Notes under the pieces: generated by a model
Databases searched by the model: none
The model's input: the letters and a program-made list of their open reading frames with translations, nothing else
What the model was told of the DNA's origin: nothing
From: Gammaproteobacteria bacterium
GTDB lineage: Bacteria > Pseudomonadota > Gammaproteobacteria > Pseudomonadales > Azotimanducaceae
Direction: 5' to 3'
Length of the DNA: 64,000 nucleotides
Assembly (NCBI GenBank): GCA_026706385.1
Contig: JAPOYV010000111.1
Span: 1 to 64,000 of the forward strand
Made by a program: the position numbers and the translations under genes
Shown: in pieces, positions 1 to 64,000 of the stretch
How positions within the stretch are numbered: the first letter of the stretch is position 1
Layout of the letters: the number at the start of each line of letters is the position of its first letter

Positions 1-79
1 CGATGTGTGCAGTTTTCGATTGCCGGAAATGGGAGATTTACAGTTGCCAGCTACAAAGGGTGACCTCGCTGCGGCGGCT

Positions 80-94
80 AGTTCGTAACGAACT
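80..94. promoter_or_regulatory. 15-bp palindrome in front of the DUF2971 gene
   Basis: AGTTCGT and ACGAACT form perfect 7-bp arms around a single central A, ending three bases before the ATG at 98. The position would suit an operator or a hairpin over the ribosome binding site. No protein can be named for it. Confidence 0.35.
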
Positions 95-97
95 GCC

Positions 98-868
98 ATG
101 ATCCTGTACAAGTATGCCTCGATTGGTGCAACACGCCAAATCATCTCGACTGGACGAATTGGATTTTCTCGGGCTGGGTTCTTCAACGACCCATTCGATA
201 AACCCTATGTGCCGTCACCGCTCACGCCAGACCCAATCAGCGGCATCTTTGAAGATACTCACGCGACCACAAAGAGTTATGTTTGGGAAGAACGGACTGG
301 GATTCTGTCTCTCACCCGGTCTTACTCAAACGCGCTGATGTGGGCACACTACGCAGAAGGCCACACTGGGGCCGTGCTTGAGATCAACGTCGAAAAAGCG
401 GGGTTTACGGACATAGAGACGAATTTGATTCCCGCCCAATTTGGAACAGTGGTCTATTCGCGACATAGGCTAAATTGGCCATTCGTGTCGGATTTCGACG
501 AAGGAATTGCCGTTGGCGAAACGCACCGATTCGTCTTGAGTCACTACGAGAAATGGCAGCGGTTGTTTCTGACGAAGCCATTGGACTGGGCGTATGAGGA
601 GGAAGTTAGGGTTGCTAAGTGTCTAGGTGGTCTGGAGCCGCATGGAAATTCAACAAATGAGAGTGGGAATTGCACCATCAAAAATCTCGGCAATAGGCCA
701 TTGCACTGTTTCGAGTTCCCAAGGGAGGCGATCACCCGCCTCTTCGTCGGCGCCCGCGCAAGCGCGACGGAAGTCGCCGCTCTGGAGGAGGAATGTGGAG
801 AATTGACGATAGTCCGAGCTGCACTTGATGACGAGCGATTCGAGATGCGTTTCCAAGGGATTGAGTAG
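98..868 (+). CDS. DUF2971 family protein
   Basis: This 256-residue soluble protein has the DUF2971 signature near its N-terminus: an L-Y-K-Y start, then a G-R-I-G-F-S-R segment and F-N-D-P-F-D at about residues 38-43. A middle tract (SYSNALMWAHYAEGH) is also typical of the family. The biochemical role of DUF2971 is not established; members often sit in variable islands. The coding strand is visibly AT-richer than the rest of the window, and relics of a recombinase and of a PIN toxin follow directly, so horizontal acquisition is likely. The ATG at 98 is preceded by a 15-bp palindrome and no strong Shine-Dalgarno sequence. No signal peptide or membrane segment is visible. Confidence 0.75.
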   Translation: MILYKYASIGATRQIISTGRIGFSRAGFFNDPFDKPYVPSPLTPDPISGIFEDTHATTKSYVWEERTGILSLTRSYSNALMWAHYAEGHTGAVLEINVEKAGFTDIETNLIPAQFGTVVYSRHRLNWPFVSDFDEGIAVGETHRFVLSHYEKWQRLFLTKPLDWAYEEEVRVAKCLGGLEPHGNSTNESGNCTIKNLGNRPLHCFEFPREAITRLFVGARASATEVAALEEECGELTIVRAALDDERFEMRFQGIE

Positions 869-870
869 CC

Positions 871-1080
871 TAACGGGTGAGTGCTGCAGGGCCGAAGTAG
901 TGTCTTTGATCACGTGGCGTGTGGGTCCTGCGGCGCCGAAAAGGATGTCTTTGAGCAAGCTGTCCACGAGGCTCTCGGCGGCGGATTTCGCGGAGTGCGG
1001 CGCAAGGTGGGTATAGCGCGATGGTCTAGGACTAACGGTGGCCGAGGAGCGTGACGATCACCGTCGGGCTGTGGCCCCCG
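871..1080 (-). pseudogene. Tyrosine recombinase (integrase) C-terminal relic
   Basis: Read on the minus strand from about 1075, one frame gives GHSPTVIVTLLGHR, followed by TAG, Ser, TAG, Thr-Ile. After a frame change it continues RYTHLAPHSAKSAAESLVD. These match the end of the catalytic domain of phage-type tyrosine recombinases: the conserved L-L-G-H-R block and the R-Y-x-H-L-x-P block carrying the nucleophilic tyrosine, at the normal spacing. Two stop codons and a frameshift lie between them, and the catalytic arginine region upstream is gone, so it is dead. Its remnant points toward the DUF2971 gene. The identification rests on motif recognition alone. Confidence 0.6.
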
Positions 1081-1143
1081 CGAGCGCCAGCCCAAGAGTG
1101 GAAGAGGGCTCAGAGGACAAGGGGTGGGGAGGCTCGGGCGAAA

Positions 1144-1348
1144 ATGAAACGGACGAGTGTCCCGATCTATGCACGACGCCCGCGACCAACGAAAGTGCGC
1201 ATGTGCACTGGAGCTGCTGCTGCGCTTGCTTCGTGCGTGGCGTGGGGCGGTATCGACCCAGGTACTCCAGGAGTTCTTCGCGGTGGCAACGCGATGGCGC
1301 GTGCACAACGCGCTGAAGCGACGACATGCAGGACGGGCGGACGATTGA
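1144..1348 (+). pseudogene. PIN-domain (VapC-like) toxin relic
   Basis: From the ATG at 1144, one frame gives MKRTSVPIYA. The next frame then gives HDARDQRKCACALELL...AWRGAVSTQVLQEFFAVATR. This matches the start of PIN-domain toxins: an 'MKR..D.NV.IYA.D' N-terminus, the A-L-E-L-L helix, and the very characteristic V-S-T-Q-V-L-Q-E-F segment with the conserved acidic residue. At least one frameshift has occurred and the D-T-N part of the first motif has been lost. After ATRW the similarity ends, and no C-terminal acidic motifs are visible. No antitoxin gene lies next to it. From 1349 to the sigma-factor start at 1527 I see nothing recognisable. Confidence 0.6.
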
Positions 1349-1526
1349 CGCTCTGGCGGTGCCTGATCCTTTCGCCATCACCGACGTCTGACCAAGTGCC
1401 GCCCGCATCCACCGTATCCTTTTCCGATCGGTTTGGGTCTCTAGCCAAGCAAGTGCGGGCCGAGTCAGTCGACTTGGGGCGAGTTGCCTCGGCGACTCGG
1501 AGCACGCGGAAGGAAGCCGCCTGACG

Positions 1527-3347
1527 ATGACATCCGAGCACAATACCTCGTGGCTCGCCGACACCGTTCGACGTGCGCAGCGCGGGGAACTGGCGGCGTT
1601 CCGCGAACTCGTGCTGCGGTTTCAGGACATGGTGGTCGGCTACGCGTTCTCGACGCTCGGCGACTTCCATCTGGCGCAAGACGCTGCTCAAGAGGCGTTT
1701 CTCGCCGTGTACCAGGACCTCGCCTCGTTGCGACAGCCCGGCGCGTTGGTGCCCTGGTTGCGGACCGTAGTCTCCAAGCACTGCGACCGCATCAGCCGTC
1801 GCCGTCGCGACGCGGAGCCCCTGGAAGCGGACGACGAGCGCTTTCTCGCCGACGCCCCGACGCCCCTCGATGCGATCGAGCAGGACGAAGTCGAGGAACT
1901 CGTGGGTCGCGCCATCGCGTCGCTGCCGACGAAGCAACGAGACGTCGTCTCGCTCTACTACATCGGCGAGCAGTCGGGCCGCGAAGTGGCCACGTTCCTC
2001 GAGGTGCCCCTCACCACCGTCAAGAAGCGCTTGCATGACGCCAAACCGAAACTGAGAAGGAGCATGGCAAGAATGACCAAGGAGTTCTTGGAAGAACACA
2101 GGCCCTCCCGGGACAGCGACTTCAGCGAACGGGTGCTGCGGCTGGTAGCCCCGGATCCGCATAAGGACGCCGCCGCGGTGTACCGGCTGTTCGAGGCCGA
2201 AGACCACCCGAGTCGCCACGAGTGGCGAGCCGGACGTCTCGCCGACAGCCACGTCGACTGGCGCGTGTCGCGGATCGCCTTCGAGCGCGAAGCGGGAGTA
2301 GAGAACCTGGTGGCGGCGCTGAACGTCTACGACATGGCGATGCAGATCGGCAGTGCCGAGGTGCGCGTCGCGGGTATCAACGGCGACGTTCAGAGCGCAG
2401 ACCTGGCCGGTTCGCGTGATGACATGCTCGACCGGATCGCCGGCGAAGCCCTCGGATCCCTACGCGAAGAGGGCTACGACATGGCCGTGACATTCGATGA
2501 CGAGGCGTTCTGGTTGCGCCACGGTTTCGCGCTCGGCTGGCGAGCCCTGCAGTGGCAGGTTCTCGTGGCCGACCTGCCGGCGAGCGGCGTGCCGGAAATC
2601 GAGCGCGTCGAGTCGGTCCATGCCGACGACTTGGCCGCGGTGTACAACGGCGCGACCCGCGGGCTGACCGGTACCGTCCGCCGTCCGACCTATCGGCGCA
2701 ATAAGCACCCCGGGGAGTTCTCGACGTACTTGTGGCGCGGAGCAGACGGTTTGACGGCTGGCTATGTCAGCGGCAACCCCGGACCCGGCGAGTATTTCTG
2801 GGTGGATGAGGTCGCCGGCGACGCGGCCACGGCCCTCGCGGTTCTGCGCTCCGTTGCCGAGGCCGAGAACTGTACGGAACTGTACTTCGACCGACTCCAC
2901 TACAAGAGCGCGGTCGGGGTGCAACTGCGGCAGATGGGCTCAACCCGCCTGTCCACGGGTCACAGGTCCGGTAAAGCACGCTGGTACGTGGCGAGGATCG
3001 TCAACCTCAAGGCCACGGCAACCAAGCTGGCACCGATGCTCCACGAACGGCTTCTGGCTTCCCCGTTGGCCGGTTGGCGCGGGTCGCTGTCCATCTGCCT
3101 CGAACAGGACGATGGCGCCGAGGCCGTCACCTTGGCGGTTCAGGACGACAGGGTGGACGTGCGCGACGGGGCGGTCGGCAGCCATGCCATCAGCGGCGGC
3201 CAGGCGGTCGCGCAGCTTCTGCTCGGCGCCGAGGAGGCGAAGGAAGTGGTCGCCGTGAACGGCATCGAAGTCCGCGGCGATGCCGCCGCCCTGCTGCCCG
3301 TGCTGTTTCCCGCCCAATGGCCGCAGATGGAGAACCAGGCGCTTTAA
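1527..3347 (+). CDS. Sigma-70 (ECF) factor fused to Eis-like GNAT/SCP2 module
   Basis: The 606-residue protein begins as an ECF sigma factor. Region 2 covers about residues 10-95 (F-R-E-L-V, then D-A-A-Q-E-A-F) and region 4 about 118-180 (the L-P-x-x-Q-R-D-V-V-x-L-Y-Y helix, then a helix-turn-helix V-P-L-T-T-V-K-K-R-L). The rest resembles the Eis type of N-acetyltransferase: a first GNAT-like domain at about 200-345, with E-E-G-Y-D-M-A and F-W-L-R-H-G-F, a second at about 350-480, and an SCP2-like domain at about 490-600. The Arg-Gly-rich acetyl-CoA loop expected between V-A-G-I and the following helix is degenerate (A-G-S-R-D-D), so the module may sense a ligand rather than acetylate. No anti-sigma gene is adjacent. 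The HIT gene converges on it with one base between the stop codons. Confidence 0.8.
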   Translation: MTSEHNTSWLADTVRRAQRGELAAFRELVLRFQDMVVGYAFSTLGDFHLAQDAAQEAFLAVYQDLASLRQPGALVPWLRTVVSKHCDRISRRRRDAEPLEADDERFLADAPTPLDAIEQDEVEELVGRAIASLPTKQRDVVSLYYIGEQSGREVATFLEVPLTTVKKRLHDAKPKLRRSMARMTKEFLEEHRPSRDSDFSERVLRLVAPDPHKDAAAVYRLFEAEDHPSRHEWRAGRLADSHVDWRVSRIAFEREAGVENLVAALNVYDMAMQIGSAEVRVAGINGDVQSADLAGSRDDMLDRIAGEALGSLREEGYDMAVTFDDEAFWLRHGFALGWRALQWQVLVADLPASGVPEIERVESVHADDLAAVYNGATRGLTGTVRRPTYRRNKHPGEFSTYLWRGADGLTAGYVSGNPGPGEYFWVDEVAGDAATALAVLRSVAEAENCTELYFDRLHYKSAVGVQLRQMGSTRLSTGHRSGKARWYVARIVNLKATATKLAPMLHERLLASPLAGWRGSLSICLEQDDGAEAVTLAVQDDRVDVRDGAVGSHAISGGQAVAQLLLGAEEAKEVVAVNGIEVRGDAAALLPVLFPAQWPQMENQAL

Positions 3348-3348
3348 G

Positions 3349-3804
3349 TCACGGCGCGGCGGCCAAGTGCTTGCGGATTCGTGCTGCAACGGCAAGGCGC
3401 TCGGCGACGGGCGCCTTGCCGAAGTGAGCCTCGCCGAAGATCGCGGATCCCTCGTCCCCCTCGGGTCGCGGCACGACGTGGACATGCACGTGGGAGACGG
3501 TCTGTCCGGCGTTCGAGCCGTTGTTCTGGAAGATGTTCACACCTGGTGCGCCGAATGCCGAGCACGCCGCCACTGCGATCCGTTGCGCGTGGACGGTGAC
3601 GGCGCCCCACTCCTCGGCCGTCATGTCGAAGATGGTGGCCACGTGCCTGTCCGGAATCACCAGCGTCGCCCCGGGGCGGTACTGTCGTGGATTGACGAAG
3701 GAACTGACGCCGTCCGATTGGCTGACGAATGCGCATCGCGGATTCGTGCCCGAGAGGTTCCGGCAGAACGGGCATGCGGGATCATGGTCGGGTGTCGTGT
3801 TCAT
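3349..3804 (-). CDS. HIT family hydrolase
   Basis: This 151-residue protein belongs to the histidine triad superfamily, which hydrolyses or transfers nucleotidyl groups. The catalytic H-V-H-V-H-V block lies at about residues 108-113, preceded by the usual N-N-G-x-x-A-G-Q-x-V-x-H. The nucleotide-binding strand N-I-F-Q-N-N and the early L-V-I-P-D-R-H segment are also present. An N-terminal C-P-F-C pair at about residues 11-14 suggests a partial zinc site, as in many bacterial HIT proteins. Substrate cannot be inferred. It stands alone, converging with the sigma-factor gene. A degenerate second copy of its last 40 bases lies at 3957-3997. Confidence 0.85.
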   Translation of the reverse strand: MNTTPDHDPACPFCRNLSGTNPRCAFVSQSDGVSSFVNPRQYRPGATLVIPDRHVATIFDMTAEEWGAVTVHAQRIAVAACSAFGAPGVNIFQNNGSNAGQTVSHVHVHVVPRPEGDEGSAIFGEAHFGKAPVAERLAVAARIRKHLAAAP

Positions 3805-3956
3805 GTCGCGTCAGAAGGAATGAGCCGCGGCGATTCTAGGGACGTCTTCCGCGACAATCGACGGCAGCCGCCCGGATTCGCACGGCCACAGTCCGATTGC
3901 GACGCCTGATTCGGGCGTCCCTGTAGGTCTCTCCTAGAAGAAGCGTGGCGCCGCCG

Positions 3957-3997
3957 TAAGTCACGGCATCGTGGCCAAGTGCTCGCGAGTTCCTGCG
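3957..3997. repeat. Degenerate duplicate of the HIT gene 3' end
   Basis: TAAGTCACGG, GGCCAAGTGC and T-T-C-x-T-G-C line up with positions 3345-3385, at about 32 matches in 40. The first copy spans the sigma-factor stop and the HIT C-terminus. The second lies upstream of the HIT start and codes for nothing recognisable. It looks like a scar of a local duplication or a decayed earlier HIT copy. Confidence 0.5.
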
Positions 3998-4077
3998 GGT
4001 AAGCGTGCGGACATCCCGCCTGCATCGGGGCTTGACACGGAGTCCTGCTTCGGGATGTTTGGGCACGCGGCGGTTTT

Positions 4078-4118
4078 ATCCTTGTAATTTGTCCACCCGG
4101 TGGTCAATATGCAAGGAT
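4078..4118. promoter_or_regulatory. 41-bp palindrome abutting the ATPase start codon
   Basis: Arms of 20 bases match at 16 positions around a central C at 4098. The outer ends are ATCCTTG and CAAGGAT and the inner ends CCACC and GGTGG. The right arm ends at 4118 and the ATG begins at 4119. It could be an operator or a hairpin that hides the start. A TTGACA hexamer at 4032-4037 would be a fair -35 element, but no good -10 follows. The 3805-4077 stretch otherwise holds only the HIT-tail repeat. Confidence 0.55.
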
Positions 4119-5300
4119 ATGGTCCCTCGCAACGCCCAACCCGACCTTTTGGCCGCGCTCGCGGTGCAGCCAGCGGTCGCCATCACCGGTCCGCGTCAAT
4201 GCGGCAAGACGACGTTGGCGCTCGATGTCGCCGGGCAGCGCGAAGCGGTCTACCTCAACCTCGAGGATACTGACGACCGCAACCGCCTTGCCGAGCCCGT
4301 GCTGTACCTCGACAGTGTCGATGACCGGCTCGTCATCCTGGACGAGATCCATCGTACACCGGAGCTATTCCAGACGCTGCGCGGCGTGATCGACGAAGGC
4401 CGTCGCCGTGGTAAAGGCGTCGGGAGGTTCCTCGTTCTCGGCTCGGCGTCGATCGACATGTTGCAACAGACTGGCGAGTCTCTCGCGGGTCGAATCAGCT
4501 ATCTCGACCTGACGCCGTTCACGCCTTTGGAAGTGGAAGCGGATCGAGCGGCGCGCGAGCGCCTCTGGCTACGCGGCGGATTCCCGATGAGCTACCTCGC
4601 GCCCGACGACGCCGCAAGCCTGGCGTGGCGCCGCGACTTCATCCGCACTTACCTTGAACGCGACGTGGCGGCGTTCGGCCCCCGCATCCCCGCGACCGCC
4701 TTGGAGCGACTCTGGACCATGCTGGCGCACCGGCAAGGCCAGTTGCTCAATGCATCCGCCTTGGCCCATGCGCTCGACGTCAGTCCGCAGTCCGTGACCC
4801 GCTATGTCGATCTCCTGGTCGACCTGCTACTGGTCCGGCGCCTGTCGCCTCACGTCGCCAACGTCGGCAAGCGTCTGGTGAAGTCGCCGAAGATCTATGT
4901 GCGCGACAGCGGCCTGGTTCACGCACTGCTGGGCATCCCCACGGTGCAGGCGTTGGCCGGCCATCCTGTGGTCGGCCAAAGCTGGGAGGGTTTCGTGATC
5001 GAGACGCTGGTCAGCGCGACTCCGTGGCCGGCCACGGCGTGGTTCTATCGAACGAGCGGCGGTGCCGAAATCGACCTGGTCATCGAGTTCGCCTCCAACG
5101 AGACTTGGGCCGTCGAGATCAAGCGATCCCTCGCCCCGAAAGCCACCCGCGGCTTCCACACGGCGTGCGCCGATCTGACGCCGGCGAGGGCGTTCGTGGT
5201 GTACGCGAGGGACGAGCGGTTCCCGATGGCACGAGGCATCGAAGCGATCGGGGTCGTGGAACTCGCGACCATGCTCGTCGAGCGAGCCGACGCGCCGTAG
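4119..5300 (+). CDS. AAA ATPase with DUF4143 domain
   Basis: The 393-residue protein has the two-part architecture AAA_14 plus DUF4143. Walker A is G-P-R-Q-C-G-K-T at residues 24-31, and Walker B is L-V-I-L-D-E-I-H at about 73-80. A winged-helix-like segment with L-D-V-S-P-Q-S-V-T-R-Y lies at about 215-230. The C-terminal part holds a PD-(D/E)xK-like core: E-I-D-L-V-I-E-F and then W-A-V-E-I-K. The family is common in mobile and defence-rich DNA, and its cellular role is unknown. The ATG at 4119 is chosen because it directly follows a 41-bp palindrome and begins the conserved part. An upstream in-frame ATG at 4005 would add 38 unconserved residues. Confidence 0.8.
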   Translation: MVPRNAQPDLLAALAVQPAVAITGPRQCGKTTLALDVAGQREAVYLNLEDTDDRNRLAEPVLYLDSVDDRLVILDEIHRTPELFQTLRGVIDEGRRRGKGVGRFLVLGSASIDMLQQTGESLAGRISYLDLTPFTPLEVEADRAARERLWLRGGFPMSYLAPDDAASLAWRRDFIRTYLERDVAAFGPRIPATALERLWTMLAHRQGQLLNASALAHALDVSPQSVTRYVDLLVDLLLVRRLSPHVANVGKRLVKSPKIYVRDSGLVHALLGIPTVQALAGHPVVGQSWEGFVIETLVSATPWPATAWFYRTSGGAEIDLVIEFASNETWAVEIKRSLAPKATRGFHTACADLTPARAFVVYARDERFPMARGIEAIGVVELATMLVERADAP

Positions 5301-5476
5301 CCGCACGGAACGCGAATCGCGGTCGGGCAGGTTCTCGAGTCCGCGAGCCCCGGATCGGCGGCACGGTCAATCGCATGGTCAAAAGCGAACGCCCGCAGTT
5401 CGCTTGCGAACACCGGCCCGGCGCCAGATGCGTCAGTCGAGATGGACTCATGCCCCCGGACAGGGAGTCAGCGCCG

Positions 5477-5492
5477 TGGCACGGCATTGGCA
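5477..5492 (+). promoter_or_regulatory. Sigma-54 promoter before ABC permease 1
   Basis: TGGCACG-GCAT-TGGCA matches the -24/-12 consensus TGGCACR-N4-TTGCW at all but one important base. The GG (5478-5479) and GC (5490-5491) have the required ten-base spacing. Transcription should start near 5503, 25 bases before the ATG. Two further sites with the same -24 heptamer occur at 11264 and 16805, and an NtrC-type activator is encoded in between. Confidence 0.65.
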
Positions 5493-5527
5493 TGTGCAGG
5501 TCTAAGCTGACGACCGAGGAACACGTG

Positions 5528-8023
5528 ATGGCACAGGCATCTCTCATAGACCTCCGCCAGGCTGTCCGCAGCCTCGCTCGCTCGCCGGGATTCACGGCCG
5601 TGGCCGTGCTCACGCTCGGGGCTGGCCTTGGGCTCGCGACGGCGATCTATGCGGCGCTCAAACACGTGGTGATCGACCCTCTGCCGTTCCCGGACGCGGA
5701 CCGGCTGATGGTGCTGCTGAGCGAGGTGCCCGGTTCCGGGACGGACGACGTATGGGGTGCCTCGACCACCCAGTTCTTCCATTTCCGTGACAACGCCGAA
5801 GCGCTTGAGGAAATCGGCGTGATGCGAGGAATGGTTCCGGTTGATGTCTCGATCGGTGGTATCGAGATGCGCCTCGGGGTCATGCTGGCCTCGGCGAGCG
5901 TGAAGCGCATGATTGGTGCACACGCCATCCTCGGTCGCATGTTGACCGACGCCGACGATCAGCCGGGTGCGCCGATCACGGCTGTTCTGAGCGAGGGCTT
6001 TTGGCGCACACAGTTGGGCGCCGATCCGGATGTCGTGGGGAAGGCGCTCAGCGCGCAACTCGGCTCGGAGTCACGCCTCGTCGAAGTCGTCGGCGTCGTC
6101 GCAGCGACGGGCAGCGAGTGGTTCGACACGCCGGATGCTTGGTGGCCGAACCAGTTGGATCCGGCCGGCCCGCACTACAACCAGCACGACCTGTTCCTGG
6201 TCGCGAAACTCAAGCCTGGCGTGGCGGCGGAAGCGGCGCAGGCCGAGGCGGACGGCATGACCGACCAGTTCGCGGATGTCTATCCGGACGTCTACGGGAC
6301 TTTCGAAGTGGAAGGCGGCGAGATCGACTTCATGGAACAGTTCGGGTTCCGCAGCCGCTGGAACCCTCTCAAGGACTACCTAGTGGGCAAAGCGTCCGCG
6401 CCGTTGTGGATCGCCCAAGGTGCCATCGTTCTGCTGCTCGTCGTGGCATGGGTCGCCATCGCCAACCTGTTCCTCGCCCGCGTCGAGACGCAGCGGCCGG
6501 AGATGGCCGTGCGCACCGCGATTGGTGGGGCCCGCGGCGCCGTTGTGCGGCAGCTTGCTTGGACGAGCACGTTGATCGTTGGTGCGGCGTGGCTGGTCGG
6601 CTCAGGGCTTGCCTGGTGGCTCGCGGAGACCTAGGAGGTCGTGGACCCAATCGACGTGCCCGGCGCGGACGACGTTGGGGTCGACAGCGGCATCCTGGGG
6701 TCGGCGGCGGGGGTCGCGTTGCTGCTGGTAATGTCCATGGTGGCGACAGGCGTGTGGCGATTGCGCGACGTGGCGGCGCACCTGACGGACGCCGGTCGAG
6801 GCGCGACATCGAGCCGAACGCGCCAACGCGCGCGGTCGCTCTTGATCGTGGCGCAGGTCGCCTTGGCGTTCGTGCTGCTGGTCGGGGCGGGCCTGTTGCT
6901 GTCGAGCTTCCGCAACCTCGTGGTTGCCGATCCGGGCATCGATCCGGATGGCGTGTTGAAGGCCAATCTCGTCCCGGATGACGACGTTGGCGACGGCTGG
7001 TGGCCGCTCCTGAAGGAAATGCAGGAAACGGTTGCGGCCTTGCCGGGGGTCAGCGTGGTTGGCGCGGCGGGAACCTTACCGTTCGAGCGGGGCGCCTTCG
7101 GCTGCGTGGCCCAGCAATTCGAGGATCCGGCGGTGGTCGCTCGTCTCAATGCGTCGGACAAGTCGTTCTGTGGCGTGCAGGACTTCGTCACGCCGGGTTA
7201 TTTCGCCGCAACCGGCATACCCGTGCTGCAGGGCCGCACATTTGCGATGGCCGACTTCGACGACTTTTCCGCGCGCGGCGCTGTGGTGAGCCGCTCGTTT
7301 GCCGACAAGTTCTTCCCGGGCCAGAGTGCGGTAGGCAAGCGGCTATCGTCCTATGGCTGGGACTGGTTCACGATCGTCGGTGTGGTGGGCGACATCCATG
7401 CCAGGTCGGTGGCGGACCTGCCGACCCCGCATGTCTACTACCCGCTGTCCGGGATTCCAGAGGAGGCGGGTTGGGATCCGCTCCCCGTGGCGCTTGTGGT
7501 GCGAACGGAACTGCGCGAACCGGAATCCCTGGTCCCAACGCTGCGCCGCACGATCGCGACGCTGGATCCGGACATCGCCATGACGGACGCCGAGCCGCTG
7601 TCGGCACTCGTCGAGAGGTCGACGAGCCAAGATCGTTTCATGGCCGCGCTGCTCGGCTTTGCGGCGGCTGCCGCGCTCATGCTAGCCGTGGTCGGTCTGT
7701 ACGGCATAGTCAGCTACCTGGTCGCGAGGCGCACCCACGAGATCGGGTTGCGCATGGCCCTCGGAGCGATGCCTAGCGGCGTGCGGCGGATGATGGTGAC
7801 GGCTTCGCTGAAGCTCGTCGCTGTCGGCCTCGCCGTCGGCTTGGCGGTGAGCCTGAGCCTCGCCGGTGTGCTCCGCGGCCTGCTGTTCGGGGTCACACCG
7901 ACTTCTCCGGCGGTCTACGCGGCCTGCGTGGTCGTGTTGACCCTGGCGGCCGGGCTTGCGGGGTGGGTGGCGGCTGGCCGCGCTTCCCGGATCACTCCGA
8001 TGGACGCGTTGCGGGTGGAATGA
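5528..8023 (+). pseudogene. MacB/FtsX-like ABC permease (ADOP type) with in-frame TAG
   Basis: Reading from the ATG at 5528 gives an ADOP-type permease: a MacB-like periplasmic domain, then FtsX segments, with the pattern duplicated in the second half. Codon 369 (6632-6634) is TAG. The same frame resumes immediately and runs to 8023 with full conservation, ending ITPMDALRVE like its intact relative at 16879-19386. If read through, the protein would have 831 residues, close to the 835 of that relative. A C-to-T change in a CAG codon would explain the stop, but other causes (sequencing error, readthrough) remain possible. A GTG at 6641 could start a separate C-terminal half. The gene sits behind a sigma-54 promoter and just before the regulator. 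Confidence 0.75.
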
Positions 8024-8084
8024 GCCTCTCCGCGAGGGACCGTCCGGCACTACACTCGTAAGGACACACTTCAAGGAGATCCCG

Positions 8085-9437
8085 TTGGCCGATCGCATTC
8101 TGGTCGCGGACGATCAGGCTGACATCGTTGACGCACTGCGCCTGCTGCTGAAGAGCGCGGGATTCGCGGTCAAGGCGGCCGATTCGCCAAGATCCGTGCT
8201 GGCAGCCGTTGTCGGTCGCGAATGGGACTGCGTGCTGATGGATCTCAACTACACGCGGGACACGACGTCGGGGACGGAAGGCATGGACCTCCTGCGCTCG
8301 TTGCGCGAGATCGACGCCACCTTGCCCATCGTGACGATGACCGCCTGGGGCAGCGTCGAGGGCGCCGTGGAAGCCATGCGCCGCGGCGCGGGCGACTACA
8401 TCGAGAAGCCCTGGGACAACCAGCGGCTCGTGGCGACTTTGAAGACGCAGATCGAACTGGGTCGCGCGAGGCGGCGAGGCCAGCGGCTAGCGGCCGCCAA
8501 CCGACGCGAGGAACTCGTCGCGGATGACGACTTCGTCGCGACCTCGCCGGCTATGCGGCCGGTGCTGGAGTTGATCGCGAGCGTCGGGCCGTCGGATGCC
8601 AACGTGCTGATCACCGGCGAACACGGCACCGGCAAGGAAGTCGTCGCGCGACGTCTGCACGCGGTGTCGCGCCGCGCAGGCCAGGCGTTGGTGACGGTGA
8701 ATGCGGGTGGTTTCAGCGAGGGCGTGTTCGAAAGCGAACTCTTCGGCCATGTGCGGGGTGCGTTCACGGACGCCAAGACCGACCGGGCGGGCTGCTTCGA
8801 GCTAGCCCATGAAGGCACGTTGTTCTTAGACGAGATCGCCAACCTCCCTTTCGCGCAGCAGGGCAAACTCCTGCGCGCCCTCGAGAACCGCGAGATCCAA
8901 CGTGTCGGTTCCACGAAGATCCGCAAGGTGGACGTCCGGGTCATCTCCGCGACCAACGCGGACATCGCGCAGGCGGTGGCCGAGCGGCAGTTCCGCGAAG
9001 ACCTGCTATATCGCCTGAACACGGTGGAAATCCACCTGCCGCCACTCCGTGAGCGTCCGGAGGACATTCGCGAACTCGCCAACCGGTTCGTCACCCGGGA
9101 GGCCGCTCATTACGACAAGCCGTTGGACGGGTTCAGCGACGAAGCCTTGGAGGTGGTTGCTCGACATGCGTGGCCCGGCAACGTCCGCGAACTGCAGCAC
9201 GCCGTGGAGCGCGCCGTCTTGGTCGCCCGCGGCGCCGTGGTGTCCGCTCAGGACCTCGGGCTTCGCGCCCCAAGCGGCGAGCCGAACCTTACCGCGATGA
9301 CGCTCAACGAGGCCGAGCGCGTGCTGGTGCTGAAGGCTCTCGACCGCCACGCCGGCAACGTGACGCACGCAGCGCAGGATCTGGGCGTCAGCCGGGCGGC
9401 GTTGTATCGGAAAGTCGAGCGCCACGGTCTGAAATGA
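8085..9437 (+). CDS. Sigma-54-dependent response regulator (NtrC family)
   Basis: The 450-residue regulator has an N-terminal receiver with phospho-acceptor D53, an AAA+ domain and a C-terminal Fis-type helix-turn-helix (L-G-V-S-R-A-A-L-Y-R-K). Walker A is G-E-H-G-T-G-K-E at 178-185 and Walker B L-F-L-D-E at 246-250. The sigma-54-contacting loop reads GAFTDA (225-230) instead of GAFTGA. The TTG start at 8085 is chosen because AAGGAG lies six bases upstream (8073-8078) and the receiver begins there at once. Its stop overlaps the kinase ATG (ATGA), so the pair is co-transcribed. Three nearby sigma-54 promoters make the flanking ABC genes its likely targets. Confidence 0.9.
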   Translation: MADRILVADDQADIVDALRLLLKSAGFAVKAADSPRSVLAAVVGREWDCVLMDLNYTRDTTSGTEGMDLLRSLREIDATLPIVTMTAWGSVEGAVEAMRRGAGDYIEKPWDNQRLVATLKTQIELGRARRRGQRLAAANRREELVADDDFVATSPAMRPVLELIASVGPSDANVLITGEHGTGKEVVARRLHAVSRRAGQALVTVNAGGFSEGVFESELFGHVRGAFTDAKTDRAGCFELAHEGTLFLDEIANLPFAQQGKLLRALENREIQRVGSTKIRKVDVRVISATNADIAQAVAERQFREDLLYRLNTVEIHLPPLRERPEDIRELANRFVTREAAHYDKPLDGFSDEALEVVARHAWPGNVRELQHAVERAVLVARGAVVSAQDLGLRAPSGEPNLTAMTLNEAERVLVLKALDRHAGNVTHAAQDLGVSRAALYRKVERHGLK

Positions 9438-10741
9438 ACGCGTCCAGGCTGCGGCCGCTGGTCTTGCTGTTGGCGGTTGGCTTACCCGGCACGGTGGCGG
9501 CCCTGGCATTGCTTTGGACCGGAGCCCATTCCGAGACCCTGCGCTGGGCGTTGAGCGCCGCCTTGCTCCTGGCTTGGTTCGCCGGGGCCTTCTTCCTGCG
9601 AGCGCAGATCCACCGCCCCCTGCGCACCGTGTCGAGCATGCTCGCGGCTCTGCGCGCTGGCGACTACTCGATCCGCGCCCGACACGCCGGTGCGAGCGAC
9701 CCGCTGGCGCTCGTGTTCATGGAGATCAATGCGCTGGAGGAGCAGTTTCGTGAGCAACGCCTAGGCGCCGTCGAGGCCCAGAACGTCCTGCAGCGCGTAC
9801 TGGCCGAGATCGACGTGGCGGTGATGGCCTTCGACCAAGGCCACGCGTTGCGGGTGGTGAACCGTGCCGCGGAGCGCCTGCTGGGCGACACGGAAGCTCG
9901 GCTCCTCGGCAGAACGGCGACCGAGCTTGGCATCAATGAAGCGCTGGAGAGCGCCGCGCCCCGCACGATGGCCCGCAGCGAGCCGACCGGCCCGCGGCAC
10001 TGGCAGGTGCGCCGGAGCGTGATCCGTCAACAGGGAGAACGCTTGACGCTGGTGGTGATGACAGACCTCGAACGCACGTTGCGGGACGAGGAGCGCCAAG
10101 CGTGGCGACGGCTTGTACGCGTGCTCAGCCACGAGATCAACAACTCGCTGGCACCGATCAAGTCGATCACGGCCAGCGTGCAGGACCTGCTCAACAGGGC
10201 CGGCACGACGGACTGGGCTCAGGATGCGCAGAACGGGTTGGCGATCGTCGCGACTCGGGCGGAGTCGCTGCGTCGCTTCCTCGCCTCCTATGCACGGCTC
10301 GCCCGGCTGCCACCGCCGAGTCGGGCCGACGTCGACGTGGAGGCCTGGGTCCGGCATGTCGCGGGCTTGGAGACGCGCCTGCAAGTGACCGTGCGGGACG
10401 GCGAGTCCATACGCGTCCCGGCCGATCGCGATCAGCTCGACCAGGCGCTCATCAACCTGGTGGCGAACGCCGTCGACGCGACGTTGCAGACAGGCGGCGG
10501 TGTCGAGGCCTATTGGCGTCGCGAGGGACGCAACGTCGTCGTGACCGTCGACGACGAGGGCCCCGGACTCGCGGACGGCGGCAACCTGTTCGTGCCGTTC
10601 TATACGACCAAGCCCGATGGCTCGGGCATCGGTCTCGTGCTGAGCCAGCACATCGCCGAGAACCATGGCGGCTCGCTCACGCTCAAGAACCGCGAGGGCA
10701 GTAAAGGTGCGCGGGCCCGGCTGTCTTTGCCGGTGGCTTGA
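9434..10741 (+). CDS. Membrane sensor histidine kinase (NtrB/NtrY-like)
   Basis: The 435-residue partner of the regulator has two N-terminal membrane helices (about 8-28 and 37-55) with a very short periplasmic loop. A HAMP-like segment and a PAS-like domain follow (about 115-215). The phospho-acceptor block is L-S-H-E-I-N-N-S-L-A-P-I-K with H233. The ATPase domain has N-L-V-A-N-A-V-D-A (N box), D-D-E-G-P-G-L (G1) and G-S-G-I-G-L (G2). The small periplasmic part suggests it reads membrane or cytoplasmic state rather than a bulky external ligand. It overlaps the regulator by four bases. Confidence 0.9.
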   Translation: MNASRLRPLVLLLAVGLPGTVAALALLWTGAHSETLRWALSAALLLAWFAGAFFLRAQIHRPLRTVSSMLAALRAGDYSIRARHAGASDPLALVFMEINALEEQFREQRLGAVEAQNVLQRVLAEIDVAVMAFDQGHALRVVNRAAERLLGDTEARLLGRTATELGINEALESAAPRTMARSEPTGPRHWQVRRSVIRQQGERLTLVVMTDLERTLRDEERQAWRRLVRVLSHEINNSLAPIKSITASVQDLLNRAGTTDWAQDAQNGLAIVATRAESLRRFLASYARLARLPPPSRADVDVEAWVRHVAGLETRLQVTVRDGESIRVPADRDQLDQALINLVANAVDATLQTGGGVEAYWRREGRNVVVTVDDEGPGLADGGNLFVPFYTTKPDGSGIGLVLSQHIAENHGGSLTLKNREGSKGARARLSLPVA

Positions 10742-10782
10742 TGCTCACCTAAGAACCTGGATGGGCTGCGGTCTGGCGCGAC

Positions 10783-11118
10783 TTAAGCGACCTCGCGGGG
10801 CTGGATGGATTGGTGCGCGTCCGCCACGGTTCTCTCCGCCAACGCGAGTTCGTAATGGTCCTGCAGGTTCATCCAGCTATTGGGGTCGGTGCGGAAGTAG
10901 CGCGCAAGACGAAGTGCCGTCTCGGCGGTGATGCCCCGGCGGCCACGCGCGATTTCGTTGATGCGGGCCGGGGTGACGCCGATTGCCCTCGCGAGTGCGG
11001 AGTCCGAAAGCCCCAGCGGCACCATGAAGTCCTGTTTGAGGACCTCCCCAGGATGGATGGGATCCAGCCTTGTTGGGTCCCCGTCAGGGGTAGTCGACGA
11101 TTTCCGCGTCGTATGCAT
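10783..11118 (-). CDS. HigA-type antitoxin (XRE family), orphan
   Basis: This roughly 111-residue DNA-binding protein has the HigA/VapI hallmark I-H-P-G-E-V-L near its N-terminus. A helix-turn-helix follows (L-A-R-A-I-G-V-T-P-A-R-I-N-E-I-A-R-G-R-R-G-I-T), then T-A-L-R-L-A-R-Y-F...W-M-N-L-Q. Normally it would neutralise and co-regulate a HigB mRNA interferase encoded just upstream. Here only the C-terminal end of HigB survives, overlapping the antitoxin start. The ATG at 11118 is one of two close candidates; the other is 11130. Being intact without its toxin, it may remain as a repressor or be on its way out. Confidence 0.85.
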   Translation of the reverse strand: MHTTRKSSTTPDGDPTRLDPIHPGEVLKQDFMVPLGLSDSALARAIGVTPARINEIARGRRGITAETALRLARYFRTDPNSWMNLQDHYELALAERTVADAHQSIQPREVA

Positions 11119-11185
11119 TGCCGTTCTCATAGCGGAAGCAAAGTCTCGATTGGTCGTTGATGCGGATGCTAACCGTCCCAACCCG
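11084..11185 (-). pseudogene. HigB toxin C-terminal fragment
   Basis: The minus strand encodes VSIRINDQSRLCFRYENG, followed by the family ending D-x-E-I-V-D-Y-P and a stop at 11084-11086. That is the last third of a HigB/RelE-fold toxin, including the catalytic-surface R-I-N-D-Q and C-F-R segments. The residues upstream (about 11186-11269, an alanine- and arginine-rich stretch) do not resemble the HigB N-terminus, so roughly the first 60 residues have been lost. The fragment keeps its normal position immediately before higA. The adaptor gene's sigma-54 promoter at 11264 lies in the DNA that replaced the missing part. Confidence 0.65.
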
Positions 11186-11263
11186 GACGGCGCATGGCTG
11201 CAACCGGACATCCGCGCGGCCTACCGCGCCGAACACACCGGCGCAATCCGCGTGCTCCCGTCT

Positions 11264-11279
11264 TGGCACGGGATTCGCT
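11264..11279 (+). promoter_or_regulatory. Sigma-54 promoter before the HlyD adaptor
   Basis: TGGCACG-GGAT-TCGCT has a perfect -24 heptamer and the GG-N10-GC spacing (GG 11265-11266, GC 11277-11278). The predicted transcription start is near 11290, which is why the adaptor start is placed downstream, at 11386, rather than at the ATG at 11290. Confidence 0.6.
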
Positions 11280-11385
11280 TAACACGGGCATGAACGAAAG
11301 ACGCGCTGTCCCGGCGACACCGATCCGCTCACGCGACGCCAATCTCCGTGAACTTCCGGGGGACGATCGCGAGGTCGGCAGCGGC

Positions 11386-12645
11386 ATGGACATGCCGCGC
11401 GGTCCCCGGCGCTGGTCGCAGCGCAACAAGCGCATCGTGGTGATCACGGGGGCGGTGCTGCTCGCCGTGGCCGTGACCGTCGTCCTGGCGAACCTCGAGC
11501 CCGCCGTCCCCACGGTTCGCGCGGACACGCTGTGGATCGGCACGGTGGAACGGGGCGAGTTCGTTCGCCAGGTGCGCGGACCGGGCACGCTGGCACCGAT
11601 GCAGCGCCGTTGGATCACCGCGGACACCTCCGGACGGGTCGAAGAGATACTTGCGCTTCCGGGCGCCGAGGTGACGGCCGATACGCCGCTCTTGCGGCTG
11701 GAGAACCCGGAACTGACGGTGCAACTGCTCAATGCCCAACAGCAGTTGTCCGATGCCGAAGCCGCACTGGTGACGCTGCGATCGCAGGTGGAATCGGATC
11801 GCTTGGCACAGCAAGCGCTGATCGCGAATGTCCGCACACAGTATTTGGAGGCCAAGCACCGCGACGAGATCAACCAGGAACTCATCGAGAAGACGCCGGG
11901 CCTGGTCGCGGAATTCGACTTGGCGCGCGGCAAGCAGATCGTTGAGGAATTGGCGAACCGATTGAGGATCGAGTCGCGGCGCTACGAGGTGCTCGGCAAT
12001 TCCTCGACCGAGCAGATCGCCGCGCTCAAGGAACAAGCGGACCGGCTCCGTGCCATCGTCCGCTTCAACGAGGATCGCGTGGCATCGCTGGACGTGACCG
12101 CTGGCGTCGCGGGCGTGCTCGCCGAGTTGCCGATGGAAGCGGGACAGTGGGTGCGTGCCGGGGACACTCTCGGACGCGTGGTCGAACCGGGTCGGCTCAA
12201 GGCGGAGATCCGCATTCCGCAGAGCCAGGCCGAGGACATCGTCGTCGGCCAGCAAGCGATCGTGGACACGCGCGGCGACGTCATCGACGGTGAGGTCAGC
12301 CGGATCGATCCCACCGTGCGAGCCGGGACGGTGACCATCGACGTCGCGTTGCCCTCGGAGCTGCCGAGGAGCGTCCGGCCCGACATGAGCGTTGACGGTA
12401 CGGTGGTGCTCGACCGGACCGCGGATGTGACCAAGATGGGCCGTCCAGCCCAGGCGACCGCCCACGCCACCGTCGGCATCTATCGCTTGACGGGGGACGT
12501 CGCGGAACGCGTGCAGGTGGAACTCGGCCGCATCTCCGTGAATGAAGTCGAGGTGGTGCGCGGTCTGACCGTGGGGGACGAGGTGGTGCTGTCGGACATG
12601 ACCCAGTGGCAGGACGATGCGCGCGTGCGCGTCGTTGGCCGGTAG
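11386..12645 (+). CDS. HlyD-family periplasmic adaptor of ABC exporter
   Basis: This is a membrane-fusion subunit that would link the inner-membrane ABC exporter to an outer-membrane channel. From the ATG at 11386 it has 419 residues. A basic N-terminus precedes one membrane helix (R-I-V-V-I-T-G-A-V-L-L-A). The first lipoyl half-motif follows (G-P-G-T-L-A-P), then a long coiled-coil hairpin with repeated Gln/Leu/Ala. The second lipoyl half and beta-barrel include G-Q-W-V-R-A-G-D-T-L and G-Q-Q-A-I-V-D-T-R. An in-frame ATG at 11290 would coincide with the predicted transcription start, so the later ATG is preferred. The ATPase gene follows after 31 bases. Confidence 0.85.
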   Translation: MDMPRGPRRWSQRNKRIVVITGAVLLAVAVTVVLANLEPAVPTVRADTLWIGTVERGEFVRQVRGPGTLAPMQRRWITADTSGRVEEILALPGAEVTADTPLLRLENPELTVQLLNAQQQLSDAEAALVTLRSQVESDRLAQQALIANVRTQYLEAKHRDEINQELIEKTPGLVAEFDLARGKQIVEELANRLRIESRRYEVLGNSSTEQIAALKEQADRLRAIVRFNEDRVASLDVTAGVAGVLAELPMEAGQWVRAGDTLGRVVEPGRLKAEIRIPQSQAEDIVVGQQAIVDTRGDVIDGEVSRIDPTVRAGTVTIDVALPSELPRSVRPDMSVDGTVVLDRTADVTKMGRPAQATAHATVGIYRLTGDVAERVQVELGRISVNEVEVVRGLTVGDEVVLSDMTQWQDDARVRVVGR

Positions 12646-12676
12646 GCGGCTAGGCTAGGCAACTAAGGGAGACGAA

Positions 12677-13372
12677 ATGGCAGAGGGTGTACAGCCGCTG
12701 ATCCAACTGAGCGATCTCGGCAAGGTGTTCTACACGGAGGAGTTGGAGACCCACGCGCTGAGCGGTGTGCATCTCGACATCGACCGCGGCGAGTTCGTCT
12801 CGATCGCGGGACCTTCGGGCTGCGGCAAGTCGACGCTGCTGTCGATCATCGGCCTGCTCGACACCGCCACCGCCGGTGAATACCAACTGGACGGCGAACC
12901 GGTGCAGGGGCTGTCCGTCGGCGACCGGGCACGCATCCGGAACGAAGCCATCGGTTTCATCTTCCAGGCCTTCAACCTGATCGGCGACTTGACGGTCTAC
13001 GAGAACGTCGAGTTGCCCCTGGTCTACCGCGACATGCGCGGTTCCGAACGCAAGACCCGCGTGCAGGCGGCCTTGGAGCGGGTCGGCATGGTGCATCGCG
13101 AGAAGCACTTCCCGGCGCAGCTTTCGGGTGGCCAGCAGCAGCGTGTCGCCGTCGCCCGCGCCATCGTCGGCGAGCCGCTGATCCTGCTGGCCGACGAGCC
13201 GACCGGGAACCTGGACTCGACCAACGGCAAAGCGGTCATGGACCTCTTGGGCGAACTTCACGACGACGGCGCGACCGTCTGCATGGTGACCCACGACCCC
13301 CGTTATGCCGACCTCGCGGAGCGCACGGTGCATCTCTTCGACGGGCGGATCGTGGACGAGGAGAGCGGTTAG
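12677..13372 (+). CDS. ABC transporter ATPase (LolD/MacB type)
   Basis: The 231-residue nucleotide-binding subunit has Walker A G-P-S-G-C-G-K-S (about 45-52), a Q loop (F-Q-A-F-N-L-I), the signature L-S-G-G-Q-Q-Q-R, Walker [12 protein letters not shown] and the switch His in [20 protein letters not shown] and D-E-P-T-G-N-L-D are typical of the LolD/MacB/FtsE group, which drives mechanotransmission rather than import. AAGGGAGA lies just before its ATG. It sits between the adaptor and an ABC permease and is probably the engine for all three FtsX-type permeases of the cluster. Confidence 0.92.
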
Positions 13373-13405
13373 GCAGCACCGGTGGTCCGGACACGGACCG
13401 ATCGG

Positions 13406-15813
13406 ATGGCACCCTTTCAGTTCGCCCTGTCCTGGCGACTCGCGCTTCGGCACTTCATCAAGTCGCCCGCCTCGTACCTCTACGGTGCGGTGGCATTGGC
13501 GCTGGGATTGGGAAGCGCCACCCTGCTGTTCTCGCTCGTGCAGGGCCTCACGGCGCCGCTGCCCGTGCCGAACGGCGAGCACGTCCTGCGTGTGGTCGTG
13601 GTGGACCCGATCCGCGGCCACGCGCATGTCACGATCGACGACTTTCATGCATGGCGGATGCATGCAGGGTCGTTCGAGAGCATCGCAGCGGTCGCTGTAA
13701 GCGAACGCAGAGTCGGCACGAGGCGGGGTGACTTCCCGGCGCGGGTAGCGCACACGACGGCCGACATGTTTCCCCTCCTCGGCGTCGAGCCGATGCTCGG
13801 CCGATGGCCGGCGGAAGCCGACGGCACCACGATTGCCATCGGCGAGGACCTGTGGGCGACGACCTTCGAGGGCGACCCCGCGGTACTCGGCCGGGCGGTC
13901 CGCCTCGACAATGAGGTCGCCATCGTTGTCGGCGTAATGCCGAGCGGCTTCCGGTTCCCCCGTAAGCAGGACATCTGGCAGGTCGTCGCGGCGGACTCGC
14001 CCCGGCTGGCCAACGGCGAGGTCGTCAGCCGCTTGAAGCACGGCGTCTCGCGGATGGCGGCGAGCCAAGAGTTCACCGAGCTTATGCAGGCCGCGCGCAC
14101 CGACCGGGAGGGCGTCCCGGCGACCGCGACCGCGCGCCTGATCGGGTTCACGGAAGAACGGGGCGACCGGGCCGAGCACGCGATCGGTATCGCGCTGCTA
14201 TTGGTCGTGCTGGGGCTGGTGTTGCTGTCGTGCTCCAACGTCAGCGCCCTGTTGCTGGAACGCAACCTGGCCCGGACGCGAACGCTGGCATTGCACCAGG
14301 CCTTGGGCGCAAGGCCGGCGCAAATCGCGTTGCAGACCCTGGTCGAGGCGTTGCTGATCGGCGGCCTCGGCGGAATCCTTGGCGCCGCTGTCGCCCATGT
14401 GGGATTGCTGTTCCTGACGACCACGTTGGCCGACAATCTCACCTACTTCTGGACGCGGCTGGAGCTTGACGTGGCTTCCGTCGCATTCGCCGGTGCCCTG
14501 AGCCTCGTCGTTGCCGTGCTTTGCGGCGCCTTGCCGGCGTGGCGGGCGGTCAGGACGGACGCTGGGCGCACCTTGGCGGAACAGGCCCAGGCCATCCATG
14601 GCTCGCGCCGGACGCCGGTTTCCTGGGTTCTGGTCAATGCGCAGATGGCGTTCGCCGTTGCCGTGGTGGTGGCGGCCGTCGGGCTCGCGACCATCCTCGT
14701 GCAGAAGCCCTGGGAGATCGACTTGACGGCGGAGTTCTCGGGCGAACGCGTCGTCGCGGCGCAGATTGCCTTCGAGGACGATGCGATCGTCGCAAACGGA
14801 TCACGTGTTGAGGTGCTCGAGAGAATGTTGGAGCGAGTCCGTGCGTTCCCGGGTGTGCAATCCGCGACCGTCAGCATGGGTGATTGGCTTGCCTCCCGGG
14901 CCCGTAGCTTCGGTCTGCGCCGCGTCGCCTTTGGCGACGAACCGTTCGGCGACGACCGGGGCGTGCCCATCCTCTACATCACCCCCGGATTCATCGACAC
15001 CTTTGCGATCAACCTAGTCGAAGGGCGTCCGTTCGACGCCCGCGACACGGGATCGGACGCCGGCTCGGCCGACGTTGCCATCGTGACCGAGGAATTCGTC
15101 CGCGCACGATTGCCGGACCAGGCAAGCGTTGGCCGCCGCTTCCGGTTGGATCAGGGCGGCGGCCGAGAACGGGCATTCCGCAAAGCGGCGTCGTGTCGAA
15201 CCTGGCCGTGACCGAAGACCGCCGCCGGAACCCGGTGGAGCACGTGCTGCTCCCGGTTGCCGCAACGGATGCCCGGACGTTCCAGCTCACCGCGCGAACG
15301 GCGGGGTTGACGGGGATCGACGCCCAGGTCGAGCGGATCGTCCGCGATACGGCTCCGGGGGTGGCGACGGTCGCCTATTCGTTCACCGAGTCCATGCGTC
15401 AGTTCAACGACTACCTCGGGCGTATAACGGAGACGTTGGGCGTACTGGCGATCCTCGGCGGCAGCGGCTGCCTGGTCGTCGTCGCGATCGGAATCTACGG
15501 ACTGGTCGCCTTCGAGGTGCGGCAGCGGCGGGGCGAGTACGCCGTACGTCTGGCGCTGGGTGCGCGGTCCGAGCGTCTGCTGTGGCTGGTGGTACGCCGG
15601 GTCGGCCTACTGGTCGTGCCGGGCACGGTCATCGGCTTCGTGTTCGCCGGGGTCGGTTCTCCCCTCATGCGCGCGGTGGGTGGCCAGGACATCGAAGTCG
15701 TGCCGGTTTTCGCTGCCGTATTCGCGTTGTACGCCGCCGTCGTCGCGGTCGCAGCCGGTGTACCCACGCTCAGGGTTGTGCGAGCCAACCCGGCTCGCGT
15801 GTTGAATGGCTGA
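13406..15813 (+). pseudogene. FtsX-like ABC permease (ADOP type) with frameshift
   Basis: The first frame encodes an ADOP-type permease from the ATG at 13406 (start MAPFQFALSW; an in-frame GTG exists at 13382). It includes a MacB-like periplasmic domain and FtsX helices, and continues to R-R-F-R-L-D-Q-G-G-G near 15160. It then degenerates and stops at 15211. The expected continuation, G-V-V-S-N-L-A-V-T followed by the last periplasmic part and three membrane helices, is in another frame up to 15813 (ending VRANPARVLNG). The shift equals a net loss of one base between about 15145 and 15185. Repaired, the protein would have about 800 residues. Sequencing error cannot be excluded. Confidence 0.75.
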
Positions 15814-15836
15814 GCGTGGCCTTGGCGACCGGCGGA

Positions 15837-16727
15837 TCAGGCCCTCCCGCACACAACCCCGTTGCGGATCGCGCTTTGGCCGTCCTCGGTCACGGTTCTG
15901 AACAACACCTTCTTCTTCGAGCCTGTGGTCTCCTCGGCGAGCACCTCGACGGCGATGGTCGTGTCCATCAGCACCATGGCGCGCAGTTGGCCGCAGAGCC
16001 GGGTGATGCGCGTGGCGTCGCCGCCGAAGCAGCGGTTGATCACTACGCTCAAGGACATGGCCTTGGTTGCGCTGCCGTGCAGGATGATGCCGGGCAAGCC
16101 GGCGGCTGAAGCGACGCTGGGCTCGGTGTGGATCGGGTTGTAGATCTGCGCGCATTCCGTGTACTGCTGCGCGGCATGCAAGGCGACCGGGACCTCCTCG
16201 CGCCAGAGCGGGGCCTCAGCGGGCGCGGACACCTCTGGCCACGCCGGTTCCTCGTCGAGGACGGCAGCGGGTCCGTCCAAGGTCGCGCCGCGTGTGATGC
16301 CGTTGTAGTAGAGCTCCGCGATCAACTCGCCGTTGCTGGCGGTCATGCGATAGCGGTCCACGTTGTACACGCCGGGTCCGATCTGGCGCATCTGGATGGT
16401 TTTGCCCTGCGTGGTGACCGCCTCGCTGGTCCGGAATGGCCGGTGAATCGTCAAGTCGGTGGAGGCGTGCACGCCGTAGGGCGCGGCGCGGGGGTTCGGC
16501 TCCTGGTCGGGCCGGAAGCGGCTGGGCCACTGCAGGGCGAAGGCGATGCCGGGGTGGACGGTGACGCCGCCGGGGGCGAGGTCGTCGAAGTACGCGGGGT
16601 TGGCGTCGTTGACGGCGGCCGCGTAGGCCATGGCGTATCGCGTGTCGATCAGCGTGGTCTTGGCGATGGAGTTGAGGCCGACGCCGTCGGTGCTGAGGAT
16701 TCCGGGTCCGGTCTCGTCGCTCGACAC
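15837..16727 (-). CDS. MaoC-like enoyl-CoA hydratase/dehydratase
   Basis: The 296-residue protein has two hot-dog halves. The C-terminal half carries the hydratase-2 signature Y-N-P-I-H-T-E-P-x-x-A-x-x-A-G-L-P-G-I-I-L-H-G, with the catalytic Asn and His. The N-terminal half keeps the fold (Y-A-A-A-V-N-D-A-N-P-A-Y, H-P-G-I-A-F-A-L) with a degenerate site. Such proteins hydrate enoyl-CoA esters or act as thioesterase-like partners in lipid or sterol breakdown. Several acyl-CoA enzymes elsewhere in the window fit that metabolism. It is transcribed against the ABC cluster and has no operon partner. Confidence 0.85.
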   Translation of the reverse strand: MSSDETGPGILSTDGVGLNSIAKTTLIDTRYAMAYAAAVNDANPAYFDDLAPGGVTVHPGIAFALQWPSRFRPDQEPNPRAAPYGVHASTDLTIHRPFRTSEAVTTQGKTIQMRQIGPGVYNVDRYRMTASNGELIAELYYNGITRGATLDGPAAVLDEEPAWPEVSAPAEAPLWREEVPVALHAAQQYTECAQIYNPIHTEPSVASAAGLPGIILHGSATKAMSLSVVINRCFGGDATRITRLCGQLRAMVLMDTTIAVEVLAEETTGSKKKVLFRTVTEDGQSAIRNGVVCGRA

Positions 16728-16804
16728 GGTTTCATCCCCCTGCCTCGAATTGGACCGGCGATCCTAACACCCGCACACCCATCCGCCCGGTCCGGTCGCT
16801 AGGA

Positions 16805-16820
16805 TGGCACGCCGTTCGCA
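16805..16820 (+). promoter_or_regulatory. Sigma-54 promoter before ABC permease 3
   Basis: TGGCACG-CCGT-TCGCA has the same -24 heptamer as the other two sites and the GG-N10-GC spacing (GG 16806-16807, GC 16818-16819). The predicted start is near 16831, 48 bases before the GTG. The match covers the ATG at 16804, ruling that codon out as the translation start. Confidence 0.6.
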
Positions 16821-16878
16821 TGTTCGAAAACGAAACCCGCGGATCGGAAGGCGGGTGTCTTGCGATGGAGGAGAAGGC

Positions 16879-19386
16879 GTGAGTGTCGCGACATCTCGTT
16901 GGCTTTTGGAGTTGCGCCAAGCGCTGCAGAGCTTGGCACGGACGCCGGCGTTTACCGCCACGGCGGTGCTGACACTGGGCGTGGGCCTAGGCGCGGGCGC
17001 CGCCGCCTATACGCTGGTCAGGGACATCGTCCTCGACCCGTTGGGCTATCCGGACGCCGAGCGGCTGGTGGTCCTGCGCAGCGAGGTGCCCGGGGTGGGC
17101 GACGGGGCCGAGTGGCAGGCCTCGTTCGCCCAGTACTACCAGTTCCGCGACAACGCCCGGACGTTGGCGGGAATCGGTCTCTACGGCACGGTGGGAATGA
17201 ACGTCGACACGCCGACTGGTGCCGATCGGGTGATGGCCGCCATAGCCAGTGCGGACGTGCAGGCGTTGATCGGCACCCGGGCGGTACTTGGCAGGTCCCT
17301 GCTTGCGGCGGACAACGCACCCGAAGCTGCCAACGTCGCGTTGATCTCGCACGGGTATTGGCAGCGTCGCTTCGGCGGCGATCCCGAGGTCGTCGGCAGG
17401 ACCTTTCGGGTAAGCCAGTATGCCGGTGTCCTGGGTTCACCCGACGCCCCTTACGAGATCGTCGGCGTGTTGGCGCCGGATGCGGGGCTGCCGGGCATGC
17501 GCGGTGCCGACGCCGACCGGGCGGACGTTTGGCTGCCGGTGCGACTGGACCCGACGCCGAGCGGTGGACACTCGTGGAGTCTGCTCGCCAAGCTTGCTCC
17601 CGGCGTCTCGCTCGGTGAGGCGCAAGCCGAACTCGACGGACTGACGCGAGGACTCGCGGACAGCTACCCCGACCTCTACTCGGAGGCGCTCTTCGAGAAC
17701 TACGGTTTCCGAACACGAGCGTACGATCTCCGGTCGTTCGTCGTGGGTCCGGTCGCACGCAACCTGTGGTTGATCCACGGTTGTGTCGTCCTGCTCTTGC
17801 TGGCCGCGGTTGTCAATGTCGCGAGCCTGTTCCTGGTCCGTGCGGAAGCGCGCCGCGGAGAAATGGATGTCCGGCTCGCTCTCGGCGCGAGGCGTCTCGC
17901 GATCTTCCGCCTGTTCGCCGCGCTCAGCGTCACGGTTGCGCTGGCCGGGGGCGCGTTGGGCCTCCTCGCCGGTCATTGGGCCGTGGCGTGGACGACGCTC
18001 AAGTCCTGGCAGATCCCGCGAATGGACCAGGTGTCGTTCGACGGTGGCGTATTCGTCGTTGTCCTCGGCCTTGCGCTTGTCGTCGCCTTGGCCTTGGCCG
18101 GCTATTGCGCGTTGCGTGTGGTGGGCCCCGGCTTGGCCGGTGCCGGCCGAAGTCTGCGCGGCGCGGTCCAGGAGAGCCAACGCCTGCGCAGCGCGATGAT
18201 CGTGGCGCAGGTTTCCGTTTCGTTGGTTCTCGTTGTGGCTGCGGTGCTGATCATCGAGAGCTTCCGTAACCAGTACCGCATGGATACGGGGATCGAGGCT
18301 GCCGGCGCGGTGACGATCAAGACCTTCCACGATCGTCCGGACATGTCCGGGTGGTGGCCGTTCGTCAAGGAAGTCACCCGGCGGATCGACGCCCTGCCAG
18401 GGGTCGCGGCGGTGGGTGCCGCGACCGCCGTGCCCTTCGCCAGGTTCACGGGGCATGGATGCACCCAACAGGGATTCGACGATCCCGCCGTCCACGAGCG
18501 TGTCGAAGACGCGGGCTTGACCTACTGCGCGGCGCAGGCCGTGGCGACACCGGGTTACTTCGAGGCCACGGGCATTCCGATGATCCGGGGCAGAGGCTTC
18601 ACGGACGCGGACCTGGACAGCCCGTCCGAAGGCGTTGTCGTGGTCACCGCAGCTTTCGCGCGGCGCTTCTGGCCCGGCGAGGATCCGCTCGGCAAACGCG
18701 TTTCACCGTACGGGGGAAAGACCTACTGGTACCGCGTGATCGGCGTGGCGGGCGACGTGTACCGCGGCTCTGTCCGGGAGGAGCCCCAGAACCTGATCTA
18801 CTACCCGCTGGCCCCGATTCCAGGCGATACGGGGTGGTACTTCTCCGGGATCGACTTCGTGGTACGCGGCGACTTGCCGGAACCGGGTGCGCTCGTGCCG
18901 GACGTTCGTCGCCTGATCGGGGAGGTCGATCCGTCGGTCGTCGTGGGAGAGGTTTGGACCTTGGCCGCGCTGGTGGACCGCTCCATGGAACACCTCGGCT
19001 TCACTTTGGCGGTCGTATCCGCCGCGGCGGTTGCCACGCTCGGGCTCGCGGCGCTCGGCCTGTACGGCGTCGTCGCCTACCTGGTCGCTCGGCGGACCAG
19101 TGAGATCGGCTTGCGCATCGCGCTTGGCGCGAGCCCCGGACGTGTCCGCGGCATGGTGATCGCCCGCTCGCTCCGACTCGTCGCCCTCGGCTTGGCGATC
19201 GGCTTGCCGGCCAGTCTTGCCGCGACCATGCTATTGCGCAGCTTCGTGTTCGGGGTAACGCCTACGAATCCGACGGCGTACGCCCTCGCCGTACTCCTGG
19301 TGACGGCGGTCGCGGCACTCGCAAGCTGGCTTGCAACCCGCAGCGCCGCGCGGATCACGCCGATGGACGCCTTGCGGACGGAGTGA
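16879..19386 (+). CDS. MacB/FtsX-like ABC permease (ADOP type), intact
   Basis: The 835-residue protein is the complete example of the two broken permeases upstream. It contains two MacB-like periplasmic domains, each followed by FtsX membrane helices, with an opening R-Q-A-L-Q-S-L-A-R-T-P-A-F-T and an ending I-T-P-M-D-A-L-R-T-E. Such duplicated permeases lack an ATPase domain and use a separate LolD/MacB-type ATPase, here probably the one at 12677. They are thought to export or sense amphiphiles or peptides; no substrate can be read from sequence. The GTG at 16879 is chosen because GGAGGAG lies five bases before it and a sigma-54 promoter lies upstream of that. Confidence 0.88.
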   Translation: MSVATSRWLLELRQALQSLARTPAFTATAVLTLGVGLGAGAAAYTLVRDIVLDPLGYPDAERLVVLRSEVPGVGDGAEWQASFAQYYQFRDNARTLAGIGLYGTVGMNVDTPTGADRVMAAIASADVQALIGTRAVLGRSLLAADNAPEAANVALISHGYWQRRFGGDPEVVGRTFRVSQYAGVLGSPDAPYEIVGVLAPDAGLPGMRGADADRADVWLPVRLDPTPSGGHSWSLLAKLAPGVSLGEAQAELDGLTRGLADSYPDLYSEALFENYGFRTRAYDLRSFVVGPVARNLWLIHGCVVLLLLAAVVNVASLFLVRAEARRGEMDVRLALGARRLAIFRLFAALSVTVALAGGALGLLAGHWAVAWTTLKSWQIPRMDQVSFDGGVFVVVLGLALVVALALAGYCALRVVGPGLAGAGRSLRGAVQESQRLRSAMIVAQVSVSLVLVVAAVLIIESFRNQYRMDTGIEAAGAVTIKTFHDRPDMSGWWPFVKEVTRRIDALPGVAAVGAATAVPFARFTGHGCTQQGFDDPAVHERVEDAGLTYCAAQAVATPGYFEATGIPMIRGRGFTDADLDSPSEGVVVVTAAFARRFWPGEDPLGKRVSPYGGKTYWYRVIGVAGDVYRGSVREEPQNLIYYPLAPIPGDTGWYFSGIDFVVRGDLPEPGALVPDVRRLIGEVDPSVVVGEVWTLAALVDRSMEHLGFTLAVVSAAAVATLGLAALGLYGVVAYLVARRTSEIGLRIALGASPGRVRGMVIARSLRLVALGLAIGLPASLAATMLLRSFVFGVTPTNPTAYALAVLLVTAVAALASWLATRSAARITPMDALRTE

Positions 19387-19484
19387 CAGCGCGAGGCGCG
19401 TGTCTCGAAGGCGCCTCCAAGACCCTTGCCCCGGCCCCTTGCAAGCGGTAATGCTTGGCTTGCCGCGAGCAGTTGGACCGGGCT

Positions 19485-20528
19485 GTGACCAGCTACTTCA
19501 TCCGCCGCTTCATGCTCATCGTGCCGACCTTCATCGGCGTGACGATCCTGGTGTTCGCGGTGACGCGGCTGGTACCGGGTGGACCGATCGAGCGCATGCT
19601 GCAGGAAGCCGCGATGGCCGGCGCGGACGTTGGTGCCGCGACCACCAGTTTTGGCGGGGGTGCCAGTGCTCTCTCGGACGAGCAGATCGACGAGCTCAAG
19701 GCCTACTACGGCTTCGATAAGCCGGTGGTCCTGGGATATCTCGAATGGCTCAGCAAGGTGGTTCAACTGGACCTCGGCACGTCGACGCGCTACTCGGAAC
19801 CGGTCTGGGACACCATCAAGGACCGCTTCCCCATCTCCATCTTCTACGGAATCACGACGCTCATCCTGACGTACGGCGTTTGCATTCCGTTAGGGATCGT
19901 CAAGGCGATTCGCCACAAGACGACGTTCGACAACCTGACCTCGGCGGTCGTGTTCTTCGGCTATGCGATCCCGGGCTACGTGGTGGCGATCGCGCTGCTG
20001 ACGGCGTTCGCCGGCAATCTTGGCTGGTTCCCCTTGAGCGGGTTCGTCAGCGATGACTTCGACGATCTCGGCACACTCGAGAAAATCTGGGACGTAACCC
20101 ACCACGCGGTGTTGCCGTTGATGGCCTACACCGCCGGCAGCTTCGCGGTCACCACCATGCTGATGAAGAACTCGCTCATGGACAATCTCGCGGCGGAGTA
20201 CGTGCGCACCGCCATCGCGAAGGGGATGGCGTTTCGCCAGGCGGTGTTCATGCACGCCTTCCGCAACAGCCTCATTCCGATCGCGACCTCGTTCGGTAGC
20301 AACATCACCTTGATTCTCACCGGCTCGTTCCTGATCGAGCAGATTTTCAACATCGACGGCTTCGGTTTGCTCGGTTGGGAGTCGCTGGTGGAACGCGACT
20401 ACCCGGTGGTCATGGGCATCCTGGTCATCTCGTCGCTCTTGTTCATGATCGGCAACATCCTGTCCGACATCTGCGTGGCACTGGTCGACCCCCGGGTCAA
20501 GTTCGGTAGCGGCGAGACGTCGCAGTGA
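19485..20528 (+). CDS. Oligopeptide ABC permease, YejB-like
   Basis: This is the first subunit of a peptide importer, 347 residues from the GTG at 19485. It has the DppB/OppB plan: an N-terminal helix (Y-F-I-R-R-F-M-L-I-V-P-T-F-I-G-V), an R-L-V-P-G-G-P motif, then six helices with the EAA-type loop L-A-A-E-Y-V-R-T-A-I-A-K-G. The long insertion after R-L-V-P-G-G-P-I-E-R and the second permease's form point to the Yej (microcin C/peptide) branch rather than classical Dpp. It overlaps the second permease by four bases. A weak sigma-54-like match at 19456 was not accepted. Confidence 0.88.
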   Translation: MTSYFIRRFMLIVPTFIGVTILVFAVTRLVPGGPIERMLQEAAMAGADVGAATTSFGGGASALSDEQIDELKAYYGFDKPVVLGYLEWLSKVVQLDLGTSTRYSEPVWDTIKDRFPISIFYGITTLILTYGVCIPLGIVKAIRHKTTFDNLTSAVVFFGYAIPGYVVAIALLTAFAGNLGWFPLSGFVSDDFDDLGTLEKIWDVTHHAVLPLMAYTAGSFAVTTMLMKNSLMDNLAAEYVRTAIAKGMAFRQAVFMHAFRNSLIPIATSFGSNITLILTGSFLIEQIFNIDGFGLLGWESLVERDYPVVMGILVISSLLFMIGNILSDICVALVDPRVKFGSGETSQ

Positions 20529-21583
20529 CCGCCAAAGCACCACTGCTGAACCCGCTGACGCTCAAGCAGTGGCAGCGGTTCAAGTCGATCCGGCGCGGCT
20601 ACTGGTCGGCTGTCGCCCTTGGAGCCGCGTTGCTGCTCTCCGCCGGCGCCGAACTCCTGGTCAATAGCCGCGCCTTGATCGTCTCCTACCAGGGGGAATG
20701 GTACTTCCCGACGTACGCCGACTACATTCCGGGCAGGACGTTCGGCCTCGACTACGACTACGAGACGAACTACCGCGAGCTCAAGGGCGCCTTCTCGGCC
20801 GGCGGCGTTGGCGACTGGGTACTGATGCCGCCGGTGCCGTACGACGCCTTCGAAAACGACCTGAAGAGCGGCGTTTACCCGCCATATCCGCCGTCCGTCG
20901 CCGACCGTCACTACCTGGGTACGGACTCCACGGGCCGCGACATGGTCGCGCGCCTGGTGTACGGCTTTCGACTGGCGTTCGCGTTCGCGGCGATCCTTTT
21001 GGGATGCAACTTCGTCATCGGCATCGCCGTGGGCTGCGCGATGGGGTTCTGGGGCGGTGCGTTCGATCTCCTGTTCCAACGCCTGATCGAAATCCTGAAC
21101 AATGTCCCGTTCCTCTACGTGATCATGATTGTGGCAAGCGTCATCGTGCCCGGGTTCTGGACGCTGATGGGGGTGATGGTGTTCTTCGGCTGGACCGCCA
21201 TGACCTGGTACATGCGCACATCGACCTACAAGGAGAAGTCGCGCGAATACGTGCTGGCGGCGCGCGCACTCGGTGCATCGAGCAAGCGCATGGTCGCGAG
21301 CCACATCATCCCGAACACCATCTCGGTGATCGTCACCTTCATCCCGTTCTCGATCGCGAGCGGCATCGCGGCGTTGACGGCGATCGATTATTTGGGTTTC
21401 GGGCTACCGCCGCCGACGCCGAGTTGGGGCGAGTTGCTGCGCCAGGGCACGCAGCACCTCGAGTCGCCGTGGATCGTCACCTCCGTCGTCGTAGCGATGG
21501 GGCTGGTATTGTTGATGGTCACCTACGTCGGGGAAGCCGTTCGCGAAGCGTTCGACCCGAAGAAGTTCACGTACTACGAATAA
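20525..21583 (+). CDS. Oligopeptide ABC permease, YejE-like
   Basis: The 352-residue second membrane subunit starts L-N-P-L-T-L-K-Q-W-Q-R-F-K-S-I-R-R-G-Y-W-S and carries a large periplasmic insertion with S-Y-Q-G-E-W-Y-F-P-T-Y. Both are typical of YejE. The D-S-T-G-R-D segment and the EAA loop (E-Y-V-L-A-A-R-A-L-G-A-S) identify the DppC/OppC superfamily. It pairs with the permease upstream through a four-base overlap and is followed by the receptor gene after 15 bases. Confidence 0.9.
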   Translation: MTAKAPLLNPLTLKQWQRFKSIRRGYWSAVALGAALLLSAGAELLVNSRALIVSYQGEWYFPTYADYIPGRTFGLDYDYETNYRELKGAFSAGGVGDWVLMPPVPYDAFENDLKSGVYPPYPPSVADRHYLGTDSTGRDMVARLVYGFRLAFAFAAILLGCNFVIGIAVGCAMGFWGGAFDLLFQRLIEILNNVPFLYVIMIVASVIVPGFWTLMGVMVFFGWTAMTWYMRTSTYKEKSREYVLAARALGASSKRMVASHIIPNTISVIVTFIPFSIASGIAALTAIDYLGFGLPPPTPSWGELLRQGTQHLESPWIVTSVVVAMGLVLLMVTYVGEAVREAFDPKKFTYYE

Positions 21584-21598
21584 GGGCGAGGAGCCGTC

Positions 21599-23512
21599 AT
21601 GCGCACCACATCGACTTGGTCCACGGCAATCGGCATGGCGGGGTTGATCGCCTTGGCTGGCTGCGAAGGGGAGAGTGTCCCCGAACCGGACGCGCCCGAG
21701 GAACCCCAAAGCCGCGCCGCGGTGCTGCCACCCGTCGAGGTCGGCGAAGGGGACGGGCTGCCCGATCAACTGCCAGCCGACCTGGTCTGGGAGACCAACG
21801 AGGAGGATCCGATATTCGCTTCGCCCGACGCCAAGCGCGGCGGGACGTTCCGGACCTTCATGCTGTCGTTCCCGCTGACCATCCGTCGGGTCGGCCCGGA
21901 TTCGAACGGCGCCTTCGCCGGGGTGTTGCGTTACAACCAACTGAGCCCCGTGACCCATCACCCGGAAACACGGCGACCGATCCCGTCCTTGGCCACGCAT
22001 TGGGCGTTCGGTGCGGACGGCCGCAGCATGTACTACCGGTTGAATCCCGCCGCGCGTTGGTCGGACGGCGTCCCCGTCACCGCGGACGATTACGTGTATG
22101 CCGTTCAGTTCATGCGCTCGAAGGAGATCGTCGCCCCCTGGTACAACAACTACTACACGGAGCGCATACGGGACGTGAAGCGCTACGACGATCTCACCTT
22201 CGGCATACAGGGGGCCGACCGCAAGCCGCTCGGGGAGATGCACAGCCTCTACGCGTTCGGACCCGTGCCGCGGCACTTCCACGAGCCGCGCCTGACTGCG
22301 GACTGGGTGAAGGAGACGAACTGGGAGATCGAGCCGAACACGGGTCCCTATCAGATCAGCAAGATCGACAAGGGCAAGTTCATCGAACTGACACGCAAGC
22401 CCGACTGGTGGGGCGATGGCACGCGGTACTACCGCTATCGATTCAACCCGGACAAGGTACGCCTTCGCGTGATCCGCGACGTGAATGTCGCCTATCAGCA
22501 CTTCCTCAAGGGTGAACTCGACAGCTTCAGCTTGGTCCTCCCGCAGTTCTGGCACGACAAGGCGGTTGGCGAGCCTTACGACAAGGGCTACATCGCCAAG
22601 TACTGGTTCTACAACGAGCTTCCGACGGCGGCGGGGATGTACCTCAACTCCTCCGACCCGCTGCTTGCTGATCAGCACATCCGCTTCGGGCTTGCGCACG
22701 CATTGAATTTCGACCGCGTGATCAACACCGTGCTGCGTGGCGACTATGCGCGCCTACAGGCGTTCCAGGCGGGCTTCGGCGACTACGACAACCGCGGCAT
22801 CGAAGCGCGCGCGTTCGACATCGACAAGGCCAACGCCTACTTCGACGAGGCGGGGTTCAGCGAGCGCGACGGCGAGGGCATTCGCGTCAAGGACGGTCAG
22901 CGCCTGTCCTTGCGAATCACCTACGGTCAACCGCATCACACGGAACGGCTGGTGATACTGCAGGAGGAGGCCCGCAAGGCCGGTGTCGACCTGGGGCTGC
23001 AACTCCTCGACTCGGCTAGTTCCTTCAAAGCCATGCGCGAGAAGAAACACCAGATCGCGTACATGGCGTGGAACGCGTCGGGACTGGCCCCGGGGTTCTG
23101 GGAGCACTTCCACTCGGTCAATGCGGGAAAGACCCAGACCAACAATCTCACGAATCATGCGAACCCGGAAGTCGATGAGTTGATCATGGCCTATCGTGGG
23201 TCGACCGATTACGAAGAACGCACGGCACTGGCCCGACGCTTGGCGCAGATGGTGCACGACTCGGGTGTCGTCATCCCGACCTTCAAGGTCCCGTTCACGC
23301 GCGAAGGGGCGTGGCGATGGGTGAAGCTGCCGGATTGGCTGGGCACACGCACCACGGGCACGCTGTTCAACGCGCAAAGCATGTCCGCCGGGCTCTACTC
23401 GAACGGGGGCTTGTTGTGGCTCGATCTCGACGAGAAGGAGCGGACCCTTGACGCCATGGACGAGGGAGTGGCGTTCGATCCGGTGACGGTCGTCAACACG
23501 GCGTATCACTAA
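21599..23512 (+). CDS. Peptide-binding lipoprotein, YejA-like (SBP family 5)
   Basis: The 637-residue receptor has a lipoprotein signal ending L-A-L-A-G-C (Cys at about residue 21), so it is probably anchored in the membrane facing the periplasm. The mature part follows the extracellular solute-binding family 5: [11 protein letters not shown] near the start, [14 protein letters not shown], and N-T-G-P-Y-Q-I. The opening resembles YejA-type receptors, fitting the YejB/YejE-like permeases before it. Ligand is likely a peptide or peptide-like compound; specificity cannot be told. Confidence 0.88.
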
Positions 23513-23515
23513 GGG

Positions 23516-24507
<992 letters not shown>

Positions 24508-24508
<1 letters not shown>

Positions 24509-25521
24509 TGAGCGTTGGGGAACCGCTGCTGCAGGTGCGCGGGCTCACCAAGCATTTCCCGGTGCGCGGCGGCATATTCCTGCGCACCGTCGGGCAGGTG
24601 CACGCGGTGGACGACGTGTCGTTCGATCTCGACGTCGGTGAGACGCTTGGCCTCGTCGGCGAGTCCGGTTGCGGCAAGAGCACGGTTGGCAAGGCCCTCC
24701 TCAGACTCTACGAGCCGACATCGGGTACCGTCCTTTTCGAGGGTCGGGACGTGGTCGCGATGAATCGCGCGGAACTGAGGCGCTTGCGGCGCGACATCCA
24801 GATCGTGCTCCAGGATCCGTTCGAGTCGTTGAACGCTCGCCACACCGTGGGCAAGATCCTCGAGGAGCCGTTCGTGATCCATCGGCTCGGCACGCCCGCC
24901 GAGCGTCGGCGCTGGGCCGCCGAACTGCTGGAACGGGTAGGACTCCCAGCGGTGGCCGCGAACCGGTTCCCGCACGAGTTCTCGGGGGGGCAGCGCCAGC
25001 GCATCGGCATCGCTCGCGCGATCGCGCTCCGGCCCAAGCTCATCGTCTGCGACGAAGCGGTCTCCGCGCTCGACGTCTCGATCCAGTCGCAGATCCTCAA
25101 CCTGCTCCTGGACCTGCAACGCGAGATGAACCTCGCGTTGATTTTCATCGCCCACGACCTGGCGGTGGTCAAGCACGTCTCCGACCGGATCGCCGTCATG
25201 TACCTCGGCGAAGTGGTGGAAACGGCGACCGCCGACGACATCTACGCCGCGCCGCGCCATCCGTATACGCAAGCGCTCATCTCGGCTATTCCGGTTCCCG
25301 ATCCGACGGCGCAGAGCGATCGTGTCGTGCTCGTAGGCGACGTGCCGTCTCCAATCGATCCTCCGCGCGGTTGCCGTTTCCACACCCGTTGCCGGTACGC
25401 GCGCGACGACTGCGGCCACATCAAGCCTGCACTCGAGTCGGTGCACGATGGCGCGTCGGTGGCGTGTCACTACTGGGAGAGCGTCTCGGAAGCCGAGCGA
25501 CTTGGGGGAGTGGGCACATGA
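24508..25521 (+). CDS. Peptide ABC transporter ATPase, OppF/DppF-like
   Basis: The 337-residue second ATPase has the OppF-type start L-L-Q-V-R-G-L-T-K-H-F-P-V-R-G-G and G-Q-V-H-A-V-D-D-V-S-F. Walker A is G-E-S-G-C-G-K-S, the signature F-S-G-G-Q-R-Q-R and Walker B L-I-V-C-D-E-A-V-S-A-L-D. The C-terminal cysteine-bearing extension G-C-R-F-H-T-R-C is present. It completes the importer begun at 19485. Its stop overlaps the ATG of the metallo-hydrolase that follows (ATGA). Confidence 0.92.
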
Positions 25522-26471
25522 CACTCGGAATCCGCCCGTTCACCCGCGGTCTGCACGACGTCGGCGACCGGTGCTATGCCTGGATCCAACCCGACGGCGG
25601 CTGGGGCTGGAGCAACGCCGGACTGGTCGTCGATGGTGACGAGAGCCTGCTCGTCGACACCCTGTTCGATCTCAAGCTGACGCGCGCGATGCTCGCCGGC
25701 ATGCGCGACGCGGAGCCGACGGCTACGCGGGCATTCGACAAGCTGGTCAATACGCACGCCAACGCCGACCACTGCAACGGCAACGAGTTGGTGGCGGAGG
25801 CCGAGATCATCGCCTCGAAGGCGACGGCGGAGGAATTGGCCGCGGAGAGTCCGGACCGCCTGGCCATGCTGATGCGCCAAGCTCCGAACATGGGCGAGAC
25901 CGGCGAATTCCTGATCGAGGCGTTCAGCGCCTTCGACTTCGAGGGGATCACCCAGACGCTGCCGACGACGACGTTCAAGTCCGACTTCGAAACCGGCGTC
26001 GGCGACAAGCGCGTCGTTCTCAAGCAGGTTGGTCCGTGCCATACCACGGGCGACATCCTGGCCTACGTGCCCGACGAGGCGCTGATCTTCACCGGCGACA
26101 TCCTGTTCATCGAGGGCCATCCGATCCTGTGGGTGGGACCGGTGGGGAACTGGATCGCAGCCTGCGACTACATGCTCGGGCTCGCCGTCGACGTCGTTGT
26201 GCCCGGGCACGGTCCGATCACGGACAAGCGCGGTGTTCGGGCCATGCGCGACTACCTGGTCTACGTCCGTGACGAAGCCAAGGCGCGCTTCGAAGCGGGC
26301 CTTTCCATCTACGACGCCGCGATGGACATCTCGCTCGCCGACTACGACTCGTGGGGCGATGCCGAGCGCATCGTGGTCAACGTTGCCACGCTGTACCGCG
26401 AGTTCGGCTCGACCGAGCGACCGGCGAATCCCTTCGAGCTGATGGCGAGGATTCGCAAGGAGCGGCGCTGA
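25518..26471 (+). CDS. Metallo-beta-lactamase-fold hydrolase
   Basis: The 317-residue protein has the metal-binding motif T-H-A-N-A-D-H (about residues 80-86), with Asn in place of the middle His of H-x-H-x-D-H. The other ligands are present: a His in G-P-C-H-T-T-G-D, the bridging Asp in F-T-G-D-I-L-F and the last His in V-P-G-H-G-P. The substituted motif occurs in a known branch of MBL-fold hydrolases of varied function. The four-base overlap with the ATPase gene suggests it works on, or is needed with, the imported compound. No signal peptide is seen, so it should be cytoplasmic. Confidence 0.85.
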   Translation: MTLGIRPFTRGLHDVGDRCYAWIQPDGGWGWSNAGLVVDGDESLLVDTLFDLKLTRAMLAGMRDAEPTATRAFDKLVNTHANADHCNGNELVAEAEIIASKATAEELAAESPDRLAMLMRQAPNMGETGEFLIEAFSAFDFEGITQTLPTTTFKSDFETGVGDKRVVLKQVGPCHTTGDILAYVPDEALIFTGDILFIEGHPILWVGPVGNWIAACDYMLGLAVDVVVPGHGPITDKRGVRAMRDYLVYVRDEAKARFEAGLSIYDAAMDISLADYDSWGDAERIVVNVATLYREFGSTERPANPFELMARIRKERR

Positions 26472-26497
26472 AGCGAAGGGAACGTAGCGGAGGTCGT

Positions 26498-26534
26498 GGG
26501 TGCGCGGGGCTCCCGGCCCGCAGTTTGCCGACCT
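26498..26534. terminator. Hairpin between convergent genes
   Basis: GCGGG and CCCGC form a G+C-rich stem around a short loop between the MBL gene and the nucleoside hydrolase gene. There is no T run, so it is at best a bidirectional, weak terminator. Confidence 0.3.
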
Positions 26535-26542
26535 GAGCCTAT

Positions 26543-27439
26543 TCAGCCCGAGCGGATCAGCCGCTGGACGAGATCCCGGCGGAACGCCGGCAGGTCACGC
26601 CAGCCCAGCGCCGCGCTGACGGCGCGACCATCCGCGGATTCGTAAGTCAAGCCGTCGTCGCGCACTGCCAAGGCGATGGTCTCCATCTCCAACAGATCGT
26701 CGGCGAACGCGAGGTAGACCGCTACCGTGTCGAACAACGTCGTGCTGCGCTGCTCGGCCAGTTCCGGACGGTTCAAGGCCGCCGCCCATGCCCGGTAGTT
26801 GGCGAGCAGTGCACGTGCCAGCGGCGTGTCGGCATCGCGAACCGCGCCGTACTCGTCGTCCTCGAGCGTTACGATTCCGCAGGTGTCGAGCGGTGTGAGC
26901 GTGATCGGCCACGGCGCTGCCAGGACGGTTCGGAAGGCGGCGACGTCTTCGAACACGTTGTACTCGGGCACCGGCGTCGCGCTGCCGCGGTAGCCGCGGC
27001 GCACCGCGCCGTGCATGCCGACGAACCGCGCGCGGGTGGCGATCTGCGGTGCCAGGCGCAAGGCCTGGGCCGTCGTGCTGGCCGGTCCGATGCACAGCAC
27101 GGTGACGGGTTCGGGCGAGGCCATGATGGTCTCGACCATGAGTTCGGCGCCACCGGTCCGGTAGGCGCCGGCGTAGTCCGATTCGGCGTAGCGGTCGAGC
27201 CAGGCCGCCTGGCCGCGACGGTTCTCTGCGAGTTGGCCGGTGCCCGTTCCTTCCCCGACGGGGACATCGCGTCCGGCAACAGCGAGAACCTTCGCCGCGA
27301 GCAACGCTCGATAGCGCGTGTCGCCGTGGCTGGTGACCACGGCCTCGAGTTTGAGTTCGGGCGAATTGAGCAGCATGGCCAGCGCCCACGTGTCGTCGAT
27401 GTCCGTGCCGATGTCGGTGTCGAGGATGACGGGTATCAA
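26543..27439 (-). CDS. Nucleoside hydrolase (IU family)
   Basis: The 298-residue enzyme would cleave the N-glycosidic bond of ribonucleosides. The calcium- and ribose-binding D-T-D-I-G-T-D-I-D-D block lies at residues 6-15, and P-E-Y-N-V-F-E-D (the usual N-x-x-x-D/E ribose contact) at about 170. The TTG start at 27439 is chosen because it directly precedes the conserved first strand (I-P-V-I-L-D-T-D) and overlaps the bepA stop (TTGA). The reading frame extends upstream only as basic, low-complexity shadow sequence. Base specificity cannot be assigned. Confidence 0.82.
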   Translation of the reverse strand: MIPVILDTDIGTDIDDTWALAMLLNSPELKLEAVVTSHGDTRYRALLAAKVLAVAGRDVPVGEGTGTGQLAENRRGQAAWLDRYAESDYAGAYRTGGAELMVETIMASPEPVTVLCIGPASTTAQALRLAPQIATRARFVGMHGAVRRGYRGSATPVPEYNVFEDVAAFRTVLAAPWPITLTPLDTCGIVTLEDDEYGAVRDADTPLARALLANYRAWAAALNRPELAEQRSTTLFDTVAVYLAFADDLLEMETIALAVRDDGLTYESADGRAVSAALGWRDLPAFRRDLVQRLIRSG

Positions 27440-28863
27440 TTCTCTAGCTCCTGCCTTGCCTCCAGTTCCGTACGCAGGTCGATGATCCTCTGGTCGAGCC
27501 GCGCCAGCAGCCGGCGCTCGTCGTCGTGGACCAGCCGCCGGGCGTAGTCCAAGTGCTGGATGGACATTCGGAATGCGCCGACGCGCGCGAAGTATTCGGC
27601 GCGGGCGCGGTGCACCGCGACCGTGTTGCCGGCGAGACCTTCGGTTTCTGCGAGCAGTTCCCAGACGTCGATGTCGTCGGCGTTGACCCGGGTGTGCCGC
27701 CACAGCACGTCAGTCGCTTCGGCGTATCGTTCCGCCGCGTTAAGGGCCTCGGCGTAAAGGTAGGTCAACGGTTCGTTGTCGGGATTGATGGAGAGTTCGC
27801 GCGTGAGGAGGCCGATGGCCTCGTCCGTGCGCCCGGCATCGGTCAGTATCTCGGCGAACGACGCGGTCATCAACAGGCTCTCCGGGTGGTCGCGGTGCAA
27901 CAGGCGTGCCGCGTCGGCGGCGTTTTCGTGCTGGCCGTCCCGGGCCAGCGCCAGCGCGATGGCGTACTTGTCGACGGTGTCGCGGCCGGAACGTGCAGTC
28001 GCCTCGGCCAGTGCGCGCCTAGCGGATTGCGCGTAGCGGGTCTGCGCCCGTACCCGCATGAGTTGGTAGTCGAGAGCCGGCGCCACCGTCTTGTCCTCGA
28101 AGCGTTCGGCCTGGTCCTTGGCGTCGGAGATCCGGCTCTCGGTCAACGGGTGGGTGAGCAGAAACTCCGGCGGCCTGTCCACGAATCGGTAGGCGCGTTG
28201 CATGCGCTCGAACATGCGCCCCATACCGTCTGGGTCGAGCCCGGCATTGACCAGCGTGTTGAGGCCGATGCGGTCGGCCTCCTGCTCGCGGCTGCGGCTG
28301 AAGCGCAGCCCCTGGTCGGCGATCAAGGCCTGGGTGCTGGCTGCCGCGGCCATGCCGGCCTCGCCGCCCCCGGCGGCCGCGATGATCACCGAGGCCAAGA
28401 GCCCCGCGAGCATCAAAGGCGTCATCGCCCGTTGCTGTTCGATCCCGCGAGCGTAGTGGCGCTGGCTTAAGTGGGCCAATTCGTGGGCGACGACAGACGA
28501 GTACTCGGATTCGTCCCGAGCGTGCAGGAACAGTCCGAGGTTGATCCCGACGATGCCGCCGGGGACCGCAAAGGCGTTGATCTGCGGGCTGTCGATCAGC
28601 ACGGTGTTGAGCGCCGCCTCCGTCAGGTCGGACTTCTCGGCGAGGCGAAAGACGTTCAGGCGCACGTAGTACTTGAGGATCGGGTCGTCGACAGTCGGCG
28701 CACCCGCGCGGATCTGCATCAACGCGGCGCGCGCGAGCTCGCGCTCGGCCGCCGGGGAGACGATGGCCGACGAGCCGTCCCCGAGGGCGGGCAAGTCGGC
28801 GGCGCCGGACCGGTCGCTGGCAGCGACTGCAAGGGCGCAGACTAGAGCCAGAGGCGCTCGCAT
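27436..28863 (-). CDS. bepA: M48 metalloprotease with TPR, BepA-like
   Basis: From the ATG at 28863 the 475-residue protein has a cleavable signal (M-R-A-P-L-A-L-V-C-A-L-A-V-A-A), an M48 zinc site H-E-L-A-H (127-131), and a third zinc ligand region E-Q-E-A-D. The C-terminal half consists of tetratricopeptide repeats. This is the layout of BepA, the periplasmic protease/chaperone for outer-membrane protein assembly with BAM and LptD. Position next to tusA, perM, dapA and bamC supports it. An ATG 15 codons upstream is possible but would precede the signal sequence with extra residues. Confidence 0.9.
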   Translation of the reverse strand: MRAPLALVCALAVAASDRSGAADLPALGDGSSAIVSPAAERELARAALMQIRAGAPTVDDPILKYYVRLNVFRLAEKSDLTEAALNTVLIDSPQINAFAVPGGIVGINLGLFLHARDESEYSSVVAHELAHLSQRHYARGIEQQRAMTPLMLAGLLASVIIAAAGGGEAGMAAAASTQALIADQGLRFSRSREQEADRIGLNTLVNAGLDPDGMGRMFERMQRAYRFVDRPPEFLLTHPLTESRISDAKDQAERFEDKTVAPALDYQLMRVRAQTRYAQSARRALAEATARSGRDTVDKYAIALALARDGQHENAADAARLLHRDHPESLLMTASFAEILTDAGRTDEAIGLLTRELSINPDNEPLTYLYAEALNAAERYAEATDVLWRHTRVNADDIDVWELLAETEGLAGNTVAVHRARAEYFARVGAFRMSIQHLDYARRLVHDDERRLLARLDQRIIDLRTELEARQELEN

Positions 28864-28979
28864 GGGTTGGGCGCAGCCCCGATAACGGCTAAGAAGTGGC
28901 TCGATCATAGTACGCTTCGACCGCGCCGCGCAGTTAAGCGTTCAACGTCTCATCGCAGGGGCTGTGCCATAATCCTCCC

Positions 28980-29228
28980 ATGCCCAACGATGCGATAGAG
29001 CGGGCTCCGGCGCGCCTCGACGCCACCGGGCTCAATTGCCCGATGCCGCTCCTAAAAGCCAAGAAGGCGTTGAACGAACTCGCCCCTGGCGATCAACTCG
29101 AGGTGATCGCCACCGACCCGGGTTCCGTGCGCGATTTCCGCGTGTTCTCGGAGCAGAGCGGCCACGCTCTCTTGGTCTCGCGCCAGGAGGCCGACCGCTA
29201 TTACTACCTTTTGCAGAAAGCATCCTAG
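28980..29228 (+). CDS. tusA: Sulfurtransferase TusA family protein
   Basis: This 82-residue sulfur carrier has the family motif L-D-A-T-G-L-N-C-P-M-P, with active cysteine C20, and ends in the usual Y-Y-L-L-Q-K. In the well-studied case TusA relays persulfide sulfur from a cysteine desulfurase toward tRNA 2-thiolation or molybdenum-cofactor synthesis. It is divergent from bepA; the 116-base gap has CATAAT at 28968-28973 as a possible -10 element. A G+C-rich hairpin (29229-29251) follows its stop. Confidence 0.9.
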   Translation: MPNDAIERAPARLDATGLNCPMPLLKAKKALNELAPGDQLEVIATDPGSVRDFRVFSEQSGHALLVSRQEADRYYYLLQKAS

Positions 29229-29251
29229 GGCGCGCGCTGCGCTGGCGCGCC
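29229..29251 (+). terminator. Hairpin after tusA
   Basis: GGCGCGC and GCGCGCC form a perfect 7-bp stem with a nine-base loop starting right after the tusA stop. No T tract follows, so it may attenuate rather than end transcription into perM, 26 bases downstream. Confidence 0.35.
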
Positions 29252-29276
29252 TCGAAGGCACTCGTTCGAGCCGACC

Positions 29277-30356
29277 ATGAAATTCGTCGAGGTCATCAGC
29301 GGCTGGATCAACCGCTACTTCTCGAACGAGGAAGCGATCTTCCTGGTCATCTCCATCGTCGCCGGATTGCTCATCGTCGTCTTCCTGGGCACCGTGCTCG
29401 CGCCGGTTCTCACGGGACTCGCGTTCGCGTTCCTCCTGGAAGGCACGGTGGCGCGACTCGCGGGCTGGCGCGTACCCCGCCTGCTGGCGATCTGCGTCGT
29501 GGAGGTGCTCTTCCTCGGCGTGTTGATCGCCCTGGTCGTCGGAATCCTGCCCGTGGTGTGGGCGCAGCTCGGCGATCTCGTCAACGCGCTGCCAGGTGCG
29601 ATCGAGGGGCTCCGGGACTTTGCGACCGAATTGTCGCGAAGGTACCCCGACGTGTTCTCCGAGACCGCGGTGGACGACTGGTCGGCGACCTTGAACCAGC
29701 AGGTGACGGAACTCGGGGCCGCGGTGGTCCAGGGGGTCCTGGGCCAGTTGCCGAACGTCCTTGGCGTTTTGATCTTCTTGATCCTGACGCCCATCGCGCT
29801 GTTCTTCTTCCTCAAGGACAAGGATCTGCTGTTCCGGGGCCTCAAAATCCTGTTGCCGCGGCGCCGGCGACTGCTGGGCCGAATCGGTGCGGACATGGGC
29901 GTGCAGATCGCCAATTACGTTCGCGGCAAACTCATCGAGATCGTCATCGTGGCCATCGTGACCTACATCACGCTGTCGCTGCTGGGCCTGAACTACGCGG
30001 CACTCCTGGCGCTCTTGGTGGGGCTTTCCGTGCTTGTGCCGTATGTCGGCGCGGCGGTTGTGACGATTCCCGTGGCGGCCGTCGGTTTACTGCAATTCGG
30101 ATGGACCGTCGACTTCCTGATCGTGATGGCCGCCTATGCGGTCATCCAAGCTCTGGACGGCAACGTCCTGGTGCCCCTGCTGTTCTCCAAGGCCGTAAAC
30201 CTGCACCCGATCTCGATCATCCTGGCGGTGTTGGTATTCGGCGGCATTTGGGGGGTCTGGGGCGTCTTCTTCGCAATCCCCTTGGCGACGTTGATCAAGG
30301 CGGTCTACAACGCGTGGCCGAACGTGCCGCCCGACCCGGCGGAACCGATCGCCTGA
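29277..30356 (+). CDS. perM: AI-2E family transporter, PerM-like
   Basis: The 359-residue inner-membrane protein has about eight hydrophobic segments. The family's conserved C-terminal region includes L-G-L-N-Y-A-A-L-L-A-L-L-V-G-L-S-V-L-V-P-Y-V-G-A, N-V-L-V-P-L-L-F-S-K-A-V-N-L-H-P, and F-G-G-I-W-G-V-W-G-V-F-F-A-I-P-L. Members export small molecules or sodium; the E. coli orthologue sits near bepA as here. Substrate is unknown. Two inverted repeats follow its stop. Confidence 0.88.
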   Translation: MKFVEVISGWINRYFSNEEAIFLVISIVAGLLIVVFLGTVLAPVLTGLAFAFLLEGTVARLAGWRVPRLLAICVVEVLFLGVLIALVVGILPVVWAQLGDLVNALPGAIEGLRDFATELSRRYPDVFSETAVDDWSATLNQQVTELGAAVVQGVLGQLPNVLGVLIFLILTPIALFFFLKDKDLLFRGLKILLPRRRRLLGRIGADMGVQIANYVRGKLIEIVIVAIVTYITLSLLGLNYAALLALLVGLSVLVPYVGAAVVTIPVAAVGLLQFGWTVDFLIVMAAYAVIQALDGNVLVPLLFSKAVNLHPISIILAVLVFGGIWGVWGVFFAIPLATLIKAVYNAWPNVPPDPAEPIA

Positions 30357-30364
30357 CGGTGCGC

Positions 30365-30382
30365 GCGGACCAGTAGGTCCGC
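30365..30382 (+). terminator. Perfect hairpin after perM
   Basis: GCGGACC-AGTA-GGTCCGC is a perfect 7-bp stem just past the perM stop. The preceding TGACGGTGCGCG also occurs at 59051 and, with one change, at 59593, so this may be one copy of a dispersed palindromic element. Confidence 0.45.
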
Positions 30383-30422
30383 CACGTCCACGTTCGCATT
30401 CCGGCCTGGTACAAGGTCTATT

Positions 30423-30459
30423 GCGGGCTCGAACGGCAAAGCCGTTCGCGGAGGCCCGC
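30423..30459. promoter_or_regulatory. Long imperfect hairpin upstream of dapA
   Basis: Inner arms CGAACGGC and GCCGTTCG (loop AAA) are extended by outer arms GCGGGC and GCCCGC. The structure lies 60-96 bases before the dapA ATG. It could be a terminator of the perM transcript or a regulatory stem-loop; no T run is present. Confidence 0.35.
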
Positions 30460-30518
30460 GCACCTCGGTGGCGAATTCAGTACCATTCGAGTCCTCTTTC
30501 CTCCCGACCGGGGGCACC

Positions 30519-31412
30519 ATGTCGCAGGCGACGAACGATCTGAAGGGCAGCCTCGTAGCGTTGGTCACACCGATGACCGGAAGCGGGGCGGTGGACTGGG
30601 CGGCGCTCGATAGTCTAGTCGATTGGCACCTGGAGTCCGGCACCAACGGCATCGTGCCGGTCGGGACTACCGGCGAGTCAGCGACGCTCACCCATGCGGA
30701 GCATAAGCAGGTCATCGAGCGGGTCGTGCGCCGCGTGGACGGCCGCGTGCCGGTTGTTGCGGGCACGGGGGCCAACGCAACCGCGGAAGCCGTGGAACTG
30801 ACCATCGCGGCCAAGGGCGACGGCGCGGACTACGGTCTGTCGGTGACGCCCTACTACAACAAGCCGACGCAGGAGGGCTTGGTGCGGCACTACGGCACCA
30901 TTGCCGAGGCCTGCGACCTGCCCCTAGTGCTCTACAACGTCCCGCCGCGCACGGCTTGCGACATGCGGGCCGAGACGGTCGCCCAATTGGCCGACGTGGA
31001 CAGCATCGTGGCCATCAAGGAAGCCTGCGGCGACGCGGCTCGGGTGCGGGAGATCAAGGCCCTCGTTCCGGACGATTTCGTGTTGCTGTCCGGCGAGGAC
31101 GCCCAGACGCTGACCATGGTCGGCTATGGCGCGACAGGTACGATTTCCGTGACGGCCAACGTGCTTCCGGCCCAGATGGCCGAGTTCTGCAAGGCGTTCC
31201 TCGATGGCGACGAAGCCAAGGCGGCCGAACTCGATGCGCGCCTGCAGCCGATCCACGACATCCTGTTTTGCGAGACGAGCCCGATTCCCGCCAAGTGGGC
31301 ACTCGGTGCCATGGGGCGGATCGACAGCGGCATCCGTTTGCCGCTCGTGGAACTCACGCCAGCATCGCAGGTCGAAGTGCGTCGACGATTGGAGGTTGTG
31401 GGCGCCCTGTGA
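30519..31412 (+). CDS. dapA: 4-hydroxy-tetrahydrodipicolinate synthase
   Basis: The 297-residue TIM-barrel enzyme condenses pyruvate with aspartate semialdehyde, the first committed step of lysine and meso-diaminopimelate synthesis. Family marks are G-S-L-V-A-L-V-T-P-M, G-T-T-G-E-S-A-T-L (pyruvate binding), T-P-Y-Y-N-K-P-T-Q-E-G with the tyrosine relay, P-x-R-T and the Schiff-base lysine in V-A-I-K-E-A. The ATG at 30519 fits the family start. Its stop overlaps the bamC GTG (GTGA), the order seen in many gammaproteobacteria. Confidence 0.95.
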   Translation: MSQATNDLKGSLVALVTPMTGSGAVDWAALDSLVDWHLESGTNGIVPVGTTGESATLTHAEHKQVIERVVRRVDGRVPVVAGTGANATAEAVELTIAAKGDGADYGLSVTPYYNKPTQEGLVRHYGTIAEACDLPLVLYNVPPRTACDMRAETVAQLADVDSIVAIKEACGDAARVREIKALVPDDFVLLSGEDAQTLTMVGYGATGTISVTANVLPAQMAEFCKAFLDGDEAKAAELDARLQPIHDILFCETSPIPAKWALGAMGRIDSGIRLPLVELTPASQVEVRRRLEVVGAL

Positions 31413-32500
31413 GGACAATTCTGGCGGCGACCCTTGTCGTCCTCGCATTGGCGGGGTGCCGCTACATGCGCGACGACAGGGGCCTTTTCGTCGACGCCCG
31501 GGACGACTACCTCGATGCGGAGCCGTCGAAACCGTTGGAGGTTCCTGACGATCTGAGCGGCATGCGCATCGAGGACTCCTGGCCGATTCCCGAACTCGCA
31601 AACCCGAACGTTGCGGCCCGGCTGTATCCGAAGCGCGTGCCGCGCCCCGATGTGCTCGTCGGTCGGGAATTCGACGCGGTGAGGATCCAGAAACTCGGCA
31701 CCCGCTCCTGGGTGGTGCTCGGCGACTCACCCGCGCAGGTCTGGCCGCAGGTGAAGCAGTTCCTCGCCGACAGCGGCGTGGGAATCGGTCGGGAGGATCC
31801 GCCGGAGGGTCTCATCATGAGCGAGTGGGTCGTCGTTCGGGACGAGGACCACGATGACGTCGTGCGCGCCGCGATTCGCGATGGCCGGGCCAAGCACGTC
31901 GAGGACGGTGGTGCCGCCATCGAACCCGGTCGCGACCGGTTGCGGTTCCGGGTCGAACGGGGCATTCGCCGCGGCTCGTCCGAGGTACACATCACGCATG
32001 TGCGCGCGATCGGGCTGGCCGACGAGGAGTCGCCCGCAATCCCGGCGGTGGAGACCGAGGTGATCACCAAGCTCGCGGAGTACTTCGCCGCGGGCATCAC
32101 GGACGGTGCCGTGTCCATGGTCGGGCGCGAGATCGCCGCACGCAACAAGGCGGAGATCGTCAAGGACGCGAGCGGCTATCCGTCGCTGTACTTGAACATC
32201 GGCTTCGACCGCGCGTGGGCGACGGTCAGTCAGGCCCTGGAGCGCGCCGAGGTCGTCGTGCAGGACGCCGATGTCAGTGGTGCGGTCGTGCGTGCGGTGT
32301 TCCCGACCGCTGGGCGCAGGGGCTGGTTGAAGCGCATCGTTCCCGGTGGTGAGACGGGTATCAATGCCCGCGTGGTTATCCGTGTCCAAACGGACGGGGA
32401 CGACCGCGTCGTGATCAGTGTCGAGGAGCCTGACGGCGGCCGGACCCTACCGGAGATTGCCGAGGAGGTCCTGATCACGGTGCGGGCGTTCGCCGCGTAA
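31409..32500 (+). CDS. bamC: Outer-membrane assembly lipoprotein BamC-like
   Basis: The 363-residue lipoprotein starts at GTG 31409 with the signal I-L-A-A-T-L-V-V-L-A-L-A-G-C (lipidated Cys at about residue 18). An unstructured N-terminal stretch follows, then two helix-grip-like domains, with W-P-Q-V-K-Q-F-L and A-W-A-T-V-S-Q-A-L-E-R-A as matching helices. This is the plan of BamC (NlpB), a BAM-complex subunit that assembles outer-membrane beta-barrels. Direct overlap with dapA supports the assignment, since overall similarity in this family is low. Confidence 0.85.
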   Translation: MRTILAATLVVLALAGCRYMRDDRGLFVDARDDYLDAEPSKPLEVPDDLSGMRIEDSWPIPELANPNVAARLYPKRVPRPDVLVGREFDAVRIQKLGTRSWVVLGDSPAQVWPQVKQFLADSGVGIGREDPPEGLIMSEWVVVRDEDHDDVVRAAIRDGRAKHVEDGGAAIEPGRDRLRFRVERGIRRGSSEVHITHVRAIGLADEESPAIPAVETEVITKLAEYFAAGITDGAVSMVGREIAARNKAEIVKDASGYPSLYLNIGFDRAWATVSQALERAEVVVQDADVSGAVVRAVFPTAGRRGWLKRIVPGGETGINARVVIRVQTDGDDRVVISVEEPDGGRTLPEIAEEVLITVRAFAA

Positions 32501-32521
32501 ACCCGGTTCGAAAGCTCCGCC

Positions 32522-35500
32522 CTATGTGCCGATGAGTTTGGCTGCTGCCGCCAGTTCGGCGGTCCCATGAACCGCCCTGGCCACATCCCGGCGCCGGCCG
32601 CGCCTAAAGTCCTCGCGGATCATCACCAAGGCGGGCACGACGAACAGGATCACCACGCTCGCGAACACGATTCCCGTTGCCAGGCTCACGGCCATCGGGA
32701 TCAGGAACTGCGCCTGCGTGCTGGTCTCGAACAGCATCGGCGTCAGACCCAGCGCGGTGGTTGCGGTGGTCAGGAAGATCGCGCGAAAACGGTGCCGGGC
32801 CGCAGCCACGATGGCTTCCGCCACGGGCACGTCCAATTCGCGGCGGAACCGGTTGTAGCGGTCGATCATCACCAGCGAGTCGTTCACCACCACGCCGGAG
32901 AGCGCCACCATGCCGAAGATCGAGATGAACGACAGGTTGTAGCCGAGCAGGTAGTGGCCGACCACCGCCCCGGCGGCGCCGAGCGGCACGCCGACCAGGA
33001 TGATGAAAGGCTGTGCGTAGCTGCGCATTTGCGCTGCGAGAAGGACGAAGATCACAAGCAGGGCGACGAAGGTCAGGTTGCCGAGTTGGCCCAAGTCCTG
33101 CGCCTGTTCGCGCCCGAAGCCGGATTGGGTGGCCTGCAGGCCCGGGAACCTGGCCTTCAGCTCCGGCAGGATCGTGCCCTCGACGATCGCGTTGACCTCG
33201 CCGGGGGTGGCCAGCTCCGTATCGACGTCCGCCGACACGGTGACGATTCGCAACCCGTCGATGCGGTCGATCGAGGAAAAGCTGCGCGACTCGGTGACCC
33301 GCGCCACCGCGGACAGGGGTGCTTCGGCACCGTCGGCAAGCCGGATGCGGACATTGAAGAAGTCGCTCGAACTGCGGCGTTGTTCCTCGGGGTAGCGCAC
33401 CATGACCTTGAGTTCGCTGCGCCCACGCTGGATGCGTTGGACCTCGTCGCCGAAAAAGTTGCGCCGTAGCTGCCGGGCGATATCCGCGGGCGTGAGCCCC
33501 GCCGCTTCGCCGGCGGCCGTCAATTCGATGTCGTACTGTCGCTTGCCGAGGCTTTGGGAGTCCTGGATCTCGTACAGGGACGGAATACCGCGATAGCGTC
33601 GCTTGAGTTCCTCGACGGCCTCGGTGAGCGTATCGGTGTCCTGGTGCGTCAGCTCATATTCGACGTCGGCGCCGGGGCCGAAGAACTCGGCGACGTATGA
33701 GAGCCGTTCCGTCCCGGGGATGTCGCCCACCTTCTGTCGCCAGACGCGCTCGAGTTCGCCAGCCGACAATGTCCTTAAGGGTTCGTTGTTCAGTTGGATC
33801 TGGATCGATGCGATGTTGTTGGATGCGTTGAGGCGGCTGCCGCCATCGGGGCCGCCGCCGGTATTGATGCTGCCGCCGATGGTCGCGCTGATCGAGCGGA
33901 ACGACGTCCCGCCCACCTCCTCGTTGGTGGCATAGGCGGCATCGACCACCTTCTCGGCCGCGGCGCGGGTGACCTCGAACGGCGTACCGACCGGGAACTC
34001 GATATCCGCGCGCATGCGGTTCGACTCGAGCTCCGGGAAGAAGATGAACCGCACGACGCCGGCGGACAGCATCGCCAAGGCCACCAACAACAGCGCAATG
34101 CCGCCGAGCAAGGTCCAGTACCGGTGTCGGACGGCGGCGGCGATGGCGGTGACGAGGATGTTGTCACGGAAGCGTTTGACACCGGCGCTGACCTTGGCCT
34201 GGAAGACGTTCAACGGCCAGCCGCTCCACGGGCGTCCGTGGGACAGGTGCGCCGGCAGGATGAAGAAGACCTCGATCAGCGACATGGTCAGCACGGTGAT
34301 CACCACCACGGGGACGACGCCCAGGATCTGACCGAAGGTCCCGGTGACGAACAGGAGCGGCGCGAACGCCGCCATGGTGGTGAGTACGCCGATCGTCACC
34401 GGACCGCGGACGCCGAGCGCGCCTTTGATCGCGGCCGCGGGCCCCTGGCCGCCGGCTTCCTGTTCGGCGACGATGTTCTCGCCCACCACCACGGCGTCGT
34501 CCACGACGATGCCGAGCACGATGATCAGCGCGAACAGCGACACCATGTTGATGTTGACGCCGAAGAAATCGAAGAACAGGAAGGCGCCGAGGAAGGAGAT
34601 CGGCACGCCCATGGCGACCCAGACCGCCAGGCGCAGGTCGAGCATGACGAAGAGGAAAAGGAACACCAGCGAGAACCCGAGGACGCCGTTGCGGACCAGC
34701 AGGTTGATGCGGTCCTCGAGAACCTCGGTCTGATCGTCCCAGACCTCGACGTCGATGCCGGGCGGCGGCTCGAAGTCGGCGAGCATGGCCTTGATCTCGT
34801 CGGCGATCAGTAGCACGTCCTCGGCTTCGGATTTCTGCACGCGCACGAAGACGCTCTGCCGGCCGTTGTATTCGTTGATGAGATCCGTGTCGACGAAGCC
34901 GTCGCGGATGCTCGCCACGTCGCCTAGGCGAAGGATGGAACCATCGGGCAGGGCGCGCAGCACGATGTCCCGGAACTCGTCGCCGCGGACGCGCTTTGTG
35001 TTCGTGCGCAGAAGCAGGTCGCCCGCTTCGGTGCGCAGTTCGCCTGAGGCAAGGTTCAGCGAGGACAGCCGTACCGCGTTGGCGACCTGCCCGATCGACA
35101 GGCCGTAGCGACGCAGATCCTCTTCGCGCACCTCGATGGCGATTTCGTAGTCGCGCGCCCCGAGCATGCTCACCAGGGAGACCGTGGGCAAGGCGAGCAG
35201 CGCCTCCTCGAGCATCTCCGCGCCGCGCATCAACTCGATCTCGGGGAGTTCGGTCGATACGACCAGGGACATGACGTCGCTCAGGTTCTCCGCGCGCACG
35301 ATGTCGGCCTGTTCGGCGTCCTCGGGCGGGAAATCCGCCAGCCGGTCAACGGCGGCCTCGATGTCGTCGCGCACGCGCATCGCGTCGACGAAGTCCTTCA
35401 GCTCGGCGGTCACCGTGCCCAGGTTTTCCGACGCGGTGGAGAGCACGCGGTCGATGCCGTCGATGCCGAAGATGGACTCCTCGACCCGGCGGGTGATGCC

Positions 35501-35731
35501 TTCCTCGACTTCGGTCGGCGTGGCGCCGGGGTAGGTCACGGTGACGCGGATTTGGCCGGGGTCGATGGTGGGGAAGATCTGCGCGGTCAACCGCAAGCCC
35601 GCGAGCAGGCCGCCAACGAGCATGAGTCCCATCATCAGGTTGGCGGCGACCGGATTGTTGGCAAAATAGCCGATCAGTCCCTGGCCGGTGGCGATCGGTG
35701 GCAGTCGCCCGACGCTTTGGACTTCGCTCAC
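32522..35731 (-). CDS. RND-family efflux permease
   Basis: The 1069-residue inner-membrane proton antiporter has the AcrB plan. A first helix follows A-N-N-P-V-A-A-N-L-M-M, then a periplasmic porter region, helices 2-6, a second porter region and helices 8-12. The proton-relay region of helix 4 reads I-V-V-D-D-A-V-V-V-G-E-N. The first porter loop includes F-P-T-I-D-P-G-Q-I-R-V-T-V-T-Y-P-G-A-T-P-x-E-V-E. It overlaps the adaptor gene by four bases; no outer-membrane TolC homologue is present nearby, so it must borrow one. Substrates are probably hydrophobic. Confidence 0.93.
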   Translation of the reverse strand: MSEVQSVGRLPPIATGQGLIGYFANNPVAANLMMGLMLVGGLLAGLRLTAQIFPTIDPGQIRVTVTYPGATPTEVEEGITRRVEESIFGIDGIDRVLSTASENLGTVTAELKDFVDAMRVRDDIEAAVDRLADFPPEDAEQADIVRAENLSDVMSLVVSTELPEIELMRGAEMLEEALLALPTVSLVSMLGARDYEIAIEVREEDLRRYGLSIGQVANAVRLSSLNLASGELRTEAGDLLLRTNTKRVRGDEFRDIVLRALPDGSILRLGDVASIRDGFVDTDLINEYNGRQSVFVRVQKSEAEDVLLIADEIKAMLADFEPPPGIDVEVWDDQTEVLEDRINLLVRNGVLGFSLVFLFLFVMLDLRLAVWVAMGVPISFLGAFLFFDFFGVNINMVSLFALIIVLGIVVDDAVVVGENIVAEQEAGGQGPAAAIKGALGVRGPVTIGVLTTMAAFAPLLFVTGTFGQILGVVPVVVITVLTMSLIEVFFILPAHLSHGRPWSGWPLNVFQAKVSAGVKRFRDNILVTAIAAAVRHRYWTLLGGIALLLVALAMLSAGVVRFIFFPELESNRMRADIEFPVGTPFEVTRAAAEKVVDAAYATNEEVGGTSFRSISATIGGSINTGGGPDGGSRLNASNNIASIQIQLNNEPLRTLSAGELERVWRQKVGDIPGTERLSYVAEFFGPGADVEYELTHQDTDTLTEAVEELKRRYRGIPSLYEIQDSQSLGKRQYDIELTAAGEAAGLTPADIARQLRRNFFGDEVQRIQRGRSELKVMVRYPEEQRRSSSDFFNVRIRLADGAEAPLSAVARVTESRSFSSIDRIDGLRIVTVSADVDTELATPGEVNAIVEGTILPELKARFPGLQATQSGFGREQAQDLGQLGNLTFVALLVIFVLLAAQMRSYAQPFIILVGVPLGAAGAVVGHYLLGYNLSFISIFGMVALSGVVVNDSLVMIDRYNRFRRELDVPVAEAIVAAARHRFRAIFLTTATTALGLTPMLFETSTQAQFLIPMAVSLATGIVFASVVILFVVPALVMIREDFRRGRRRDVARAVHGTAELAAAAKLIGT

Positions 35732-36999
35732 CCTTCACCTCGCGGCGCATCGCCGAATCGGCCTCGCGCCTCGCTGCCGATGTCCACCGGCAGCCCGGCT
35801 TCGGCACCGGGAACAGCGCCGAGTACCACGCCGTCCTTGTAGTCAAAAGCGCCGACCACCCAACCCTCTGCGGTGTTGCCTAGCGTCCGGGGCATCACGG
35901 GCTCGAGGACGCCTTGCGCGACGACCCAGACGCTGCGGTTGATCTGTTCGGCGGCTGCCGGCAGCACGAACGTGCGTTCAACGGCGGGGCCGTCGACGAC
36001 CACGTCGACGAACGTGCCGGGTGGCGGCGGACTGGTCTCTGGGCCGAACCGGAGATAGAGCTCGGCAAACCGCGTCCGCTCGTCGAGTTCCGCCGAGACG
36101 CGCTCGACGGTGGCCTCGATCGTATCCAAGTCGGCCCGGACCGTTGCGCTGCGCCCGATGGCGGGCTCGATGCGTTCGAGTTCGTCGGCGGCGATCGGCA
36201 CCACGACCTCCAGGGCGTCGAAGGCGAATGCCCGGCCGAACGACTGCCCGGCAAGAAGCACTTGACCCACTTCCGCCGTCGATTCGGTGACGCGGCCGTC
36301 GAAAGGCAGGGAGAAGCTGGTTCGCTTGAGGTTCAGGGCCGCGATTTCGCTGCGTGCCCGGGCCGCCGAGAGTTGCGCCCGCGCTTGGGCGATCTGCGGA
36401 ATTCTCGCGACCAGCGGCGGGACGTCCTCGTTGGGATGCAGCAAGGCGTAGTTCGCCCGCGCTGCGTCGCTTTCGGCCCGTTGCAGCATCAGCGTCGACT
36501 GCGCGGCTGCGATGTCCGCCCGCGCCTGATCGAGGGCGAGTTCGAAGTCGCGCCGATCGATGACCAGGAGTTGCTCGTCGGCGGCGAACGTGCCGCCAGC
36601 GCGCAAGGCGGGGGAGATCGACACGACGCGGCCGCCGACTTGCGGGGTCAGGGCCACGTAGTTGCGCACGTTCACGGTGCCCGTGGCGTCGACCTGGATG
36701 GTGGTCGGCGACGCCAGCGGGCGGACGATGTTGACGATGGGCAACGGGTCGTCCTGCATGTTCGCAAACGCGGGTGGCGCGCCCGCGTCCCGACCGGGTG
36801 CGCGAGCGTAGAGAAATGCCGCGACGATGATGGCGAGGACGACGACGATCTGGATGGGGCCGATCCAACGGCGGCGCTTAGTGGGCTCCGCGGCGTCGAC
36901 CGCCGGGTCGGAATCGATGGGAGCCGGATCCTCGGCGGGAGCCGGCCACAAGGGTTCCTCGGCTTCTGCGGCGCGGCGTTTGCGGAACAACCTTGCCAT
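35728..36999 (-). CDS. RND efflux adaptor (membrane-fusion protein)
   Basis: The 423-residue partner of the RND pump has one N-terminal membrane helix (I-Q-I-V-V-V-L-A-I-I-V-A-A-F-L-Y) after a charged, proline-rich cytoplasmic tail. A lipoyl domain (V-G-G-R-V-V-S-I-S-P-A-L-R-A-G-G-T-F), a short alpha-hairpin with many Ala/Arg/Gln residues and a beta-barrel domain (P-F-D-G-R-V-T-E-S-T-A-E-V-G-Q-V) follow. It lies 36 bases after the acyl-CoA dehydrogenase gene on the same strand, so it may be transcribed with the catabolic genes upstream. Confidence 0.9.
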   Translation of the reverse strand: MARLFRKRRAAEAEEPLWPAPAEDPAPIDSDPAVDAAEPTKRRRWIGPIQIVVVLAIIVAAFLYARAPGRDAGAPPAFANMQDDPLPIVNIVRPLASPTTIQVDATGTVNVRNYVALTPQVGGRVVSISPALRAGGTFAADEQLLVIDRRDFELALDQARADIAAAQSTLMLQRAESDAARANYALLHPNEDVPPLVARIPQIAQARAQLSAARARSEIAALNLKRTSFSLPFDGRVTESTAEVGQVLLAGQSFGRAFAFDALEVVVPIAADELERIEPAIGRSATVRADLDTIEATVERVSAELDERTRFAELYLRFGPETSPPPPGTFVDVVVDGPAVERTFVLPAAAEQINRSVWVVAQGVLEPVMPRTLGNTAEGWVVGAFDYKDGVVLGAVPGAEAGLPVDIGSEARGRFGDAPRGEG

Positions 37000-37035
37000 C
37001 GTAAGGCTCCGTTTCGGTCGCGTTGCCGGCGACGC

Positions 37036-38208
37036 TTAGTCGGGTAGTCCGAGGACGCGCTTGGCGATGATGTTGCGCTGGATCTCGGAACTGCCGCCTT
37101 CGATGGAGTTGGCCTTCGAGCGCAGCCAGCCCCGCGTCGAACCGCGCTCGGCACCGTTGAACCCGTCGCCGGCCCAGCCGAGGCCTTGGACGCCGAGTAT
37201 CGACATCAAGAGATCATTGCGCTTCATGTTCTGCTCGGTGCCGTAGAGCTTGAACATCGAGGACAGGAAGCTCGGCGCCTTGGAACTGGTCGCTTCCTCG
37301 AAGGAGCGGCGGATCGTGAGTTGGTAGGCCTCGTCGCCGATCCGCTGGTCGATGACGCGGTCGCGAACGGCGTGATCGGCGATGCGACCGCCGTCTTCGC
37401 CGGCGTACTCCTTCGCCCACTCGTCGATCGTCTTGGCCTTCTGGCGTGTGCCGCCGCGGCCACCGATGGAGCTGCGCTCGTACTGCAGCAGGCGCTTGCC
37501 CACAGTCCAGCCCTCGCCCGGCTTGCCGATCAGGTGGCGTTTGGGGACGCGGACGTTGTCGAAGAACGTCTGGCAGAACTCCGAGGAACCGCTGATGAGT
37601 TCGATGGGGGACACGGTGACACCTTCGGTGTCCATGTCCAGCACGAGGAAGGAGATGCCCTCGTGCTTGGGCGCCTTGGGATCGGTTCGCACGAGGCAGA
37701 ATATCCAGTCCGCGCCATCGGCCCCGGAGGTCCAGATCTTGGATCCGTTGACGACGTAGTCGTCGCCGTCCTCGACCGCGCGCATCTGCAGGCTGGCGAG
37801 GTCCGATCCGGCTCCCGGCTCGCTGTAGCCCTGGCACCAGCGGATGTCGCCGCGGGTGATCGGCGGCAGGTGCTCGCGACACTGCGCGTCGTTGCCGAAC
37901 TCGATGATCGCGGGACCGATCATGGTCAGGCCGTGGCCGGACAGCGGGGCCGGGGCGTTGATGCGGCGCATCTCCTCGTCGAGGACCATGTTCTCGGCCA
38001 CGTTCAAACCGCCGCCACCGTATTCCTTGGGCCACATCGGGGCCGTCCAGCCGCGCTCCGCCATCCGGTCCAGCCACAGCTTGGTGTCCGGATTGGCGTA
38101 CACGGCCTTGCGGCCGCCCGCCGTGTAGCCGCCCATGCCCCGGCGCAAGCTGTCCGGGCAGTTGTCCTCTAGCCAGGCTCGCGCCTCACCACGGAAATCC
38201 ATTGCCAT
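37036..38208 (-). CDS. Acyl-CoA dehydrogenase
   Basis: The 390-residue flavoenzyme introduces a trans-2 double bond into an acyl-CoA, passing electrons to ETF. It shows W-C-Q-G-Y-S-E-P-G-A-G-S-D-L-A-S-L (flavin-contact segment), V-N-G-S-K-I-W-T-S-G-A and the closing S-S-E-I-Q-R-N-I-I-A-K-R-V-L-G-L-P. The N-terminal helical and C-terminal domains are complete. Its start overlaps the end of the phosphoesterase gene by 23 bases, so the two are one transcript. Chain length or sterol specificity cannot be read. Confidence 0.92.
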   Translation of the reverse strand: MAMDFRGEARAWLEDNCPDSLRRGMGGYTAGGRKAVYANPDTKLWLDRMAERGWTAPMWPKEYGGGGLNVAENMVLDEEMRRINAPAPLSGHGLTMIGPAIIEFGNDAQCREHLPPITRGDIRWCQGYSEPGAGSDLASLQMRAVEDGDDYVVNGSKIWTSGADGADWIFCLVRTDPKAPKHEGISFLVLDMDTEGVTVSPIELISGSSEFCQTFFDNVRVPKRHLIGKPGEGWTVGKRLLQYERSSIGGRGGTRQKAKTIDEWAKEYAGEDGGRIADHAVRDRVIDQRIGDEAYQLTIRRSFEEATSSKAPSFLSSMFKLYGTEQNMKRNDLLMSILGVQGLGWAGDGFNGAERGSTRGWLRSKANSIEGGSSEIQRNIIAKRVLGLPD

Positions 38209-38986
38209 ATCCTCTCGTCTCGTCTTTGTCGTCCGCGTCCCAGTTCGTCACCTGCCGGCTCGAGACGTCGACCCCGGCTTGGGGACAGAGCGTCACGACG
38301 GCGACCTTGCCACCTCCCGCTCCCGCGTAGTGCGCCACCGGCGAGCCGCAGTAGTAGGCCTTCGTCGGGCCTTCGCTGTGATCCGCCCAGACGTGGATGT
38401 GGCCGAGGGCCAGGTAGTCGAAGCCGGATGTTTCGATCTCCTCGCGCGTAATCGGTGACGACCCCTGGTCGATGCGCTCGTCGACCACTTGGCCATGTGC
38501 CATCCCGACGTTCCAATGGCCGCCATGACGGTCTGGCGACCCGTCTAGCGGGTAGTTCTCCGGCGCATGTTCGAACATGGCCTTGCCCCACACCGTGACG
38601 CCGAGATCCGCGAGCTTGACGCTGGTGCCGTCGTGGGCCATTAACCCGTGCACGTGGTCCCCGGCCTCGTCGAAATCGAAGCGGTTCCATACGGAGCTGG
38701 CGTCGTGGACGTCGTGGTTGCCGGGCAACATCACGACCTGGCATTTGCCCGGTCGCAGCCGGGCGAACTGCTGGTAGACGAAGTCGATGTTCGAGTCGTC
38801 CACCCGGTTGTTGTCGAAGAGGTCGCCGGCGATCAGCAGGAGGTCCGCGTCCAATTCGAGGGCGGTGTCGACGACGCCGGCGAAGGCGCGCTCGGCGCGG
38901 CTGCGGAAACCGTCGACGGGCGTCGACGTGCCGTTGCTGTCCAGGTGCACGTCGGACGTGTGGACGATTTTGAGCTGTCTTTGCAC
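38186..38986 (-). CDS. Calcineurin-like metallophosphoesterase (SbcD-like)
   Basis: The 266-residue protein has all five metallophosphoesterase motifs in order: D-V-H (S-D-V-H-L-D, about 11-15), G-D-L-F-D-N-N, G-N-H-D, a G-M-A-H segment and G-H-I-H-V-W. The start I-V-H-T-S-D-V-H-L resembles the SbcD/Mre11 branch, but the nuclease capping domain and an SbcC partner are missing, so it may be a phosphodiesterase. It lies between catabolic genes on the same strand, 18 bases after the flavoprotein gene. Confidence 0.85.
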   Translation of the reverse strand: MQRQLKIVHTSDVHLDSNGTSTPVDGFRSRAERAFAGVVDTALELDADLLLIAGDLFDNNRVDDSNIDFVYQQFARLRPGKCQVVMLPGNHDVHDASSVWNRFDFDEAGDHVHGLMAHDGTSVKLADLGVTVWGKAMFEHAPENYPLDGSPDRHGGHWNVGMAHGQVVDERIDQGSSPITREEIETSGFDYLALGHIHVWADHSEGPTKAYYCGSPVAHYAGAGGGKVAVVTLCPQAGVDVSSRQVTNWDADDKDETRGYGNGFPW

Positions 38987-39004
38987 GAGCGGGTGAGGTC
39001 CGAC

Positions 39005-40147
39005 CTATTCGTCTACGGCGTCGGTGAGGCGTTCGACCGCGCCCGCGAAGTCTTCCATGAAGTCGTATACGACCGTGCGCGCCGAAACCGTCTCGTTCAT
39101 GAGCCCGACGCCTTGGCCGACGTAGTAGTTGACCAGTTGCTTGGCACCCGCATGGTCGGACTGCGCGAGCTGGTTGATCTTGCGGAACGCGGCGCCTGCG
39201 AGCACGCCTTGCAGCGGCATCGGCAAGGGATCCGGTGCCTCTTCCGCGGTCCAGGCGTCGGTCCAGGCGGACTTCAACTGCCGCGTGTATTTGCCGGTGC
39301 GGCTGCGCGAGCGCACCGTTTGCCGCGAATTGGCGGCGAGCATCTTCTCCTTGACGACGGGCAGTGTCTCCGCCTCGGCCGTGGTCAGCCACACCGAGCC
39401 CGTCCATACGCCGGCGGCGCCCATGGCCATGCAGGCAGCCATCTGGCGTCCGGTGACGATGCCGCCGGCGGCGAGGATGTGGAATCCGTTTTCCTCGTAA
39501 GGCCGCAGTGCTTCGAGCACTTCCGGCAGCAACACCATGGTGGAGACTTCGCCGCAGTGGCCGCCCGCTTCCGTGCCGGCGACGATGATGACGTCGACGC
39601 CGGCCTCGGCGTGCTTGATCGCGTGCTCGCGGGCGCCGGCCAGCGCGCCGACCTTGGCTCCGTGGGCGCGGGCGCGGTCGAACATGAACCCGGGCGGCAC
39701 GCCAAGGGCATTCACCACCATCTTGACGGGGTGCGCAAACGCGGCGTCGAGGATCTTGCTGGCACCGACCTCGCGCATGTTGTCGCCGAGGCCCTCGCGC
39801 ACCGTGCTCTCCCAGAGGTCTGCGGTGTCGATGTCGTGTTCGGCGAGCATGTGCTCGATGTAGGCCTTGTGCTCGGCGGGAATGCGCTCCTCCAACTCGG
39901 CCGCGGTCAGCGCCTGCGCCTTGCTGTCCATGCTGGTGGGGACCAGGAGATCGACGCCGTAGGGCTTGCCGTGGACGTGGTCGTCGATCCAGCCGAGTTC
40001 GATGTCCAGGGTCGCCGGGGAGTGTCCGGCGGCGCCCAGAACGCCGAAACCGCCCGCGTTGCTGACCGCCGCGATGACGTCGCGGCAGTGGCTGAATGCG
40101 AACAGTGGAAACTCGATGCCGAGTTCGTCGCAGAGGCGCGATTGCAT
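39005..40147 (-). CDS. Nitronate monooxygenase-like flavoprotein
   Basis: The 380-residue TIM-barrel flavoprotein belongs to the NMO/2-nitropropane dioxygenase family, which oxidises alkyl nitronates with FMN. The marks are a substrate-entry segment A-A-V-S-N-A-G-G-F-G-V-L-G-A, the glycine-rich G-T-E-A-G-G-H-C-G, and A-A-G-G-I-V-T-G-R. These match the FMN-phosphate-binding strands. The start is set at the ATG at 40147 (M-Q-S-R-L-C-D-E-L), which begins the barrel; an ATG 14 codons upstream adds only charged residues. It heads a minus-strand series ending with the RND pump. Confidence 0.85.
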   Translation of the reverse strand: MQSRLCDELGIEFPLFAFSHCRDVIAAVSNAGGFGVLGAAGHSPATLDIELGWIDDHVHGKPYGVDLLVPTSMDSKAQALTAAELEERIPAEHKAYIEHMLAEHDIDTADLWESTVREGLGDNMREVGASKILDAAFAHPVKMVVNALGVPPGFMFDRARAHGAKVGALAGAREHAIKHAEAGVDVIIVAGTEAGGHCGEVSTMVLLPEVLEALRPYEENGFHILAAGGIVTGRQMAACMAMGAAGVWTGSVWLTTAEAETLPVVKEKMLAANSRQTVRSRSRTGKYTRQLKSAWTDAWTAEEAPDPLPMPLQGVLAGAAFRKINQLAQSDHAGAKQLVNYYVGQGVGLMNETVSARTVVYDFMEDFAGAVERLTDAVDE

Positions 40148-40194
40148 CCCGTGTGGCCCTTCCTCCCGTGGGGGCGGCGATTCTAGCAAGGAAC

Positions 40195-40213
40195 GCGACC
40201 GCTTCGCGGTCGC
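40195..40213. promoter_or_regulatory. Perfect hairpin in divergent promoter region (first)
   Basis: GCGACCGC and GCGGTCGC are perfect 8-bp arms around TTC. The site lies between the divergent flavoprotein (start 40147, minus) and alcohol dehydrogenase (start 40288, plus) genes, where promoters and operators of both should be. Confidence 0.4.
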
Positions 40214-40215
40214 CC

Positions 40216-40240
40216 GCAGAATTCGCTATGCGAATTCTGC
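40216..40240. promoter_or_regulatory. Perfect hairpin in divergent promoter region (second)
   Basis: GCAGAATTCGC and GCGAATTCTGC are perfect 11-bp arms around TAT, two bases after the first hairpin. The AT-containing arms and location between divergent starts suit an operator for a dimeric repressor better than a terminator. No regulator gene is adjacent. Confidence 0.45.
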
Positions 40241-40287
40241 CTGTGCCAAACTTCCGGGCACGCAAACTCTTTTGTCGAGGAAGCCGC

Positions 40288-41385
40288 ATGAGCACGTCCG
40301 CCCGCGTCGTCGTCTGCCCCCAGGAACAGGCGCCGCTCGAAGTCCAGGAAATCGACCTGCCCGACCCCGGCCCGACCCAGGTCGTCGTCCGGCAGTTCGC
40401 GTCCGGCATCTGCCATTCCCAGCTCCACCAGATGCATCGACCACGCCGTCGGCCGACGCTGCTCGGCCACGAGTCGACGGGGGTGGTGATCAAGAAGGGT
40501 AACGACGTCTCGCACCTCGACGAGGGGGACATCGTGCTGGTGACCTGGGTGCCCCGCGATGCGGCCAACGCCACGTCGCAACCGGCGGCCGCCGCACTGG
40601 AAATCGCCGGCGGGACGGCCGTGTCGCAGAACGTCTTCACCTGGGCCGACCACACGATCGCCGACGAGCAGTACGTGGTCAAGGCGCCGGCCGACACCGC
40701 CCGCGACGTGACGTCGATCATCGGCTGTGCCGTGATGACGGGCGCTGGCGCCGTGGTGAACACCGCCAATGTGCAGGCCGGCGACTCGGTCGCGATCTTC
40801 GGCGTCGGCGGCGTCGGCTTGTCGGCGGTCGTCGGCGCGAAGATGCGCCGTGCCGATCCGATCATCGCCGTGGACCTCGACGAGTCGAAGCTCGAGTTCG
40901 CTAAACGTTTCGGCGCCACGCACGGGATCAACGCCTCGAAGGTTGACGCGGTCGAGGCGATCCACGCCATGACCGGGAATCCGAACCAGACGATGATGGG
41001 TGGTCGCCCCGTCACCGGCGTCGACTTCGCCTTCGACTGCATCGGCCTCAAGGTGACCATGGAGCAGATCGTCCCGGCCTGCCGCGGCGGCCACTTCGGC
41101 GTCTGCCAGGGCGGCACGGCGGTGCTCGTGGGCGTGCCGAGTACCACCGTCGAGTTGAACGCCGGCGAGATCCTCGGCCAGGAAAAGCAGTTCCGCGGCT
41201 CCATCGGCGGCTCCTGCTCGCCGGACCGCGACTTCCCCATGTTCCTCGACTGGCACGCCCACGGGGACTTGGACCTCGAGTCGCTGGTGACCGAGCGCTA
41301 CGCGATCGACGACATCAACGAGGCGACGACGGCGCTGGAGGAGGGGCGGATCAGCGGCCGGTCGATCCTCACGTTCGACTCCTAA
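40288..41385 (+). CDS. Zinc-type alcohol dehydrogenase (MDR family)
   Basis: The 365-residue NAD(P)-dependent enzyme follows the class III/MDR plan. Catalytic zinc ligands are C in S-G-I-C-H-S-Q, H in L-L-G-H-E-S-T-G and C in I-I-G-C-A-V-M-T-G. The Rossmann loop is G-V-G-G-V-G at about 174-179. The loop that normally carries the four structural-zinc cysteines reads A-N-A-T-S-Q-P-A-A-A-A with no cysteines, so that zinc is absent. Substrate is unknown, but aldehyde or alcohol turnover fits the surrounding catabolic genes. Start at ATG 40288; the glycosidase-like gene follows after 12 bases. Confidence 0.88.
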   Translation: MSTSARVVVCPQEQAPLEVQEIDLPDPGPTQVVVRQFASGICHSQLHQMHRPRRRPTLLGHESTGVVIKKGNDVSHLDEGDIVLVTWVPRDAANATSQPAAAALEIAGGTAVSQNVFTWADHTIADEQYVVKAPADTARDVTSIIGCAVMTGAGAVVNTANVQAGDSVAIFGVGGVGLSAVVGAKMRRADPIIAVDLDESKLEFAKRFGATHGINASKVDAVEAIHAMTGNPNQTMMGGRPVTGVDFAFDCIGLKVTMEQIVPACRGGHFGVCQGGTAVLVGVPSTTVELNAGEILGQEKQFRGSIGGSCSPDRDFPMFLDWHAHGDLDLESLVTERYAIDDINEATTALEEGRISGRSILTFDS

Positions 41386-41397
41386 AGCCCGGGCAAC

Positions 41398-42753
41398 GTG
41401 CGGTATCTGCTGCTCGATGACCGGGTCGTAGAGGACGCGCGGAATGCGGAACTCGTCCTCGGGACCATCGAGAAGCAAGCCGCCAATCCTCTGTTCGGCG
41501 AGGACAGGCCGTGGGAGCAGCGTTTCGACAACCTCTACGCCAACGTCCTCTACGACGACGAGGAGGAGATCTACAAGTGCTGGTATAGCCCGTTCGTGGT
41601 TGACCATTCGTCACGGGGAATGACCCTAGGCCAGCGCCGGCAACTGGAGTATCGCCCGCCGCCCAACCGGGAAATGGCGATCTGCTATGCGACGTCCAAG
41701 GACGGTCTGGCTTGGTACAAGCCGGAACTGGGCATCGTCGAGTACGACGGCAGCAAGGCGAACAACATCGTCCGGGGAGGCGGAGATCAGGCACGGCGGG
41801 GAGGCCCGCATGGTTCGGGGATCCTCAAGGATCCTCGGGAAAGAGATCCAAATCGTCGATACAAGGCCTTTTTCAAGTCCGAAGTCATCTCGGTCGCGTT
41901 CTCGGCCGATGGCGTCCACTGGGGTCCGACCATCCCCCGCGCGCAGGCCGACAGCAGCGGAGATACTCACAACAACGCATTCTGGGCCCCGACGCTTGAG
42001 CGCTACGTGGCGATCACCCGCCAGTGGGGCAAGCCGTCTGGCCGCCAGGTCGCAAGAACATCGAGCGCCGACTTCGTGGATTGGGAAGAGCCTCGGATCG
42101 TGCTGCAGGGACTCGACGAGAACGAACAGACCTATGCGATGCCGGTGTTCTTCCACGGTGGCGTGTACATGGGGCTCGTCGCCGTTCACGACCAGGACGC
42201 AGACCGCGTCTGGGGAGAACTGGCGTGGTCCCCGGACACGGAGAACTGGCATCGCATCCTTCCCGGGACGCCGCTCATCCCCAATGGCCGTGAGGAGGGC
42301 GACTATGACTGGGGTTGCGTATTCCCGGCGGCGGGCCCGGTCTTCCTGGAGGACGAGATTCGGCTGTATTACGGCGGCAGCGACGGGCTCCACACGAGTT
42401 GGCGAAACGGTTTCCTCTGTTTGGCCACGCTGCGTCCCGACGGCTTCGCCGGGTACAAGGCTTCGGACATCTCGGAGGCGGCGCTGGTCACGACAGCGGC
42501 TGTTTGCGACCCGAAGTTCCCGCTCCGAGTGTCGTCGGATGTCGCTGAAGGAGGCAAGGTCGTCCTGCGTGTCCTCGGCCAAGGCCGGCGGGTGCTAGCC
42601 GAAAGCGAGCCGTTGACGACGACCGGATCGGATGCGCCCGTGCGGTGGCGGGACGACGGTGCCTGGCTCGCGTCCGAAACGGGAAGGGCGCGGCTTCAGT
42701 TCGCGTTTGAAGGGGCCACCGTGTACTCGTTCTCGTGCGAGGTCGCTGACTGA
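41398..42753 (+). CDS. GH43/GH32-like five-bladed propeller protein
   Basis: The 451-residue protein starts at GTG 41398 and shows the repeated blade pattern of glycoside hydrolase families 32/43/130: C-Y-A-T-S-K-D-G-L-A-W, V-A-F-S-A-D-G-V-H-W-G-P, A-R-T-S-S-A-D-F-V-D-W and A-W-S-P-D-T-E-N-W-H. An acidic residue in each of several blades could form the active site, but I cannot name the catalytic set. There is no signal peptide, so it would act inside the cell on imported sugars or glycosides. It directly follows the alcohol dehydrogenase gene. Confidence 0.7.
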   Translation: MRYLLLDDRVVEDARNAELVLGTIEKQAANPLFGEDRPWEQRFDNLYANVLYDDEEEIYKCWYSPFVVDHSSRGMTLGQRRQLEYRPPPNREMAICYATSKDGLAWYKPELGIVEYDGSKANNIVRGGGDQARRGGPHGSGILKDPRERDPNRRYKAFFKSEVISVAFSADGVHWGPTIPRAQADSSGDTHNNAFWAPTLERYVAITRQWGKPSGRQVARTSSADFVDWEEPRIVLQGLDENEQTYAMPVFFHGGVYMGLVAVHDQDADRVWGELAWSPDTENWHRILPGTPLIPNGREEGDYDWGCVFPAAGPVFLEDEIRLYYGGSDGLHTSWRNGFLCLATLRPDGFAGYKASDISEAALVTTAAVCDPKFPLRVSSDVAEGGKVVLRVLGQGRRVLAESEPLTTTGSDAPVRWRDDGAWLASETGRARLQFAFEGATVYSFSCEVAD

Positions 42754-43281
42754 TCAGAACCAGCCAGCCCGTTGAAGCACGTCCCGTGCCACGTCGGTCA
42801 CGTGACGACCAGGTCCGTTGTCCACCGTGAAGTCCTCGATGTGCCCCGCGGTGAGGACGCCGTCGAGTTCAGTGGAACGCGCGAGGAAACGGGGCAGGTA
42901 GATTCCCGGGTCGCGCGACCGTATACGGTCGTGCATGGTCGCGATGGGCGCGACGAGCCGGCAGAGCACGATCTCGGCACCGGGAACGGCTTCCTTATAG
43001 TGGGCGAGTTCGGCACGGCTCTCGATAACGGCCGCGATCACCAACCGCTCGATGCCGGCTGCGCAGTAGTTCGCCCAGATCGACTTGAGATTCCGAAACG
43101 CCAACGCGAATCCGTGCGGGTCAGCGGGCTCATGCGGGTGGATCAAGGAGAGGCCGTCGAAGTCCACGCAGGCGTGCGAGACATCCGCCTCGATGAGCAG
43201 GTCGGAGATCTCGCCCATGACAGTCGTCTTGCCGGCGCCCATCGACCCCGACAGGAGCAGCACCGGTACGCGACCGGTCAC
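42754..43281 (-). CDS. P-loop NTPase, kinase-like
   Basis: The 175-residue protein has Walker A G-S-M-G-A-G-K-T-T at about residues 11-19. A D-F-D-G-L segment at about 40 is followed by a region rich in basic residues (R-I-R-S-R-D-P), as in small nucleoside or adenylylsulfate kinases; the substrate is not evident. The GTG at 43281 overlaps the CoA-transferase stop (GTGA), marking co-translation. The stop codons of this gene and of the convergent propeller gene are immediately adjacent, forming the palindrome TGATCA with no spacer. Confidence 0.65.
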   Translation of the reverse strand: MTGRVPVLLLSGSMGAGKTTVMGEISDLLIEADVSHACVDFDGLSLIHPHEPADPHGFALAFRNLKSIWANYCAAGIERLVIAAVIESRAELAHYKEAVPGAEIVLCRLVAPIATMHDRIRSRDPGIYLPRFLARSTELDGVLTAGHIEDFTVDNGPGRHVTDVARDVLQRAGWF

Positions 43282-44456
43282 CGCACGATCTGCCGCGCTC
43301 GGAGTTCCGTGATCTCGTCGGCCGAATAGCCCGCCTCGCCGAGCACTTCCCGGGTGTGTTCGCCGAGTTCCGGCGAGCAACGGAAGATCTCGGCCGGCGT
43401 CTCGGTGAAACGCCCCGGCGGTCGCGCCTGGCGCATCGGGCCGGCGATCGGGTGCTCGAACTCGAGCAACGCGCCCATCGCCTGCACTTGCGGGTCGTGG
43501 ATAACGTCGTCACGCGGGTTGATGCGCGCGAACGGCACTTCGTTCTCTTCGAGGCGCACCGCTAGGTCGTCCGTGTCGAACTTGGCGTAGCCGGCGTTCA
43601 GCGCTTCGCTGAAGCGCTCGGAGTCGAGGCCGGCCTGGGTGCGGAAGCGCTCGTCCTCGAACAGGTTCGGCAACTCGAGGGCGCGGAAGAGCCCCGCCCA
43701 CTCCTGGGCCTGCACCGGCATCGTGCAGATGTAGCCGTCGCGGGTCTGTCGGACCATGAACTCGTGCGTGCGCCGTCCGTCGTGTGGTGTCTCGTCGCCG
43801 ATCAGGCTGTAGTTCAGCATGTTGTCCGGCCACAGGAAGAACAGGGCCGAGTCGAGCATGGAGATGTCGACGCGCTGGCCCTTGCCCGTGCGCTCCTTGG
43901 CGACGAGGGCCGAGGCGATCGCCTGGGCGGCCGTCATCGACGTGATCTTGTCGCAGATCAGCGAGTTGATGAGGACCGGCTTCTCGCTGGCGGGGTTCGA
44001 CTGCAGCGAACCGATCCCCGAGATGGCCTGGATGATGGCGTCGTAGACGCGCCGGCCGACGTAGGGACCGGTGTGGCCGACGCCGTTGATGGAGGCGAAG
44101 ACGAGCCCTGAGTTCACCGCGGCGAGGGTGTCGTAGTCGATGCCGAGACGCTCCATGACGCCAGGGCGGAAGTTCTCCATCACCACGTCCGCGCTCTCGA
44201 CGAGCTTCATGAACACGGCCCTGCCCTCGTCTTCGCGCAGGTTGATGACCACGGAGCGCTTGTTGCGGTTCATCATGGCGAAGGCGGCGCCGACGCCGTT
44301 GCGTTGCGTCCAGCCGGGGTTGCGCATGAAGTCGCCCGCCGGCGACTCCACCTTGACCACGTCGGCACCCTGGTCGCCGAGGATCGAGGCGGCGATCGGA
44401 CCTGAGTAGATGGTCGTCAGGTCGAGAACGCGGATGCCGTCGAGCGAGCCGGCCAT
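43278..44456 (-). CDS. Family III CoA-transferase (CaiB/BaiF)
   Basis: The 392-residue enzyme moves CoA between carboxylic acids. It shows the family start L-D-G-I-R-V-L-D-L-T, then G-D-Q-G-A-D-V-V-K-V-E-S-P-A-G-D, N-R-N-K-R-S-V-V-I-N-L, and the central region with candidate catalytic Asp in L-I-C-D-K-I-T-S-M. It lies three bases after the monooxygenase gene and overlaps the next gene, so the three form an operon. A role in activating an acid made by the monooxygenase pathway is inference. Confidence 0.9.
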   Translation of the reverse strand: MAGSLDGIRVLDLTTIYSGPIAASILGDQGADVVKVESPAGDFMRNPGWTQRNGVGAAFAMMNRNKRSVVINLREDEGRAVFMKLVESADVVMENFRPGVMERLGIDYDTLAAVNSGLVFASINGVGHTGPYVGRRVYDAIIQAISGIGSLQSNPASEKPVLINSLICDKITSMTAAQAIASALVAKERTGKGQRVDISMLDSALFFLWPDNMLNYSLIGDETPHDGRRTHEFMVRQTRDGYICTMPVQAQEWAGLFRALELPNLFEDERFRTQAGLDSERFSEALNAGYAKFDTDDLAVRLEENEVPFARINPRDDVIHDPQVQAMGALLEFEHPIAGPMRQARPPGRFTETPAEIFRCSPELGEHTREVLGEAGYSADEITELRARQIVR

Positions 44457-44459
44457 CGC

Positions 44460-46076
44460 TCAAGCCCCCGCGCTACGAAGTTCGAACCCTTCGTAGCCGT
44501 TGGCGACCACGGCGTCGCACTTCTCGACGTAGGGCGGGAACCCGATCAGCGGCATGAACACCTGGGGCTTGCCGGGGATGTTCTTGCCGAGATACCAGGA
44601 ATTGCATGTGGGATAGAGGGTCTGGTCGGCGACGGCGTTGACGTGGGCAACCCAGTCGTCCTCGGCGCCGGGCGTCGCCTCGATGGCGGCGAATCCATGG
44701 CTCCGGAGGTGCCCCATGCAGTCGGCGATCCACGCCACGTGCTGCTCGATCGAGGTGATCATGTTGGTGAGCACCGACGGGCTCCCGGGTCCCGAGATCA
44801 TGAACAGGTTGGGAAATCCGCTGGTGGTCAACCCGAGGTAGGTCACCGGACCGGCCGACCACTTGTCGGTCAGGCTCAAGCCCCCTCGCCCGCGTATATC
44901 GATGCGCAGCATGGTCCCGGTCATGGCGTCGAAACCGGTGGCGAAGACAATGCAGTCGACGGCGTATTCCTGTCCGGCCACCACGATGCCAGCGGGCGTT
45001 ATGCGGTCGATGGGATTCGTGCGCACGTCGACGAGGTCCACGTTGGGCCGGTTGTAGGTCTCGAAGTAGCCGGTGTCCAGGCACGGACGCTTGCAGCCGA
45101 TGACGTTGTCCGGACAGAGCAGTTCCGCGGTGGCGGGATCGTCGACGGTCTCGCGGATGCGTCGGCGCACGAAATCGGCCGCCGTGTCGTTGGCGTCGCG
45201 GTTCACGATCAGGTCGTTGTAGGCGCTCAAGAAGCCGAACCCGCCCCGTTCCCAGCGCTGCCAGTAGTTGCGTTCCCGGTTCGCCTCGGCGTCTTGGAGA
45301 GCCGACTGGTCGTTCTTCGGAATCTTCGAGCCGAAGCCGGCCGGCTCCTTGTAGTTCCGCGCGCGAAACGCCGGGTACTCGCCCTTGATGTCGGCGACGA
45401 GGTCCGGATCGATCGGCGCGTTGCGCGCCGGGATGGAGTAATTCGGCGTGCGCTGGAACACGGTCAGGTGGCGGGCTTCGGCGGCGATGACCGGGATCGC
45501 CTGGATGGCGGACGAGCCCGTGCCGATGATGCCCACGCGCTTACCCTCGAAGTCGACGCCTTCGTGGGGCCAGCGGCCGGTGTGATAGGTCTCGCCGCGG
45601 AAACTCGTCAAGCCCTCGAAGTCGGGGAGGTTGGCGGATGACAGGCAACCGGTCGCCAGCACGCAGAACTTGGCTGCGACCGTGCGCCCGGTATCGGTCT
45701 CGATGTCCCACTTTGCGCCGGCTTCGTCAAAGTGGGCCTTCACCACGCGGGTGTCGAAGACGATGTCGCGCTCGAGGTCGAACCGGTCCGCGACGTGGTT
45801 GGCGTAGCGCAGGATCTCGGGCTGGCCGGCGTAGCGCTCGGTCCATTCCCACTCCTGCTGCAGGTCGTCCGAGAAGCTGTAGGAGTACTCCATGCTCTCG
45901 ACGTCGCAGCGTGCGCCGGGGTAGCGATTCCAGTACCAGGTGCCACCCACCCCGGAACCGGCTTCGAACACGACCGCCTGGAACCCGGCCTGACGCAGGC
46001 GGTGGAGCATGTAGAGGCCGGCGAAACCGGCACCGACGATGACCGCGTCGTAACGCGGATGACTGTCCCCGGACAC
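44460..46076 (-). CDS. Type I Baeyer-Villiger monooxygenase
   Basis: The 538-residue FAD/NADPH enzyme would insert oxygen next to a ketone to give an ester or lactone. The FAD-binding G-A-G-F-A-G-L is at about 15-21. The Baeyer-Villiger fingerprint F-x-G-x-x-x-H-x-x-x-W-P is seen as F-R-G-E-T-Y-H-T-G-R-W-P at about residues 158-169, and the NADPH-binding G-T-G-S-S-A follows. The cyclohexanone/phenylacetone monooxygenase type is the closest form. It begins the operon with the CoA-transferase and the P-loop protein and is divergent from the pentapeptide gene. Confidence 0.92.
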   Translation of the reverse strand: MSGDSHPRYDAVIVGAGFAGLYMLHRLRQAGFQAVVFEAGSGVGGTWYWNRYPGARCDVESMEYSYSFSDDLQQEWEWTERYAGQPEILRYANHVADRFDLERDIVFDTRVVKAHFDEAGAKWDIETDTGRTVAAKFCVLATGCLSSANLPDFEGLTSFRGETYHTGRWPHEGVDFEGKRVGIIGTGSSAIQAIPVIAAEARHLTVFQRTPNYSIPARNAPIDPDLVADIKGEYPAFRARNYKEPAGFGSKIPKNDQSALQDAEANRERNYWQRWERGGFGFLSAYNDLIVNRDANDTAADFVRRRIRETVDDPATAELLCPDNVIGCKRPCLDTGYFETYNRPNVDLVDVRTNPIDRITPAGIVVAGQEYAVDCIVFATGFDAMTGTMLRIDIRGRGGLSLTDKWSAGPVTYLGLTTSGFPNLFMISGPGSPSVLTNMITSIEQHVAWIADCMGHLRSHGFAAIEATPGAEDDWVAHVNAVADQTLYPTCNSWYLGKNIPGKPQVFMPLIGFPPYVEKCDAVVANGYEGFELRSAGA

Positions 46077-46261
46077 TTGGCTAATGAAACCCCCTCATGC
46101 GGAGTTGGATCGCGCACCTTAACCCAGCGAGATTCTACACACTCGATTGCGTCTCCACGTTGCTCGGCATGTTGATGAATTCAATATTCATATGCTCAGA
46201 ATCTTGAAAAAGTTTATTCAAGACCCCATTATCCATCTATCGAATGCGACGGAGCGAACCC
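46077..46261. promoter_or_regulatory. AT-rich divergent promoter region with two inverted repeats
   Basis: Among very G+C-rich surroundings, about 46140-46240 is AT-rich. ATGAAT...ATTCAT (46175-46191) and the perfect TCTTGAA...TTCAAGA (46202-46223) are inverted repeats. TTGAAA at 46205-46210 and CATTAT at 46227-46232, 16 bases apart, make a fair sigma-70 promoter for the pentapeptide gene, with the second repeat across it as a possible operator. Confidence 0.45.
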
Positions 46262-47281
46262 ATGCGTGAGGAAGTCAACCGGATACTCAAACTGGTGGAG
46301 GACGGCAAACTCACCGGTGACCAGGCGAGTGCCATGATCGATGCGCTCGACTCGGCGGAGCGACGCTCTCGCCGGTCCGAGACGCGGCATCACGGGCGGG
46401 AGCGACGTCATCGCCAGCGCCACGGCGGCGGTCGCGCGTTCGGCGGCCTGCTCGACGAACTCGGCCTCGACATCGGGCGTGCCGTCGAGGACGCCCTGCG
46501 CGGCGTGCGCGACGCGGGCGGGCTCGCGTACGCGTTCGGTGGCGCGGCGGGGGCCGACTGGGTCGACGACACCAACAGCGCGACGCTCGCCAAGGTGGAG
46601 CAGCCGACCGGGGACGACTACAAGGTCGAAGGAAATCGGCTGGTGGTCTCCGAACTCAAGAACCTCGACCTCAAGCAGGCGGAGTTCTGCGACAACACCA
46701 TGCATGCGGCGGCCTTGCAGGACGTCGAAGTGGTCAACGGTCCGCTGTGCCGCAATACGCTGCGCGGCGCATCGCTGAAACGGGCCTCGCTCACCGCGTC
46801 GGACGTGACCGGCAACACCTTGAACGGCGCGAGCCTCAACCGCATCGCCCTGACATCGTCGGTGTTCAAGGACAACAGCGTCAACGGCGCGCACGTGCGC
46901 GAGTTGGACATGTCGAGCGCGGAAATCCGATCGACGAAGATCGCGGGCTCGAAGGTCAAGGCCGTCACGCTCAGCGACGGCACCAAGCTCAGCCAGGTGA
47001 AGATCAGCGGCGTCGTCGGGGAACGGTGGAAGTTGGTGGCAAGCACCCTGTCCGGGGTGAAGTTCGCCGCGCTGACCGACGAGGCGATGCGCATCCGCGA
47101 CCTCGACCTCGAGCGCGTCAATCTGACCGGCTGCGACTTCGTGGGCTGCACCTTCGACGGGACGACGATCCGGGACGTGGATGCGCAGAACCTGCGATTC
47201 TTGGGCGTGGATTTCACGGGGATGACCATCGACTCCGCGGAACGGCTCGAAGCGCTAGCGACGTCGGCCGATGCCGCCTGA
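46262..47281 (+). CDS. Pentapeptide-repeat protein with SHOCT-like N-terminus
   Basis: The 339-residue protein opens with a helical-hairpin segment (residues 8-29, I-L-K-L-V-E-D-G-K-L...A-M-I-D-A-L) of the SHOCT-like kind found in YvlB-type proteins. A basic Arg/His linker (about 35-60) follows. From about residue 125 to the end runs a long series of pentapeptide-like repeats (N-L-D-L-K, A-S-L-K-R, A-S-L-T-A, V-N-L-T-G) that should form a right-handed beta-helix. ATG 46262 is chosen because GGAG lies just upstream; an ATG six codons earlier is possible. It overlaps the DUF2089 gene by 11 bases. Confidence 0.75.
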   Translation: MREEVNRILKLVEDGKLTGDQASAMIDALDSAERRSRRSETRHHGRERRHRQRHGGGRAFGGLLDELGLDIGRAVEDALRGVRDAGGLAYAFGGAAGADWVDDTNSATLAKVEQPTGDDYKVEGNRLVVSELKNLDLKQAEFCDNTMHAAALQDVEVVNGPLCRNTLRGASLKRASLTASDVTGNTLNGASLNRIALTSSVFKDNSVNGAHVRELDMSSAEIRSTKIAGSKVKAVTLSDGTKLSQVKISGVVGERWKLVASTLSGVKFAALTDEAMRIRDLDLERVNLTGCDFVGCTFDGTTIRDVDAQNLRFLGVDFTGMTIDSAERLEALATSADAA

Positions 47282-47732
47282 CCGTCACGAGGGCGGCGAC
47301 GGCGGCTTAAGCGTCTGCCCAGCCTGCGATGGTCGGCTGGTTCCCCGAGAACTGGCCTGCAAGGACTGCGGCCTGGTCGTGCAGACGCGCTTCAAGGGCA
47401 ACGAGTTCGTCGGCCTCGACGACGACAACCTGCACCTGCTGCGCATTTTCGTGGCGTGCGAAGGACGTATCCGCGACATGGAACGAGCGCTCGGGGTGAG
47501 CTATCCCACCGTGAAATCGCGCCTTGCGGGACTGCGGCGCACATTGGGCACGGTCGAACCGGCGACCGAAACGCCGCGCCCGCCGCAGGATGACAAGCCC
47601 GAGGGCTTCGCCGGGGAACAGAGCGACCGCGGGGGTCCGGCGGCTGTGCTGGACCGCCTCGAGGCGGGGGAGATCGACTTCGACGAAGCGCTTCAGTCGA
47701 TCAGGCGGGTGTCGCCGCGTGCGCGGCGATGA
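47271..47732 (+). CDS. DUF2089 family zinc-ribbon/HTH protein
   Basis: The 153-residue protein has a zinc ribbon (C16, C19, C30, C33), then the DUF2089 core [22 protein letters not shown] helix-turn-helix follows ([13 protein letters not shown], about 73-85), so it probably binds DNA. Its C-terminus (126-147) repeats the helical-hairpin pattern of the pentapeptide protein's N-terminus. The ATG at 47271 lies inside the end of that gene. The 3' end overlaps the convergent recQ gene by 32 bases. Confidence 0.8.
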
Positions 47733-49521
47733 CTTCGAGGAATGCATCGGCGTAGCGATCGAGCTTGGCTTGACCGACGCCGTGCACCGCGACCATGGCG
47801 TCCCGGGATTGCGGGCGCAGCCGGACGAATTCCTTGAGCGTGGCGTCGTGGAAGACGACGTAGGGCGGTACCGACGCATCGTCCGCTAGGCGCAAGCGGC
47901 ACTCACGCAGCGCCTCCCAAAGCGCTTCGTCCTGGGTGGTGATCTCGAATCCATCGTCGCGCGATTTGGCGGGAGACCGCCGACGGGACCGGTTGGCCAC
48001 GGTGTCCTCGCGCAGCGTGAGCGTCGTTTCGCCGCGCAAGAGCGGGCGCGCGGCCTGGGTTAGCCGTAGTGCACCGAATCGGGCCGCGTCGGCCAGCACG
48101 AACCGGTGCGCGATCAACTGACGCAGCAAGGACCGCCAGTGGACCTCGCCGACCTCCGCGCCGATGCCGAAGGTCGACAGCTGGTCATGGCGATGCTGCT
48201 GCACCTTGGCGGTGTCCTTGCCGCGGAGCACGTCGATGACGTGGCCGGCACCGAAGTATTGCCCGGTGCGCACGATGCACGACATCAGCTTCTGCGCCGC
48301 CACGGTGCCGTCGTAGGTCTTGGGCGGATCCAGGCAGATATCGCAGTTGCCGCAAGCCTCTGGGGGATGGTCACCGAAATAGCCGAGCAGGGCCGCGCGG
48401 CGACATGCCGTGACCTCGCACCAGCCGAGTAGGGCGTCGAGCTTGCTGCGTTCGATGCGCTTTTGCTGCTCGCTGGCTTCGCCCTGGTCGACAAGCTGCC
48501 GCACGCGGACGACGTCCTGCAGCCCGTAGATCATCCAGGCATCGGCATGCTCGCCGTCGCGGCCGGCACGGCCGGTCTCTTGGTAGTAGGCCTCGATGCT
48601 CTTCGGCAGGTCGACGTGTGCGACGAAACGAACGTCTGGCTTGTCGATTCCCATGCCGAACGCGATCGTGGCGACAACGACGACGCCATCCTCCCGCAGG
48701 AAGCGCGCTTGGTGGTCCGACCGGTCGCGGCCGGACATCCCGGCATGGTAGGGGACAGCGTCGTGGCCGTCGGCGCGCAGCAGTTCGGCCGTCGCCTCGG
48801 TCTTGCGCCGCGACAGGCAATAGACGATGCCGGGCTGGCCGCGATGTTCCTCCATGAACGCAAGCAATTGATCGTTCGCGTTGGATTTGATCCGGACCGA
48901 GTAGCGGATGTTGGGACGGTCGAACCCGCTCACGAATCGAGCCGGCCTGTCCAGGCGCAGGCGGTTGACGATCTCTGCGCGCGTTCGGGCGTCCGCGGTT
49001 GCGGTTAGCGCCATGCGCGGAACCTCGGGGAACCGGTCGGCGAGAACGTCGAGGCCGAGGTAGTCCTGGCGGAAGTCGTGACCCCATTGCGAGACGCAAT
49101 GCGCTTCGTCGATCGCGAACAGCGGGACGTCCGCCCGGTCGAGAATCTGCAGCGTCTCTTCCTGCAGCAGGCGCTCCGGGGCGAGGTAGAGCAGGTCGAG
49201 CCGGCCCTCGGCGAGTTGACGGGTGATGTCGACCTGCTCGTGCCAAGGCACGGTCGAATTCAGGAACGACGCGGCCACGCCGAGTTGCCGGAGTGCCGCG
49301 ACCTGGTCCTGCATCAGGGCGATCAGCGGGGAAACCACCACGGCCGTGCCCGGCCGAATCAGCGCAGGGACTTGGTAGCACAGCGACTTGCCGCCGCCGG
49401 TAGGCATCAGCACCAGGCAATCGCGGCCCGCGAGGACGGCTTCGATCACCTCCGCCTGTCCCGGCCGGAAGTCGTCGTACCCGTAGATTGTCCGTAGAGT
49501 GTTGCGGGCCTGCTCGCGCAC
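47701..49521 (-). CDS. recQ: ATP-dependent DNA helicase RecQ
   Basis: The 606-residue superfamily 2 helicase has the Q motif region F-R-P-G-Q, Walker A M-P-T-G-G-G-K-S, the DEAH-type box [14 protein letters not shown], motif [12 protein letters not shown], the zinc-binding cysteines of the RQC region (C-R-R-A-A-L-L, then C-G-N-C-D-I-C) and a C-terminal HRDC domain. That is the full-length layout. It unwinds recombination intermediates and stalled forks. It is convergent with the DUF2089 gene. Confidence 0.95.
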
Positions 49522-49596
49522 GACCGCGATTATAGGTGCGGGCGTTGCCTACGGGCGCCCCATTCGCTCTTTCCGCGCCTATGAGTGGGCGATTTC

Positions 49597-50580
49597 CTAC
49601 GACCGCACGCGGACCGGCGCGCCGTCCTCAGCGGACCGGTACGCGGCCTCGGTGAGGCGGGCCACTTGCAGCGCGAACCGCGGCGGCTCGTAGCCAGCGA
49701 GTCCGCTGCGGATGTCTTCGAAGAAAGCGCCGTCCGGCGTTTGGCTGGCGATCGTCGCGGGGACCTCGACGGGGGCGTCGTTGTGCAGCATGGACCGCAC
49801 CTGCCACTGGTGCAGGTGCAGCACGAGCGAACCTTCGCTGCCAGCGATGGCGAGCCGCTCGTCGTGGGTGCGCGCATTGCCGATGGTGGTGAGCGTCCCG
49901 ACCGCGCCGCCCTCGAACTCCACGGTCAGGGCGCCGTTGACGTCGACGGCGAAGCCGGCGTTGTCGAATGTCGCGGACACGGTTGTCGGGGCGAGGCCGG
50001 TCACCCACAGCAGCGATGCCACGAGGTGGCTGCCGGTGTCCATGAACATCCCGCCGCCGGCGAGTTCGGGGTCGAGGCGCCAGCCGCCCGCGCCGATCCA
50101 ATGCTGGGTCACATAGGCGACGACGCCGCGAATGTCGCCGAGCGCCCCGTTCTTGACCAACTCGCGGGCGTAGACGAAATGCGGCATCCAATGACGCTGG
50201 TAGGCCACGCCGAGGGCGAGCCCGCGCGCGGCGGCGAGTTCAAGCAACTCGTGGGCATGGTCCGGCGCGATCACCATCGGCTTTTCGACCAGGACATGGA
50301 GCCCGCGCTCGAGGCAGGCGCGGGCCTGCTCGAAGTGATCGCGATGTGGCGTGCTGATCAGCACGGCATCGGCGGCCGTCTGGTCGAGCATGGCGCGCCA
50401 GTCGGCGACGTAGGGGATCTCCGCCCCCGCCTTGTCCATGAGTGACCGTGCCTGGGATTCAACCGGGTCGGCGACCCCGACGATGCGAATCGCGCCGTCC
50501 CGCCTAATCCGGGGCAAGTGCGCATTGCGCATGTTGCCGCCGGCACCCATCAACATCACCTTGAGTTCTCTCTGCTGCAT
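49597..50580 (-). CDS. Gfo/Idh/MocA family oxidoreductase
   Basis: The 327-residue NAD(P)-dependent enzyme has the N-terminal Rossmann loop G-A-G-G-N-M, the I-S-T-P-H-R-D-H strand end, the catalytic-type V-E-K-P-M motif and G-G-G-M-F-M-D-T-G-S-H in the second domain. Substrates of the family are sugars or cyclitols. The gene is divergent from the LLM oxidoreductase gene, with 61 bases between starts. Its stop lies within a 16-base sequence that recurs at 55997-56012. Confidence 0.88.
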   Translation of the reverse strand: MQQRELKVMLMGAGGNMRNAHLPRIRRDGAIRIVGVADPVESQARSLMDKAGAEIPYVADWRAMLDQTAADAVLISTPHRDHFEQARACLERGLHVLVEKPMVIAPDHAHELLELAAARGLALGVAYQRHWMPHFVYARELVKNGALGDIRGVVAYVTQHWIGAGGWRLDPELAGGGMFMDTGSHLVASLLWVTGLAPTTVSATFDNAGFAVDVNGALTVEFEGGAVGTLTTIGNARTHDERLAIAGSEGSLVLHLHQWQVRSMLHNDAPVEVPATIASQTPDGAFFEDIRSGLAGYEPPRFALQVARLTEAAYRSAEDGAPVRVRS

Positions 50581-50641
50581 CGAGTCGCCGCTTAAGCCTG
50601 GGTTCGGGTGTAATCTACTCGTTTGCTCGCTAGGAGGTGCA

Positions 50642-51565
50642 ATGAGAATCGGAATCTACGGCGGCAACGTGCGTCGCGGAAAGCCCTTGTCCTCGTTGGT
50701 GGATGAGGTCGTCGAGAAGGAACAGGAGGGCTTCTCGAGTTACTGGACGCCCCAGGTGGGGACGTTCGACGCCTTGACGATGCTGGCCCTGGCCGGCCAG
50801 GCAACGAGCAGCATTGAACTCGGCACGGCCGTCGTCCCGAGCTATCCGCGCCACCCGAGCGCCCTTGCCCAGCAAGCAGCGACGGTGAATGCGCTCTGTG
50901 GCGGGCGCCTGGTGCTTGGCGTCGGCCCGTCGCACGCTCCGGGGATCGAGGCGCTCGGCTTGGCCTACGACCGCCCGGCCTTGCACATGCGCGAGTACGT
51001 GACCGTGCTGAAGGCGCTTGGCGGCGAGGGCCGCGTCGACTTCCAGGGCGACATGTACCAGGTGCGCACGGGGTTTGCGTGCCCCGACGCAGCGCCGTTC
51101 ACGGTTGTGATCTCCGCCCTCGCACCGCTGATGCTGCGGGCGGCGGGCGAAGTCGCCGACGGCACGGTGACCTGGATGGTCGGCAAGAACACCATCGCCG
51201 CGAGTACCGCGCCGCGGATCACGGCCGCCGCCGCCAATGCCGGTCGCGCCGCACCGCGGGTCATCGTCGGCTTGCCGGTCTGCGTCCACGACGACAAGGC
51301 GCAGGCCACGGCACGCGCGGTGCAGATCTTCCAAGGCTACGGGCAGCTTCCGAACTATCGGCGCCAGCTCGACGCGGAAGGCATCGACCAGGCTGGCGAG
51401 ATCGCGGTGGTTGGCAATGAAGACGAGGTCACCGGGGAGCTCGCGGCATACTTCGACGCTGGTGCGACCGAGGTGATCGCGAGCGTCTATCCGGCCGGCG
51501 ACGACAGCCGCGGCTCGTTCGCCCGCACCAACGCGCTGCTGAAGTCGCTTGCCGTGGCCGGTTGA
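50642..51565 (+). CDS. LLM-class flavin/F420-dependent oxidoreductase
   Basis: The 307-residue TIM-barrel enzyme is of the bacterial-luciferase-like superfamily: M-R-I-G-I-Y-G-G start, T-A-V-V-P-S-Y-P-R-H-P, A-L-A-Q-Q-A-A-T-V-N-A-L, and G-R-L-V-L-G-V-G-P-S-H. These features occur in the F420-dependent branch; whether this organism makes F420 or the enzyme uses FMNH2 cannot be told. AGGAGG (50632-50637) precedes the ATG by four bases, one of the best ribosome binding sites in the window. Confidence 0.85.
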   Translation: MRIGIYGGNVRRGKPLSSLVDEVVEKEQEGFSSYWTPQVGTFDALTMLALAGQATSSIELGTAVVPSYPRHPSALAQQAATVNALCGGRLVLGVGPSHAPGIEALGLAYDRPALHMREYVTVLKALGGEGRVDFQGDMYQVRTGFACPDAAPFTVVISALAPLMLRAAGEVADGTVTWMVGKNTIAASTAPRITAAAANAGRAAPRVIVGLPVCVHDDKAQATARAVQIFQGYGQLPNYRRQLDAEGIDQAGEIAVVGNEDEVTGELAAYFDAGATEVIASVYPAGDDSRGSFARTNALLKSLAVAG

Positions 51566-51597
51566 ACCACACGTAACACGTAGTTAGGGGTCCCTTC

Positions 51598-54480
51598 ATG
51601 AACGCACGCATCAGTTGGCTCTTGGCCGCCGCGGTGTTGGCGAGTTGCTCGCAGGCACCTCCGCCCGAGGGCGATGCCGCATCCTTGCCCGAAGGCGTGA
51701 CTTTCGTCGACGCCGTCGAGCGCGAGCCGGGCGATGAGGTCGTTATCCCCTATCGGCGGTTTCGACTCGACAACGGCCTCACCGTGGTCCTCCACCGGGA
51801 CATGTCGGATCCTCTCGTGCATGTCGACGTGACCTACCACGTCGGTTCCGCGCGCGAGGACGTCGGCAAGTCGGGCTTCGCACACTTCTTCGAGCACATG
51901 ATGTTTCAGGGCTCGGAGAATGTCGGCGACGAGCAGCACTTCAAGATCGTCTCGGAGTCCGGCGGCACGCTGAATGGCACCACGAGCGCCGACCGCACCA
52001 ACTACTTCCAGACGGCACCGTCCAACCAGCTCGAGAAGCTCCTCTGGCTGGAAGCGGACCGGTTGGGTTTCCTCCTCGATGCCGTCACCCAGGAGAAGTT
52101 CGAGGTCCAGCGAGACACCGTAAAGAACGAGCGCGCCCAGCGCGTGGACAACGTGCCCTACGGCCTCTTAAGGGAACGTGTCGGCGAGGCCATGTATCCC
52201 GAGGGCCACCCGTATTCATGGCTGACCATCGGCTACGTCGAGGATCTCGATCGCGTCGACGTCAACGACTTGAAGGAGTTCTTCCTTCGCTGGTACGGGC
52301 CCAACAACGCTGTACTCACCATCGGCGGCGACTTCGACGAGGCCGAGACCCTGGGTTGGGTGGCCAAGTACTTCGGCCCGGTGCCCAAGGGGCCGGACGT
52401 GGCCATGCCGGACAAACCCCCGGTCACCCTGGACGGGAACCGCTACATCTCCCTTGAGGACAACGTCGCACTGCCGCTCCTGTACATCGCCTACCCCACC
52501 GTCTACCTGTACCACGAGGACGAAGCGCCGCTCGACGTGCTGATGTTCATCCTCGGTCAGGGCGAGACGTCGCTCCTGTACAAGAACATGGTCAAGAACC
52601 GGACCGCCGTACAGGCGCAGGCGACGCATGGCTGCCAGGAGCTGTCCTGCCTATTCGCCGTCCTGGCCTTGCCGAACCCGGCGGCCGGCAAGACGCTCGC
52701 CGATCTCGAGCGGATCGTGCGCGAATCGCTCGCCGAGTTCGAAGAGCGCGGCATCACCGACGACGACTTGCTGCGCACGAAGATGAGCATCGTCTCTGGC
52801 AAGATCTACAGCCTCGAAAGCGTCGCCGGCAAGGTCAGCCAGCTCGCGGCGTACCAGTACTTGACCGGCAAGCCGGATTTCGCGCCGCGCGACGTCGCCC
52901 GCTACGAGAGCGTGACCAAGGAAGATGTGCTGCGCGTCTACGAGCAGTACATCAAGGACAAGCCGGCGGTGATCATGAGCATCGTGCCGCATGGGCAATT
53001 GACGTTGCGTGCCAGCGAGGACACGTGGGAGCGCTACGAGCGCAAGCTTCCGGACTACATGCGGGTGGAAGCCGACGAGCTCGCCCACCGTCGCGCTGAC
53101 GACCTGTTCGACCGCAGCATCATCCCGCCCGCGGGCGCCAATCCCGCCATCACCTTGCCGGAGATCTGGCGCGGGGAACTCGACAACGGCATCGCGATCC
53201 TCGGGGCGCGCAACGTGGAGACGCCGACCACGTCGATCCGCCTGCGCATCGCCGCGGCGGGGCAGCGCAACGAGAGCGTCGAGCAACTGGGCCTCGCCGC
53301 GCTCACGGCCAGCATGATGAACGAAGCGACCGAACGGTCGAGCAACGAGGAGCTGAGCGACCGGCTGCAGAAGCTCGGATCAAGCGTGTCCTTCGGGGCC
53401 GGTAACGACGATACGGTCGCCACGGTCCGCACGCTGACGAGGAACCTCGACGAGACGCTCGCGATCCTCGCCGAGAAACTGTTGCAGCCGAAGCTGTCTC
53501 CCGAGGACTTCGCGCGCGTCCAGGCGCAAACGCTGCAGGCCATCGAGCAGAGCAAGAAGCAAGCGGCTAGCACGGCCCAGGTGGTCTACCAGCAGCTCCT
53601 CATGGGTCGTGACAACCCCATTGCCCACCTGGACATCGGCACCTCGGCAACCGTCGCCGCGCTGACCGTCGATGACGTCCGCGGCTTCTACGCCGCGCAC
53701 TATTCGCCGAAGGTTGCGACGATCGTCGCCGTTAGCGACCTCGATGGCGAGCAGCTCCTCACGAAACTCGCGGTGCTGAAGTCTTGGCAGGGACCGGAGG
53801 TGGCTGCTGCACCGCTTAAGCCGTTCCCGGAAACCGGCGCCACGCGGATCTACCTAGTCGACAAGCCAAACGCGGTCCAGTCCGAGATCCGCATCGGCAA
53901 GCGGGCGCTCAACTACGACGCCACGGGCGAGTTCTATCGCGCCGGTCTCGCGAATTTCGTCCTCGGCGGCGCTTTCAACAGCCGCATCAACCTGAACCTG
54001 CGCGAGGACAAGGGCTACACCTACGGCGCCCGTTCGATGTTCGTCGGTGAAGTGGACTACGGTGTGTTCACCGCCATGGCCGGCGTGCGGAGGGACACCA
54101 CGGCGGCGTCCATCATCGAATTCGACAAAGAGATCCGCCGCTACGCCAAGGACGGACTCCAGGGCGACGAGTTGGCCTTTACGCGCAATGCGATCGGCCA
54201 GCGCGATGCCCTGCGTTACGAGACGCCGCGGCAGAAGCTCGCCTTCCTGTCGCGCATTCAGACCTACGGTCTCGCCGATGACTTCGTGGATCGGCAGAAC
54301 GCGATCCTGAGGTCGGTCGCGGCGGAGGAGTTGAACGCCATCGCCGCCAAGCACCTCACCATGGACGACATGGTCATCGTTGTCGTCGGGGACCGGAGCG
54401 CCATCGAGGAGGAGTTGCTGGCGCTGGGCCACGAGATCGTCCACCTCGACGCTGCGGGGAACCTCGTTGTCGACGCCTGA
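51598..54480 (+). CDS. M16-family zinc metalloprotease lipoprotein
   Basis: The 960-residue protein has a lipoprotein signal (L-L-A-A-A-V-L-A-S-C, Cys17) and two M16 units in tandem. The first holds the inverted zinc motif H-F-F-E-H (96-100) and downstream acidic residues in N-E-R-A-Q. The second, starting near residue 525 (G-E-L-D-N-G-I-A-I-L), lacks the zinc ligands and is the usual inactive half. Both halves together form the clam-shell that degrades peptides in the periplasm. The next gene's start overlaps its stop. Confidence 0.92.
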   Translation: MNARISWLLAAAVLASCSQAPPPEGDAASLPEGVTFVDAVEREPGDEVVIPYRRFRLDNGLTVVLHRDMSDPLVHVDVTYHVGSAREDVGKSGFAHFFEHMMFQGSENVGDEQHFKIVSESGGTLNGTTSADRTNYFQTAPSNQLEKLLWLEADRLGFLLDAVTQEKFEVQRDTVKNERAQRVDNVPYGLLRERVGEAMYPEGHPYSWLTIGYVEDLDRVDVNDLKEFFLRWYGPNNAVLTIGGDFDEAETLGWVAKYFGPVPKGPDVAMPDKPPVTLDGNRYISLEDNVALPLLYIAYPTVYLYHEDEAPLDVLMFILGQGETSLLYKNMVKNRTAVQAQATHGCQELSCLFAVLALPNPAAGKTLADLERIVRESLAEFEERGITDDDLLRTKMSIVSGKIYSLESVAGKVSQLAAYQYLTGKPDFAPRDVARYESVTKEDVLRVYEQYIKDKPAVIMSIVPHGQLTLRASEDTWERYERKLPDYMRVEADELAHRRADDLFDRSIIPPAGANPAITLPEIWRGELDNGIAILGARNVETPTTSIRLRIAAAGQRNESVEQLGLAALTASMMNEATERSSNEELSDRLQKLGSSVSFGAGNDDTVATVRTLTRNLDETLAILAEKLLQPKLSPEDFARVQAQTLQAIEQSKKQAASTAQVVYQQLLMGRDNPIAHLDIGTSATVAALTVDDVRGFYAAHYSPKVATIVAVSDLDGEQLLTKLAVLKSWQGPEVAAAPLKPFPETGATRIYLVDKPNAVQSEIRIGKRALNYDATGEFYRAGLANFVLGGAFNSRINLNLREDKGYTYGARSMFVGEVDYGVFTAMAGVRRDTTAASIIEFDKEIRRYAKDGLQGDELAFTRNAIGQRDALRYETPRQKLAFLSRIQTYGLADDFVDRQNAILRSVAAEELNAIAAKHLTMDDMVIVVVGDRSAIEEELLALGHEIVHLDAAGNLVVDA

Positions 54481-55294
54481 GGTCGCCGTCGAGCGTAACG
54501 TCGTCGTCGCCACCGGCGGCGGGCGCGATTTGCATGCAGACGTCTATCGTCCGGCGCAAGGCAACCGTGCCGGCGTGCTCATGATCCACGGCGGCGGTTG
54601 GCGCATGGGATCGAAGGACATGATGCCGCCGCAGGCGACGGCGCTTGCGAAGCACGGCTACACGTGCGCCGCGATCGAGTACCGCCTGACCCCCGAGGCG
54701 CCCTGGCCGGCGCAGATCCACGACGTCAAGGCCGCGCTTCGCTGGTTTCGCGCGAACGCCGGCAAGTTGGCCGTGGAACCGGACAAGATCGCGGTTTCTG
54801 GCAACTCCGCCGGCGGCCACCTTGCGCTCCTGCTGGCAGGCACGGTGGGCCATCCGGATTTCGAGGGCGAAGGCGGCAACCCGGGTGTGGAGACCTCGGT
54901 CGCGGCGGTGGTCGCGGTCTACTCGCCCGTGCTCTTCCACGTGGGCGAACGGCCTTCGGGAGCGAACGCGGCAACCGCGTTGCTCGGTGCCGACCCCGAC
55001 CCGGTCGAGGCCGCTGCGGCGAGCCCCATCGAGACTGTGCACAGCGACTTCCCGCCAACCTTCTTCCTGCACGGCAATGCCGACCGCGTAGTGCCGGTGA
55101 CAGCGAGCCTCAACATGTACCAAGCCTTGAGCAAGGCGGGCGCCCGGGCGGAGATGCACATCTACGCCGAGCATCCGCACGGCTGGGCGCGGTGGCCGGC
55201 GTGGGTGGAGCCGACGATGGCGGAAGCGGCTGTGTTCCTGGACCGCTACGTGGTGGCCCCGGAACGGTATGCGCCACCGGACGACGCGGGATGA
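54467..55294 (+). CDS. Alpha/beta-hydrolase (esterase/lipase, HSL-like)
   Basis: The 275-residue hydrolase has the oxyanion-hole H-G-G-G-W of the hormone-sensitive lipase group, nucleophile S in G-N-S-A-G-G, an Asp in H-G-N-A-D-R-V-V-P and a His in E-H-P-H-G-W. These form a full triad. The TTG at 54467 is the best start: it leads straight into the conserved strand and overlaps the protease gene's end by 14 bases. The alternative, an ATG at 54380, would read through the conserved end of the M16 gene. The stop overlaps the mlaA ATG. Confidence 0.82.
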   Translation: MSTPEVAVERNVVVATGGGRDLHADVYRPAQGNRAGVLMIHGGGWRMGSKDMMPPQATALAKHGYTCAAIEYRLTPEAPWPAQIHDVKAALRWFRANAGKLAVEPDKIAVSGNSAGGHLALLLAGTVGHPDFEGEGGNPGVETSVAAVVAVYSPVLFHVGERPSGANAATALLGADPDPVEAAAASPIETVHSDFPPTFFLHGNADRVVPVTASLNMYQALSKAGARAEMHIYAEHPHGWARWPAWVEPTMAEAAVFLDRYVVAPERYAPPDDAG

Positions 55295-55980
55295 CGATGT
55301 TGCGGGCGGTACTAAATGCCTCTGTGATCGCCATCGCGTTCGCGATGCCCGCTGCCGCGTCAGAACCATCCGCAGATGGCGCCGATCCGTTGGCGCCGCT
55401 GAACCGCAAGGTCCTGGCCGTCAACTACGTGCTCGATCGCGCCGTGCTTCGGCCCGCATCCGGGATTTATCGCCGCGTCGTCCCCGGGTTCGCCCGTACC
55501 GGGGTGCGCAACGCCCTGAACAACCTCCTCGAGCCGCGAACGGTTCTGAACCAATGCCTGCAGGGCAAGTTGGGCACGGCGGCCGCCGATGCCGGGCGTT
55601 TCGTCGTCAACTCGACCCTCGGCATCGGCGGCCTATTCGATCCAGCGACGGCGATGGGCTTGGAGCGCCACAGCGAAGACTTCGGCCAGACGTTGGGACG
55701 ATGGGGCGTCGGCACGGGGCCGTACCTCGTGCTGCCGGTCATCGGCCCGTCGACGTTGCGCGACGGCGGCGCCAAGCTGGTCGACGTCGCCACCGGCCCG
55801 ATGAACGCGGTGGACGATGATGCGGTTCGGTTTGGGATCGGCGCGCTGGACCGCGTCGACAAGCGGTCGCGTCAAGCGGACCTGTCCGGCCAGTTGGGTG
55901 ACGACCCGTATGTCGACCTCCGCGAGCTCCACCTCGCGCGTCGAGCCGCCGAGGTCGCGGACGAAGTAGAGATCGAATAG
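55291..55980 (+). CDS. mlaA: MlaA/VacJ-family lipid-asymmetry protein
   Basis: The 229-residue protein has the MlaA core: D-P-L-A-P-L-N-R-K-V-L-A-V-N-Y-V-L-D-R at about 32-50, Y-R-R-V-V-P-G-F-A-R-T-G-V-R-N-A-L-N-N-L-x-E-P, D-F-G-Q-T-L-G-R-W-G-V, and Y-L-V-L-P-V-I-G-P-S-T-L-R-D. In the Mla pathway it removes misplaced phospholipids from the outer leaflet of the outer membrane. The signal sequence (A-I-A-F-A-M-P-A-A-A-S) lacks a lipobox cysteine, so it may be soluble, unlike the E. coli lipoprotein. The rest of the Mla system is not in the window. Confidence 0.88.
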   Translation: MTMLRAVLNASVIAIAFAMPAAASEPSADGADPLAPLNRKVLAVNYVLDRAVLRPASGIYRRVVPGFARTGVRNALNNLLEPRTVLNQCLQGKLGTAAADAGRFVVNSTLGIGGLFDPATAMGLERHSEDFGQTLGRWGVGTGPYLVLPVIGPSTLRDGGAKLVDVATGPMNAVDDDAVRFGIGALDRVDKRSRQADLSGQLGDDPYVDLRELHLARRAAEVADEVEIE

Positions 55981-55995
55981 CCGTTCGACCGGGCA

Positions 55996-56027
55996 ATGGG
56001 CGATTTCCTACGCGAAATCGCGCCCAT
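55996..56027 (+). terminator. Hairpin downstream of mlaA, carrying a repeated motif
   Basis: ATGGGC and GATTTC pair with GAAATC and GCCCAT (a GC bulge at 56020-56021, loop CTACGC). The left part, TGGGCGATTTCCTACG, is identical to 49586-49601. No T run follows. It may be a terminator or part of a family of repeated elements. Confidence 0.4.
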
Positions 56028-56114
56028 GTCCTACGCGCATTCGAGAGATTTGCCCTGATTTCCATGCCTTGTGGCCTCTAACGTTGTGTTGGCGCAACGG
56101 CTTGGGAGCCAGAC

Positions 56115-56582
56115 ATGGAGCGGACTGCGCTTGACCGTTTCGCTCACGACAGTCTGACCGAGGATCTCATTCGCGTACTGCTGGCGAAGCGTTATCCCCG
56201 GGCCTGGCTGAACCGACTCAATTTCAAGTCCATGGTGCGCGTCCCCGACGCGTGGGTGGCGGCGCGGTGGCGTTGCGCCAACGTGGTGTCGGGCATCCCG
56301 CTCGCGCCGGACGGTCCCGAGCCGCAGCCGACCCACACGGTGGTCGCGGTGAAATTCGCGGCCGTTGTCGCGCCAGAGGTGCATGAGCGGCTGGGTCGGC
56401 ACGTGGCCCTCCTGGAGGGCGAATTCGATCGTCGACGCGCCTTCGGCGCCCCGTCGCATCCGCCGCTTGTCACCGCCGTCGTCGTTGTCGAAGGTCGCAG
56501 CGTCCCGAAGGGTCCGCGCGCCGCGAGCGCTACGCGGCGAGTCGTCCGTTGGCGACCCGGCGCGGTGCGCTTCGTGCGGTAA
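56115..56582 (+). CDS. Hypothetical protein
   Basis: I do not recognise this 155-residue reading frame. The start M-E-R-T-A-L-D-R-F-A-H-D-S-L-T-E-D-L-I-R-V-L looks helical and globular. The second half is Val/Ala/Arg-rich, with no clear motif, signal or membrane segment. G+C-rich third codon positions and GGGAG about seven bases before the ATG favour it over the competing minus-strand frame (56031-56459). The 134-base leader after mlaA contains the TTTCCTACG repeats. It may be a real small gene or chance. Confidence 0.35.
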   Translation: MERTALDRFAHDSLTEDLIRVLLAKRYPRAWLNRLNFKSMVRVPDAWVAARWRCANVVSGIPLAPDGPEPQPTHTVVAVKFAAVVAPEVHERLGRHVALLEGEFDRRRAFGAPSHPPLVTAVVVVEGRSVPKGPRAASATRRVVRWRPGAVRFVR

Positions 56583-56614
56583 CCGGCGAGCTTTGCGCCG
56601 CTCCCGCCCGCGCG

Positions 56615-56630
56615 TATGATCCGGGTCATA
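56615..56630. promoter_or_regulatory. FNR/DNR-type dyad before the nitric oxide reductase genes
   Basis: TATGAT-CCGG-GTCATA is a 16-bp near-perfect palindrome. Its TGAT-N4-xTCA core matches the FNR/DNR consensus TTGAT-N4-ATCAA at seven of ten positions, including TGA and TCA. It sits 20 bases before the GTG of the small membrane protein that opens the nor cluster. Control by an anaerobic/NO-sensing CRP-FNR regulator would be expected for these genes. Confidence 0.5.
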
Positions 56631-56650
56631 GTCGTGTCCGGGAACGGGCG

Positions 56651-56962
56651 GTGGTCGATCCGGTTGACATTCATCGCATAGCCGGCGCCGCGCTTCTCGG
56701 CGGAGCGATCATCCTGTTCGGTGCCGGTTACGCGATCCTCCACGCCCTGTCGCGCCTGTCGGGGTCCTCGGTTCTGGCCGGCTTCTCTCTGCTTTGCTAC
56801 GCGGCACTCGCGGCTTGCGTTGGGGGCCTTGCGGTACTGCTGCACCTGTGGGGTCTGTGGCTGGTGCTGGTCGCGCTCATGCTGGCTGGCTACTTCATTG
56901 CGCCGCGGTTCATCTGGCGCTTGTCCGAACAGGTGCACGAGGGGGATTCCAAAGAGGATTGA
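56651..56962 (+). CDS. Small membrane protein of the nor cluster
   Basis: The 103-residue protein starts at GTG 56651 and has three hydrophobic segments, at about 11-27, 36-59 and 62-77, followed by a charged tail (S-E-Q-V-H-E-G-D-S-K-E-D). I cannot name a family. It ends four bases before norC and follows an FNR-type dyad, so it is probably co-expressed with nitric oxide reductase as an assembly or accessory subunit. The role is inference from position only. Confidence 0.65.
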   Translation: MVDPVDIHRIAGAALLGGAIILFGAGYAILHALSRLSGSSVLAGFSLLCYAALAACVGGLAVLLHLWGLWLVLVALMLAGYFIAPRFIWRLSEQVHEGDSKED

Positions 56963-56965
56963 TGT

Positions 56966-57616
56966 ATGGCTGAGGCGAGTCAGGACGAGGACACGAGCGG
57001 TCCCGAGTGGTGGGCCAGCGAGGATTTCTGGCGCAAGTGCGCGATTTTCGTGACTGCCGGCATGGCCTTCGTGCTGGTGGTGCTCACCTACCATACGCAC
57101 ACCGTGATCCTGGCCGGGGCGGAGTCGGGCCGCGTGCCCGCCTACTCGGTCATCAACCATCGCATCGGCTACGCGTTCGACGACGACCGCAACATGATGG
57201 TGCCGGTCATCGGACCCTTGGCGCCGCTCTTCGGCGAAGAACTGAGCGAGGACGAGGCCCGCGCCCTCGTGGACCACGGCAAGCTCACCGTGCAGGCACG
57301 CAACTGCATGAACTGCCATACGCTGCTCGGGAACGGCGCCTACTACGCGCCGGACCTGACCAAGGCGTGGCTCGACCCCGGTTGGGGCAACGAAGAGGCG
57401 CGCGAGTTCTTGATGACGCTGTTCCTCAAGGACCCGGTTGCGAACGCCCGTACCTACGGCACCAACCGACGCATGCCGAACCCGGAGCTCACCGATGAGG
57501 AGGTGCGCGGGGTGATCGCTTACCTGAAGTGGATGTCTGCCATCGACACCAACGGCTTCCCCTCCGGTTTCACCGTGTTGCCCCAGGGCAGTCTCTCGAG
57601 AGGGACCGAATCGTGA
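56966..57616 (+). CDS. norC: Nitric oxide reductase cytochrome c subunit
   Basis: The 216-residue protein has an N-terminal membrane anchor (about 25-45) and one haem c site C-M-N-C-H at 114-118, followed by T-L-L-G-N-G-A-Y-Y-A-P-D-L-T-K, which is diagnostic for NorC. The axial Met is in R-R-M-P-N-P-E-L. It passes electrons to NorB. It is longer than the classical NorC (about 150 residues) because of an insertion between anchor and haem (S-V-I-N-H-R-I-G-Y-A-F-D). Its stop overlaps the norB GTG (GTGA). Confidence 0.93.
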   Translation: MAEASQDEDTSGPEWWASEDFWRKCAIFVTAGMAFVLVVLTYHTHTVILAGAESGRVPAYSVINHRIGYAFDDDRNMMVPVIGPLAPLFGEELSEDEARALVDHGKLTVQARNCMNCHTLLGNGAYYAPDLTKAWLDPGWGNEEAREFLMTLFLKDPVANARTYGTNRRMPNPELTDEEVRGVIAYLKWMSAIDTNGFPSGFTVLPQGSLSRGTES

Positions 57617-59046
57617 CCGCGGGCCGGGTCAACTACGCGTCGCTGAGCGCCGGCCAACAACTGGCGGTGAAGTACTTCGTCGTGGCGATGGCGCTTTTCT
57701 TGGCACAGATGCTGTTCGGCCTGCTCGCGGCCTGGCAATTCCTGGATCCCGAGTTCCTGTTCGGGATCGTGGATTTCAACGTCAACCGCATGGTGCACAT
57801 CAACGCCATGGTGGTGTGGCTGCTCTACGGCTTCATCGGGTCGATCTTCTGGCTCGTGGAAGACGAGGCCGGCGTGCCCTTGGTCGGCTTGAAGCTCGCG
57901 AACATCACCTTCTGGGTGTTGACCGTGGCTGTCGCCATCGTGGTGGTGGTCTACCTCGTCGTGCAGAGCGGCCCGGGTGACAAGTGGACGCTGTGGTTCA
58001 TCAATGAAGGTCGCGAGTACATCGAGGCGCCGCGCTGGGCGGACATCGGCATCGTGCTGTGCATGGCGGCGATCTTCTACAACGTGGCGGGGACATTCGT
58101 TCGCGGCAAGTGGAGCGGCATCGCCGGGGTGCTGGTGCTCGACCTCATCGCCTTGGCCGGCCTCTACTTCGCCGGAATGTTCTACACGACCAATCTGCCG
58201 CTCGACCAGTACTGGTGGTGGTGGGTGATCCACCTCTGGGTCGAGGCGACCTGGGAGGTGATGGTCGGCTGCATCATGGCGTGGGGGCTGATGAAGACGC
58301 TTGCCACGCCGCGCCGCATCGTGACCACTTGGCTCTACATCGAGGTCGCCCTGATGTTCGGTTCCGGCATTCTCGGCCTCGGCCACCACTACTTCTGGAT
58401 CGGCACGCCGGAGTACTGGCTCGGCGTCGGGGGCTTCTTCTCGGCGCTGGAACCGATCCCGCTGGTGGCGATGGTGGTGCACGCCGTCTACGACGCGGGA
58501 CGCCACTCGTTCCGCTCCAACAACCACCCGGCCTTGGCGTGGCTGATTGCCCACGCGTTCGGCAACTTTCTCGGCGCCGGCGTCTGGGGCTTCATGCAGA
58601 CCTTGCCGCAGATCAACCTCTACACCCATGGCACGCAGTGGTCTTCCTCGCATGGCCACCTGGCGTTCTTCGGCGCCTATGTCACGATCATCGTCGCCTT
58701 CATCTACATCGCGATCCAGAAGCTGCGCGGCGACGTGTGGATGTCCGCGGGATTGCGCGGCGGCTGGCGGTGGAAGTGGTCGCTCGCCTTGCTGCACGTC
58801 GGCATGGTGGGGATGACCATCGCGCTCCTGATCGCCGGCTACGAACAGTCGTTCGTCGAGCGCGCCGTGGGCGGTTCCACTTGGGCTGCGTATTTCGACG
58901 GCCAGACCCAGCCGTGGTTCGTTGAGGCCATGTGGTGGCGCATGGGCTTCGGCGTGTTGATGACCGCGGGCCTCGTGATCCTCTTGGTGGACCTGCTGCG
59001 CATCGGTGCCGGCGAGACCCGATCGAGCAAGTCCCTCGCACGCTAA
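57613..59046 (+). CDS. norB: Nitric oxide reductase catalytic subunit
   Basis: The 477-residue integral membrane protein has about twelve helices and belongs to the haem-copper oxidase superfamily. It reduces two NO to N2O at a haem b3/non-haem iron centre. Conserved His regions are visible: V-H-I-N-A-M-V-V-W-L, W-V-I-H-L-W-V-E-A-T-W-E (a metal-site His with Glu), L-G-H-H-Y-F-W-I-G and S-S-S-H-G-H-L-A-F-F. As in cytochrome-c-dependent NOR there is no quinol-oxidase extension. GTG start at 57613. A short palindromic repeat follows the stop. Confidence 0.94.
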   Translation: MTAGRVNYASLSAGQQLAVKYFVVAMALFLAQMLFGLLAAWQFLDPEFLFGIVDFNVNRMVHINAMVVWLLYGFIGSIFWLVEDEAGVPLVGLKLANITFWVLTVAVAIVVVVYLVVQSGPGDKWTLWFINEGREYIEAPRWADIGIVLCMAAIFYNVAGTFVRGKWSGIAGVLVLDLIALAGLYFAGMFYTTNLPLDQYWWWWVIHLWVEATWEVMVGCIMAWGLMKTLATPRRIVTTWLYIEVALMFGSGILGLGHHYFWIGTPEYWLGVGGFFSALEPIPLVAMVVHAVYDAGRHSFRSNNHPALAWLIAHAFGNFLGAGVWGFMQTLPQINLYTHGTQWSSSHGHLAFFGAYVTIIVAFIYIAIQKLRGDVWMSAGLRGGWRWKWSLALLHVGMVGMTIALLIAGYEQSFVERAVGGSTWAAYFDGQTQPWFVEAMWWRMGFGVLMTAGLVILLVDLLRIGAGETRSSKSLAR

Positions 59047-59048
59047 AG

Positions 59049-59082
59049 GCATGACGGTGCGCGGACGTACCGCGCACGTCGC
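59049..59082. repeat. Short palindromic repeat after norB
   Basis: GCATGACGGTGCGCGG begins right after the norB stop and contains the perfect stem GTGCGCGG-ACGTA-CCGCGCAC (59057-59077). A second copy of the first 16 bases, with one change, lies at 59591-59606. Confidence 0.45.
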
Positions 59083-59196
59083 ATCGGCCCATCCCCGTTG
59101 GCGGCGCGGGCGTTGTGCTACTCTGACCGCGCGCTCGTCGATGGGCTGTCAGCATGTGCTGCCCAGGGCGCGGTATCTGGCGCACCGAGGGAGTCG

Positions 59197-59580
59197 ATGA
59201 GGAAGTCCGAAGCTGGCAGTGGGCGTTGTCGCCCGTGGAATCGGCGTGTATTCGGGCGCATCGCGATCGCTGCGCTTGCGGCGGCGACCTTGGCCTTCCT
59301 GCCCGTCGTCACGGTCGCCCAAGGGGTTGCTGGCGATGCGGCGGCGGGCAAGGCGAAGGCGGCCGTGTGCGCCGCTTGCCACGGTCCCGTCGGCGTGTCG
59401 GTCAACCCAGCTTGGCCCAGCCTCGCGGGGCAGCAGCCGGTCTACCTCGCCAAGCAGATTCGCCTGTTCCGGGACGGCGTGCGCGTCGAGCCGACGATGC
59501 AGCCGTTCGTGCAGAACCTGTCCGACCAGGACATCGACGACATCGCGGCCTACTACGCGGGCCTTTCGCCTTGTCCTTGA
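59197..59580 (+). CDS. Class I cytochrome c (c4/c553-like)
   Basis: The 127-residue exported protein has a signal region (I-A-I-A-A-L-A-A-A-T-L-A-F-L-P-V-V-T-V-A-Q) and one haem c site C-A-A-C-H. The downstream P-x-L-A-G-Q and M-Q-P-F segments are those that usually surround the axial Met in c4/c553-type cytochromes. It is a good candidate for the periplasmic electron donor to the NorC/NorB complex encoded just upstream. ATG 59197 is the start that gives a proper signal sequence. Confidence 0.85.
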   Translation: MRKSEAGSGRCRPWNRRVFGRIAIAALAAATLAFLPVVTVAQGVAGDAAAGKAKAAVCAACHGPVGVSVNPAWPSLAGQQPVYLAKQIRLFRDGVRVEPTMQPFVQNLSDQDIDDIAAYYAGLSPCP

Positions 59581-59590
59581 GCGTCCATCC

Positions 59591-59622
59591 GCATGACGGC
59601 GCGCGGTGCCGCGTCGTAACCG
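59591..59622. repeat. Short palindromic repeat after the cytochrome c gene
   Basis: GCATGACGGCGCGCGG repeats 59049-59064 with one change, again just after a stop codon. Here the stem is shorter (CGCGG-TG-CCGCG). The start codon of the VWA gene (59606) lies inside it. Confidence 0.4.
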
Positions 59623-61102
59623 GGTCGATCCCGTGGACCGGACGCTAACCCGTTTCATTGCCGCGTTGCGCAACGCGGAAGTTCGCATCTCCCCGGCCGA
59701 GACCTTGGACGCCATGAATGCCTTGGAGTTGGTCGGCTTCGCGGATCGCGAATTCCTGAAGGACTCGCTGTCTCTCGTGCTGCCGAAAACGCCGGACGAG
59801 AAGGACACGTTCGAGACCACCTTCGATCAGTTCTTCTCCTTCGACGACGTATCGGGTCGTTCCGCGGCTGGCGACGAGGAGGGCGAGGCCAGCGAACCCG
59901 GCGATGACGAAGGTGCCGGCCGAGGCGAAGGCCTTGGCGGCGGCAAGGGTGGCGGCAAAGGCAAGAAGGGCAAGCCCAAGCTCGCTGCCCTCGAAGAGGA
60001 AGAAGACGAGGATCTGGGTCCGGGCGAGATGGCGGAGCCACGCTCCGAACTCGGCCGACTGCTGATGCAGAACAGCACCGTCGAGTTGACCGTGCGCATG
60101 GCCGATGCCGCGCGCGATGCCAAGCTCGAGGACATCCAGGTGTTCACGCAGAAGGGCCTCTATACGCGCAAGATCATGGACGCCATGGGCCTTGCCGACC
60201 TGGTCCGCGAGATCGGCGACGCGCGCTTGAGTCCACGCATCCCGGAGCGCCGTTTGGGTCAGGAGCTCAAGAAGCGCCGGGACTGGCTGCGCGAGCAGGT
60301 GCGCGACTACGTGGAGCGGCAGTTCCTGTTGCATGCCGATGCGACGGGGCGCCGGCTACGCGAGGAACTGCTGCAGAAGGTGAAGCTCTCCAACGTCGAG
60401 CACCGGAACTTCCGCCTGATCCAGGAGATCGTCTTCCGCATGGCGAAGAAGCTCGTGGCCCTGCATTCCAGGCGGCGCAAGGTGTTCAAGCGAGGTCAGC
60501 TCAACGTCCCACGCACGCTGCGCTACAACATGAGCTACGACGGCTCGATCTTCGACCTGCACTGGAAGTCGGTGAAGGTCGACCGACCGAAGGTCTTCGC
60601 CATCTGCGATGTCTCCGGATCCGTCGCGAGCTATGCGCGCTTCATGCTGATGTTTCTCTATTCCCTCGACGAAGTCATGCCGAAGGTACGCTCGTTCGCG
60701 TTCTCTTCCGACTTGGCCGAGGTGACCGACCTCTTCGAACGCACCAAGATCGAGGATGCCATCGCCAAGGTACTGCGCGACTACAGCGGCGGCTCGACGG
60801 ACTACGGCCAGGCGTTCGCGGACTTCCGCAAGCTCTGCATGGACGATGTGGACAATCGAACGACCATCGTGATCCTCGGGGATGCGCGCAACAACTACGG
60901 GGATCCGCGCACGGAGATACTTAAGGAAATGTACGATCGGTCGAAGCGCGTGATCTGGCTCAACCCGGAGTCGCGCAGCACCTGGAACGTGGGCGATGCG
61001 GAGATGCGCAAGTACACGGCCTACGTGCACCAGGCGGAGGAGTGCAACTCCCTGGTGCATCTCAACCGCGTCGTCGGCAATCTCCTGCGTGCCGTGAGTT
61101 GA
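59606..61102 (+). CDS. VWA-domain protein (CoxE/NorD-like)
   Basis: The 498-residue cytoplasmic protein has an N-terminal helical region, an acidic/glycine-lysine low-complexity linker (about 88-140), and a C-terminal von Willebrand A domain of the CoxE type with the metal-ion site D-V-S-G-S at 335-339 and T-D-Y-G-Q-A-F. Relatives work with MoxR/NorQ/CbbQ AAA+ ATPases to insert metals or mature enzymes, and NorD does so for nitric oxide reductase. The position after norCB fits that job, although no MoxR-type ATPase is encoded here. The start may be GTG 59606 or GTG 59633. Confidence 0.82.
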   Translation: MPRRNRVDPVDRTLTRFIAALRNAEVRISPAETLDAMNALELVGFADREFLKDSLSLVLPKTPDEKDTFETTFDQFFSFDDVSGRSAAGDEEGEASEPGDDEGAGRGEGLGGGKGGGKGKKGKPKLAALEEEEDEDLGPGEMAEPRSELGRLLMQNSTVELTVRMADAARDAKLEDIQVFTQKGLYTRKIMDAMGLADLVREIGDARLSPRIPERRLGQELKKRRDWLREQVRDYVERQFLLHADATGRRLREELLQKVKLSNVEHRNFRLIQEIVFRMAKKLVALHSRRRKVFKRGQLNVPRTLRYNMSYDGSIFDLHWKSVKVDRPKVFAICDVSGSVASYARFMLMFLYSLDEVMPKVRSFAFSSDLAEVTDLFERTKIEDAIAKVLRDYSGGSTDYGQAFADFRKLCMDDVDNRTTIVILGDARNNYGDPRTEILKEMYDRSKRVIWLNPESRSTWNVGDAEMRKYTAYVHQAEECNSLVHLNRVVGNLLRAVS

Positions 61103-61106
61103 CGCG

Positions 61107-62828
61107 ATGAGCGAGATCACCGAGCCGTCCGCCGCAGGCGGATTCGACGACGCCAGGGATGCGACCCCGGCGGCCCGCCTGGACTGGGGCGCGTTGTGGC
61201 AGCTTCTCCGCCTCGGGTTGATCGGCTTCGGCGTCCTGGCGGTGATCCTTTGGCTGCTGGCGCAGTGGAACGAGGGCGGCGCCGGCAACGCGGTCGACGC
61301 GGTTACGGGCACCGTGACGCTCACGCTGTCGCAGGAGCCGCCGCAGATGGACTCCACCCGGGGCACCGACCAGGTGAGCTTCCGCATCCTCGGCCACGTC
61401 ATGGAGGGTCTGCTCCGCTACGACGCCAACAACCGCCTCGTCGGGGCGGTCGCGGAACGCTGGGAAGGCACGGAGATGCTTTGGACCTTCCATCTCCGGG
61501 AAGAGGCCCGTTGGCACACCGGCGAACCGATCACGGCCCACGACTTCGTGTTCGCTTGGCGCAAGGTGGTCGACCCCGCGAACGCCTCGCAATACGCCTT
61601 CATCATGTTCGGCATCGAGAACGCCGAGGCGATCAACCGAGGTGACATGCCGCTCGAGTCGCTCGGCGTCCGGGCCATCGACGAGCGCACCCTGGAAGTC
61701 CGCTTGGCGCGCCCGTTGCCGTACTTCGGCAAGCTGACCGCCTTCGCCACGTACAACCCCATCAACGAGGCTTTCTACGAATCGCGGGCCGGACGCTACG
61801 CGGCCGACGCCGAGGACATGCTCTACAACGGGCCGTTCGTGATCTCGAGCTGGGTGCATGGCGCCAGCCTACGGTTGGAGAAGAACCCGAACTACTGGGA
61901 CGCGGGCCGCATCAAGCTCAACGCCATCGACCACGCCTACATCACCACCGATACCAACGCCGTGCTGAACCTGTTCAAGGACGACAAGGTGGCCCTGACC
62001 AGCCTCAATGCCGAGAACCTGGACGACGCCCTGCAACAGCGCTGGCGCATCAACCGTTTCGCCGACGGGTCCGTCTACTTCATGGAGTTGAATCACGCGC
62101 CGGACCGCCTGACCAGCAACTACAACCTGCGCAAGGCCCTGCAGGCCGTCAACGATCCCGCCGAGCTGGTCTACAAGGTCATCAAGCTGCCGGGGAACCT
62201 GCCGGGCAGGTCGCTGTTCCCGGTCTGGCTGAAAGGCGTCAACGGCTACTTTCGGCAGGAATACCCCGCCCCGGAGCAGGTTCCGGACGAGGCTCTGGGC
62301 CGGCGCTACCTGGCGCAAGCACTGGATGAACTCGGCCTCGACGAGCCGCCGACGCTGGTCATGCTGACGGGCGACAGCCCCTCGGCCAATAAGCAGTCGG
62401 AGTACTACCAGAACCTGTTCAAGCAGAAGCTCGGCATCGACATCAAGATCGACCGGCAGATCTTCAAGCAGCGGCTGGCGAAGATGACGGCGGGCGACTT
62501 CGACATCGTGATGGCGGGCTGGGGCCCGGACTACGACGACCCGATGACGTTCGGGGACCTGTTCGCGTCGTGGAACGAGAACAACCGCGGCCGCTACGTC
62601 AACCCGGCGCTGGACGAGGCGGTGGAGATCGCCCGGTCGTCTTCGGATGCGCGCACCCGAATGGAGGCCTTTGCCCGGGTCCAGGAGATCATCCGCGAGG
62701 ACGCGGTGATCCTCGTCAACTACGAACTCGGTTCGGTGTACGTGGCGAACCCCAGGGTCAAGGGCCTCGTCCGCCGGGCCGTCGGCACCGATCCCGACTA
62801 CACGAACGCCTGGATCGAGGAGGCCTAG
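61107..62828 (+). CDS. Oligopeptide-binding protein, OppA-like, membrane-anchored
   Basis: The 573-residue receptor is of solute-binding family 5: G-T-V-T-L-T-L-S-Q-E-P-P-Q-M-D-S at about 70-85, F-H-L-R-E-E-A-R-W-H-T-G-E-P-I-T-A-H-D-F-V-F-A-W, and Y-N-G-P-F-V-I. Unlike most receptors it has no cleavable signal or lipobox; a 35-residue cytoplasmic head precedes a single membrane helix (L-G-L-I-G-F-G-V-L-A-V-I-L-W-L-L). It seems to stay tethered as a type II membrane protein. DppB/OppC-like permease genes follow. Confidence 0.88.
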   Translation: MSEITEPSAAGGFDDARDATPAARLDWGALWQLLRLGLIGFGVLAVILWLLAQWNEGGAGNAVDAVTGTVTLTLSQEPPQMDSTRGTDQVSFRILGHVMEGLLRYDANNRLVGAVAERWEGTEMLWTFHLREEARWHTGEPITAHDFVFAWRKVVDPANASQYAFIMFGIENAEAINRGDMPLESLGVRAIDERTLEVRLARPLPYFGKLTAFATYNPINEAFYESRAGRYAADAEDMLYNGPFVISSWVHGASLRLEKNPNYWDAGRIKLNAIDHAYITTDTNAVLNLFKDDKVALTSLNAENLDDALQQRWRINRFADGSVYFMELNHAPDRLTSNYNLRKALQAVNDPAELVYKVIKLPGNLPGRSLFPVWLKGVNGYFRQEYPAPEQVPDEALGRRYLAQALDELGLDEPPTLVMLTGDSPSANKQSEYYQNLFKQKLGIDIKIDRQIFKQRLAKMTAGDFDIVMAGWGPDYDDPMTFGDLFASWNENNRGRYVNPALDEAVEIARSSSDARTRMEAFARVQEIIREDAVILVNYELGSVYVANPRVKGLVRRAVGTDPDYTNAWIEEA

Positions 62829-62883
62829 CGTGGGGACGCCGCATCCAGAGTCTGCCCAAGCCCTGACGGCCAGGGAACTCAGT

Positions 62884-62899
62884 CCAATTGCGAAATTGG
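62884..62899. terminator. Hairpin between receptor and permease genes
   Basis: CCAATT-GCGA-AATTGG is a perfect 6-bp stem, one of few AT-containing stems here, in the 100-base gap. It might lower permease expression relative to the receptor, as stem-loops after binding-protein genes often do. Confidence 0.35.
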
Positions 62900-62928
62900 T
62901 CCGGGGCTTCAAGAGATAGAGGCGGACG

Positions 62929-63861
62929 ATGGTGGCGTACACGGTCAAGCGGCTGCTGCAGGGCGTCATCACCGTCTGGTTCATCGCCACCGCCACCTTC
63001 TTCGGCATGCACGCCGTCCCCGGCGATCCCTTGGCGGCGGACAAGGAAGTCCCGCCCGAGATCTGGGCGAACCTGCAGGCCCGTTACGGGCTCGACAAGC
63101 CCGTGCCGGAGCAGTACGTGATCTACCTCAGCAACATGCTCAAGGGCGACTTCGGCATCTCGTATACGCAGCAGAACCGCGAGGTGAACGACATCATCGC
63201 CGAGCACTTCAAGGTCTCCGCGACGCTCGGCATCCTGGCGATCGTCTTCGCCGCGTTCGGCGGCATCCTCTGGGGCGCGCTGACCGCGCTCTACCGCAAT
63301 CGAGCCCCGGACATCGTGATCGTCTTCCTGGTGATCCTCGGCATCTCGGTGCCGAGTTTCGTGTTCGCGGCCCTCGGCCAACTGGGCGTGGTCAACATCA
63401 ACAACGCGCTGGGCTTCACGTTGTTCCCGGTGGCGGGCTGGGGGACCGTTCAGCACATGATCGTGCCGTCTATGGTCCTCGGCCTCGGCACGATGGCGTT
63501 CCTGACTCGGCTGATGCGCTCGTCGATGCTGGAGATCGCCAATTCGGACTTCATCCGCACGGCGCGCTCCAAGGGCCTGCCGGCGACCCGCGTATTCCGC
63601 AAGCACCAACTGCGCAACGCCATCCTGCCGGTAGTAACGGTGCTCGGACCGTCCATCGCGGCCATCACCACCGGGGGGTTCGTGGTGGAGATGGTCTTCG
63701 CGATCCCGGGCCTCGGCCGCTACTTCGTCCAAGCCGTGCAGCAACTGGACTACACCGTGATCATGGGCACGACGGTGTTCTACGGCGCGTTCCTGGTGTT
63801 CATGGTCATCCTGGTCGATCTGGTCTACGGCCTGATCGATCCGCGCGTGCGGCTGGAGTAG
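62929..63861 (+). CDS. Oligopeptide ABC permease, OppB/DppB-like
   Basis: The 310-residue membrane subunit has six helices. The OppB start is V-A-Y-T-V-K-R-L-L-Q-G-V-I-T, followed by V-P-G-D-P-L, the G-D-F-G-I-S-Y segment and the ATPase-contacting EAA loop S-D-F-I-R-T-A-R-S-K-G-L. It ends L-V-Y-G-L-I-D-P-R-V-R-L-E, the normal DppB C-terminus. It belongs with the receptor before it and the cut-off permease after it. Confidence 0.93.
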   Translation: MVAYTVKRLLQGVITVWFIATATFFGMHAVPGDPLAADKEVPPEIWANLQARYGLDKPVPEQYVIYLSNMLKGDFGISYTQQNREVNDIIAEHFKVSATLGILAIVFAAFGGILWGALTALYRNRAPDIVIVFLVILGISVPSFVFAALGQLGVVNINNALGFTLFPVAGWGTVQHMIVPSMVLGLGTMAFLTRLMRSSMLEIANSDFIRTARSKGLPATRVFRKHQLRNAILPVVTVLGPSIAAITTGGFVVEMVFAIPGLGRYFVQAVQQLDYTVIMGTTVFYGAFLVFMVILVDLVYGLIDPRVRLE

Positions 63862-63864
63862 GGC

Positions 63865-64000
63865 ATGGCCGAGCTGTCCTTCGAACCCGTCCGCGTCGAA
63901 CGCGAGGTCGAGACGATCTCGCGCCCATCGCTGTCGTATTGGCAGGACGCCTGGATCCGCTTGAAGGCCAACCGGCGCGCCCTGATTTCGCTCTACATCG
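63865..64000 (+). CDS. Oligopeptide ABC permease, OppC/DppC-like (partial)
   Basis: Only the first 45 codons are inside the window. They contain S-Y-W-Q-D-A-W-I-R-L-K-A-N-R-R-A-L-I-S-L, the cytoplasmic lead and start of helix 1 seen in OppC proteins. It starts three bases after the OppB-like stop and runs off the end; ATPase genes would be expected beyond. Confidence 0.8.
   Translation, partial: MAELSFEPVRVEREVETISRPSLSYWQDAWIRLKANRRALISLYI

Follow-up and report, generated by a model that had tools for sequence, protein, structure and literature searches.

A gammaproteobacterial ECF sigma factor joined in one reading frame to an Eis-like GNAT-GNAT-SCP2 module

ECF sigma factors are most often controlled by an anti-sigma factor encoded as a protein of its own. 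ECF factors that carry a regulatory extension at the C-terminus of the same chain are also an established kind, and the extensions described in section 3.5 of PMC8999054 are SnoaL-like, TPR, WD40, cysteine-rich and membrane anti-sigma domains. The main text of that paper holds no word beginning with "acetyl", and no title or abstract opening found among open-licence PMC papers names a fusion of a sigma factor with an acetyltransferase. The acetyltransferase Eis, as presented in PMC8556138 and PMC4964394, employs a P-loop and Tyr126, with the C-terminal carboxylate as remote base. In the stretch of DNA analysed here (64,000 nucleotides, hereafter the window) one gene joins an ECF factor to a module of the Eis type, and we describe its sequence, its relatives and the promoter motif that accompanies it.

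The fused gene, its relatives and its neighbours

The gene is a single intact open reading frame of 606 codons; it and its sigma regions are placed as follows.

1527-3347, + strand, stop codon included: fused ECF sigma/Eis-like protein, 606 residues (ATG start, zero internal stops; orthologues)
1608-1808, + strand: sigma-70 region 2, residues 28-94 (Pfam PF04542, Sigma70_r2, E 2.3e-9)
1899-2051, + strand: sigma-70 region 4, residues 125-175 (Pfam PF08281, Sigma70_r4_2, E 3.5e-11)

Both sigma families passed the Pfam cut-offs, as the first-pass annotation had anticipated in assigning ECF regions 2 and 4 to the N-terminus, and the NCBIfam model TIGR02937 (sigma70-ECF superfamily) matched residues 24-179 above its cut-off (73.4 bits; cut-off 42.9). 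Regions 2 and 4 are adjacent, and regions 1.1 and 3 are absent by Pfam, the arrangement that defines ECF (group 4) factors. Judged by these profiles, residues 1-190 make up an ECF sigma factor. No membrane helix was evident in the ten fusion proteins inspected (highest 19-residue hydropathy 1.64). Purifying selection was found on both halves in 6/6 pairs of fusion genes, with dN/dS of 0.09-0.28 in the sigma part, 0.08-0.25 in the first GNAT-like domain, 0.12-0.35 in the central one and 0.20-0.43 in the SCP2-like domain.

The survey of other genomes that the first-pass annotation had called for did find the same fusion elsewhere. By tblastn with residues 190-606 the module was present in 11 of 58 related genomes, its own included, and a profile search extended this to 15 of the 206 genomes of the family, in three genera, 12 of the 15 carriers having an intact copy. 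Ten intact genes, that of the window among them, gave a full-length alignment in which the rest are 58-90% identical to the window protein; two further intact fusions are those of G803 and G937. No intact fusion gene was split at the junction of sigma part and module. A frameshift or sequencing error joining two genes, which would have undone the first-pass reading, is excluded because 12 fused genes are intact in different genomes. The remaining three carriers have broken copies, by a frameshift within the sigma part (G005), fragmentation (G003) or an internal deletion (G936), and G008 has a gene fragment beside its full copy. In the last genome (G008:C158, L041, about 2054-2215 and 8502-10532) the fusion locus and its TauD-type neighbour occur twice, at a distance of about 9.5 kb, and one of the sigma copies has shrunk to a C-terminal fragment. 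At L160 (G936:C155) the intact promoter motif leads directly into the middle of the GNAT part, either because roughly 340 codons have been deleted internally or because the assembly is chimeric there. Many copies of a repeat about 100 bases long (L040, about 3860-3969) are also scattered through G001, G006, G008 and G011.

Outside the family no carrier appeared in samples of the order (2/390, both of the same family), the class (1/369, the own genome) and the phylum (1/398, again the own genome); these samples were drawn evenly from the larger groups, and up to four candidates per genome were scored among the matches listed. A search of genome contigs gave two loci, L032 and L033, the latter being the gene of G806, and the MAG records with the module are Gammaproteobacteria bacterium isolates COS1_bin_18 and COS1_bin_8. 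A mobile or phage origin was considered and rejected, no relative being found in plasmids (tblastn) or viral contigs.

The surroundings of the gene differ among the four subclades, and no neighbour is common to all of them. In the window it adjoins DUF2971 and HIT genes, with AAA/DUF4143 and MacB-FtsX genes farther off; TauD and HpcH/HpaI genes are the neighbours in the subclade with an insertion in the module, a histidine kinase and an RF-1-type gene those in another. In two of the four subclades a gene for a large reprolysin-like protein is convergent with the fusion gene (L036 931-6657, L038 1650-6836 and L041 3279-8072), the three proteins sharing 33-35% identity and carrying FG-GAP or leucine-rich repeats. 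No anti-sigma domain was detected in the 14 neighbouring proteins scanned across fusion loci, and the protein has the make-up of an ECF factor with its extension in cis. In L037 and L038 another ECF gene lies directly upstream of the fusion; it is similar to an ORF elsewhere in the genome of the window (L009 649-2121, - strand, G000:C96), in which an ECF sigma factor has an in-frame tail of 284 residues without a Pfam match. The same genome has another ECF sigma ORF (L008 748-2451, - strand, G000:C116) running in frame into a tail of 251 residues that resembles the beta sliding clamp of DNA polymerase III (best PDB E 2.2e-4; no Pfam match), possibly a sigma/sliding-clamp fusion. ECF factors whose C-terminal domains are unusual seem to accumulate in this lineage.

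The C-terminal module and its catalytic residues

The part of the protein behind the sigma factor was divided as follows.

2163-2582, + strand: first GNAT-like domain, Acetyltransf_9-like, about residues 213-352 (Acetyltransf_9, hhalign, AlphaFold models)
2415-2426, + strand: position of the acetyl-CoA pyrophosphate loop, RDDM, residues 297-300 (glycine of Eis-like proteins replaced)
2511-2513, + strand: Trp329, at the motif-tyrosine column of Eis-like proteins (alignment with Eis-like rows)
2583-3005, + strand: central GNAT-like domain, about residues 353-493 (secondary-structure order and Foldseek)
3006-3344, + strand: SCP2-like domain, about residues 494-606 (weak SCP2_2 match; hhalign; model block confidence 80-94 except for the last 8 residues)
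3306-3344, + strand: C-terminal tail FP.Q.PQM.NQAL, kept to the last residue (alignment of 10 fusions and 2 more)

Taken singly the sequences support the module weakly, and taken jointly they support it firmly. The window protein alone gave Acetyltransf_9 at E 0.055, under the Pfam cut-off, and no SCP2 match. When six C-terminal modules were scanned singly, Acetyltransf_9 appeared in all six (best 1.6e-4, the window's own 0.034) and SCP2_2 in one (E 0.035), as well as in one insertion-type relative (E 0.087). The first-pass annotation had let its reading stand or fall with a significant match to GNAT or SCP2 beyond residue 200; plain Pfam on the window protein did not give one, and the searches that included relatives did. 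The ten fusion modules were then compared profile to profile (hhalign) with 26 Eis-like proteins of related genomes, for which 26 of 30 loci gave a row and a wrong-frame row was left out (26 of 27 rows kept). The whole modules aligned colinearly with E 6.9e-7 and a score of 57.2, against a maximum of 29.5 over 20 column shuffles and 20.6 for the reversed profile. By domain, the first GNAT reached E 5.5e-6 (best shuffle 0.052) and the SCP2-like domain E 0.007 (best shuffle 0.027); the central GNAT, at E 0.19, is without support by sequence alone because the best shuffle (0.013) was better.

Structure prediction, compared with Eis as had been suggested at the outset, pointed the same way. The AlphaFold model of the full chain, built from 10 sequences, had a pLDDT of 63, and that of the module alone a pLDDT of 73 with pTM 0.74. 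Foldseek searches with the module model returned 179 PDB matches at E <= 0.001, of which the best 50 were all Eis-type proteins (E 2.2e-17 to 3.1e-11 over 373-441 alignment columns), and the 50 PDB matches listed for the full-chain model were likewise all of this type (best E 1.6e-11). The non-mycobacterial PDB entries listed also match an Eis-like query at length by sequence. TM-scores normalised to the query were low, 0.21-0.28 for the full chain and 0.37-0.42 for the module (rmsd about 14), so that the relative placing of the domains in these models is tentative. We take the C-terminal 410 or so residues to be a soluble Eis-type GNAT-GNAT-SCP2 module, its central GNAT domain being recognised by structure, and the domain order proposed in the first-pass annotation was borne out. 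Four relatives have about 70 extra residues in the central GNAT-like domain of the alignment.

The residues on which acetyl transfer by Eis relies are a different matter, and here too the degenerate acetyl-CoA loop that had been noticed beforehand proved to be general. The glycine column of the loop holds D, N or E in 10/10 aligned fusions, and the CoA P-loop pattern Q/R-x-x-G-x-G/A is absent from the first GNAT of all ten; the pyrophosphate loop reads R-R/K-x-G in 26/26 correctly framed Eis-like rows of related genomes. At the tyrosine of the IYQRYGY motif the ten fusions have Trp and the 26 Eis-like rows Tyr. Judging from the motif, this column (Trp329 in the window protein) would be that of Tyr126 of M. 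tuberculosis Eis, the general acid, in which case the general acid is replaced by Trp in every aligned fusion. The C-termini of the fusions aligned with those of the Eis-like rows, the last 8 residues of the model being of low confidence. The replacement of both loop glycine and tyrosine in all ten relatives argues for a pseudo-enzyme, and, together with the conserved C-terminus and a dN/dS well below 1, the lost catalytic motifs indicate that the module is a conserved and probably non-catalytic Eis-type scaffold.

A promoter motif before the fusion gene

Upstream of the gene three short elements were distinguished.

1414-1419, + strand: -35-like element GTATCC (GTATCC or GTATCT upstream of 10/10 aligned fusion genes and 2/2 later intact genes)
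1435-1440, + strand: -10-like element GGGTCT, preceded by a 15-base spacer (invariant in the 10/10 aligned and the 2/2 later genes)
1449-1454, + strand: GCAAGT, a possible region of transcription start (noticed by eye in 9/13 promoters, 5-8 bases past the -10 element)

The motif GTATC[CT]-N15-GGGTCT stands 9 to 86 bases ahead of the ATG at 10/10 aligned loci and is also exact at G803 and G937, the intact fusions found later by protein profile, and at the deleted copy of G936, so that the shared promoter motif sought by the first-pass annotation does exist. Among five subclade representatives the two hexamers were 0.93 and 1.00 identical, the spacer 41% and the flanks 0.24-0.29, which is the level of chance. 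GTCT is frequent in the -10 elements of ECF factors, and the AAC usual in their -35 elements is absent from GTATCC here. In L039 (5949) and L041 (10532), genes of the insertion type, the chosen ATG lies just 9 bases past the -10 element, which implies either a leaderless mRNA or a mis-chosen start. Rfam gave no match in window positions 1-4200.

The motif co-occurs with the fusion. The pattern GTATCYN15GGGTCTY, counted by hand in 206 genomes against a backward control, occurred 66 times, 18 of them in the 15 carriers and 48 in the 191 other genomes. The control gave 2 and 58, respectively, so the matches in non-carriers are at chance level. Of the 18 carrier matches 14 precede the fusion gene and 4 a gene of the DUF5916 family; the fragmented fusion copy of G003 has no match before it. 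Allowing any base at the last position of the pattern added two exact copies in carriers, at G009:C363, inside a 710-residue frame, and at G005:C2, neither of them preceding a fusion or a DUF5916 gene. In the 5.1-Mb genome of the window the only match to the full pattern is the promoter of the fusion gene itself. A second target was not found there, the 4 sites with one mismatch comparing with 3 in the backward control; three of these four lie within long open frames and the fourth between two genes. Furthermore, the motif was absent within 300 bases of the frame start of the ten other ECF-like genes of this genome (best 9/12 positions). Autoregulation is common among ECF factors, and the conserved motif suggests that this protein, too, switches on its own gene.

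The DUF5916 (PF19313) gene, which encodes a protein of 705 residues with an apparent signal peptide, is a putative second target. The motif precedes it in five genomes, namely the carriers G002, G003, G004 and G010, and G011. Among 22 rows of the family five had the motif at 12/12 positions and the other 17, two of which are parts of one gene, at most at 9/12. In G011 the fusion was not detected by tblastn or profile search, nor was the TauD-type gene that flanks the sigma locus (40 of 239 candidates scored). The fusion locus may be missing from that assembly, or another sigma factor may read the motif.

Readings of the fusion and comparison with known systems

The explanation we favour, and hold to be reasonably probable as a whole, is a one-protein system in which a ligand-sensing, catalytically dead Eis module sits on a self-activating ECF sigma factor. 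An Eis-type scaffold that has lost the residues of the acetyl-CoA loop and of catalysis would serve as a cytoplasmic regulatory domain acting in cis. Its small-molecule ligand, held perhaps between the two GNAT domains where the substrate pocket once was, would govern whether the sigma part engages RNA polymerase. The active protein would recognise GTATCY-N15-GGGTCT before its own gene, giving positive autoregulation, and in one subclade would also read the motif before the DUF5916 gene. We infer that the module controls the sigma part in cis, in the way of the C-terminally extended ECF factors treated in PMC8999054.

That the fused gene is an accidental read-through, an assembly error or a gene in decay is hardly credible. 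The broken copies of G005, G003, G008 and G936 might suggest decay, but 12 intact fused ORFs across three genera and purifying selection on both halves speak against it, and for the gene of the window it is refuted. More serious is the idea that the module has remained an enzyme, its CoA site being atypical, and that it acylates either a protein (RNA polymerase or the sigma part) or a small molecule, with the fusion delivering the activity to promoters. The tail kept to its last residue in the ten aligned genes would fit it, given the role of the terminal carboxylate in Eis according to PMC8556138, and MtAAC(2')-Ic, according to PMC4964394, binds CoA in spite of an atypical P-loop; all ten fusions, however, have lost the glycine (to D, E or N) and the tyrosine (to Trp) that all 26 Eis-like rows keep, and we regard this alternative as unlikely. 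An active acyltransferase being disfavoured by these replacements, the proposal of the first-pass annotation, a ligand-sensing or acylating domain in place of an anti-sigma factor, is best read in its ligand-sensing half, which stays conditional.

The module might also answer to a partner protein, or be a constitutive part without which the protein would not fold or bind the polymerase, with no small molecule bound. Extensions of ECF42 are thought to work through protein contacts (PMC8999054, in the part dealing with extensions), the stretch of about 70 residues inserted in four of the relatives suggests diversification of a surface, and the reprolysin-like neighbour recurs in two subclades (L036, L038, L041). 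This protein is large and apparently secreted, and therefore an unlikely cytoplasmic partner; none of the neighbours occurs in all four subclades, and the many invariant residues of the GNAT-like and SCP2-like domains, as judged from the alignment, seem to resemble a pocket more than a surface. We consider such a role doubtful. That another sigma factor reads the motif, the fusion gene being merely one of its targets, would account for G011, where the motif stands before DUF5916 and the fusion was not detected. Against it are the absence of the motif within 300 bases of the frame start of ten further ECF-like genes in the genome of the window, the position of all 18 carrier matches before fusion or DUF5916 genes and the general prevalence of autoregulation in this class of factors, and it appears quite improbable.

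On a broader view, a whole Eis-type acetyltransferase may have been recruited, rendered catalytically inactive and converted into the ligand-sensing part of a sigma factor, its former drug or amine pocket becoming the receptor of a self-activating one-protein switch, a proposal for and against which we see the balance as even. If true, the dead Eis module would be a new type of receptor for single-chain ECF factors and would show a resistance-type enzyme scaffold turning into a transcriptional sensor. We know of no earlier sigma factor with a pseudo-acetyltransferase as receptor. The footprinted promoter offers a direct handle for testing the activity of the sigma factor and seeking the ligand.

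Among known systems, the fusion shares with Eis and the type V tandem GNAT acetyltransferases the GNAT-GNAT-SCP2 order, the conserved C-terminus and, by Foldseek, the fold; it differs from them in sitting behind a sigma factor and in having lost the P-loop glycine and the motif tyrosine. The DUF5916 (PF19313) proteins are its putative target and not a part of it. With the CorE-like ECF factors (ECF238) it has in common an on-board sensor placed C-terminal of sigma region 4, which in their case, as given in PMC8999054, is a metal-binding cysteine-rich domain and here would be the Eis-type module. ECF41 (SigJ, Ecf41Bli) is, in the account of PMC8999054, likewise a soluble single-chain ECF factor in which a C-terminal enzyme-like domain replaces the anti-sigma factor. 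The extension of ECF41 is one SnoaL-like domain, whereas that of the fusion comprises about 410 residues of Eis type; no SnoaL match was found by Pfam in the fusion protein or the members, and its fold matches Eis-type proteins. By analogy the fusion may work in the ECF41 manner, though not as a member of that group.
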